Source: a virus | IMG/VR virus record: IMGVR_UViG_3300037360_000157 | Coordinates: 1-34,533 of that record | Direction: 5' to 3' (one strand) | Length of the DNA stretch: 34,533 nucleotides | Shown: piece after piece, positions 1-34,533 of the stretch | How positions within the stretch are numbered: position 1 is the stretch's first letter | Layout: each line of letters starts with the position of its first letter | Made by a program: the position numbers and the translations under genes | Notes under the pieces: model-generated | The model's input: the letters and a program-made list of their open reading frames with translations, nothing else | The model's database searches: none | Told to the model about the DNA's origin: nothing

Positions 1-95
1 TTTTCAGTCGATTCAGGTTAGATTCTTCATCGACGTTCCAGAACGTTGTCCTGGATCATTTGATGGGCGGAGACGATGGTGTTCCTGGACTTGGC
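1..95. repeat. Terminal direct repeat, left copy
   Basis: The first 95 bases are repeated without a difference at the right end (34439-34533). This is the usual sign of a contig from a circular or terminally redundant genome. The sequence alone cannot separate a real short terminal repeat from an assembler k-mer overlap. Collapsing it gives a circle of 34438 bp. Confidence 0.95.
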
Positions 96-190
96 TGTGT
101 TGTGTAACACAGGAGATTCCTGTTAACGCGACTTCTGAGTCGTTGTCCAGCTCAGAAAGGCTTTATGGTTTCACAGGGAAACCACGACGG

Positions 191-215
191 GATGCAGGCT
201 CTGGTGGCCTGCATC
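191..215. other. Perfect 9-bp stem hairpin in the non-coding region
   Basis: GATGCAGGC (191-199) and GCCTGCATC (207-215) are perfect reverse complements around a 7-nt loop. No T run follows on either strand, so an ordinary intrinsic terminator is unlikely. A structural or protein-binding role in the non-coding region is more likely. Confidence 0.7.
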
Positions 216-302
216 TGGCAGAGTCGACAATTGAAGAAATGCGATTCGCTGATCGTTGATTGCTGACAGTTAATTCCAGATCAAGGTCGTTAACAATGTT
301 AA

Positions 303-328
303 CATTGACGACGAGGAACGACGACAAT
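303..328 (+). repeat. 26-bp direct repeat, copy 1 (iteron-like)
   Basis: A 26-bp sequence beginning CATTGACGACGAGG and ending ACGACAAT is found here and again at 523-548, identical and in the same orientation, 220 bp apart. Copy 1 directly follows two GTTAAC sites (289-294, 298-303). Repeats of this size in a non-coding region resemble iterons or binding sites for a phage replication or partition protein; that role is inferred. Confidence 0.85.
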
Positions 329-386
329 TAATCCAGCTCTGGTGGTAGAGTCGACCAGACAACGTATGGAAAATCTCGCGAGGGTC

Positions 387-477
387 CGCGCGCTCTTTCT
401 TCTTTCTTAAGATCTAGATCTCCCAGTTAACAGCGACGACGATTAACGACGACCGATGTTAACTGGTCTTAAGCGCG
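387..477. repeat. Branched inverted repeat / potential cruciform
   Basis: CCAGTTAAC (423-431) pairs with GTTAACTGG (458-466). Further out, CTTAAG (406-411) pairs with CTTAAG (468-473) and CGCG (389-392) with CGCG (474-477). The left arm carries a pyrimidine-rich bulge and an internal 12-bp palindrome AGATCTAGATCT (410-421). The loop holds a duplicated ACGACGA/TTAACGACGAC pattern. The whole could extrude as a branched cruciform or fold as RNA. Confidence 0.6.
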
Positions 478-522
478 TGACGACGCATTGGAAGTTTTTC
501 AATGACAGTCGCAACGACTCAT

Positions 523-548
523 CATTGACGACGAGGAACGACGACAAT
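523..548 (+). repeat. 26-bp direct repeat, copy 2 (iteron-like)
   Basis: Identical to 303-328 in the same orientation. The flanking sequences differ after the first few bases (ATTAATCC after copy 1, CAATTAAC after copy 2), so this is a short conserved element rather than part of a larger duplication. Confidence 0.85.
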
Positions 549-923
549 CAATTAACTGCCTCATCCGGTGGTATTGGCAGCTGACCCAGTGGTAATCGGC
601 TGGTTCGCGCAGGCACGATCAAAAGAACTTAACATCGTGCAGGCGTCTCCGTGTACCCGCTTAAGAAAAGTTCTTAATGTTTCCGATCTAGCGGGCCCGC
701 GAAGTGAGCAACGAAACGTTCAACGCTAGCAACATCCAGGTCCTGTCGAGTCCTGTACACTGAGATGAAATTGCTGATAGTATCCGGTATGATGGACACC
801 GAAGCAATCCGCATCATCGATGTTGATCATAACAATTCATCGATCAATTACGATGCACAAGAATCACAGACCGCCCCAGGAATCGCTCAAACGAACGTGT
901 GGTTAGAGTATCAGTTCAGGGCA

Positions 924-949
924 TGAAAAGCGATCTCGATCGATCGTCG
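924..949 (+). repeat. 26-bp perfect inverted repeat, left-hand arm (partner 34419-34444)
   Basis: These 26 bases, which include AAAAGCGATCTCGATCG, are the exact reverse complement of 34419-34444. On the circular genome the two arms face each other across about 0.92 kb of non-coding DNA. Pairing stops on both sides (923 and 950 do not match), so the arm length is 26 bp. Each arm also contains a GATCGATC palindrome. Similar paired arms occur at recombination sites, element ends and replication-fork structures; no enzyme that would act on them is recognised. Confidence 0.85.
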
Positions 950-1040
950 TTGCACGATCGACCGTCTCTGGTATGTCAATCAAGAGGCTTGAAGTTGCAA
1001 AGCAATCAAGAAGAGGATGACGTTCAACGCATTGAAGAGA

Positions 1041-1069
1041 TTGATGTCTTTTTCAGTTTGTGGTAGATA
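1041..1069 (+). promoter_or_regulatory. Candidate sigma70-type promoter for the 1118-1899 operon
   Basis: TTGATG (1041-1046) and TAGATA (1064-1069) are separated by 17 nt, with a TG one base upstream of the -10 hexamer (TGGTAGATA), as in an extended -10 promoter. It lies about 50 bp before the ATG at 1118 on the correct strand. The hexamers are imperfect and the call rests on spacing and position. Confidence 0.35.
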
Positions 1070-1070
1070 G

Positions 1071-1091
1071 TTATCAACAAGTGGTGAATAA
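1071..1091. promoter_or_regulatory. Two DnaA-box-like 9-mers, opposed
   Basis: TTATCAACA (1071-1079, plus) and TTATTCACC (reverse complement of 1083-1091) each differ by one base from the DnaA-box consensus TTATNCACA and lie 3 bp apart between the hairpin region and the first gene. Two one-mismatch matches can arise by chance; with the adjacent repeat region they fit, but do not prove, a DnaA-dependent origin. Confidence 0.2.
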
Positions 1092-1117
1092 CCATCCACT
1101 CGCAACGGAGAAGAGAA

Positions 1118-1504
1118 ATGAACGACAAAGAACTCAACAGCCTGATCGAACGACTCACTGCAAAGGTGCAGCGCGATGCTGTGCTAGCACAGCAGTTCAC
1201 GACAAACAAGAACGATGGATTGAAACACTGGGCTCGCAAGCACGTTTGCAAGAGCTTAGGATTCAGCTACCATGACGTGGCACATGCCGAGGATGCCAAC
1301 GTTCTCAACACGGTCGTTGTCGATGAGGCGAATGACATGGAACGAATGAAGAATGAGATCGAAACGTACAAGCGAAGGGCTGCACACAGGAGCAACAAAA
1401 AGGTCGTCAGCGAACGCGATCAACGTGTTGAACGCCTCAACACGATCATCCAGGACTTCGTCGGTGCATTGTCCAAGGAACTAGAACTGGACGGTGACAA
1501 GTGA
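1118..1504 (+). CDS. Hypothetical protein, paralogue of the next gene
   Basis: 128 aa, mostly helical and charged. The ATG at 1118 has a good ribosome-binding site (GGAGAAG, 8 nt spacer). I recognise no family. It appears homologous to the gene downstream: a YHDVAHA motif (51-57), KNE (78-80), NKK (93-95) and a C-terminal AL..ELE helix are matched in order by PHDIANA, KNE, NKK and RLVIDLE there, with similar spacing. A duplicated gene pair beside the origin-like region and transcribed against the virion operon suggests an early, regulatory or replication-accessory role; this is inference. Its 17-nt leader (1105-1121) is identical to that before the plus-strand gene at 13935. Confidence 0.8.
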   Translation: MNDKELNSLIERLTAKVQRDAVLAQQFTTNKNDGLKHWARKHVCKSLGFSYHDVAHAEDANVLNTVVVDEANDMERMKNEIETYKRRAAHRSNKKVVSERDQRVERLNTIIQDFVGALSKELELDGDK

Positions 1505-1899
1505 ATCGTCGAGAACAATGGATGGGTTGTTGGACGACAACGTACATCGCCGAGCTTCTCAATCGAGTCGGAATCAAGTGTCAACCCCATGACATCGCAA
1601 ACGCAAAGAAGGTCGGCCACGTCGACGTTGCAGTGCATTGCTTCGATGATGAGCTCGATGTCCTCACAAGGATCAAGAATGAATTCATTGAACACAGGCG
1701 ACTCATTCCACTGCGATTGGCAAACAAGAAGTTCATCACGGTGGATCGGTTGCGAATGATTGGTGCAGTGTATGAAGCAGCTGAGAGGCTCGTCATCGAC
1801 CTTGAGAAAAACATGCCAGATCGCGTGGAAGCGACGTGCAGCGAATCGTTCAATGATCTAAAGAATTCGATACAGCGTTTGAAGGACCTTCGATTCTGA
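1501..1899 (+). CDS. Hypothetical protein, diverged tandem paralogue
   Basis: 132 aa, starting with GTG inside a GTGA overlap with the stop of the upstream gene, so its translation is probably coupled. The region WTTTYIAELLNRVGIKCQPH to about residue 95 aligns by eye with the preceding protein: PHDIANA (29-35), KNE (59-61), NKK (75-77), then a helix ending in LE. The C-terminal 35 residues (SESFNDLKNSIQRLKDLRF end) have no counterpart. Function unknown. It converges on the end of the minus-strand virion operon, with a hairpin terminator between. Confidence 0.8.
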   Translation: MNRREQWMGCWTTTYIAELLNRVGIKCQPHDIANAKKVGHVDVAVHCFDDELDVLTRIKNEFIEHRRLIPLRLANKKFITVDRLRMIGAVYEAAERLVIDLEKNMPDRVEATCSESFNDLKNSIQRLKDLRF

Positions 1900-1929
1900 A
1901 ATCTATTCTTCTAATAAGAATCGTTGAGG

Positions 1930-1954
1930 CGGCAGAAAGATGGTCTTTCTGCCG
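1930..1954. terminator. Bidirectional hairpin terminator between convergent operons
   Basis: CGGCAGAAAG (1930-1939) and CTTTCTGCCG (1945-1954) form a perfect 10-bp stem with a 5-nt loop. It lies in the 61-bp gap between the stop of the plus operon (1899) and the stop of the last minus gene (1961), where a terminator for both is expected. No strong U tract follows in either direction, so it may be a weak or factor-assisted terminator. A smaller 6-bp hairpin (1905-1921) precedes it. Confidence 0.7.
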
Positions 1955-1960
1955 TCGTCG

Positions 1961-2170
1961 TTAACGCTGCGTTAACCCTCTGATCATTTTGTGGATCCAC
2001 TGAGCAACGTGAAGACCCGTGTATGCAACGATCGATCCAAGAAAACCGTGGATCATCGTCGTTCCAAAGCTTCCAAACTGCATTGCAAAGTCGCCCCAGT
2101 GACAGCCTTCCATCATGCCAAACACCGACGCAGACGATGCGAACAGGACGTTTCTGCTACCGGACGACAT
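1961..2170 (-). CDS. Small membrane protein, holin candidate
   Basis: 69 aa. The ATG at 2170 overlaps the stop of the upstream gene in a TGATG junction, which decides the start over a longer frame. One hydrophobic stretch (about residues 36-58, TTMIHGFLGSIVAYTGLHVA) is followed by a basic tail (HKMIRGLTQR), the layout of a one-helix membrane protein. As the last gene of the virion operon, a holin or similar lysis protein is plausible, but no endolysin is seen beside it. Sequence identity to any holin family is not recognised. Confidence 0.65.
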   Translation of the reverse strand: MSSGSRNVLFASSASVFGMMEGCHWGDFAMQFGSFGTTMIHGFLGSIVAYTGLHVAQWIHKMIRGLTQR

Positions 2171-2628
2171 CAATGGATTTCCTTCACACACGAGGAGACG
2201 AGAAGAGGTCCAGTTCCGCTTGATACGTTGACGTTGAACCTGGCATAGTTGAATGCCTGAAGGTCAGCATATGCGGCGGTCGTCGATCCAGATCCGAGGA
2301 GCGTGATCGTCGAGATGGTGTACCAGTTCTCAAGGCCACCAGGAGTTCCTGTCGAGGGACTGATCTTGTTGAATGGTTCTTGAGCCTGCGATCCGAAGCA
2401 GACGTCATTCGTAACGTGATCGTTCGTGACCTGCACGGTAATCGTTCCGACGAGCGAACCCGCCTGAACTGCTTGAACCGACCACATGTCGGCTCGCGAC
2501 CAATCAAACACCTTGCTAATGACTGACCCCGATATCGAGGACAACGATGAAACGTTGTTTGTTCCAGCGTCTCCGTTGAGCATCTTAGGATCCGCTGCGT
2601 TCCAGCGTGCGACGTTTCTGAGGTTCAT
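2170..2628 (-). CDS. Small beta-rich structural protein
   Basis: 152 aa, start at 2628 with AAAGGA about 8 nt upstream. The sequence alternates short hydrophobic and Thr/Ser-rich strands (VQAVQAGSLVGTITVQVTND, then AYADLQAFNYARFNVNVSSG, ending LLVSSCVKEIH). This resembles small beta-sandwich virion proteins of phages, in which a Y-x-R-F/W-x-R-V strand precedes a T/SGTG turn. A decoration, vertex or tail-attached role is inferred from composition and from its place after the internal proteins. No catalytic motif is seen. Confidence 0.65.
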   Translation of the reverse strand: MNLRNVARWNAADPKMLNGDAGTNNVSSLSSISGSVISKVFDWSRADMWSVQAVQAGSLVGTITVQVTNDHVTNDVCFGSQAQEPFNKISPSTGTPGGLENWYTISTITLLGSGSTTAAYADLQAFNYARFNVNVSSGTGPLLVSSCVKEIH

Positions 2629-2645
2629 GTAGCTATTCCTTTGAG

Positions 2646-5312
2646 TTAATTAGTTGAGCCGGCGAGGGCTCGTTGGTTGGAGTTCATCTCGTTCTTTGAA
2701 AGCTGCTTTGACGCCTTCTTTGCTTGCTTGGGTGCCGGCGTGCTTCCACCCGACGGCGCTTGTTGCTGAGACGCAGGCATCATCGTTTGAAGCTTTGCCT
2801 GGTACGATTCGATGGGTTCGCCGAGGAACACGCTCAGCTGAGACTTCTGCTGCGTCGTCAGGTTCTTCGGTGCCGATTGAAGGATCTGCATGCACTGTCT
2901 CTGGTATGTCTGCGGCCAGACCGCCCGAAGGGCCATGACGTGGTCCATCGACAACGTTCCGTTCTTGAGGTGATCGAGTGCCTTCATCGGATCCTTGACG
3001 ATCTCTTCCTTCGCGGCATATGAATTGAGCTGTTGAAGCGTCGGCTTCCACTGCGATTGCCTGTCGTTGAACGGATTGGGCGGTGAAGGAGGCTTCGGAA
3101 GCTGAGAGTTGAGGTACCTGACAACATTGGCAGTGTGAGCTTCGTATGCCTTTGCAACGTTTGGAGTCGCACCGAACACGTTTGCCATCGCCTTTGCGTG
3201 TTCAGCGGCACGTGGATTCATCATGGCAAACTGCAGAGATTGCCTTCGATCTTCGTAGTCACCCTGTGTTAACCTGTTCGAGATGTCCCTTGAAGCAACG
3301 GCAATGCCGGATCCCTTCGCAGCCTGCAACATCCTTGCCTGCCAGGCATCCTTGACGTTGGAATGTGCAAGAGCGCCGAACGCCTCGGATCCAGCGTTTG
3401 CAAGCCTTCCCAACGTCCTCGAAGCGATTCCCCTTGAAAGCGCCATGTCCTTGAGCGCACTGATCGCGGCAGGCAGTGCAAGCAACGAACCGATCCCCAC
3501 GTGTCCTGTCGCAAATGCAACGATCGGTGTGGCAAACTTCGACCCGGCATTCTTTGCGGCGTTTGCCACCTGGAAGGCGCTGTGCAGACCGGAGGGTGAC
3601 CCGAGCGGCGTTTGTGGGGAAACACCCTCAGTCGAAGGATCGTGCACACGTGGGTCAGCGTCGGGCCAACGGTGAACTGCTTCCTGAGGTCGTTCGTTGG
3701 CAAGCTCGGGTTTTCCCTGGACGTAGGCGTGTTCGAACTTGTCCTGCATGTCGAGGTTCTGATCGACCCGAGCTCGAATTTCCGGTGGAAGCACGCGGTC
3801 ATTGACGCGTTGCTTGACGTAGTCCTTGACGTCGTTGTGAAGCTGTTCCCTGAAGTCTCGAACGTCGTCGCTGATGTTTCGTTCCTTTGACTGAGCGAGG
3901 AGTTTTCCCTCGAGGTCGTGAAGGTCGACAGCGGTGAGTTCCTGCTTCTTTCCGTTGACGAGTTTCTGGATCAACTCGTCGGTCGCTTGCCTTTCCTCGA
4001 CGATCTTTGGTTTGTTCCCGAACACGCCGGCTAGATCGCCGTTGACGGGATTCTTGTCCTCGTTCTTGAGAAGCGATGATTCGATCGTGTTTCTCAGGCC
4101 GGGATCGCTCGCATCGCCGTTGATGGTCGCGAATGGACCCGCACCGGCATCGTTCTTGATGTGTTCGTCGACGTCATTGAGTGCCGACCTGGCGGCAAAC
4201 CTCGACTCGTCATATGCCTCCGCGGGAACGGTCTTTCGAGCGACCTCTGCTCGATCGACGGCCCGAGCAAGAGATCCCTGCGCGCCCTTCAACGACCTTT
4301 CGATGAGTTCTGATCCACCACCGATGGCGGCGTTCAATCCCATGCTCCAGGATAGCCTCTCTGCAGCCAACGACGGGTTTCCTTCGAACAGGTCCTTTGC
4401 AACGTCTGGTGACGAATAGACCGCGCCTTGGACTGCGTTATCGACCACCGATGCTAGAACGCGCCTTGAAAGCGATGGAGCCGCTGCTTCACCTGCATCC
4501 TTTGCGATCTGAGTGACCCGACCGATGGTCTCTGCATCACGTATGCCACCGTTGCCAACGTCCTCAAGGACGGCGGCGACTGCATCCTTGATGGCCGAAG
4601 ATGCGTTCTTGATCTCTGCATAGCCCGCATCGCCGGACATCGATCGAAGAAAGTCCGCCGTCGCCGCCTTTCCAATGCCGGGTGCGATTGCCTGTTCAAC
4701 CAACGGTTCAGCGACGCCCTTGGTGATGCCACGCATTGCGGCTTCGACGCTGAGCTTTGGAAGCACTTCCGTTGTAGCAACGTTCGCCGCTTCTGTGGCG
4801 CCGACAAGGCCTCGTTCGCCAAGGACTGCACCGCGTGCCAATTCACCTATCTCACCGGCCGGTCCGGACAACGCGAGATACGGAAGTTGTTCGCCAACGA
4901 AGTTCAAGATTGAGTGTTCCCGTGCTGCCTTGTCGCGATCGTTTTCAGCCTGTTCAAAGCGTTTGTTCGTTGCTTCAGCTTGGTCTGGATTGATGTAGTT
5001 TCCCGCCTCGCGCGTCGCGTTGACGATGGCATGCGTTCCAGGAAACTCCATGATGCCGTGTCCGACAGCATTCGCGTAGGAGAGCATCTGATCACCAGGC
5101 GTTCCCATCGTGTTCTTGTCGTATGCGGACGCAGGGACCATATGATCGCTGCCGCCGAGTCCTGTTCCCAACAATCCACCGTGGGCAAGGACCCGCGGTT
5201 CTTCTTTTTCTTCTTCTTCTTGTTTGTCAGCCGGCGGCCGCTTGGGTGCATACTGCTCAGCGAGCCTCTTGCCGTTCTCGATGGCAACATCGATGTCTGC
5301 TTGAGTGTTCAC
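2646..5312 (-). CDS. Large internal virion (ejection) protein
   Basis: 888 aa, GTG start within a GTGA overlap with the stop of the upstream gene. The protein is long, Ala-rich and mainly helical. A charged N-terminus with a run of Glu/Lys (about 31-39) leads to a central helical region, a hydrophobic segment (about 592-622, VAFATGHVGIGSLLALPAA) and a helical tail with LTTQQKSQLSVFLGEP near 830-845, ending in a Lys/Ser/Gln-rich low-complexity stretch. Size, composition and position after the nozzle gene fit the internal proteins that short-tailed phages eject to span the cell envelope. No lytic transglycosylase motif was found, so the enzymatic part, if any, is not visible. Confidence 0.65.
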   Translation of the reverse strand: MNTQADIDVAIENGKRLAEQYAPKRPPADKQEEEEKEEPRVLAHGGLLGTGLGGSDHMVPASAYDKNTMGTPGDQMLSYANAVGHGIMEFPGTHAIVNATREAGNYINPDQAEATNKRFEQAENDRDKAAREHSILNFVGEQLPYLALSGPAGEIGELARGAVLGERGLVGATEAANVATTEVLPKLSVEAAMRGITKGVAEPLVEQAIAPGIGKAATADFLRSMSGDAGYAEIKNASSAIKDAVAAVLEDVGNGGIRDAETIGRVTQIAKDAGEAAAPSLSRRVLASVVDNAVQGAVYSSPDVAKDLFEGNPSLAAERLSWSMGLNAAIGGGSELIERSLKGAQGSLARAVDRAEVARKTVPAEAYDESRFAARSALNDVDEHIKNDAGAGPFATINGDASDPGLRNTIESSLLKNEDKNPVNGDLAGVFGNKPKIVEERQATDELIQKLVNGKKQELTAVDLHDLEGKLLAQSKERNISDDVRDFREQLHNDVKDYVKQRVNDRVLPPEIRARVDQNLDMQDKFEHAYVQGKPELANERPQEAVHRWPDADPRVHDPSTEGVSPQTPLGSPSGLHSAFQVANAAKNAGSKFATPIVAFATGHVGIGSLLALPAAISALKDMALSRGIASRTLGRLANAGSEAFGALAHSNVKDAWQARMLQAAKGSGIAVASRDISNRLTQGDYEDRRQSLQFAMMNPRAAEHAKAMANVFGATPNVAKAYEAHTANVVRYLNSQLPKPPSPPNPFNDRQSQWKPTLQQLNSYAAKEEIVKDPMKALDHLKNGTLSMDHVMALRAVWPQTYQRQCMQILQSAPKNLTTQQKSQLSVFLGEPIESYQAKLQTMMPASQQQAPSGGSTPAPKQAKKASKQLSKNEMNSNQRALAGSTN

Positions 5313-6829
5313 TTGTCACCGGTTTCGTCGTCGGATTGTGATCCAGCACCCCTTGATCCTCCGGCCTTCGGAGCCATGGCAATCTTTTTTGCGCGGTAGA
5401 TGCCATCTTTGATCTGATCGTTGCTAGGATGTTCACTACCAAAGAATTGAATCATGGCCTGTGCGGGATCCAAAACACGGCTGCCTTGTTGTAACAATGC
5501 ACCTTTTGCCATCTCCACAAGTTGTGCGTGATCCGTTTGATAGGTTCGAGACACCATGTTGGTCGCCGCTCCCAACGCTGCGTTCGAAGACGATCCGGGC
5601 ATGTCACCGGTGGGATTTCCATTGGCATCATGCGGAATCGATGCTGTGTAATTCTTGACTATGGTCTGAAGCTGGTTCGGGTTCCCATTCCCATTGCCAC
5701 CGTTCTTTGCATTTTCCTTCGCCTCAGCAAGGGCAGTTCCTTCTTGGACCTTACGTAGAGAATCTGCATCCTTCACCTGCTCTGCATATGCTCTGTTCGA
5801 CGCTTGAGCGGCAACCATGGCGGCTTGCTGTTCTCGTTTTGCCTGTTGATCGGCACGCAACGTCGCCGTCGCGTGGGTCGTTTCATCAATCTTTTTTTGG
5901 ATCTCGGCACGGGCCTTGTTTGCGTTCTGTTGAACGATATCGTTGTCTGATCCATGTGCAATGACGTCGACCATGGCCATCGCCTTCGTGTACCCATCGG
6001 CTCGCATTTGGTTTTCGTGAATGGCGTCGTCCACGATGTTAGAATGGAAGTCTTTGAGCGATTCTTGCTTCTGTTGCAACGCACGTTGCTTGTTCGATAT
6101 GTTTGCCTTTTGTGCTTCGATATCCTTGTCGATGACGCGGTTGACAGCTTCGATCCCGTGATTGACGGGATCCTTTGAAAAGTAGCTTCCTGCGGTCCCA
6201 AGCAGCCCAGCCAACACTGCAAAGATCGTTGCGCCTGCCCCGGTGTTTCCGTGAAAGAGCCTGGACGGATCGACCTTCATGTTGAGCATGTCCTTCGTGT
6301 CTGCATCAACGTCGCGTTGTCGATTCGTCTCCTCAGCGCGGTTGTCGTCGTACCTCTTTTGATTGATGAGTTGTTGGACGCGATCGTCTTCAAGTGCTTG
6401 TTGCTTCGCAAGCTGAGATTTTTCGTTGGCATCTTTCTGTGCCTGTGCAATGGCACTGGTCGTATCCATTAAGGAGGCACCGAGCGCTGCATTCGACTTG
6501 TCCTCGGCACCGGCCAACGCAAGCTGTTGTTGTTCAGCAGATTGATGGGACCCTGCCACCGTTGGTTGTGGCACTTGACCTGCAGGCGGCATCGCCACCG
6601 ACCCCTGCACTCTCTGTGCCATGTTTGCATCCGCTTGATCGACTTGAACAGGTTCAGTTGCCGGGACGGTGGGGCCATCAACCTTCGTGGCATCGAACGG
6701 CACTTGTGGGGCTGCATCAGCGGCGACATCGAAGGGTTGTGTGGCCGCAGCGGGGGCAGCAGCAGGGGCAGCCTGCAGGTCTGCACTGGGATCAGCAGCT
6801 CTCGAACTCGTCTCTGGATCTACGTTCAT
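5309..6829 (-). CDS. Internal virion / ejection protein with hydrophobic helix and coiled coil
   Basis: 506 aa. The ATG at 6829 lies three bases after the upstream stop, with GGAG about 9 nt upstream. The first 100 residues are Ala/Pro/Gln-rich and disordered. Residues 115-185 are helical and charged. A Gly/Ala-rich hydrophobic segment at 196-217 (ATIFAVLAGLLGTAGSYF) could insert in a membrane, and 225-360 is coiled-coil with many Gln, Lys and Glu. The C-terminus ends GSQSDDETGDK. The gene sits between an S74-tagged Ala/Gln-rich protein and the largest internal protein, all coupled, so these three probably form the ejected complex. Assignment is by architecture, not by a known family motif. 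Confidence 0.6.
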   Translation of the reverse strand: MNVDPETSSRAADPSADLQAAPAAAPAAATQPFDVAADAAPQVPFDATKVDGPTVPATEPVQVDQADANMAQRVQGSVAMPPAGQVPQPTVAGSHQSAEQQQLALAGAEDKSNAALGASLMDTTSAIAQAQKDANEKSQLAKQQALEDDRVQQLINQKRYDDNRAEETNRQRDVDADTKDMLNMKVDPSRLFHGNTGAGATIFAVLAGLLGTAGSYFSKDPVNHGIEAVNRVIDKDIEAQKANISNKQRALQQKQESLKDFHSNIVDDAIHENQMRADGYTKAMAMVDVIAHGSDNDIVQQNANKARAEIQKKIDETTHATATLRADQQAKREQQAAMVAAQASNRAYAEQVKDADSLRKVQEGTALAEAKENAKNGGNGNGNPNQLQTIVKNYTASIPHDANGNPTGDMPGSSSNAALGAATNMVSRTYQTDHAQLVEMAKGALLQQGSRVLDPAQAMIQFFGSEHPSNDQIKDGIYRAKKIAMAPKAGGSRGAGSQSDDETGDK

Positions 6830-6832
6830 CGA

Positions 6833-8137
6833 TTAGGCTCCGCGTTCTTTTTTGTTTTCAAGTTCCTTGAGTCGCTTGTGAAGCTGACCCATCGCTGCCA
6901 ACGCCGTTCCAAGCGTGTGAGGCACCGCGATCGCCTTTCCTTCGGGCGTGTCCTCTACCAGGTTCTTGCCGACCTTTGTCGACGCGACCTCCTGTGCGGT
7001 CGGACCGACGAACTTGCCCGATCCTCCCACGTTTGGATCCTTGTATGTGTACTCGTGTGGATGACCGAGGCTCTCCAGAAACTCGGTCACCTGATCAGGC
7101 GCATCGCCTTTGATGTTCTTTGCCCGTCGATCTGATAACATCGTTGCCATTCCCAATCCCTGTGCGCCTGCGCTGAGACCGGAACCGATCATCTGGTTGG
7201 TGTTCTGCGTGCTCATGTTCTGTTCGTTGAACATCGTTGCGTTGTCGGTTGCGCTTTGGGCCTGACCCGCGATCATGTTTTGATGACCTGCTTGCGCGGC
7301 GTTGTATGCGATCTGCTCGGCTGACAGGCCCGTCTGTGCTGCGAGTTGCTGTTGGTTCGCCTTGGCCTGTTGGTTTGCAAGGTTGACGGCCTGCTGGTAC
7401 CCTGCACCGGTGGTGCCGTACGTGATGGCCGCCTGTTGGTTGGCAAGGTTTGCGGCCTGTTGCTGAGCCGACGTTTGAAGGCCGGCCTGTTGCTGGTAAC
7501 CGGCCTGCGTCACCGCCATGTTGTTTGCCTGACCCGCATTGAATTCGTTTGCGCCTAGGCCGTATTGGGCCTCGCCGAGGTTCTGTCCTTGAACCGTCCC
7601 AGCAACGCTGGCAAGCTGGTTCTGAGCATTGATCTGTTCGTTGACCTTCTGTGTGGCCGCCTGTGCAGCAACGTTCTGGCCTGCTTGGTTGTTCTGTTGG
7701 ATCGCCTGTCGCATTGCGCCTGCATTGTTCCTGCCACCCAATGTTTCGGCCATGCCGAGGTTCTGTGCGTTGTTCTGTGCTAGACCCGTCCGAAGCTGTT
7801 GGTCAGCCAACGATGGACCGTTTCCGGCGGCCTCTGATGCAAGCGTTCCCATCAGGTTTTGCTGTTGCTGAGCGCCGGTCTGAGACACGCCTGGCGCATT
7901 CGCAACGGCGGTCGGTGCCAGCGTTGCGTATCCTGCGTTCGCTGCCTGAACCGTCGGCGCTGGCCCGAGCGTTGCCGCCGTTGCCTGAGGCGCTTGTTCG
8001 TTCTGCACTTGGCTCGCTAGGTTTGTGGCGTTCTGACCGACTCCAGTGAGGTCGGAGTTGTTGTTGTATGCTGCGTTCCATGTGCCGGCATCGTAACCGC
8101 CGGGACCTGATTGAATAGCTGAGGGAGTGCTGGCCAT
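6833..8137 (-). CDS. Ala/Gln-rich virion protein with C-terminal S74 intramolecular chaperone domain
   Basis: 434 aa. Residues 1-330 are extremely rich in Ala, Gln, Asn and Gly with repeats of the type NLANQQA. Residues 334-430 match the Peptidase_S74 / intramolecular chaperone family: LSDRRAKNI (334-342), then EYTYKDP, a FVGPTAQEV segment and a closing helix LHKRLKELE. In that family the Ser and Lys of S-D-x-x-x-K cleave the chaperone off after trimer folding; here they are S335 and K340, spacing five as in endosialidases. Such domains usually end fibres or spikes; here it follows a low-complexity, ejection-like body. The ATG at 8137 has no clear ribosome-binding site and overlaps a divergent start at 8136; an upstream ATG at 8173 is also open. 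Confidence 0.8.
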   Translation of the reverse strand: MASTPSAIQSGPGGYDAGTWNAAYNNNSDLTGVGQNATNLASQVQNEQAPQATAATLGPAPTVQAANAGYATLAPTAVANAPGVSQTGAQQQQNLMGTLASEAAGNGPSLADQQLRTGLAQNNAQNLGMAETLGGRNNAGAMRQAIQQNNQAGQNVAAQAATQKVNEQINAQNQLASVAGTVQGQNLGEAQYGLGANEFNAGQANNMAVTQAGYQQQAGLQTSAQQQAANLANQQAAITYGTTGAGYQQAVNLANQQAKANQQQLAAQTGLSAEQIAYNAAQAGHQNMIAGQAQSATDNATMFNEQNMSTQNTNQMIGSGLSAGAQGLGMATMLSDRRAKNIKGDAPDQVTEFLESLGHPHEYTYKDPNVGGSGKFVGPTAQEVASTKVGKNLVEDTPEGKAIAVPHTLGTALAAMGQLHKRLKELENKKERGA

Positions 8138-8555
8138 GGCAATACGTATTCGTGTGGAGAAGCAAATCGACATCGTCGCGTTCGATCACGTCGTTCACGC
8201 CGAGTTGATCCAGACCTGGACCGGCGGTCGAACGTTGGTCCCCGGTTACCTTCCTCTCAAGACCGGCTACGTGGCAACGCTCGGTGGCATTCCCGTTGCG
8301 TGCCTCTTCCTGTGGCTGACGAATAGCAAGCGAGCGATCATCGACGAAGGCCTATGCGACCTCAACGGGACTGATCCGTTCGAACGAATATCGATCATGA
8401 AGCGAATCGTCAACCACACGAAGAACGAAGCACGACGTCTCGGTTACGATTACGTGACAACGTTGGTCGGCGACCGGCGATTGGCAAGGTTCATGCGGGC
8501 CCACTGTGGGTTCACGGGTGACGAGCAAGGCACGGGGCTTGTTTCAATCCTTTGA
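8136..8555 (+). CDS. GNAT-like N-acetyltransferase
   Basis: 139 aa, plus strand, alone between two minus-strand virion genes. The start ATG at 8136 has AGGGAG 8 nt upstream. The order of elements fits the GNAT fold: a strand VATLGGIPVACLFLWLTN (48-65), an acidic strand AIIDEGLCDL, a helix FERISIMKRIVNHTKNEARRLG (87-108), a strand YVTTLVG and a final helix RLARFMRAHCGFTGD. The classical acetyl-CoA loop Q/RxxGxG/A is not clear, as in many phage GNAT-like proteins. The ending resembles the R-F-x-x-x-x-GF signature common in this family. Substrate unknown; modification of a virion or host protein is possible. The C-terminus converges on the nozzle gene 18 bp away. Confidence 0.65.
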   Translation: MAIRIRVEKQIDIVAFDHVVHAELIQTWTGGRTLVPGYLPLKTGYVATLGGIPVACLFLWLTNSKRAIIDEGLCDLNGTDPFERISIMKRIVNHTKNEARRLGYDYVTTLVGDRRLARFMRAHCGFTGDEQGTGLVSIL

Positions 8556-8572
8556 CCGCGATCGACGCCGTC

Positions 8573-11500
8573 TCAGGCCTTCTGAGGGTTGCTCGTGAAC
8601 GGTCCACGATTGAGTTGACCGACGCGGAGGACAACGTCGCTGAGCTTGAACCCGCCGGATGATCCTGATTCTGGCTGCGTCGGCTGAATGTCCTCCAACC
8701 TGATCCTGATCGACGATACCTTCTTGTTTGGTCTGAAGTCCACGATGAATGGTCGATAGAGCTGGATCGATGGATCCGAACTGACCTGATTGAAAAACGT
8801 GTTGGTTGAATTGACGCGTGCAACGTCGCCGTTGAACGGGGCTCCATCGTATGCAAAGCTGCAGGCGATCGTGTTGGATCCAACGTACGTTCCTTCGACG
8901 TAGCAGTGCCACGGATGGAACATCTGCATCGATCCGAACGGCCTGATCTCGTTCGTCTCTATGAGCATCGGATAGAAGCCGTACGGGTCATCGAACACGT
9001 TCAACGATGGGTCGGTCTCCTGCCATACCTCTCCTAGGGTCGTTATGAGGGTGTGAACGCCGTTGTAGATGATCGATCCGGCCGCACCCAATCCAGTGTA
9101 CTCACACCACTGAGTGATCAGGTTTCCTGTGGGATCAGGAAAGTAGTTGTAGACGAGCATCGTGCTATCGCCGTCGCCGGGACAATAGGGCCTTCCCGAA
9201 TAGGGATGTGACGGAGCCGCTCCATCGGCCAACGTGAAGCGGACCTGACCCTTGTCCTGATGGAGGACACCTGAGGTGACGCTGTTGCCATTCCATGGTT
9301 CGATCGCAGCTCCGACGTATTGGATCGATAGACCGCTTCCGATGCAGTAGATTCCCTTGTGTGACTTGAAGAACACGCCGAAGTTGCCTGCGAGGACGAC
9401 CGAGGCCTCGTCTATGCAACCAACGTCTCCTGGAATGAGGACAGGCGATGGCCATGGATTCGTCTGCAGACCGCCGGGGCCGGGTCCGTTGGATCCATTG
9501 ATGTAGTAGATCGCCCGTTCCTTGAAGATGAGGAGCACGTTCGACATCGATGCAAGGGCAGTTATTCGATCTCCACCGAAGCTATCGACGTAGATGACGT
9601 TTGTGTTGTTCGTCTCAAGCGCCTGGCCTGGAACGGAGACGTTGCTGAAGTAGAGGGAGTTCGGCGCCGCTGGATCGCCTGCAATCCACACTCGAGACTG
9701 CCACGTGCAGCACATCGTTGCGGGTGGAAACGGCGAATAATCAACGATGGCGTTGCTCGCCGTGTACAGTTCCTGGTTTGAGATGATCGATGTATCCGGA
9801 AGGGAATCAGTCAACGTTACGTAGAGTCCCTGTTGGAATGGGTCGACGATCATGGAGCCGACGAGGTACATCGCGCCACCTGATTGGTTTGCCTGTGACC
9901 TGTAGACCTCGACGACGTACGTTGACCTGTTCGTCAATGGAAGGGTGCTGACCATGATGGTCGTTGAATCGCCGTTGATGTTGATCGATATCGGCGCCGA
10001 CGTTGTCGTCGTTGACCTCGTCACCTGACCTTGAGAGTCCTGATATTTGTAACAACAAGCGTAGACGTACGATCCCGTCGACATGAGACCGCCACCGTAG
10101 TTGTCGAACGCCTCTATCGACGATGGAAAGAGGTAGAAGTTTTGTTCAACGAAGCCGTGACCGTCGTACGACTTGAGACCCGATGCGGTGCAGACCAGAC
10201 ACGTGTTGTCGATCTGCGTCGTCGAGACGGGAGGCGTCTGGACGAAGTTCTGGTTGCCGACCGACGGTGCTTCAACGAACGTAACGTCGACGAGGCCGAC
10301 ACCTGAGGGTGCAGTTCCTGAAGCAACGGCAAACCTTAGAACGTTATCGAACAGCGACGTGGGCGACTGCAGGGGCGGAGACGATGGTCCGAGGGCACTT
10401 GGCCTGTTGACGAGGACGACGTGAGCGGGCTGATCAAACGTGATGAGGAACGCCGTCGGTTGCAATCCAAGTTGGTATTGAACGAACACGAACGGGTTGC
10501 CGTTGACGGTGAATGGCTTGCTCAACGGCTGGATTCCAAGCTTCCAAGGCGTGAACGAGACCGCAACTGATTGAAATGGCAGTACGTTGTCCCTGTACGT
10601 TTGTTGCGTGGCACCCACGTAACCAAACAACGAAATTTCGTTCGTCTGTTGATTGACCTCACACATCGTCATCTGATCGAACGTGACGTTGTTTGAAAAC
10701 TGAACGGTTGACACGGTCGCGTTGGAAGCGTTGAGCCTCAATAGCTGCGTCGGACAATCGTTGATGAAGATCCAGTTGTATCCAGAAGAATCTGCACAGA
10801 TCGATCGCGGCTGGACATATGATCCGAGGCCGGTCTGAACGTATGACGACAGCGAAGTGAACGTTGCGACCTGCGTCGTTCCACCGGCTGACCACAGGAC
10901 GGAGAACCGGCTCGCATCCGTGGAAACGCATGCATCGATGAAGCCGTTTTCTGATCCTATCATCACTCTGGGTAACAGCACGGCGACGTTGCCTAACACC
11001 GTTGGAACGTTTGGATCGACGGTGAAGTACTGGATGTCTGCACCTGAGGAAAACAGGACGACGATCGATCCCTTGAATGCGAACGTTCGAACCCAGATCG
11101 ACTGTGAATCTATCTGTTGATCGTCGATCGTTATCGTTGACGTATCGTTGGTGCACGTAGAGACACGAAGCGTGCCACGGGAGTCGCTCCACACGGTGAC
11201 GGTCAGGTTTCCCAACGAACACGACACCGGTGCCAGCTGTTCAAAGTCGTTGCGAATCAACTCGGTGTTTTCTTGCGACGTGGTCGTCAATTGACCGCGA
11301 TCCATCCAACCGTTGCCGGTGACGTTGACGTATGCATCGTTTCCATCGAACGCCAGCAACTCGTCGCGGAACTGACACAGGCTCTTTCCCGTCGTGAGGT
11401 GATCGCCGGTGCCGATGACGTTGTTTGGTAGCCTCTGCCAACCCGGACGCTTTGCTATCTGACCGATTCGTTCGAACGTAACGTTCTCGCAACGAAGCAT

Positions 11501-11593
11501 CGTTCCGATCGCTGCGGTCTTCTTGTCGACCTTGAGATCAAGACCGTTGCTCAGCGGTATTGCAACGACGGATTCAGGTATCATAGCTGTCAT
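8573..11593 (-). CDS. Tail nozzle / stabilisation-type protein
   Basis: 1006 aa, start at 11593 with GAGGG 7 nt upstream. The N-terminus (VAIPLSNGLDLKVDKKTA, then LRCENVTFERIGQIAKRPGW at about 34-53) has the layout of the large tail proteins of short-tailed phages (nozzle or stabilisation proteins, functional analogues of T7 gp12 and P22 gp10): a G-x-D start, an NV-F element and an R-P/N-G-W turn. The following 800 residues are beta-rich with repeated FAFKGSIVVLFSSG and LLIFKERAIYYING-like strands, consistent with a propeller. The C-terminus (from about 900) forms a separate beta domain. It would close the tail and hold fibres. No family motif beyond the N-terminal pattern was verified. Confidence 0.65.
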   Translation of the reverse strand: MTAMIPESVVAIPLSNGLDLKVDKKTAAIGTMLRCENVTFERIGQIAKRPGWQRLPNNVIGTGDHLTTGKSLCQFRDELLAFDGNDAYVNVTGNGWMDRGQLTTTSQENTELIRNDFEQLAPVSCSLGNLTVTVWSDSRGTLRVSTCTNDTSTITIDDQQIDSQSIWVRTFAFKGSIVVLFSSGADIQYFTVDPNVPTVLGNVAVLLPRVMIGSENGFIDACVSTDASRFSVLWSAGGTTQVATFTSLSSYVQTGLGSYVQPRSICADSSGYNWIFINDCPTQLLRLNASNATVSTVQFSNNVTFDQMTMCEVNQQTNEISLFGYVGATQQTYRDNVLPFQSVAVSFTPWKLGIQPLSKPFTVNGNPFVFVQYQLGLQPTAFLITFDQPAHVVLVNRPSALGPSSPPLQSPTSLFDNVLRFAVASGTAPSGVGLVDVTFVEAPSVGNQNFVQTPPVSTTQIDNTCLVCTASGLKSYDGHGFVEQNFYLFPSSIEAFDNYGGGLMSTGSYVYACCYKYQDSQGQVTRSTTTTSAPISININGDSTTIMVSTLPLTNRSTYVVEVYRSQANQSGGAMYLVGSMIVDPFQQGLYVTLTDSLPDTSIISNQELYTASNAIVDYSPFPPATMCCTWQSRVWIAGDPAAPNSLYFSNVSVPGQALETNNTNVIYVDSFGGDRITALASMSNVLLIFKERAIYYINGSNGPGPGGLQTNPWPSPVLIPGDVGCIDEASVVLAGNFGVFFKSHKGIYCIGSGLSIQYVGAAIEPWNGNSVTSGVLHQDKGQVRFTLADGAAPSHPYSGRPYCPGDGDSTMLVYNYFPDPTGNLITQWCEYTGLGAAGSIIYNGVHTLITTLGEVWQETDPSLNVFDDPYGFYPMLIETNEIRPFGSMQMFHPWHCYVEGTYVGSNTIACSFAYDGAPFNGDVARVNSTNTFFNQVSSDPSIQLYRPFIVDFRPNKKVSSIRIRLEDIQPTQPESGSSGGFKLSDVVLRVGQLNRGPFTSNPQKA

Positions 11594-11624
11594 GTTGTTC
11601 CCTCGAATGGCGACGTCACTGCGA

Positions 11625-13628
11625 TCATCCTGGACCGTAGATTATGTACAGGTTGTTTGCGCCGTCACAGATGTAGCCATTCGTTGAGGTCTCACCTGCG
11701 TGTATCGCCGTCTTTGGCACACCTGATGCTGTCTTGAAGTAGATCGCGAACGAAGAGGTGTAGCTGAAGGTGATCGCCAACGTGAATGGGCCGCCGGCGA
11801 TGTTCGGAACGATGATCGTCAGGTCAGACAGCGGGTTCTGCGTCATGACGAAGTTCATTGCGTTTGAAGGGTTCGAATACGTGCCACTGGAAAAGTCGCT
11901 GAGGCTCAGTATCTTGCAACCGTTCTGAACGGTTCCTGTCGAACCGTTCGCTCCGCCGCAGGAGATCGAACTGCCGTTGTTCATGGAGATTCCTGAATTG
12001 ATTGCGACGGTGCCGTTGATCAAGACGTTTCCAGGTGTCAGAGTGATGTTTGCCGGCGTGCCGCCGGTCGCCTGAAGCTCCACGGATGGAGCAGAAACAT
12101 ACGCTGAACTCGATGGATTGATCGTCGCGATGTACTGCGTCATGCTGGCACCGTTGGTGCCGTTTCCAACGACGAGGTCGGGAGTGGTCAGCAGGCCAAT
12201 GGGTGTCACCGTCGTGTTCGTTCCAAGGACGACGTGTCCGTTGATCGTCGTCGTGTTCGTCGTGTCTCCACCTATCGTGATGGTGGCGTTTGAGTTGTTT
12301 CCGATGTTGATCGCGGAGTTGTTCTCACCGATGGAGATGTTTTGGCTCTGTAGGTTGATCGCCGTGTATGGTTGGAGGGTCACGACGCCGGTGTTGTTTG
12401 TTCCAACCGTGATCGTTCCCGTTTTTCCAACATAGGCAGCGTCGATCGTGACACCCAATGTGGCAGTGCGACCGACGAGCACCGTTTCACCATCGACGGT
12501 GACGATGCCTGCGGTAGCCATGAGGTTGATCGATCCAGACGACTGCACGGTGATGTCGTTTGACGATAGGATGCCGTCGTTTGCCACGATCGGGCTGTTG
12601 AACGTTGAGTTGACGCCCGAGCCAACGTTGAATGTGTCGCCGGGATTGAGGTCGATTGTCGTGTGACCGCTGATCGTGTTGGTGCCGACGAGGTTGACCG
12701 TCGATCCGTCAGCGCAGTTTAGCGAACAGCCGGTTTCCACGGTCTCCGTCCCACCCCTGACGAGGACGAGGTTTCCACCCGCATCGATCTGAATGCTTGG
12801 AAGCGACGTCGCCGCTGCTCCGATGCTCGATCCGACGCCGATCATCGACGATTCATTCAATAGTTGGTTTGCCAACGTTGTGATTCCCAAGAGGTTGATC
12901 GTTCCATCGACGGTGACGTTCTTGAGGAACTCGACGCTGCCACGAACTCGGTCCTCTTGACACTCGTAGAATAGCCACCAACCGTTTGAACCATCGGACA
13001 TCACCATCACGGCCATTCCAGGCTGACTGAGAACGATCGGGGACGTTGTCTTCTCCAACGTATTCGTCGATTGCACTGCCAACGTTATCGTGTTGACGCC
13101 GGTTTGACCGATGTCCTTGATGTAGAACGACTTGCCGGCTGACTGAGTGCTGGCGACTGGAAGGGTGATCGTCCTTGATGATGAGGTGTCGACGAGAAGC
13201 GTGTTGTACGCGGGGTTCGATGGAATCGTCATGTTGCTTGCGACCGTCGTCGGCACGTAGATGGCGACCGATCCGTTCGTCGCTAGACCACCGTTATTTG
13301 TCAGCTGAACCTGCTGACCCGTCGACGTGTTGAACCACAGGTTTCCGTTGAACACGTAGGCAGATGCCACGTCGCCGCCCCCAGACAGCGTCGACGGGTT
13401 GTTGAAGAACCTAACCGATCGAGCATCCGAAACGTTGTAGGCGTTGAACGTGAGGTCACTGTTGATCGACATCGCTGCAGTCGTTATGGGAACGCCTGAT
13501 CCGCTGACATGAGTGTGAGCATCGACCGTCGAGAAGTTTGAAACGATCTCATTGAACTGGCCCTGCCACGTGGACGTACCGTACACGGGAAGCCACAGGC
13601 CCATGTTTGGAGATTGAGGATCTGACAT
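11625..13628 (-). CDS. Tail or head fibre-like protein
   Basis: 667 aa from the ATG at 13628. This start is chosen because MSDPQSPNMGLWLPVYG, followed by FSTVDAHTHVSGSGVPI at about 31-47, is a recurrent N-terminal layout of phage fibres (NMGL.LP.., then IDxHxHxxGxG.PI). The frame stays open upstream to 13730. Ribosome-binding sequence is weak (AAGAG immediately before ATG). The middle is made of short beta repeats with many Thr, Asn, Ser, Gly and Val (TITVGTNNTG, AINIGNNSNATITIGG), typical of trimeric beta-helical shafts. The C-terminal 130 residues form a separate, less repetitive domain with TFSYTSSFAIYFKTASG that probably carries binding function. No enzymatic motif is seen. Confidence 0.7.
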   Translation of the reverse strand: MSDPQSPNMGLWLPVYGTSTWQGQFNEIVSNFSTVDAHTHVSGSGVPITTAAMSINSDLTFNAYNVSDARSVRFFNNPSTLSGGGDVASAYVFNGNLWFNTSTGQQVQLTNNGGLATNGSVAIYVPTTVASNMTIPSNPAYNTLLVDTSSSRTITLPVASTQSAGKSFYIKDIGQTGVNTITLAVQSTNTLEKTTSPIVLSQPGMAVMVMSDGSNGWWLFYECQEDRVRGSVEFLKNVTVDGTINLLGITTLANQLLNESSMIGVGSSIGAAATSLPSIQIDAGGNLVLVRGGTETVETGCSLNCADGSTVNLVGTNTISGHTTIDLNPGDTFNVGSGVNSTFNSPIVANDGILSSNDITVQSSGSINLMATAGIVTVDGETVLVGRTATLGVTIDAAYVGKTGTITVGTNNTGVVTLQPYTAINLQSQNISIGENNSAINIGNNSNATITIGGDTTNTTTINGHVVLGTNTTVTPIGLLTTPDLVVGNGTNGASMTQYIATINPSSSAYVSAPSVELQATGGTPANITLTPGNVLINGTVAINSGISMNNGSSISCGGANGSTGTVQNGCKILSLSDFSSGTYSNPSNAMNFVMTQNPLSDLTIIVPNIAGGPFTLAITFSYTSSFAIYFKTASGVPKTAIHAGETSTNGYICDGANNLYIIYGPG

Positions 13629-13701
13629 GCTCTTAAGTATGTCAAGGGGCGAGATGCCAAGCTCGTTGCAACGGCCATTCGTTGCAGTGTACATGGCAAC
13701 T

Positions 13702-13730
13702 ACTATGTTGTACCATCTACTTATGGTCAA
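13702..13730 (-). promoter_or_regulatory. Candidate promoter for the 667-aa fibre and downstream genes
   Basis: Reading the minus strand, TTGACC (13730-13725) and CATAGT (13707-13702) are separated by 17 nt, upstream of the fibre start at 13628. It lies in the 119-bp divergent gap shared with the plus-strand cassette. The -35 matches consensus at five of six positions and the -10 at four of six. Confidence 0.35.
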
Positions 13731-13747
13731 TGAACGGAGGAGACGAA

Positions 13748-13951
13748 GTGAATAAGAAAAAGCTGACGTTGGTGATCGAGAGGACGAAGGACAATCGGGC
13801 CTTCTGGATCACGGTCAAGGGACAAAAGAACGACATCATCATGGAATACGTGACGAGCGTCGTTGAGGAACCGCGGTCGATACTGTCCGATGCAAGACGA
13901 ATATCCGATGCAAGGCGAATGACGGAGAAGAGAAATGACAACAATCGATAA
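13748..13951 (+). CDS. Small basic hypothetical protein
   Basis: 67 aa from GTG at 13748, chosen because GGAGGAG stands 6 nt upstream (13734-13741 region) and MNKKKLTLVIERTKD is a sensible N-terminus; the longer frame from 13682 has no such site. The N-terminal half reads as beta strands (KLTLVIERTKDNRAFWITVK), the C-terminal half as an Arg-rich helix. An 18-bp near-identical tandem repeat (13886-13902, 13904-13920) encodes SDARRI/SDARRM. The gene overlaps the next one by 17 bp, so they are one transcription unit opposed to the virion operon. Function unknown; a small nucleic-acid-binding or accessory protein is possible. Confidence 0.6.
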   Translation: MNKKKLTLVIERTKDNRAFWITVKGQKNDIIMEYVTSVVEEPRSILSDARRISDARRMTEKRNDNNR

Positions 13952-14300
13952 GGTCTCGTGGTTCACCGGCGTCATCGTGGCGCTGGCAATGGCAAGCACT
14001 CATTGTGGTGGCGCCGTGGAGAATGCCACCGATGCCCAACGAGGTGTTGAGGACGATAGGGACGCAGCTGATTCGCAGGATGCGAATCACGTACACCGAT
14101 GCTCGTACGTGTACGATGCCACTTATTCCAGTTCTGGATTGTTATCGTTTGCCGGCGTGGGTGATTGTGATGTCACACCCCCTAGGGGTCAGTGCACTCC
14201 GTTCGTACCAAGCCTGGCCGCTGACGGTGGCGCTGAGTTTGTGTGTCTATCTGACGGACCGGGGAGGTTTGACGATGCGGCGACGACCTTTCGATTCTAG
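13935..14300 (+). CDS. Putative exported cysteine-containing protein
   Basis: 121 aa, ATG at 13935 with GGAGAAG 8 nt upstream. Residues 1-24 look like a signal sequence: short polar start with Lys6, hydrophobic core WFTGVIVALAMA, then STHC. Cys24 is where a lipoprotein cysteine would be, but the preceding STH does not fit a normal lipobox, so type I cleavage after AMA is equally possible. Four more cysteines (56, 78, 87, 104) suggest disulphides outside the cytoplasm. Such small exported phage proteins include superinfection-exclusion and outer spanin-like proteins; neither family is recognised. The plus-strand setting within virion genes makes it a moron-type cassette candidate. Confidence 0.65.
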   Translation: MTTIDKVSWFTGVIVALAMASTHCGGAVENATDAQRGVEDDRDAADSQDANHVHRCSYVYDATYSSSGLLSFAGVGDCDVTPPRGQCTPFVPSLAADGGAEFVCLSDGPGRFDDAATTFRF

Positions 14301-14316
14301 GATCGAACGTTCGATC
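14301..14316. terminator. Perfect 16-bp palindrome between convergent genes
   Basis: GATCGAACGTTCGATC is a perfect palindrome starting the base after the stop of the plus-strand gene (14300) and overlapping the stop of the minus-strand fibre gene (14315-14317). Position argues for a two-way transcription stop. It lacks a loop and a T run, so it could instead be a binding site for a dimeric protein. Confidence 0.4.
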
Positions 14317-17300
14317 ACATGATCGAATGATTGATCATGATTTGCCAGTCTGCCGTGAACACGCCACTGCCAGAATTGGCACCTGACATGTACAACGTTA
14401 TCGTGTTGCCGCTTGGTACCAACGAAAACACCGGAGGACTGTAACCGCCCACGCCGACGCATGGGCCATTGACGACGACGTTGCTCGTCCAACCGCTTGA
14501 ATAATACCATGTATTGATGTATGAAACGCCGCTTATTGGAGCGCTAGCACCGGCCGTAGGTCTACCCAAGTAGTGTATTTCAAATGCAATGACCGTGTTA
14601 GACGTCGGTGCAGTGACGGTTAATATTGGCGAGTTGCTTGAGACCGTGTTGCTTCCCGTCCATTGCCTGTTCAGCCATTGTTGTTGTTGGATCGGCGTGG
14701 CGAAAGTGCTCTGGGCCGACGGGACGCTGCCCAGCGCCGTCGTGATGGGTCCGTACGGGTTGTAGTGGTAGAGTTGACCGGTCTGAGCGTTGTTGTAGAC
14801 GTTGCAGGCGCCGCCGTAGCTCGTCAGAGTGGGTGCCGATGCAGCGGGTTCCCACAGCAACGTTGAGGTCGAATCGTACCAGAACCACCTCGTCGACGCC
14901 GTCGGCGCGCCTGCGCTACCGATGACGAACGCGTTGTTCGTGACGGCCAGACCGGTGCATACGCCGGCTCCTCCGCCGATGATGATGTCGTTCGCTGCGA
15001 TGCCGGTGATGTAGAGCGTCGGTGTGTCGACGAAGCCGCTAGCATAGTAGTACGTTACGTATGCGTTTGTCCAATAATTTGATGACAGGCCGATGTTTCC
15101 GTTGTTGTTCGTCACGGGATAGAACGACGGCGTGGTGTCGTTGTACAGGACCTTCGTAGACGCAAACGGTGCCGTGGCGCTGCCGCAGAGGAACGTGTTG
15201 TTTCCCATCAAGACGCCTGAAACCGCAGAGCCGGTGCCACCGCCGTAGAGGACTGCATACTGAGAGACGCCGGTCAGCGTCAGGTATTGTATGAATGCCT
15301 GGTACCAAACGGCTGCAGCCGATCCCAATCCGCCGGTGTCGGTCGTGATTGGAGCGATCGTGACAGTGTTGTTGTTCGTGTTGATGCTGAACCTTGCAGC
15401 GGATGACGTGTTGTAGAAGTAGATCGTATCGACATACATCTGCGACGTCGTCCCGTTCGCTATCGACGTGCCACCACCGAGGTTGAACATTGCACTCTGG
15501 TTGTTCGACTTTCCATAGCCACCTCGAAGGACCAGAGTGCCGCCAGTCGTGTTGGTCGCAGCCGACGTGTACGCGTTCTGGGCCTGGATGGTCATCGCGT
15601 TCGTGACGACGTCCGTCGTCTGGCCCTGTTGAATCAACTCTGGAGACGATGTCGTCTTTGTCCAGACGAACGCTGCGTTGGCACCGGCGATTCCATTGAC
15701 GTAGTTTGCGTTGCTCAGGCCGTCGACGTCGCCTGACAGAGTTATGGATCCACCACCCGTTGCTGACACCGTCAAGGCTGAACCGGCTCCTGAATCAGTG
15801 AGCGTTATTCCGGTTCCTGCCGTGATCGTTCGAGCGTTTGGCAGCGATCCCGTTGCGGCCAACAGGATGAACTCTGCACCGGTCTCCGGCTTGGCAGAGC
15901 TGATAACGACCGTCGTTCCGGTCGTTGTCGCCATGGTGCCGTTTGATCCGATGATATTCTGGACGGTGGGAAGCGTTCCTGAGATGACGTAGTCCGACCC
16001 GGCGTTCGTGACCCGAATTCCACCCGAACCCGAGATGTTGGTCACCGTTTGAGCGGATCCTGAGACGTAGACCGTCGATCCGCCGCTCCCAGTCGTGACG
16101 CTGACGCCGCCGACGCCAAAGAAATTGTAGAGCGATCCGCTCAGAGTGAAGTAGCTGTGTGTATTATCGACGGTGACCGTCTGCGTGTTGCTCGTGATCT
16201 GCGGCACGTTTCCTGACAGCGTGAACCTCGATCCAGAATCAGCAACGACACCGATCGACGCCGTGTTTGCTGACACGACTTGAAACACCGACGATGAAAC
16301 GACGGTGGTCGACCCTGAGAACAACAGCAACACCGACGTGCCACCCGAACCCGAGATGTTGGTCACCGTTTGAGCGGATCCTGAGACGTAGACCGTCGAT
16401 CCGCCGCTCCCGGTCGTGACGCTGACGCCGCCGACGCCAAAGAAATTGTAGAGCGATCCACTCAGAGTGAAGTAGCTGTGTGTATTATCGACGGTGACCA
16501 TCTGCGTGTTGCTCGTGATCTGCGGCACGTTTCCCGACAGCGTGAACCTCGATCCAGAATCAGCAACGACACCGATCGACGCCGTGTTTGCTGACACGAC
16601 TTGAAACACCGACGATGAAACGACGGTGGTCGACCCTGAGAACAACAGCCGCACCGACGTGCCACCCGATCCTGTCAACCACGTGTTTGATGCTGATAAT
16701 ATCAGCGACCTGTTGCCATACGAATTCGTTCCCGTCAAGAGGTACACCGAACCCGTGGCAGCGAGGACCCACGAGTTGGGAAGCCCGGCGTCAGACGATT
16801 CCAGAACGTACGATGCATTCGCATCCGCAGCGTTCTGAAGGGGTACGTTGATGGTGTAGTTGGATCCAGAGCTGGAGACCTGCGCGAGACCCAGACCCGA
16901 TATGTTATGCACGCCCACGGACGACGACACCGTGAAGTAGCTGCCCGTTTGATCGACTGAGACAGACGTGCCGCCCACGCCCGCGACCTGCACGACGTTT
17001 CCCGACAACGTGAACCTCGATCCGCTGTCCTCAACGACGTTGATGAATGAATTTGTTGAATCCAGCTGGACGATGGACGACGACAACACGAAGCTGGTCG
17101 AACCGCTGTTCTCCATGACGCTGGTACCGCCGACCGCACTGATGGCGACGACCGACCCTGAGATCACCAACGACCCACTGGCCATAGATACAACAACGCT
17201 GCCCTCGCCGACCGCCACGATCGAACGTGGGAGGGCGGGATTTGCCTCGCCGAGGACGTACGCTGCGTTTGGATCAGCAAAGCTGGACGTTGTTGACGAG

Positions 17301-17545
17301 CTGATGGTGAAGTCGTTGCCGGATTGAGTGACCGTCGTTCCGCCTGCACCCGTGATCGTTATTGGATCAGGAATGGTCGTTGAACCGATCTGATTGACGA
17401 TCGTTTGAAGGGTTGCGAACGACGACTTGATGCTGCCGATCGACGATCCGATCCTCAGCTGCGTGTTGTTTGGATCCTCATCTCGAAGCTGCGAAAACGG
17501 CACGACGTTGAACGTGAATGAGCTGGATGCCAGGGTCGATGTCAC
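14315..17545 (-). CDS. Large repetitive fibre protein
   Basis: 1076 aa from GTG at 17545, preferred because GGTGGAG lies about 8 nt upstream; GTG at 17560 in the same frame is the alternative and overlaps the upstream stop more. The body is built from Ser/Gly/Thr/Val beta repeats (GSGGTSV, DSGSRFTLSGNV, SYFTVSSS-like) consistent with a trimeric shaft. Two 107-residue units at about residues 295-509 are nearly identical, encoded by a 321-bp tandem duplication. Around 600-900 are NIGLSSNYW- and GSGAGT-type motifs seen in phage fibres and S74 substrates, though no S74 domain is present. The last 120 residues (VIAFEIHYLGRPTAG to the end) form a distinct C-terminal domain that probably binds the receptor. 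Confidence 0.7.
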   Translation of the reverse strand: MTSTLASSSFTFNVVPFSQLRDEDPNNTQLRIGSSIGSIKSSFATLQTIVNQIGSTTIPDPITITGAGGTTVTQSGNDFTISSSTTSSFADPNAAYVLGEANPALPRSIVAVGEGSVVVSMASGSLVISGSVVAISAVGGTSVMENSGSTSFVLSSSIVQLDSTNSFINVVEDSGSRFTLSGNVVQVAGVGGTSVSVDQTGSYFTVSSSVGVHNISGLGLAQVSSSGSNYTINVPLQNAADANASYVLESSDAGLPNSWVLAATGSVYLLTGTNSYGNRSLILSASNTWLTGSGGTSVRLLFSGSTTVVSSSVFQVVSANTASIGVVADSGSRFTLSGNVPQITSNTQMVTVDNTHSYFTLSGSLYNFFGVGGVSVTTGSGGSTVYVSGSAQTVTNISGSGGTSVLLLFSGSTTVVSSSVFQVVSANTASIGVVADSGSRFTLSGNVPQITSNTQTVTVDNTHSYFTLSGSLYNFFGVGGVSVTTGSGGSTVYVSGSAQTVTNISGSGGIRVTNAGSDYVISGTLPTVQNIIGSNGTMATTTGTTVVISSAKPETGAEFILLAATGSLPNARTITAGTGITLTDSGAGSALTVSATGGGSITLSGDVDGLSNANYVNGIAGANAAFVWTKTTSSPELIQQGQTTDVVTNAMTIQAQNAYTSAATNTTGGTLVLRGGYGKSNNQSAMFNLGGGTSIANGTTSQMYVDTIYFYNTSSAARFSINTNNNTVTIAPITTDTGGLGSAAAVWYQAFIQYLTLTGVSQYAVLYGGGTGSAVSGVLMGNNTFLCGSATAPFASTKVLYNDTTPSFYPVTNNNGNIGLSSNYWTNAYVTYYYASGFVDTPTLYITGIAANDIIIGGGAGVCTGLAVTNNAFVIGSAGAPTASTRWFWYDSTSTLLWEPAASAPTLTSYGGACNVYNNAQTGQLYHYNPYGPITTALGSVPSAQSTFATPIQQQQWLNRQWTGSNTVSSNSPILTVTAPTSNTVIAFEIHYLGRPTAGASAPISGVSYINTWYYSSGWTSNVVVNGPCVGVGGYSPPVFSLVPSGNTITLYMSGANSGSGVFTADWQIMINHSIM
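16020..16340 (-). repeat. 321-bp tandem duplication, copy nearer the 3' end of the gene
   Basis: This unit and 16341-16661 are adjacent, in frame (107 codons) and differ at only about six positions by eye, including Asn-to-Arg and Leu codon changes at the unit edge. A further diverged unit starts at 16662. The near-identity shows recent unequal exchange or slippage inside the fibre shaft. Confidence 0.9.
16341..16661 (-). repeat. 321-bp tandem duplication, copy nearer the 5' end of the gene
   Basis: Partner of 16020-16340. It encodes a unit running from SGGTSV through VVADSGSRFTLSGN to VYVSGSAQTV. The boundary bases (CCACCCGA) recur at 16020, 16341 and 16661, marking the register of duplication. 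Confidence 0.9.
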
Positions 17546-17546
17546 G

Positions 17547-18275
17547 TTAGATGTCTCCACCCGGAACGAGCAACACCGTCGTTCCTTCGATGATGTACGA
17601 AACGAATGGTCCGACGAACGGTGCGGGGCCTGCCGCGGTGGGCATGCCGCAGCCTGATGGTCCGTACCAGCCCGATCGTTGGCGACCGCGGAATGGATCG
17701 AGCCGCTTTCCTTGGTCCTGATCGCGGCGATTTGACGCTTGGACGATCCTGTTCCTCACGGCCTGGATCTGAGTTGCATATGCTGAAGGATCGAGCTCGA
17801 GCTTGATGCGAACCTTGATGCAGGTGTCAAGCGACATCCATTCCCACCAACCCGTCGAATCGAACATGGGATCTATCGCCACCTGGCTTGAGGCCGGCAT
17901 CGGCATCGTCGGATAGTAGCGTAGGTTGTACGTGCCGATCATCGACGTTTGAAAGACGGAGTTGTTTCTCTGCGAATACGGAGCCTTGCTGCAGTTGATC
18001 CACTGGCCCGCAACGCTCATCGACTTCTCCAGAGCTCGTTCACGGTAGAAGTCGGAAGGAAGCGCAAACCCAATCTGTCCGATGCCGTTGACGTTCGGCG
18101 TTGCCACCGTCTGAAAGTACTTGACTTTGTACATGTCGTGGTCGATGACAAGATCGTACAGAGCCAGTTGAGATTGACCGAGGTAGACAAGAAGCTCAGC
18201 GCTGTTTGGTTCCTCGCTGTTCTGAAGGTTAAGGCGATTGAGAACGTCGTTCGCAACGTCGCTGAATAGTGTCAT
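17547..18275 (-). CDS. Head-tail adaptor / connector candidate
   Basis: 242 aa, start at 18275 (MTLFSDVANDVLNRLNL). An N-terminal helical region with LLVYLGQSQLALYDLVIDH (28-46) is followed by a beta segment with IGFALPSDFYRERALEKS (69-86) and RYYPTMPMPASSQ, then a helix with KVRIKLELDPSAYATQIQA and a basic NRRDQDQGKRLDPFRG loop. A helical bundle with an inserted beta domain containing LP-DF-R is the layout of adaptor proteins that dock under the portal in short-tailed phages. Gene order (capsid, small proteins, this, fibres, nozzle) agrees. Family membership is inferred from layout only. Confidence 0.55.
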   Translation of the reverse strand: MTLFSDVANDVLNRLNLQNSEEPNSAELLVYLGQSQLALYDLVIDHDMYKVKYFQTVATPNVNGIGQIGFALPSDFYRERALEKSMSVAGQWINCSKAPYSQRNNSVFQTSMIGTYNLRYYPTMPMPASSQVAIDPMFDSTGWWEWMSLDTCIKVRIKLELDPSAYATQIQAVRNRIVQASNRRDQDQGKRLDPFRGRQRSGWYGPSGCGMPTAAGPAPFVGPFVSYIIEGTTVLLVPGGDI

Positions 18276-18383
18276 GAATTAACTAGGTACCAGGTGCCAG
18301 GCGAAGGCGCCACGGCGAACGAACTTGGGTGGCACCGAATGGAAGGCACCACCCAAGAAAGGTTACAATTTGCGCAGTCGTTG
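18276..18383. other. Intergenic gap with regulatory hairpin
   Basis: A 108-bp gap, one of few in the minus operon. It holds the hairpin described separately and a GGTACC..GGTGCC..GGCGCC series of partly complementary elements (18291-18312). No gene is visible. Confidence 0.6.
18324..18357 (-). terminator. Strong hairpin downstream of the head module
   Basis: CTTGGGTGG (18324-18332) pairs with CCACCCAAG (18349-18357); after two mismatches a further CC/GG pair closes an 8-nt loop. It lies about 25 nt after the stop of the 83-aa gene. No U run follows on the minus strand, so it may be a partial terminator or mRNA-stabilising hairpin that separates abundant capsid mRNA from the tail genes. Confidence 0.5.
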
Positions 18384-18635
18384 TTATTCTTCCGTGGGTG
18401 GTGCCTCTCCGCCGCCCTCGTCTTTGATCGTTAGGTACCTGTGCATCCACTCACATGCAGATTCAACGTCGTCTGCCTTGATGGCATCGATCAATCCTGA
18501 CATGTGTTCCTTCTCTTCGTCGGTCGCAACGTAGGAATCGCCTTCGTCGCCTTCAGCGGCATGATCGATGCCGCCAGGCGGCCTGCCTTTCATGAAGGAG
18601 ATTATGTGGACGAGCTTGGGAGATCGAGGCTTCAT
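18384..18635 (-). CDS. Small acidic hypothetical protein of the head module
   Basis: 83 aa. ATG at 18635 overlaps the upstream stop in a TGATG junction, which sets the start. A basic beginning (MKPRSPKLVHIISFMKGRPP) turns into a strongly acidic helical half (TDEEKEHMSGLIDAIKADD, then SACEWMHRYLTIKDEGG). The second half looks like a small helical hairpin. Not recognised; location between capsid-adjacent gene and adaptor suggests a head-completion or assembly role. Confidence 0.6.
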   Translation of the reverse strand: MKPRSPKLVHIISFMKGRPPGGIDHAAEGDEGDSYVATDEEKEHMSGLIDAIKADDVESACEWMHRYLTIKDEGGGEAPPTEE

Positions 18636-19117
18636 CAGTTTCCTGCATTCTTGTTTTCGGTGATAGCGGCGCCGAAGAAGACGACCAGAGGAAGGGACGG
18701 CGTGATCGGGACGGTCCCGTTGCTGTTGATCCACTGGATGTAGCTTCCGCTGACGCTATTTGGCGAGAACGGATTGGGACCGGACCCGAGCAGGACGAAT
18801 TCCTGAGTGTACGTTCCTGCCGTGACGGCCTGAGCGTTTGTTCCGGTGACCGGCATCGAATCGATTCCTGGAGACAGGATTGCATTGGGTGGAAGCGTGC
18901 CGCCCAACCACGTCTTGTAGACGCCATCCCCGATCTCCTGAGTGCCGACAGCGGAGCCTGCACCCATCTGAACCGTCGATGAGATGACGTGGCTGCCGGA
19001 CTGAATTGTTCCGTTAGCGAACGTTATCGGTGGCATGACGCTGCTCGAGTTGAGCAGCACGATCTTGCCGCGGACTTCTTTCGTCTGTCCAAATGGCGTT
19101 CTGTAGAGTGTGTACAT
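18635..19117 (-). CDS. Head decoration-like or other small structural protein
   Basis: 160 aa, start at 19117 with AAGGAAA 8 nt upstream. It follows the major capsid gene directly, with 38 bp between them. The sequence is Gly/Ser/Thr/Pro-rich and beta-prone (VRGKIVLLNSSSVMPPITF, AVTAGTYTQEFVLLGSG, TPSLPLVVFFGAAITEN) with no charge clusters. Short beta proteins coded just after the capsid protein are often decoration or cement proteins; that role is inferred from position. Confidence 0.55.
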   Translation of the reverse strand: MYTLYRTPFGQTKEVRGKIVLLNSSSVMPPITFANGTIQSGSHVISSTVQMGAGSAVGTQEIGDGVYKTWLGGTLPPNAILSPGIDSMPVTGTNAQAVTAGTYTQEFVLLGSGPNPFSPNSVSGSYIQWINSNGTVPITPSLPLVVFFGAAITENKNAGN

Positions 19118-19140
19118 GTTCTATTTCCTTGTTTCCTTCA

Positions 19141-19157
19141 GATCCTTGACAAGGATC
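19141..19157 (-). other. Short hairpin at the end of the capsid gene
   Basis: GATCCTTG (19141-19148) and CAAGGATC (19150-19157) are perfect reverse complements separated by one base, directly beyond the capsid stop (19156-19158). As RNA it would close with a 3-5 nt loop. It may tune readthrough or protect the capsid mRNA. Confidence 0.4.
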
Positions 19158-20517
19158 AAGCAGTGACCGGATTGATCTGAATGTTGATGATGTTGTTCAG
19201 CTTGGAACTGAACACGTTGTGGTAGGCGATGTGTCTGATCTCAAGTTGATCAGCATCGGATGCTCTGACCATCGGGCCTAGGCCGTCCTGGTCCCAGGGA
19301 ACTAAGCCGTCCGCAAGGGGAAGGTACTCGAGCTCGCCCTCTTTGAAGCCCCAGATCACGTTCGACGGGACCGAGGGGTCCTTGACGAGCAGGGCGCCAC
19401 CGATGTCGATGCCACGAATGAAGCCGTCCTCAGAATCCTTTTCCAGAAGACCGTCCTGAATCAGGTCCAGTGCCGCAACGACCCGTTGCTGAGTCACGAC
19501 CGGGTTCGTTCGATCTCGATCGCGAAGTTCTTTCTGAACGGCATTGAAGGTCAGTGCGTTGCAGACGAATCGATTCACGCTCTGGTGACGTTGGCCTTGG
19601 TGAACGGCATGGGCGGTCGTTATCGCATCGGTGAGGCTAGAATAACCGCTAGCGTTGAAGCTGGTACCGACGTAGCCACGGCTATTTCGACGATCGACGT
19701 TGAAGAAGCTCGTCTCCGTCTGAGCAACGCCGCCGGTGGGGCAGAGCTGTGCCAGACCGATGAAGCCTTGCTGAGAGACCGCGGTCGTCGATGCGTTCGC
19801 CTGAGCGATGAAGATGTAGTCGCCTACCGCGAGGGTAGGAATGCCGTTCGTTGCGTCGGTGACCGACTGAGCGAAGACGAGGCCCGGAATGTTGGGGTCC
19901 ACCTTGTAGACCTGCATGCCGATAGTCGTGATGCCGGTGCCGCGGGCTCGAAGGTTTCCGCTGTTCGAAGAGGCCGCCACATCGATGAACGATGAGAGTG
20001 GATAGAAGTTCTGAAGTGTGTTTGCATCGACAAGGACGATCGTGTCGTTCGCAACGTTCGTTGTCGTGATCGCCGAGACCTGTCCGATGACCTGGTAACC
20101 GTTGCCCCAGAGTTGAGAGGACATGTCCTGAAGAAGCTTGTAGTACGCATCCTTCATCGACTTGTCAAGGACGCTGATGAAGCGAGTCTCGTTCGTGGCG
20201 GCCTGAGCGGCGAAGATGCCAGGAAAACGAGTGACGATGTTGTAGCTGACCGGAGGAATGAGGAACTGTCCGCCGGATCCGTACATGTTGAGCTTGGCCT
20301 GTCCCTGAGCCGTGGAGAAGTCAGGGGAGCCTCCGTTGGCAGGACCGTCAGAGGCAGCATATGCCTGGTAAGAACCACCCATCTCAGCATACGCATTCTT
20401 CGTTCGAACGAGCATCTTGATGGCGGGAAAGTCCTCAAGGAGGTTGAACGACAGAGCGGGAGCCACCTTGTAGTTCTGTTTGAGGTATGTGTTAGCTAGC
20501 GTCGATGCTACGGTCAT
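19156..20517 (-). CDS. Major capsid protein (HK97-fold type)
   Basis: 453 aa, start at 20517 with AGGA 9 nt upstream. It begins MTVASTLANTYLKQNYKVAP. Capsid-like features are an early E/N-arm region, a SYNIVTRFPGIFAAQAATNETRF segment (about 91-113), a long spine-like helix RFISVLDKSMKDAYYKLLQDM (112-132), a beta-rich inserted region (140-290), a second helical part (SSLTDAITTAHAVHQ, VTQQRVVAALDLIQDG) and a C-terminal strand pair with LLVKDPSVPSNVIWGF and EIRHIAYHNVFSSKLNN. The last motif, an x-HN-x-F strand shortly before the end, fits A-domain closure of HK97-type capsids. Its place after TerL and length support the call. No prohead protease is seen, so the scaffold may be separate. Confidence 0.85.
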   Translation of the reverse strand: MTVASTLANTYLKQNYKVAPALSFNLLEDFPAIKMLVRTKNAYAEMGGSYQAYAASDGPANGGSPDFSTAQGQAKLNMYGSGGQFLIPPVSYNIVTRFPGIFAAQAATNETRFISVLDKSMKDAYYKLLQDMSSQLWGNGYQVIGQVSAITTTNVANDTIVLVDANTLQNFYPLSSFIDVAASSNSGNLRARGTGITTIGMQVYKVDPNIPGLVFAQSVTDATNGIPTLAVGDYIFIAQANASTTAVSQQGFIGLAQLCPTGGVAQTETSFFNVDRRNSRGYVGTSFNASGYSSLTDAITTAHAVHQGQRHQSVNRFVCNALTFNAVQKELRDRDRTNPVVTQQRVVAALDLIQDGLLEKDSEDGFIRGIDIGGALLVKDPSVPSNVIWGFKEGELEYLPLADGLVPWDQDGLGPMVRASDADQLEIRHIAYHNVFSSKLNNIINIQINPVTA

Positions 20518-20580
20518 GTTCTTTGATCCTTTCGCTGAGCGTACAGCGTTGTTCTAGTCATTAACTAGCAGAATGATCGA

Positions 20581-22068
20581 TCAACGCACCCACTTTGATC
20601 GATCGATGGCCTGCCTGAACTGATTGCCTGCCTGCCTACGATAACGAGCGACGGCCGCTGCCTTCGCACGTTCGAACATGACGTCGTCGGGCTTCGGCGG
20701 TGGCTTCTTCTCGAACTCCTCGGGTTTGGCACGAAAGTGATAACAATCCCGCCAGGCGTAGAGAAACGCGTCAGTGGCGTGGTCCTCTTGTCCCTCACAA
20801 GGCCGGAGCGTGCCATCCTTTTCCTTCTCTCGACGATCCCACGAGAGCTCCATCATCTCGTTGAGTAGGATCTCCGGCGATCCTCGAACGAAGAGCACGT
20901 GCCGCCTCGAGACGTCTGCATGAAGCAGCTGCATGAACTTCGACTTGTCACGCTTGTCGGCGGATTCCCAAGGTTGGTTGAATCGTTGTTGAAGCGTCAG
21001 GACCATCTGAGCGTTTGCCGGATCGATGATCATCCTGCGTGGCTTGAAGGCGTTACGCTTCTGTTCGGCGACCTGTGCAAACTCGATGATGTCCTTTTCT
21101 TCCGCCTTCCACACGTCGACAACGTACAGCTCAGGCCTTGATCTGCAGTAACAGCACGTCACGATCGCCGATGCATCCCGCCTGCCGGTGTCGGCTCCCA
21201 GTACGTACCGCCACCGGTCATTTGGATCTATCACCGGAAGCCGGTCGACGACGTGTTTCCATCCGATCCCTGCATAGACGAGCAGCTCCTCGTTGAACGT
21301 CCATTCGCCACACCACATCTGTCGCCACGTCGGCGTCTGCTCTCGAGTGGGATCCTCTGCCAACGCCTCTCTTGTCTCACGATCGTAGTCATAGTGTGGA
21401 TTCGCCTTCGCGATCCACCTGTGGACCCGCCAACCCTTCTTCCTGCGATCGTCGTCCAGGCCCTCTGCCTCTGAGGCGGTGACGAAGTAGAAGAAGCGCC
21501 TTTCGTTTGACGGCGTTCCTGTCAACGTGACCGTGCCGTGCCAATCGCCCAACAGAGGCCATATCTCGCGTTCTATGAACTCCTCGAGGTTGATCTTCCA
21601 ATCCTGTGCTTCATCTATGCAGATCAACCTGAACTTCTGACCGACGATCTTCTGCTTCTCGTCATCTCGATCCGCACCGATCAGCATGATCATCGATCCG
21701 TTTGGAAGCTCGATCGTCAGTGAACCGACCTTGAACTCGCACTTGATGTTACACAGCTTTGCCTGGACCATGAGGATGTCTCGCCACATCGTTCGTTCGG
21801 CCTCGCCTCTGGTTCCAGAAAGGTATGCGACCTTGCAACCGGCGTTCGTCGCCGCCTCGATCCAGAGCTTTGCACCGACTGCCCAAGACTTGCCCGATCT
21901 CCTGGAACACAGGGCCGCCAGCTTTCTTGACGACGTGTCCGTTGCGAATGCTAGCTGCTCCGGGAACAGGGATCGTTTGAGCGCCACGATCGAGGGATTC
22001 TCGATCAACCCACGTTCGATGGCGATCCTTAAGGCGAGCTGCCTATCAACCTTCCTCGTTGGGCCCAC
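20581..22068 (-). CDS. terL: Terminase large subunit
   Basis: 495 aa, GTG start at 22068 with GGGGGAA 4-5 nt upstream, overlapping the small-subunit candidate by 23 bp. The packaging motor ATPase is clear: Walker A CSRRSGKS (54-61), Walker B LICIDEAQD (148-156) with the acidic pair D152/E153, and the TGTP coupling motif (183-186). The nuclease half has the three expected acidic sites: D293 in GADTG, D349 in IIDP and D429/D433 in EDHATDA. Length is normal for the family. It cuts concatemeric DNA and pumps it through the portal. This is the most certain gene in the window. Confidence 0.97.
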   Translation of the reverse strand: MGPTRKVDRQLALRIAIERGLIENPSIVALKRSLFPEQLAFATDTSSRKLAALCSRRSGKSWAVGAKLWIEAATNAGCKVAYLSGTRGEAERTMWRDILMVQAKLCNIKCEFKVGSLTIELPNGSMIMLIGADRDDEKQKIVGQKFRLICIDEAQDWKINLEEFIEREIWPLLGDWHGTVTLTGTPSNERRFFYFVTASEAEGLDDDRRKKGWRVHRWIAKANPHYDYDRETREALAEDPTREQTPTWRQMWCGEWTFNEELLVYAGIGWKHVVDRLPVIDPNDRWRYVLGADTGRRDASAIVTCCYCRSRPELYVVDVWKAEEKDIIEFAQVAEQKRNAFKPRRMIIDPANAQMVLTLQQRFNQPWESADKRDKSKFMQLLHADVSRRHVLFVRGSPEILLNEMMELSWDRREKEKDGTLRPCEGQEDHATDAFLYAWRDCYHFRAKPEEFEKKPPPKPDDVMFERAKAAAVARYRRQAGNQFRQAIDRSKWVR

Positions 22069-22477
22069 GCTTCCCCCTTGGAATGTTGATCAGCTCCTTG
22101 GGATTGCATCCGACGATGTTCATGATCTCCTCGTCGGACATCTGCTTCGCCTGCCTGTACTCGCGCAGCACGGCGTCGTCGTGCTCGATCTGTTTTGATT
22201 TCTGATGGCGCTCTCGCATGTTGTCGAGGATCCTTTGGTTTTCCTTGAGCCTGTCGTAGACGTTCTGTGGAATGGGCTTGTCTGCTTCGGTGCCACCGAA
22301 GATCGTTCTGACGTCGTCGAGGATCATCTTCGTGACAAGCGCACAGGCCTTGTTGACGTTGTCCTCCTCATCGACCTGCATGCGCCTGACCTCAGAGAGT
22401 TCCTTGCCCTTGAGCTTGTGTGCATCGGTGCCGAAACGAACGGCACGGCTGAAGGACTTGAAGTTCACGTGACCCAT
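22046..22477 (-). CDS. Terminase small subunit candidate
   Basis: 143 aa. ATG at 22477 lies in a TGATG overlap with the upstream stop. It directly precedes and overlaps terL, the usual place of the small subunit. The protein is helical and basic: a beginning MGHVNFKSFSRAVRFGTDAH, a long helix VNKACALVTKMILDDVRTIFGG, a coiled-coil (RLKENQRILDNMRERHQKSK) and a C-terminal helix QMSDEEIMNIVGCNPKELI, with a basic tail. The central coiled coil would suit oligomerisation and the ends DNA binding. The helix-turn-helix is not clear, so assignment is mainly contextual. Confidence 0.55.
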   Translation of the reverse strand: MGHVNFKSFSRAVRFGTDAHKLKGKELSEVRRMQVDEEDNVNKACALVTKMILDDVRTIFGGTEADKPIPQNVYDRLKENQRILDNMRERHQKSKQIEHDDAVLREYRQAKQMSDEEIMNIVGCNPKELINIPRGKRGPNEEG

Positions 22478-22833
22478 CAGGCAAGCTCTGCCTTCCTCAC
22501 GTTTGAGATCGGCAAGATGGACGTTGAACCGTCGTCTCGATCGATGATCAGCCATTCACAATCTGGCCCGGCTTTGATTGCCTTGATTCCGAACGCTCCG
22601 GCTCTGATGTAATCGTGGGATTCCCACATCACCGACAACGTCACCGATTTGATGTTCCAGATCGCCCGCTGCGGATGATCGCTCTGTGAGTTGGGGGACG
22701 TGATCGAGTTGGACGGCGGCACAACGGCGTGTTGCTGTTCGTCGCATGGCGGGGGACACATGGCCGTCGCGACCAGCGAGCCGAGCGTGGGCTCTTCAAC
22801 ACGGAGGGCCTTGTTGCTTTTCTTTGCACTCAT
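22477..22833 (-). CDS. Hypothetical protein between scaffold candidate and TerS candidate
   Basis: 118 aa, ATG in a 3-bp ATGA overlap with the upstream stop. After a polar, proline-rich first half (about 1-55), residues 56-118 read as a compact beta domain: AIWNIKSVTLSVMWESHDYI, FGIKAIKAGPDCEWLIIDRD, GSTSILPISNVRKAEL. The alternation of short strands and the closing P-x-S-N-V-R pattern resemble small SH3-like beta barrels. I recognise no family. Coupling on both sides ties its expression to packaging and scaffold genes. Confidence 0.6.
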   Translation of the reverse strand: MSAKKSNKALRVEEPTLGSLVATAMCPPPCDEQQHAVVPPSNSITSPNSQSDHPQRAIWNIKSVTLSVMWESHDYIRAGAFGIKAIKAGPDCEWLIIDRDDGSTSILPISNVRKAELA

Positions 22834-23729
22834 TTGATTGCTCCCAGCCTTTTTTGTTCGTCAAGAAAGTATGCAACCCGCTTGGCCGTGGACCATGATG
22901 CCATCTGAGCCCAAGAGGGTGCTCGACCGCCGCTGGCGACGGGCAACGAAGCCGCGTTGTTTGGCATGGCCTTCTTCGGAGATGCAACCACGTTGGACGC
23001 CAGCGTTGCGGGTGGCGATGCACCGCCGATCTTCTTGAGACCGGACAACTTCTTGAACGTCGTTGATGCGTGCTCGACCAATCGATCCTCCTCGATCCTT
23101 GCCGCCTCGTTGACGAGATCGTCGATCTCTTCCTTATTCAACGAATTGATATCGATTCCAGCTTCGTTAAGCGACTTGTAGAACGTGTTCCTGACGTTGT
23201 CGATGGATCCCAATTCACGAACCGCTTCAAAGTCGTCTGGGCTCTTATCGATGATGCCCTTGAAGAACGTTCGATCGGCGTCGATATTTTTGTTGTACGT
23301 TCGTTCTGATTCCTCGCGTTCCTTGTTTGCCTTCCACACCTTGAGTTGCTCGATCTCCGACTCGACGGTCTTGGGGACCTGCAACTTCGCCTTGTCACCC
23401 TTGATGTGTTGTTTGAGTGCAGGTATTCGATCTATGACGGCATCAGGATCCTTCACGAGCAGTTCCTGCAGCTCCCTGTATTCCTTTGCGGCCGTGGCGT
23501 CGGATCGACGCTTGATCTCCAAGTCGTGCTTTCGCCTGGCATTGAAACGTTCTATGTTCGATGGCTTCTTTGATACCTCGCCCTTGGTGTCGATCGTGGG
23601 GTCACTGCCTTCAATGGTGGTTTCCACCTTTGTGTCCGCGACGGGCGATTCCGTGGGCGGCGTGGGTGTTGCTGTTGCCTCGCTGCCCTCGGCCACCGTA
23701 GATGCTGCTTGTCCTTCTGTGTTTTCCAT
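22830..23729 (-). CDS. Scaffolding protein candidate
   Basis: 299 aa. ATG at 23729 overlaps the upstream stop (TGATG), preferred over an open extension to 23828. An acidic, Thr/Pro-rich disordered start (about 1-55) is followed by long charged helices (NIERFNARRKHDLEIKRRSD, SEIEQLKVWKANKEREESER), then DIDSLNKEEIDDLVNEAA-type helices and a short basic C-terminus ending KRVAYFLDEQKRLGAIK. High charge, predicted coiled coil, a basic end that could touch the capsid shell, and a place between portal and capsid fit scaffolding proteins. Two genes and TerL separate it from the capsid gene, which is not the usual immediate neighbour arrangement. Confidence 0.6.
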   Translation of the reverse strand: MENTEGQAASTVAEGSEATATPTPPTESPVADTKVETTIEGSDPTIDTKGEVSKKPSNIERFNARRKHDLEIKRRSDATAAKEYRELQELLVKDPDAVIDRIPALKQHIKGDKAKLQVPKTVESEIEQLKVWKANKEREESERTYNKNIDADRTFFKGIIDKSPDDFEAVRELGSIDNVRNTFYKSLNEAGIDINSLNKEEIDDLVNEAARIEEDRLVEHASTTFKKLSGLKKIGGASPPATLASNVVASPKKAMPNNAASLPVASGGRAPSWAQMASWSTAKRVAYFLDEQKRLGAIK

Positions 23730-23962
23730 CACTTGCCTTCGTTTCCTTGTTTCTTTTCTTTCTTCAGCTGTTCGAACTGAAGCGATATCTGTTCGAACTG
23801 CAATCGTAGCACGCCGAGTTGCTGGCATATGTTGAACAGGAGCACGTCAAGGCGTGGTGGCTGATCCCGGGCGATGGGGGCGGGTCCCTTCTGAGACGAG
23901 CTCCAGAGCTGACCGGCCGCCATCTTTAGATCGTCCACTTCGCGGTCCGGTACGTCCGTCAC
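23729..23962 (-). CDS. Small coiled-coil protein
   Basis: 77 aa, GTG start in a GTGA overlap with the portal stop; it ends in a TGATG overlap with the scaffold candidate. After a polar first third (VPDREVDDLKMAAGQLW), residues 42-71 form an amphipathic helix with heptad Leu/Phe (LFNICQQLGVLRLQFEQIS, then QFEQLKKEKK) and a Lys-rich end. No family recognised. Role probably in portal or prohead assembly, from position. Confidence 0.65.
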   Translation of the reverse strand: MTDVPDREVDDLKMAAGQLWSSSQKGPAPIARDQPPRLDVLLFNICQQLGVLRLQFEQISLQFEQLKKEKKQGNEGK

Positions 23963-25878
23963 GATGCTGCCCCAACCGTGCCTGGTACCCCAGCCGGGCC
24001 GCCTGCTGGTCCACCAACCGGAGGTGGCGGGGGCGACATCGCCGCTGTCAATTGAGCCAGCTTCTGTGCCACCACGGTCGACATCGTCGTCGTGTCGATG
24101 CAGCTGTTGAGAAAATCGACGAGCAGGTCGATCGTTCGCTTGTCTTCATCGTTGTTGAACGCTTTGTTGATCTCCTCAACGACGATCTGAACCACGATCG
24201 ATTGGTCAGTGGCGAGGAGGAACTCGTCCGCCGTTCCTGGTTTCTGTTCCTCAAGGATTTCGTCGATGATCTTGTCCAGTCGATCGAACTGGCTCGTGAA
24301 CCGTTCCAGGACGCCGTCCGGATCAGGAATGTCGAGCTGTTGGGCCATGACCTCACGCGACATCAGGCCCTGCTGTGCCATTTCGTTGATCAAAGCGAAC
24401 CTACCAGAGGGCGTGTTCGGCAGGTTTGCGGATGGCATTGCCTTGACCTGATAACAATCGGCAGCGACGCTGGCATCCTTCCACTTGATTCCTTCGAGGA
24501 ACTTGCGACCCTGAACCCTGATGTTGAATCCCTGGGTCTCTGCATCGATCCTGACGAGCTCGATCATCATCTTCGTCGCCTCGCTGTGAAGTCGATCCCA
24601 CTGCTTCATGTAGTCACTGAGCCTGACCGATTGAGTGTCCCTGTACTCACGCTGAGCCGCTCCACTGGCATTGGGACCCAACGGAGTTGAAGCGTTGACA
24701 GAACCCTCGTTGAGACCGATCAGTTGAAACGCAAACTCGTGCTGCCACTGAAGCCAGGGAATGAAGTCCTGGGGTTGGATCGATGGAATGATCAGAGGAA
24801 TGGGCTGTCCCATTGCGTTGTTGTACGGAATCAGAGCGCCTGGCCTGCTGTAGATCTCCTGGCTGATCATGTTTTCTTCTGGAACGAGGATCCTGGGCAT
24901 TGCCACCATCGCCATCGATTCGACGAAGTATTGACAGCACTGGTTGATGTGGTTCTGCAGGCCAAAGAGCTGCTGAGCGATTCCTGTTCCCCAGTACGAT
25001 TGCTGCGACTCTCGCCACCTGATCGGTATGAGTGGAAAGCTTTCCAGCATCCAGGATTCATCGACCAACGTGCAGGTCGAACAACACGCGACGTGTCTAC
25101 CATCGTTTGCACCGGGTGCTGAAGGCAGGCGCCATGCCTCGATGATGGTGACGTTGTTTGAAAGGCTGGACGATCGAGCGCCGACGGTTGACACGGCGGT
25201 CAGCTTGTTCCTCGTCGCCTTCGCGATCAGCTCGGCCTGTTTGGGAAACGCCTGGCACAGCGATATGACATCGTTCATCGTGCACAGCATCTGTTCTCGA
25301 GGTCGCATCATCGATCCTTGAACGTGATCGACGAGAACGTCTCCTGGCCACACGTTCTCGCAACGGGGATTGCCGAACATGTCGGTGTAACAGTACAGGA
25401 ACCCGGTTCCACAGACGAGCGAATCCTTTCCTGCTCGTGGAGCCATGACGTCCAACGACGATTGCGTCTTGCATCCGTCGGCGAACTGTCCGAGCTTCTT
25501 GCACTGGCGCGATAGCTTTCCGCCTCCGTTCGTGGGAAGTATCCTGATCCGTGGCGGGTCCTTGAACACCTGGTTGACGACGGCGTCGACTGCGCTGCCG
25601 ATGACGTTGTGAGTGACCATCAGTTCATCCGCTGACGTGTCCATGGCTCGAACGCCGTTCATTGCAACGTTGAACGTGTCCTCGTACTTTGCTGCGTACA
25701 TTCGAAAGATGTTGTTTCTCGCCTGGTTGTAGCGAAGGATGTCCTTCGCCTCGGTGAAGACGGCGTTGTAGACGTCTTTCTTTGGTTGCATCCACCACGC
25801 ATATGAGAGACTGTTTGATAGAACTGATTCGTCGAAGTTGAACTTGATTCCGTTATCACCGTTGTCACCGTTTTCCAT
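23959..25878 (-). CDS. Portal protein
   Basis: 639 aa, ATG at 25878 one base after the upstream stop. The portal is the dodecameric ring at the capsid vertex through which DNA enters and leaves. Supporting features: a helical N-terminal wing (YAWWMQPKKDVYNAVFTEA), VWPGDVLVDHVQG (about 176-188) as in the clip/wing of portals, WGTGIAQQLFGLQNHINQC (about 294-312), and the region GLNEGSVNAS with TPLGPNASGAAQREYRD (about 395-420), which matches the N-x-x-S-G-A..R element before the long stem helix VRLSDYMKQWDRLHSEAT. A coiled acidic C-terminus and a Pro-rich tail (PPPPPVGGPAGG) follow. Size is in the range for short-tailed phages. Confidence 0.85.
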   Translation of the reverse strand: MENGDNGDNGIKFNFDESVLSNSLSYAWWMQPKKDVYNAVFTEAKDILRYNQARNNIFRMYAAKYEDTFNVAMNGVRAMDTSADELMVTHNVIGSAVDAVVNQVFKDPPRIRILPTNGGGKLSRQCKKLGQFADGCKTQSSLDVMAPRAGKDSLVCGTGFLYCYTDMFGNPRCENVWPGDVLVDHVQGSMMRPREQMLCTMNDVISLCQAFPKQAELIAKATRNKLTAVSTVGARSSSLSNNVTIIEAWRLPSAPGANDGRHVACCSTCTLVDESWMLESFPLIPIRWRESQQSYWGTGIAQQLFGLQNHINQCCQYFVESMAMVAMPRILVPEENMISQEIYSRPGALIPYNNAMGQPIPLIIPSIQPQDFIPWLQWQHEFAFQLIGLNEGSVNASTPLGPNASGAAQREYRDTQSVRLSDYMKQWDRLHSEATKMMIELVRIDAETQGFNIRVQGRKFLEGIKWKDASVAADCYQVKAMPSANLPNTPSGRFALINEMAQQGLMSREVMAQQLDIPDPDGVLERFTSQFDRLDKIIDEILEEQKPGTADEFLLATDQSIVVQIVVEEINKAFNNDEDKRTIDLLVDFLNSCIDTTTMSTVVAQKLAQLTAAMSPPPPPVGGPAGGPAGVPGTVGAAS

Positions 25879-25879
25879 G

Positions 25880-26158
25880 TCAGAGCACCTCCCCTTCGGT
25901 TCCGTTGACGAAGGCGTCGTATTCCTTTGGCGTTATGCTGTACGCCTTGAGGACCTCTGAATCAAATGGAACTCGAGTTGGTTCGATGCCGACGCTCGTC
26001 AGGGCCTGCAGAGGATCGTTTTTCTTTGTCACCCCGGTGGATTGCCTGGATAACTTGATCATTGCACCTGCCCAGTGCAGCTCGGTCACTGCATACCCGC
26101 AGTCCGTCGCTGCTATCAGGATGCGTGTCAGCTCGTTGGCGAATGTGTCGTCTTGCAT
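25880..26158 (-). CDS. Small hypothetical protein upstream of portal
   Basis: 92 aa from ATG at 26158; the frame is open to 26272 but the extra residues come from the tandem-repeat leader and look non-coding. Ribosome-binding signal is weak. The N-terminal half is a helix with FANELTRILIAATDCGYAV, followed by a basic loop and a final helix ITPKEYDAFVNG. It is spaced one base from the portal start, so translation is probably coupled. Not recognised. Confidence 0.6.
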   Translation of the reverse strand: MQDDTFANELTRILIAATDCGYAVTELHWAGAMIKLSRQSTGVTKKNDPLQALTSVGIEPTRVPFDSEVLKAYSITPKEYDAFVNGTEGEVL

Positions 26159-26215
26159 GAATCTAAGTATGTGTCCATGCGAAATCCGTGGGTCTTTTTG
26201 ATGGATCCGTTGCGA

Positions 26216-26277
26216 GCAACGTGGAGAGCCATTCGACACAACGTCCGCAACGCGGGGAGCAATTCGACACAACGTGT
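26216..26277 (-). repeat. 31-bp tandem direct repeat (operator-like)
   Basis: Two adjoining 31-bp units (26216-26246 and 26247-26277) agree at 26 positions and share the 14-bp core ATTCGACACAACGT. They fill most of the 126-bp gap before the portal-side genes. With a ribbon-helix-helix candidate coded just upstream, they could be its operator sites; this link is inferred. Confidence 0.6.
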
Positions 26278-26284
26278 GTTGCCT

Positions 26285-26686
26285 TCAGTCGTTGTCTTCA
26301 CTCGGCGACCTTTTTTGTCGCAGAGATTGAGTAACCGTCGGTTCTAGCGTCTTCTCCTTCGCTGATTTTTTCGGATGGATAACGTAGATCGTCTTTCGCA
26401 GGTCGATTCCCTTGTTTCCGCGGTTCTTTCGTTCGTTTCTGGAGATGCGAGCCAACGCAGAGATCGGGTATTTTTTGTCGATTCCTTTTTGTTTGCTGCA
26501 GATGGCGGTGAACAGGTCGAACAACCCCTCATCGGGAGTGTGAAAGATCGTTTCATTGAGTGCATGCAACGTTTTTTTCATCTCCACAAGCATCGCTTCA
26601 GACATCTTGTCCTTTTCAATATCGGATTTGAAGGGTTCGTTGTTCTTTGCAAACTCAACGTCAATGGCACACTTTCGTCTATTCAT
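26285..26686 (-). CDS. Hypothetical basic protein
   Basis: 133 aa from ATG at 26686, chosen for its AAGGAG 10 nt upstream and an 8-bp overlap with the preceding stop. Helical N-terminal half (FKSDIEKDKMSEAMLVEMKK, then LHALNETIFHTPDEGLFDL), then TAICSKQKGIDKKYPISALAR and a basic tail with DLRKTIYVIHPKKSAKEK. Many Lys and Arg suggest nucleic-acid contact. Not recognised as a family. Confidence 0.65.
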   Translation of the reverse strand: MNRRKCAIDVEFAKNNEPFKSDIEKDKMSEAMLVEMKKTLHALNETIFHTPDEGLFDLFTAICSKQKGIDKKYPISALARISRNERKNRGNKGIDLRKTIYVIHPKKSAKEKTLEPTVTQSLRQKRSPSEDND

Positions 26687-26882
26687 CGAGAGTATCTCCT
26701 TCAAGTTCCTTGACAGCAAACATGATGATCCTTCTTGTCGACCATCCGGTCGATTCCTTGATGGCGTTGAACCTCAACCTCTCTGACTTCGTCAGGTACG
26801 CTCCGGTTTGGTAACCCTGGGTCGGATGTTCCTTTTGTTTTGTCTCCGCATCGTCCCTTGTGTCGTTTGCTGGTGCTATCAT
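26679..26882 (-). CDS. Small ribbon-helix-helix-like DNA-binding protein
   Basis: 67 aa, ATG at 26882 with AGAGGA 4 nt upstream. After a disordered first 25 residues comes a pattern typical of ribbon-helix-helix regulators: a short strand GAYLTKSE (27-34), helix A SERLRFNAIKES (33-44), a turn TGWSTR and helix B RRIIMFAVKELEG (50-62). Such proteins dimerise and bind operator repeats through the strand. The tandem 31-bp repeat 400 bp downstream is a possible target. The family is short and the match is by eye. Confidence 0.55.
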   Translation of the reverse strand: MIAPANDTRDDAETKQKEHPTQGYQTGAYLTKSERLRFNAIKESTGWSTRRIIMFAVKELEGDTLDE

Positions 26883-26903
26883 TTGTCCTCTTTATTCTTC
26901 AAT

Positions 26904-26932
26904 ATTGTACCATGTACTGTCAGCAATGTTCA
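26904..26932 (-). promoter_or_regulatory. Candidate promoter for the portal-packaging-head operon
   Basis: On the minus strand TGAACA (26932-26927) and TACAAT (26909-26904) have a 17-nt spacer, and TG stands one base upstream of the -10 (TGGTACAAT), an extended -10 form. It lies about 20 bp before the start at 26882 and inside the last codons of the upstream gene. Confidence 0.45.
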
Positions 26933-27558
26933 CCGACCACGACCCTTTTGCACCAGGGTCCGTCCGTGGACACGACAACGAATGGACACGCTGGAAACGT
27001 TCCCATCGCAGGCAAGTACCTTGAAAACCACAGGTCCTTGTCAGTCGATAGAAGGACGTGTACGTCGATGATGTTGTATGATACGATGATTCCAGGCGCT
27101 GATTCATAGCAATGAACGTGCCACACTGACTTTCCTGACGTTTCGATGAGCTTCCTTAACTTTTCAAACTCGTTGTTGTGACCCATGACCGCGTTGTTAC
27201 AAGCGAATGCCTGAGGCATCGTCATACACTTGTTGCAGATGTGAATGCAGCTCGCGGTGTTTGCATACCTGATGTTCCTCGGCGATGACACCTTGAGTTG
27301 AACGATGTGATGCTCTGACGTGAAGTCCGCACCGTCAAAGTCCTCTTGCTTTCCTTCGTTGTTCGTGAAGTCCTCATTGAATTGTTTCTTCAATTCTGCA
27401 ACAACAAATTCATAGTTCCTCTTTGAAACGTTTGCATGTGCATTCGTATCAAACGGTTTGAATTCTGCTCTGACCTTTTCAGAACAGTGATGACACAGAC
27501 CGATCTCTTTCGCCAGCTTCAGAAGCTTTGCACGTTGCCATTCCGTTATTGTACTCAT
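26920..27558 (-). CDS. Cysteine/histidine-rich protein, HNH endonuclease-like
   Basis: 212 aa from ATG at 27558 (MSTITEWQRAKLLKLAKE); a TTG start at 27615 would add a hydrophobic stretch but has no ribosome-binding site. CHHC (22-25) and CxxxCxxC (104-111) could bind one zinc, and SEHHIVQLKV (81-90) resembles the E/D-H-I-x-P-L motif of HNH nucleases, followed by RNIRYANTASC as the Asn region. The final His is unclear. A homing nuclease or DNA-processing enzyme is possible; the tRNA-like element next door would be a usual neighbour. A non-catalytic zinc protein is the alternative. Confidence 0.5.
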   Translation of the reverse strand: MSTITEWQRAKLLKLAKEIGLCHHCSEKVRAEFKPFDTNAHANVSKRNYEFVVAELKKQFNEDFTNNEGKQEDFDGADFTSEHHIVQLKVSSPRNIRYANTASCIHICNKCMTMPQAFACNNAVMGHNNEFEKLRKLIETSGKSVWHVHCYESAPGIIVSYNIIDVHVLLSTDKDLWFSRYLPAMGTFPACPFVVVSTDGPWCKRVVVGEHC

Positions 27559-27629
27559 AATACTATGTAGTAGTATGAATGCAATCGTTGCCCAACATCG
27601 TTGAACAAATTTCAAAAAATTGTGTAGAA

Positions 27630-27717
27630 TGGAGCGCCCTTCAGGAATCGAACCTGAACGATCTGACCGACTTGAACGGAGGAGAAAAAGTCTATCTGAT
27701 CGAAACCAATTGAGCGC
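27630..27717 (-). tRNA. tRNA-like element, non-canonical
   Basis: The minus strand carries a perfect T arm (TCAGG, loop TTCGATT, CCTGA) followed by AGGGCGC, a discriminator T and encoded CCA. The 5' end GCGCTCA pairs with AGGGCGC at six of seven positions, completing an acceptor stem. At 88 nt it has the size of a class II tRNA. Between the stems the fold is odd: a hairpin TGGT-TTCG-ATCA in the D-arm place and a stem GATAGACTT/AAGTCGGTC (one mismatch) with a 14-nt loop where the anticodon arm should be. No anticodon can be assigned. It begins with the base after the stop of the upstream gene. It may be a degenerate tRNA, a tRNA-mimic, or an attachment-type remnant. Confidence 0.5.
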
Positions 27718-27966
27718 TTATGTTGATTTCCTAGACCTTTGAGAAAGCGCTAAAGCCTCGAGATATGCTTCACGAACGTTCTTGTTCCTTTCGCCTATGG
27801 TTTCAGCCAACGCGGCTCCATACGCTGTTCGTGGGCTTTCTGTGGGCTTCAATCGCCTGTTCCTATGCAGTTGCCAGGCATGAATGCATGCAGACACGAT
27901 GCATGCGATTGAACTAGCAACGTTGATGATAGATTGTGGATCGATGTGGTTCATTTGATCAATCAC
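27718..27966 (-). CDS. Small single-pass membrane protein
   Basis: 82 aa from GTG at 27966 in a GTGA overlap with the upstream stop; ATG at 27954 is an alternative. Residues 12-31 (SIINVASSIACIVSACIHAW) are hydrophobic and followed by HRNRR, so one membrane helix with a basic cytoplasmic side is likely. The C-terminal half is a charged helix (GAALAETIGERNKNVREAYL). This layout fits holins with one helix and inner spanin-like proteins. Placement after the fibre and before the tRNA-like element gives no firm support for lysis. Confidence 0.6.
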   Translation of the reverse strand: MIDQMNHIDPQSIINVASSIACIVSACIHAWQLHRNRRLKPTESPRTAYGAALAETIGERNKNVREAYLEALALSQRSRKST

Positions 27967-28607
27967 TGCGGAACGACTGCATATTCGATGGCGAGCGAGA
28001 CCAACGGAGACGTGCCGGCGCCGGCGATTCCTTCAATGGCAAAGAATGCACCCGGAGTGAGAATGATGCTGCTAGCGATCTCTTCGATGTTGGGCGGGTT
28101 CCACGTTGTCACGGTGCCGACATACGCGTCGAGCGAGAACGCGCTTGACCTGATGATGACCGGCGTGTTCGTGAGCGAGACGCCGCTGTACGCTTTAGAA
28201 ACATCGTTTGCGTTGGTTGTCACACCGCTAAGAAGCGTACACGATCGAATTGCGGCAGCAGTCTCTAGAGGCAACGTCGTCGGATTCAATCCCTGACAAT
28301 ACCATAGAGAACCAGCACCTAGCGTTCCGCTGACATACGCGAATATGACCTTGAGGATTTCAATGTTCTTGCCCGAACCAGCAGGATTCACTAACGCCAG
28401 TGGCGGAGTCGCCGTCAACGCCGTTCCTGGAGCTATTCCAGCTGTCGCCGTTGTCGCAACGAACGTGAGTCCACGAGACGCGTTTTCATAGTATCTGCCG
28501 TGAACGTCCCCAACAGCCAACGCGCAGTCTCGCGTCGTTCGTAGGTCGACGAGCGAACCATCCTGACCAAGAACCGGACCCGTTTTTGCTTGAACTTCGT
28601 ATGCCAT
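27963..28607 (-). CDS. Small structural protein, fibre- or vertex-associated
   Basis: 214 aa from ATG at 28607 (MAYEVQAKTGPVLGQDGSLV); a longer frame to 28778 overlaps the SGNH gene and is rejected. The opening with DLRTTRDCALAVGDVHGRYYENASRG and the LVNPAGSGKNIEILKVIF segment (about 81-98) resembles a type of small beta-rich virion protein recurrent in short-tailed phage genomes, with an R-x-x-x-x-x-L-V-V-x-D-x-x-G-R-Y start and NPAGSGKN. The rest is beta-prone (SLWYCQGLNPTT, VIIRSSAFSLDAYVG, FAIEGIAGAGTS). Its exact position in the virion is unknown. Confidence 0.6.
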   Translation of the reverse strand: MAYEVQAKTGPVLGQDGSLVDLRTTRDCALAVGDVHGRYYENASRGLTFVATTATAGIAPGTALTATPPLALVNPAGSGKNIEILKVIFAYVSGTLGAGSLWYCQGLNPTTLPLETAAAIRSCTLLSGVTTNANDVSKAYSGVSLTNTPVIIRSSAFSLDAYVGTVTTWNPPNIEEIASSIILTPGAFFAIEGIAGAGTSPLVSLAIEYAVVPQ

Positions 28608-28633
28608 GTCAGTACGTATTCTCTTCCTTAGAG

Positions 28634-30796
28634 TTATTGAACCGTCAATGCCAATCCAACCGCAGGTGCAGTGCTCACCAACGTGCCACCAGCAGGAAAC
28701 GTTGCAGGCATTGCTCCGGCTGAGAGTCCCGTGACCTTCCACGCAATCGGCGTCGTGGTCGTACCTGCTATCAACCAATTCGGAAGGTACTTGTTCGGAC
28801 CCGTGATTGCTTGTATGGTGCTGGCCGTCGTTCCCAGGGAATCAACCTTGAGCACGATCCAATACAGACCAGGCGGGCCTATCGTATTTGTGGACGAATT
28901 TATCGTCTTCATTCCTGACGTTGTACCAAGAGCAACGGCACCGCCACCCGTGTATTCACTCGACGCCGCGAACGTTTTTGGGTATCCAGTGAATGATAGA
29001 TCGTCATAGATCGCCATTCTGACGTTCGATCCTGCGGTCGCCGGTGCGTTCGTTTGAAACAAATAGACACTTGTGCAGAACACCGTGGTGTCCGTGATAA
29101 AGATCGGCATGGCAAACATGTCGCCGGCAACGCACGTGTAGGGCGTTCCTGCCCACGATGTGTATTCTGGAAGGTAGATCTGAGGTGAAGAGGTATTGAC
29201 GCTTGTCTTGACGATGGGACGACGATCGGCCAAAACAAACGGTATTGGCGAGACCGACGTCTCACACGAACCCATCGGTTGTCTATCGATCGCTTCCTCG
29301 CATAGCGATAACGCGGCCTGAACGATTGCCTGAGCACACCGTTGATAACCGAGGTTGTTTGGATGCAGACCATCCCAAGCGAAGTATGTGTAGATGTTCG
29401 TTGGAAAGCTAGCGTCCGTCTCGCCATGAAACAGCGCTGCGTCAAAGTCAGCGACTTGAACCATCGATCCAAACTGTGCGACTGCATTTGCAATCGCGGT
29501 GTTCCAACCCGCAACGTCAGCCTGAGCAGCAACGTGGTTTGCAGGCGTTGCTCCAGAGAAGTCCGTGTTTGCCCCGTAATATCCACATGCATAACCGTTA
29601 AGCGTACGTTGAATAGAATATTTGATGCTCGTTGATGAATTGTTTGCAGTCTTGCTCAACGTGATGGACGTGGTGCTACCAACAGCTGATATCGTCGTTC
29701 CTGATTGAATCGCATTTTGAGAATCGAGCTCAACGATCGATCCGTTGACGTCAGTGCCCGACAAAAAGTTGGCAACGTTGCTCGTGAAGGTCGTTGTTCC
29801 ATTCGTCACGCCGTCACCGAACGACATCGTGATCTGTCGACACGGCAACTGGGGCATGTTGCACACGATGACAGGCGAGGGTTTGAAGCTCTCGATCCAA
29901 CACCCATCGACGTAACACGTTGCTCCTGAGATCGTCGTGATCTTGAGGTTGATCGTTTGACCTGCGTTTGCAGCACTCAATCCGTTTGTTGCAGCGGTGA
30001 ACCTGACAGGAACTGGAGCAGCAGCGGCGGTGGCACCGGCGCCAAAGTTTGGTGTGGCGGTGTTTTGCAGGTTAGTCGTCAGACCAACGATTCCGGTCGT
30101 TCCTGTGATCGTGCCACCCCACGTAACGATCAACGTGTTTGTCGTGCCATTGAATCCGACGAGGTTGAAACAAATTGGTTCCCCTTGGTAACCCGAGGGG
30201 ATCGTGAACGTCGCCGTCGACGTACCAGACGAATCGACGGCAGTTGCTTGAATCGCAAATCCTGACGTGAAATCGGCGGCTGAAAGCGCTGAGTTCGAAA
30301 AGTTTGTTCCGTGGGCCCATTGAGCGCTGTTTGCACACAGAAACACCTGCGATGCTCTGCACCTGGAGATCAACGTGGTGTATGTATTTGTGCACACGGT
30401 CTGCAACAGCGTCTGAGCCATGCCAGTTGCCGCAAACCCGACGTCATTGACTCCCCAATGAAAGAGATAACAACCACCCGTTCGACCATACGGTGGCAAC
30501 GGTGTGGGTTTCCTGATCTCGTTCAACGCCTTTGCGTAGCCACCCTGTTGCCATCCTGCCTCCGTAAGAACGGCGCCATTGCGACCGTGATTGATGACGT
30601 TTTCTTTTGGAATCCCAAGCGCTCTAGCGGCCAAGAATTGCATTGAATAATCATCTGACCACTGAACGATGTAATTTCCTCCCTGAGGATTCGTACCGTT
30701 GATTGAATTCTGAAAGTACGAATGTCCAAAGCACTCCAACCCATTGATCGGTACCGGATGAACCAGAGGCATCGATGTTGTCAGCGTCGTTGGCAT
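28634..30796 (-). CDS. SGNH/GDSL-hydrolase virion protein
   Basis: 720 aa, ATG in a TAATG overlap with the fibre stop. The SGNH blocks are visible: I CFGHSYF with Ser26 (GDS replaced by GHS), II NHGRNG (69-74), III HWGVND (113-118, Gly115 and Asn117) and V WDGLHPN (474-480, Asp475 and His478). Blocks III and V are 360 residues apart, with two beta domains inserted (about 180-305, and 320-400), so the catalytic domain is split. Residues 500-720 form another beta domain. Such enzymes on phage fibres remove acyl or acetyl groups from surface polysaccharides. Position after the main fibre makes it a receptor-processing tail protein. Confidence 0.8.
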   Translation of the reverse strand: MPTTLTTSMPLVHPVPINGLECFGHSYFQNSINGTNPQGGNYIVQWSDDYSMQFLAARALGIPKENVINHGRNGAVLTEAGWQQGGYAKALNEIRKPTPLPPYGRTGGCYLFHWGVNDVGFAATGMAQTLLQTVCTNTYTTLISRCRASQVFLCANSAQWAHGTNFSNSALSAADFTSGFAIQATAVDSSGTSTATFTIPSGYQGEPICFNLVGFNGTTNTLIVTWGGTITGTTGIVGLTTNLQNTATPNFGAGATAAAAPVPVRFTAATNGLSAANAGQTINLKITTISGATCYVDGCWIESFKPSPVIVCNMPQLPCRQITMSFGDGVTNGTTTFTSNVANFLSGTDVNGSIVELDSQNAIQSGTTISAVGSTTSITLSKTANNSSTSIKYSIQRTLNGYACGYYGANTDFSGATPANHVAAQADVAGWNTAIANAVAQFGSMVQVADFDAALFHGETDASFPTNIYTYFAWDGLHPNNLGYQRCAQAIVQAALSLCEEAIDRQPMGSCETSVSPIPFVLADRRPIVKTSVNTSSPQIYLPEYTSWAGTPYTCVAGDMFAMPIFITDTTVFCTSVYLFQTNAPATAGSNVRMAIYDDLSFTGYPKTFAASSEYTGGGAVALGTTSGMKTINSSTNTIGPPGLYWIVLKVDSLGTTASTIQAITGPNKYLPNWLIAGTTTTPIAWKVTGLSAGAMPATFPAGGTLVSTAPAVGLALTVQ

Positions 30797-33700
30797 TAGT
30801 TGATCACGGTCACAACGACCGTTCCTCCCGCGGCACTTGAGATCGCGGTGATTTGACCAAGTGCGACATCATCAAAGTACGTTCCCCCTGTCCCATCGTT
30901 TGCCGCAGAGCCTGCTGACAATGCGAGATGGTACGCAGTCGAAGTCGGTGTCTGACCGTTGAACGCAAGGTAGATCTTCGTCGTTCCCGTGTTCTGGATT
31001 CTGATCTGCTTACACTCCCCGCCGGCATAGATGCCAACTGGTGTCGTGCCGACGACATACTGGTACGGAGTAGATGCAACGAATCCGATCACGCTGTGCG
31101 TCTTTGTCACCGGATTCGGAATGATCTGTATCAACATGTCCAGCATCAACTGAATGTTCGTGTTCAGCAGATCGAGCATGTCGTATTCGCGTTTGTTAGC
31201 GAAGAAGAGTTCGTTGTTTCCGCCCGTCGTCGCCGCCGATATCGCTAATGGCAGGCTCGTGCCGGGCACCGTTCCAGCGATCGTCAGAGGTGGCGTGTTC
31301 GGCGAGACCTGAACGACGATCGACTGATCAGCCGCCGTCGCAACCTGACCGGATGTCTTAATTGCAGCACCGATTGAAAGTGGCTCCCCGCCGTAGCCGG
31401 ATGCGACCTCGACCCGATTTTGGTTGGCCACATAGACGATGTCCACAACCAGCGACGCCGACGTTGTCACGTTTCCTAGTGTGTTGACTCCAATCACTCC
31501 GTACAGCGTCGTGTAGGCGTTTGGAATCCTCGTGTTGACGAACGCCAACAACGTGAATTGCGCGGTGTTAGGCGGCGCAACCTCGAGCGAAACGGCCGTC
31601 TGCGTGAGCGAGATCTTGTAGACGAGCGATTGCGTGTTCAGAAAGCCCGTTGGTAGCGTCAACACCTGACTCAACGTCTCAGACGTCGCCGACGATCCAG
31701 CGGTCACGAGCCTGATCTGGTTCGTCGCCAGTGTACTGTCGATCTGAACCGTTATTTGCGTTTGCGGCGACGAGTAGCTGTCTTGCAGACCAAAGTACGC
31801 ATACTGATTTGCGGCCGTCGCGAGGCCTGGAACGTACTGCGCCGTGACGAACAATTGCATGGGCGCGTAGTCAAGAGATCGTGCGACAACGGTGTTGTTG
31901 CCACCGCTGACGGTTCCAGACACAATCAAATTCGACGAAGCAACAGAAACCAATCCACTCGTTGCCGCAATGAACCAATTGCTGACGCTTCCGGGGTTCG
32001 TCAATGTCCCCCCTGGGTACCCACTGACGAGTGTCAAAGACGTGTTGCTTTGAACCGAAGCGACTTGCGTCAAGTAGAAGTCAAAATCACTCGACAACTT
32101 GACGTATTGATATTGTTGAACGGTCGATAGGAATGATGTCCCTGTTCCGGTGACGGACGTTGACCCGTTCGTGAATGTGCACGTTCCGATCGACGACTCC
32201 AACGACGATCCGAAGAACGAATCTCGGAACCCGAGCTCGTCTGTCAGCACCGTGCCACGGGTCATTAAGTTCCCACTAGGATCTGAGTACAACGTTGTTC
32301 CAATCGTCGGAACGACTTCAATTGGATTAGGATAATAATCCTGCGTCGTCAGAAGCAAATTGACTGAACCGCTTACACCGACAGTTCCTTGTTGCGTAAC
32401 GAACACAGATCCAGAAACTGCTTGTGGGCCAGAAGTGTAGACGCTCGTTCCACCCGTTGGTGGCGTCGTTGAAACAGATCCAGAAACGTTGATCGTCGCC
32501 GGCCAGTTCGTGATCGCCGCAGAAACTGATCCTGAAATTCCCTGCAAACCTGAAGTGAATACGTTCACAGACCCAGTCACAGATTGTGGACCGGATGTAT
32601 ACGAAGGGCCAGTGATTGACGTCAACGTTCCGCTGACACCGATGATAGCAGGCCAATTCGTTATCGTTGCGCCAACAGATCCTGACACTGCCTGAGGACC
32701 GGATGTGTAGACACTGGTTCCGCCGATGGGAAGCGTCGAGACCGTGCCTGAGATGCCCTGAAGACCGCTCGTGAAGATGTTAACCGATCCTGAGATTCCC
32801 TGCAAACCTGATGTGTAGACGTTCGTTCCACCTGCTTGAGGAAGGTTGCTGATCGAAACAGATCCAGAGACGCCGACGGTCGCTGGCCAGTTCGTAATAG
32901 CGACAGATCCAGACACGTTCTGAGGACCGGATGTGTAGACGCTCGTTCCACCCGTTGGTGGCGTCGTTGAAACAGATCCAGAAACGTTGATCGTCGCCGG
33001 CCAGTTCGTAAGAGCGACTGATCCTGAGATTCCCTGCAATCCAGAGGTGTAGACGTTCGTTCCACCAGATTGTCCAGTCGTCGCAACGGTTCCTGAAATA
33101 CCGATGACCGCCGGCCAATTCGTGATCGCCGCGGAAACTGAACCGCTTATTCCTTGCAAACCTGAGGTGTAGACGTTAACAGATCCAGTCACCGCTTGCG
33201 GTCCGGATGTGTATGAAGATCCAGGCGTTGACGTCAACGTACCAGAAACGCCGATGATTGCCGGCCAATTCGTGAGTGCAACCGACCCAGATACAGCCTG
33301 AATTCCGGAGGTGTACACACTGGTCCCACCGATGGGAAGCGTCGAGACCGTGCCTGAGATGCCCTGAGGGCCTGATGTGTAGACGTTCACGGACCCGGTC
33401 ACAGCTTGAGGACCTGATGTGTATGAAGGACCAGATATTGATGTCAACGTACCAGAAACGCCGATGATTGCCGGCCAATTCGTTATCGTCGTTGGCTGGT
33501 TCACAGGCAAGTTGTTGATGTTGACTGCACCGCTGACCAACTGAGCGCCGCTGGTGTAGACGTTGAGACCACCCGTGAAAGGCGTCGTTGAAACCGTTCC
33601 TGAAATGCCGATGACCGCAGGCCAATTCGTGAGTGCAACCGACCCTGAGATTCCCTGCAATCCAGAGGTGTAGACGTTCGTTGGACCAGGCGTTGAAACG

Positions 33701-34365
33701 AACGTGCCGCTGACGCCGATCACAGCAGGCCAATTCGTTATTGTCGTTGATTGATTGACTGGAAAGTTCGCTACGCTGACGCTTCCGCTGATTCCCTGAA
33801 GGCCACTCGTGTAGACGTTCGTTCCACCCGCTTGAGGAAAGTTGCTGATCGAAACAGATCCAGAGACGCCGACGGTCGCTGGCCAATTCGTCAACGTAAC
33901 GGGCTGGTTCGCTGGAAAGTTCGCTACGCTGACGCTTCCGCTGATTCCCTGAAGACCTGAGGTGTAGACGTTCGCTGCAGGAATGCTTGACACCACGATC
34001 GATCCAGACACCGCCTGAATTCCGGAGGTGTACACACTGGTCCCGCCGATTGGAAGCGTCGAGACCGTGCCAGAGACCGACTGAGGGCCGCTGGTGAAGA
34101 CGTTGACCGATCCGCTGATTCCTTGAGGACCTGAGGTGAATGCGTTGACGTCTCCGTAGATGAATTGAATTGGAGGAAAGTTTGTCACCGCAACGTTTGG
34201 CAAAAACGTTCCGCTGATTACGGCGACCGTCGACAGCGACCCTGTCACCCACAACGCTCCGCTGGAGTCTAGATTGAGTGGATGAGGACTGGGATTTCCA
34301 TTAACATCCAACGTCATTGCATGAGAAACGTTGTCAATCAACGATGGTGGTAGCAAATTCGCCAT
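30796..34365 (-). CDS. Long tail fibre with YTSG/VSGSV repeats
   Basis: 1189 aa, start at 34365 (MANLLPPSLIDNVSHAMTLD) without a clear ribosome-binding site. Residues about 60-660 contain roughly two dozen units of the type NVYTSGLQGISGSV alternating with ITNWPAVIGVSGTV, one pair per about 35-45 residues; many units are nearly identical at DNA level. This is a flexible or triple-stranded beta shaft. Residues about 690-1189 are non-repetitive and include LGFRDSFFGSSLESSIGTCTF and a beta domain ending IRIQNTGTTKIYLAFNGQTP, then GTVVVTVIN, probably the receptor-binding head. It is the first gene of the minus operon and is followed by the coupled SGNH protein. Confidence 0.8.
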   Translation of the reverse strand: MANLLPPSLIDNVSHAMTLDVNGNPSPHPLNLDSSGALWVTGSLSTVAVISGTFLPNVAVTNFPPIQFIYGDVNAFTSGPQGISGSVNVFTSGPQSVSGTVSTLPIGGTSVYTSGIQAVSGSIVVSSIPAANVYTSGLQGISGSVSVANFPANQPVTLTNWPATVGVSGSVSISNFPQAGGTNVYTSGLQGISGSVSVANFPVNQSTTITNWPAVIGVSGTFVSTPGPTNVYTSGLQGISGSVALTNWPAVIGISGTVSTTPFTGGLNVYTSGAQLVSGAVNINNLPVNQPTTITNWPAIIGVSGTLTSISGPSYTSGPQAVTGSVNVYTSGPQGISGTVSTLPIGGTSVYTSGIQAVSGSVALTNWPAIIGVSGTLTSTPGSSYTSGPQAVTGSVNVYTSGLQGISGSVSAAITNWPAVIGISGTVATTGQSGGTNVYTSGLQGISGSVALTNWPATINVSGSVSTTPPTGGTSVYTSGPQNVSGSVAITNWPATVGVSGSVSISNLPQAGGTNVYTSGLQGISGSVNIFTSGLQGISGTVSTLPIGGTSVYTSGPQAVSGSVGATITNWPAIIGVSGTLTSITGPSYTSGPQSVTGSVNVFTSGLQGISGSVSAAITNWPATINVSGSVSTTPPTGGTSVYTSGPQAVSGSVFVTQQGTVGVSGSVNLLLTTQDYYPNPIEVVPTIGTTLYSDPSGNLMTRGTVLTDELGFRDSFFGSSLESSIGTCTFTNGSTSVTGTGTSFLSTVQQYQYVKLSSDFDFYLTQVASVQSNTSLTLVSGYPGGTLTNPGSVSNWFIAATSGLVSVASSNLIVSGTVSGGNNTVVARSLDYAPMQLFVTAQYVPGLATAANQYAYFGLQDSYSSPQTQITVQIDSTLATNQIRLVTAGSSATSETLSQVLTLPTGFLNTQSLVYKISLTQTAVSLEVAPPNTAQFTLLAFVNTRIPNAYTTLYGVIGVNTLGNVTTSASLVVDIVYVANQNRVEVASGYGGEPLSIGAAIKTSGQVATAADQSIVVQVSPNTPPLTIAGTVPGTSLPLAISAATTGGNNELFFANKREYDMLDLLNTNIQLMLDMLIQIIPNPVTKTHSVIGFVASTPYQYVVGTTPVGIYAGGECKQIRIQNTGTTKIYLAFNGQTPTSTAYHLALSAGSAANDGTGGTYFDDVALGQITAISSAAGGTVVVTVIN

Positions 34366-34438
34366 ATCACATATGTAGGTCGTCCTGAAGAATTCTGGAC
34401 AGACAATGTGGTTTGTTTCGACGATCGATCGAGATCGC
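34366..34438. other. Non-coding stretch upstream of the fibre gene
   Basis: About 73 bp unique sequence before the terminal repeat. It includes CATATG palindrome (34372-34377), an EcoRI-type GAATTC, and the start of the inverted-repeat arm. No credible promoter could be picked by eye, although the fibre operon must start here or farther upstream. Confidence 0.5.
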
Positions 34439-34444
34439 TTTTCA
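34419..34444 (-). repeat. 26-bp perfect inverted repeat, right-hand arm (partner 924-949)
   Basis: Exact reverse complement of 924-949. Its last six bases already belong to the terminal direct repeat, so on the circle the arm spans the contig junction (34419-34438 joined to 1-6). Together the arms bracket about 0.92 kb of non-coding DNA. Confidence 0.85.
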
Positions 34445-34533
34445 GTCGATTCAGGTTAGATTCTTCATCGACGTTCCAGAACGTTGTCCTGGATCATTTG
34501 ATGGGCGGAGACGATGGTGTTCCTGGACTTGGC
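34439..34533. repeat. Terminal direct repeat, right copy
   Basis: Identical to bases 1-95. It indicates completeness of the genome; see left copy. Confidence 0.95.

Follow-up and report, generated by a model that had tools for sequence, protein, structure and literature searches.

Why would a tailed phage carry two perfect copies of a 26-nt sequence, in opposite orientations, at the edges of the longest gene-free region of its genome? The case arises in the window, i.e. the whole stretch of 34,533 nt analysed here, whose ends share an exact overlap of 95 bp (1-95 = 34439-34533), so that the closed unit has 34,438 bp. Direct comparison and a repeat search both show that the arms, at 34419-34444 and 924-949, are exact reverse complements over 26 nt, as the initial annotation had claimed. 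They are paired across the contig junction and 917 bp separate them after closure, in agreement with the spacing of ~0.92 kb given there.

34419..34444, minus strand: arm 1, reading TGAAAAGCGATCTCGATCGATCGTCG on this strand, outward-facing, exact match
924..949, plus strand: arm 2, reading TGAAAAGCGATCTCGATCGATCGTCG on this strand, outward-facing, exact match
1..95, no strand assigned: left copy of the terminal overlap, exact match
34439..34533, no strand assigned: right copy of the overlap, the same sequence as 1-95

The inverted repeat and its place between two gene blocks

The identity of the arms is not a matter of chance, because a pair of this length is expected only about 1e-4 times per genome. 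This figure was extrapolated from 20 order-4 Markov copies of the genome, in which the longest inverted repeat had 14-18 nt and the mean count of inverted repeats fell from 1.7 at lengths of at least 16 nt to 0.26 at lengths of at least 18 nt, i.e. about sixfold per two bases. Within 1 kb the expectation is about twenty times lower. The identity ends abruptly at the arm edges, with no appreciable similarity outside them, and the best other match to the arm anywhere in the genome reaches 18/26. A genome with only two copies is what one would expect if just two transcription units require the site. As a separate observation, the arms include GATC, a word with 395 sites in the genome against 131 predicted by base composition, and CGATCG occurs 53 times across the whole window.

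The gene set taken from the ORF list has 24 genes, 22 of them leftward and two rightward. The leftward block covers ~32 kb, from 34365 down to 2170, and encodes a terminase (Terminase_6N; phrog_2, E 3.5e-37), a P22-like portal, an internal-virion-type protein and repeat-rich tail proteins, together with a GDSL-like tail protein whose match lies below the cut-off. Read outwards, the two arms are one and the same sequence, each copy pointing towards the first gene of its own divergent block. The leftward block starts with the ATG at 34365, 53 nt downstream of arm 1, and the rightward gene pair starts with the ATG at 1118, 168 nt downstream of arm 2. This arrangement had been overlooked in the initial annotation.

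30796..34365, minus strand: leftward gene 1, repeat-rich tail protein of 1189 aa
1118..1504, plus strand: rightward gene 1, 128 aa, predicted to be helical, without a family match at the cut-off
1501..1899, plus strand: rightward gene 2, 132 aa, without a family match, helical in a model of low confidence
1..923, no strand assigned: gene-free interior, analysed for GC, hairpins and folding
303..332, plus strand: 30-nt repeat, copy a, CATTGACGACGAGGAACGACGACAATTAAT
431..460, plus strand: 30-nt repeat, copy b (70%), lying in a hairpin loop closed by the stem CCAGTTAAC/GTTAACTGG
523..552, plus strand: 30-nt repeat, copy c (97%), from the repeat search
122..463, no strand assigned: cluster of five GTTAAC palindromes (at 122, 289, 298, 426 and 458), from word counts

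The single-sequence structure models of both rightward genes are of too low a quality to serve as search queries. The first leftward gene contains many diverged repeats of ~100-190 nt and resembles a tail or adhesin protein.

The intergenic region between the two blocks has 1,190 bp (34366..34438 plus 1..1117) and is the longest in the genome. To call it the only long gene-free region of a densely packed genome, as was done initially, overstates the case somewhat, since uncalled gaps of 584 bp (the next longest), 399, 359 and 270 bp occur elsewhere. The ORF list has no frame of at least 60 aa inside 1-1023. The interior has a GC content of ~48%, against ~55% elsewhere in the genome, and its 930 bp hold eight perfect hairpins of at least 7 bp, compared with a median of one and a maximum of five in other windows of 930 bp. 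The remainder of the genome has just five more GTTAAC sites. The words TGTTAA and GTTAAC are enriched in the interior over the remaining genome, and this enrichment of GTTAAC/TTAA is partly expected for non-coding sequence.

Proposed paired control sites and a probable origin

We favour the interpretation of this locus as a control and probable origin region, in which the same promoter, operator or initiator site would occur twice, as the two arms. The arms would thus be a single 26-bp cis-acting element, present twice and facing outwards at both edges of the main intergenic region, each copy just upstream of one divergent transcription unit, i.e. the leftward structural block or the small rightward pair. 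The two units would be regulated in step through a single protein that recognises both arms, whether this is a transcription factor, a replication initiator or an unusual polymerase or sigma factor. The likely origin would be the interior, where the three 30-nt repeats and the GTTAAC cluster lie and the GC content is lower. The sequence itself shows the identity of the arms, the way they face relative to the genes, and the repeats, from which binding, promoter activity and the origin are inferred. We give this interpretation a probability of about 0.4, and hold it there because we recognised no cognate protein and have both arms in one sequence only.

Several observations are consistent with paired control sites. 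The region is the longest intergenic gap, it is AT-richer, its repeats and palindromes are enriched over the remaining genome, and two sibling assemblies have arm 1 without any change despite a nearby substitution. Against them counts the gene content, since no phage RNA polymerase, helicase, initiator or known regulator was recognised among the 24 called genes. Sigma-70-like -35/-10 pairs neither overlap the arms nor lie next to them, and their count is no higher than in shuffles. The perfect complementarity of the arms would be explained equally well by a structured RNA or by a packaging terminus. As for the origin, the region shares repeated sites, AT-richness and an intergenic position with iteron origins, and the divergent blocks and hairpins also fit the origin boundary proposed in the initial annotation. 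On the other side, no initiator was recognised among the called genes and there is no skew switch at the region. The cumulative GC skew, advocated earlier as a means to locate the origin, points away from it, its detrended minimum being at ~7.2 kb, outside the intergenic region. We also considered the arms as terminators and discarded this, since the inward reading gives a 5-bp stem followed by CTTTT, which is too weak and in the wrong orientation for either block.

Divergent control and origin regions of tailed phages are exemplified by the lambda immunity/ori region and the T7 left end. Like the locus studied here, these have divergent blocks separated by a single long stretch without genes, in which dyads and repeated sites occur; unlike them, the locus has no recognised regulator, initiator or polymerase, and it has perfect 26-bp arms 917 bp apart. 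Promoters of T7-type single-subunit polymerases, of ~23 bp, are sometimes found as identical copies upstream of transcription units. The arms resemble them in being long and identical and in their position, yet there are only two copies and the called genes have no match to a single-subunit RNA polymerase in Pfam. Should the arms prove to be paired control sites, they would offer a handle on expression and replication in a lineage without recognised genes for either replication or transcription. As it stands, the locus looks like an orderly and ordinary control region. It should also be recorded that in this closed tailed-phage genome of 34.4 kb no replication, recombination or transcription gene was recognised among the 24 called genes. 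Either such genes have diverged beyond recognition or a replication part is missing from the circle.

Alternative accounts of the region

One might suppose instead that a structured RNA of ~970 nt fills the region, its ends closed by a 26-bp helix of the paired arms, which might be a stem for RNase III processing of the kind that surrounds ribosomal RNA precursors. We regard this, the main alternative, as unlikely. The interior folds better than its shuffles (z of ~ -3.6 on both strands; with the arms, -3.7 and -5.4), the excess of hairpins described above points the same way, and in the ensemble of either strand the pairing probability of the arms is close to 1. But such arm pairing follows from the inverted repeat as such, because any inverted repeat would pair, and palindromes at the DNA level produce the same folding signal. 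Because the fold scores without the arms are equal on both strands, they indicate no RNA strand; an apparent preference for the minus strand (20 shuffles, z of -6.1 vs -2.5) was gone for the interior once the arms had been set apart. The region has no match in Rfam, GOLLD and ROOL included, and a permissive threshold yielded chance matches only. GOLLD and ROOL are ornate RNAs encoded by phages, large (GOLLD often over 800 nt) and highly structured, and of unknown function (PMC12286853). An RNA at this locus would be like them in being phage-encoded, large and highly structured; unlike them, the region has no tRNA genes nearby, no Rfam match and no strand preference in folding. That it encodes a new kind of giant phage RNA, ~970 nt long, unrelated to GOLLD and ROOL and closed by a perfect 26-bp helix, seems to us improbable. 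If it did, the short list of giant phage RNAs would grow by one class.

The other alternatives concern the arms and the contig ends. The region might be a packaging terminus. The genome would then be linear, with the 95 bp as a genuine direct repeat at its two ends, and the cut would fall within arm 1. The exact end repeat indeed starts inside arm 1, with which it shares six bases, the contigs of two siblings (L004 and L005) both stop nearby, at window position 34525, and in T7 the terminal repeat is similarly followed by a long gene-free stretch with short repeats. This account is quite unlikely in our view, and it keeps that much probability because the terminal overlap could be real. It gives arm 2 no role and the siblings end at 34525, not at 34533. 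The right end of the contig, 34533, lies exactly 127 nt past 34406, the only strain difference nearby, as would fit an assembler with k=127 merging two strains and leaving the 95 bp as the assembly overlap of a circle. This is suggestive only, because the same rule fails at the other contig ends that we checked. The terminal 95 bp may be either an assembly overlap or a real terminal repeat. One arm could also be a recent and functionless copy of the other, made by chance through template switching or conversion. Such an event would leave perfect identity with abrupt edges, and nothing indicates constraint on arm 2. Yet it would have to place both copies at matching outward positions before two divergent blocks, and arm 1 is unchanged in the siblings, though this carries little weight at low divergence; we think such a copying event improbable too.

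The initial annotation had also raised an invertible segment and a cruciform. Site-specific recombination between the arms could invert the segment and thereby switch the expression of the flanking blocks, and one would then look for what is present here, a gene-free segment that could carry promoters, flanked by long and perfect inverted arms. Invertible segments of the Din family have crossover sites of 26 bp, and here too inverted arms of this length lie ~1 kb apart; unlike those segments, this one has no gene, no recombinase and no orientation variants in the assemblies. The earlier remark that no recombinase is recognised holds, both among the called genes and in genome searches with Phage_integrase (PF00589) and Resolvase (PF00239), which gave no match while the controls worked. 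A recombinase of the host might act on the arms instead. A frequently inverting segment should nevertheless break contigs at the inner edge of an arm, and three independent assemblies cross arm 1 without such a break, in a single orientation, running 81-89 nt past it (arm 2 is seen once). Since the searches gave neither an integrase nor a resolvase and the three assemblies agree in orientation at arm 1, we consider inversion very improbable indeed. A cruciform was rejected as implausible because its loop would have 917 bases.

Relatives and strain variation

This phage is previously unseen. Searching viral contigs with the terminase gave only three near-identical siblings, and phage and plasmid DNA yielded no further informative relative. 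No relative covering both arms was obtained with the terminase in viral and GTDB contigs, with patterns of the arm, the overlap, the repeat and a 20-nt core in viral contigs, or with the first rightward gene as query. The terminase aligns with those of distant phages, whose loci have no other gene in common with the window; the only further match is weak (26%), to a phage stabilization protein in L010. We found nothing specific in the literature on related ideas. The search for conserved paired arms in related genomes, proposed earlier, bears on one arm only. Arm 1 is identical in L004 and L005, which differ from the window by a substitution at 34406, 13 nt outside the arm, and at such low divergence this says little. 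The siblings have no coverage over 96-1117 and none of them spans arm 2, which is hence known from the window only.

The siblings also differ from the window far from the arms. At 16020-16640 the window carries an in-frame tandem duplication of 321 bp, with copies 99% alike, inside the gene for a 1081-aa protein. Two sibling sequences (L001 and L002) have a single copy; this may reflect true variation or a collapse during assembly. L002 further shows clustered changes or small indels near 24000 (24000-24030) and no similarity around 14083-14313, the latter probably a strain-variable stretch.

Follow-up and report, generated by a model that had tools for sequence, protein, structure and literature searches.

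The window analysed here is the whole of virus record IMGVR_UViG_3300037360_000157 (34,533 bases), which carries a 95-base direct terminal repeat at positions 1-95 and 34439-34533, so that the genome (34.4 kb) is probably complete. Its genes, which include a T4-type terminase and a P22-like portal, encode mostly structural proteins and lie nearly all on the minus strand; no recognisable gene for a replication, integrase or lysis enzyme was found among the ORFs tested in the window. At 30796-34365 (minus strand) lies the gene of a protein of 1189 aa in which near-repeats of a YTSG..GISGSV type unit are numerous, and the DNA repeats of this gene show 79-97% alignment to one another. An ORF on the opposite, plus strand (13935-14300), with a lipoprotein-like signal (LAMASTHCGG), is located inside the structural operon.

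Most of a 159-nt intergenic gap in the late operon of the phage is occupied by an 88-nt tRNA-like RNA with an encoded CCA (27630-27717, minus strand, as are all parts of the element given below). It is preceded by an 82-aa ORF with one apparent membrane segment (holin-like; 27718-27966, minus strand) that has no family match above the curated cut-off, and whose TAA stop directly adjoins the first nucleotide of the element, as the preliminary description of this DNA had noted. The gene that follows encodes a Cys/His-rich protein with CxxC motifs and likewise has no family match (26920-27615, minus strand; 231 aa, with the likely start ATG at 27558). ARAGORN calls neither a tRNA nor a tmRNA at the element, and no tRNA gene elsewhere in the phage genome; at gathering score, Rfam has no match at the element either. 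That it is a real tRNA-like element, as first described, is borne out by two covariance models of the tRNA-like domain (TLD) of tmRNA built without it, R1 (22.0 bits, E 0.0012) and R2 (24.5 bits, E 0.00028), for each of which it is the only significant match in the window; the R2 match spans exactly 27717-27630.

Predicted fold of the tRNA-like RNA

The minimum-energy fold of the element consists, in order, of an acceptor stem, a 9-nt unpaired stretch, a long interrupted stem with a 14-nt loop and a T arm, and is more stable than 200 out of 200 dinucleotide shuffles (z -3.05). The 5' strand of the acceptor stem (GCGCUC, 27712-27717) pairs with positions 27634-27639 (probabilities 0.99-1.0) within a 3' segment (27630-27639) made of GGGCGC, the discriminator U (27633) and CCA (27630-27632). 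Together with the T arm (27640-27658), whose 6-bp stem UUCAGG/CCUGAA closes a 7-nt loop UUCGAUU, the 6-bp acceptor forms a 12-bp stack with a U discriminator before CCA, as in tRNA and tmRNA; the intact acceptor stem, T arm and encoded CCA of the initial account are thus all present in the predicted fold. An alternative seventh acceptor pair, A-U, would join the final A of the TAA stop to the discriminator, and on the predicted fold the acceptor is best read as 6 bp rather than 7.

The region between acceptor and T arm calls for revision. A D arm replaced by a UUCG-capped hairpin (UGGU-UUCG-AUCA) had been proposed, but a fold combining acceptor, D hairpin, 9-bp stem and T arm reaches -21.5 kcal/mol, 5.6 kcal/mol worse than the -27.1 kcal/mol of the fold without a D stem. 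The 14-nt loop UUUCUCCUCCGUUC (27674-27687) stands as described, whereas the 9-bp stem below it is prolonged by the pairing of CGAUC with GAUCG (each pair probability at least 0.83) to a stem of 13 bp with two 1x1 mismatches (27659-27702; pair probabilities 0.83-1.0), which replaces the anticodon arm. At 27700-27707, without a D stem, lies GGUUUCGA, the tmRNA D-loop motif; it begins 4 nt past the 6-bp acceptor, the spacing in TLD-only tmRNAs being 3-5 nt. The absence of a D stem combined with a long stem at the anticodon position is the plan of the tmRNA TLD, and the GG-UUUCGA loop between the acceptor and the long stem (P2) is arranged as in the phage TLD-only tmRNA class described below. What is directly supported for the element is this predicted shape, together with its position, its motif and its CCA.

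TLD-only tmRNAs in phages

TLD-only tmRNA is already a known kind through mycobacteriophage DS6A, whose published example is little more than a TLD, and strong inhibition of tmRNA has been reported for a molecule similar to a TLD-only RNA, both in chargeable and in non-chargeable form, with titration of SmpB as a possible cause (Hudson, Lau and Williams 2014, PMC4131195; PMC11915505). By its published description, the DS6A RNA is like the window element a phage gene with the tRNA-like domain of tmRNA and no tag reading frame. A survey of phages for TLD-only tmRNA was not found in the literature searched, which covered few subscription papers or preprints.

A scan of IMG/VR for the loop motif within 25-55 nt of a T arm plus CCA returned 99 stretches and, beyond the phage's own, 97 loci. 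Sixty-six of these 97 pattern loci hold compact RNAs, 69-98 nt long, whose GG...UCC-A acceptor is paired, corresponding to 53 distinct sequences; the GG...UCC acceptor was required by the later selection of members, the G3-U70 pair itself not being demanded by the scan, and the loci left out by the selection resemble ordinary tRNAs, one full tmRNA, or chance. Because the scan pattern demanded GGTTTCGA and CCA, the invariance of these two elements is partly by construction, and the class counts, resting on a GGUUUCGA-motif scan, refer to a set outside which any compact GGAUUCGAC forms would fall. Examples from the loci numbered L009-L105 are L094:10221-10301 (minus strand) and L034:1365-1446 (plus strand). 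RF00023 matches most of 18 loci tested end to end, at 49-75 bits, the message region being missing entirely; in the member records searched whole, no further tmRNA passed the cut-off, and an SmpB gene was found in none of the 47 member records searched. ARAGORN reports no class members in the loci scanned with it, and members often adjoin tRNA genes.

Across 56 sequences, the class structure pairs in 95.7% of cells, and covariation amounts to 0.745, where shuffles give 0.155 and slid controls 0.08-0.11; the alignment behind the value of 0.745 was fitted to the structure, a sequence-only alignment gives a similar result, and all covariation figures describe phage class members, the window element being known only from near-identical copies. 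The first three acceptor pairs, including G3-U70, are invariant, while pair 4-69 occurs as GC, CG, AU, GU and UA. G3-U70, A73 and an A before the T arm are each found in 56 of the 56 members, as is GGUUUCGA, which the search pattern itself required, and P2 opens with a C-G, U-A or G-U pair. These sequence comparisons show the phage TLD-only class to be a genuine RNA. Alanine identity resides in G3-U70, so its invariance points to selection for alanine charging; its retention while pair 4-69 covaries suggests RNAs that are charged and act on the ribosome, and not merely passive SmpB sponges. Many members share, between the P2 strands, a tip of the form UAAA-RCC-loop-GG (alignment A5), in place of which four (L092, L051, L098 and L023) have a plain hairpin; this tip may be a separate functional motif.

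Class RNAs are also carried by cultured phages, namely the Streptomyces phages Shaeky, LuckySocke, BRock and pSt2308, Stenotrophomonas virus Jojan60 and Pontimonas phage phiPsal1, in whose genomes the six copies are either unannotated or overlapped by a 'hypothetical protein'; for GiJojo, blastn alone gives an alignment, over 75-83% of the query. The phiPsal1 RNA (L366:1501-1582, plus strand) starts immediately behind a small ORF, with the capsid gene following shortly after, and its 3' end reads UCCACUA, not UCCACCA. The copy of Streptomyces phage Alone3 (L369:479-558, plus strand), which scores 41 bits, has a damaged loop motif and one broken T-stem pair and looks like a TLD in decay, its relative LuckySocke having an intact one at the same place. 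SM1, Rb1, CcrPW and S-CAM1 carry permuted full tmRNAs in place of the TLD-only form.

The same pattern applied to prokaryote genomes gave no member in 118 stretches among the matches listed, against 66 of the 97 viral loci, and R2 run with strict filters on 1,192 genomes of three phyla found a single clear TLD-only RNA, with phage-like surroundings, besides a fragment of doubtful status. The class therefore does occur in bacterial genomes, but rarely. A TLD-only tmRNA scoring 67 bits lies at L378:1501-1580 (match on the minus strand), in a genome that shares its phylum with Bacillus methanolicus; its neighbours are tRNAs, an HNH-like ORF and a phage-type sigma-like ORF, and RF00023 at gathering score is silent there.

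Placement and possible roles of the window element

With the TLD models, class members score 57-88 bits, ordinary tRNAs about 13-35 and the window element 22-24.5; because ordinary tRNAs reach about 35 bits, the R1 and R2 matches do not make the element a member. A tRNA model, R3, made from 42 tRNAs, gives it 19.0 bits with a misplaced acceptor, tRNAs mostly scoring 27-80 and TLDs 23-38, and the three scores together put the element between the tRNA and TLD classes. It is too diverged for a firm class assignment and is an outlier to the TLD-only class; its sequence appears to lean slightly to TLD over tRNA. The loop motif favours TLD, GGTTTCGA within the first 30 nt being found in 3 of 775 distinct ordinary tRNAs in the fetched loci, all three from motif-selected loci, in a comparison chosen after the element sequence had been seen.

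RF00005 has no match at the element, and the best family in a permissive Rfam search is tRNA-Sec (RF01852; 17.7 bits, below the gathering score of 47), from which the element differs in a fold without a canonical D or variable arm. An ordinary tRNA was rejected on the absence of a D stem and of a 7-nt anticodon loop, on the silence of ARAGORN and RF00005 and on the misplaced acceptor under R3; a full tmRNA was rejected on the absence of an RF00023 match and because the element has only a 14-nt loop inside, where a full tmRNA carries a tag reading frame and pseudoknots. Homologues of the element were found only in 99.8% identical contigs, with zero changes within 150 bases around it. Scans with the portal, terminase and capsid proteins recovered only 99-100% identical contigs and no diverged relatives reaching the element region, and a terminase alignment with T5-like phages added, beyond near-identical contigs, only distant fragments. 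Blastn of the 1.9-kb surroundings against cultured phages found no match; a pattern search with the acceptor stem returned chance matches, a matching T arm being present only in the phage's own contig.

Like the 53 class members, the window element has no D stem, a GGUUUCGA loop, a long stem and a T arm, and its length falls within their span of about 70-98 nt; unlike them, it lacks the GGG...UCC-A acceptor and the invariant A before the T arm (part of the 3-nt linker of the class), and scores 24.5 bits instead of 57-88. Its acceptor reads GCG...CGC-U (G1-C72, C2-G71, G3-C70, U73), with neither the G3-U70 nor the A73 that clear class members keep, and it is without the class-type P2 opening pair after GGUUUCGA, the P2 pairing being shifted into the CGA of the D-loop motif.

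The four roles initially offered for the element were a tRNA mimic, a processing signal in the polycistronic mRNA, an anticodon-nuclease decoy and a decayed tRNA. The decoy founders on the absence of a 7-nt anticodon loop; the mimic fares best, but needs sharpening to a mimic of the tRNA-like domain of tmRNA. We tentatively read the element as a diverged, tag-less tmRNA mimic of the TLD type without alanine identity, a reading that is possible and far from assured. In its favour are the missing D stem, the P2-like long stem and the 12-bp acceptor/T stack, the existence of a large phage class of the same design, and the phiPsal1 member, which likewise begins directly after an ORF in a structural operon; against it stand three missing features (G3-U70, A73 and the A that precedes the T arm) and the blindness of RF00023 to the element.

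Under this TLD-type reading, the RNA would be excised from the late transcript and would present an acceptor/T stack with CCA, while the unpaired GGUUUCGA loop would dock its GG on the T loop at the elbow and the long stem would be placed where tmRNA has its P2 helix. So shaped, the RNA might contact SmpB or the ribosome and damp trans-translation. With alanine identity lost (GCG...CGC-U, not GGG...UCC-A), it would work uncharged or be charged with an amino acid other than alanine; G1-C72, C2-G71, G3-C70 and U73 make up the set that bacterial glycyl-tRNA synthetase (GlyRS) recognises, so that glycine charging is possible judging from the acceptor.

The main rival, somewhat unlikely, is that the element is a decayed or highly derived phage tRNA gene, non-decoding, with a glycine-type acceptor, a lost D arm and a rearranged anticodon arm. 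Phage tRNA relics are common, a T arm, CCA and 12-bp stack would be found in any tRNA, R2 (24.5 bits) and R3 (19.0 bits) score the element similarly, and in Alone3 a copy of the TLD class is itself decaying; however, neither a stem of 13 bp nor an acceptor paired without fault would be expected to persist under decay (z -3.05), the D-type loop fits the tmRNA motif and not a tRNA D loop, and the phage is without other tRNA genes. The location directly after a stop codon, between co-directional genes, would suit a tRNA-shaped processing signal acting in cis, where RNase P together with tRNA 3' processing would separate the holin-like gene from the next one in the polycistronic late mRNA and the RNA would have no further role, and RNase P needs as a minimal substrate no more than an acceptor/T stack that ends in CCA; such cutting needs neither a long specific stem nor an elbow motif, and we consider this explanation improbable. 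Any tRNA-like gene in an operon would be cut likewise, so processing does not preclude a role in trans. A phage attachment site, at which the 3' part of the element would copy the 3' end of a host tRNA or tmRNA gene, is very improbable and was rejected because no integrase was found among the ORFs tested: attP identity blocks usually run from T arm to CCA, and integration often takes place at ssrA 3' ends, but the paired 5' acceptor strand and the long stem are superfluous for attP.

Throughout bacteria, stalled ribosomes are rescued by trans-translation, and the DS6A RNA hinted at an answer to the question of whether phages combat this rescue or turn it to their own use. With 53 distinct members, cultured carriers, an alanine pair that is never lost and no SmpB in 47 records, the question becomes directly testable, and the size of the class is a more useful result than the window element, which is at best a new version of a known kind. 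Phage tag-less tmRNAs may interfere with host ribosome rescue. The broader proposal that many phage lineages use tag-less TLDs with selected alanine identity as a common means against, or instead of, host ribosome rescue, and that the window RNA is a version without this identity, possibly charged with glycine, uncharged or differently charged, is unlikely to hold in its entirety. As the exception to the class, the window element would reveal if charging is required.

Full tmRNA (ssrA), standard or permuted, shares the plan of its tRNA-like domain with the window element and differs in its tag reading frame and pseudoknots, the halves being reversed in the permuted form; full tmRNAs are also found in phages such as Melnitz (PMC9004378). 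A tmRNA without a CDS is known from Mallomonadaceae plastids (PMC11915505): like the window element, it keeps the TLD and has no tag reading frame, but it is organellar, about 65 bp long, and the product of reductive evolution of the organelle's own rescue RNA.
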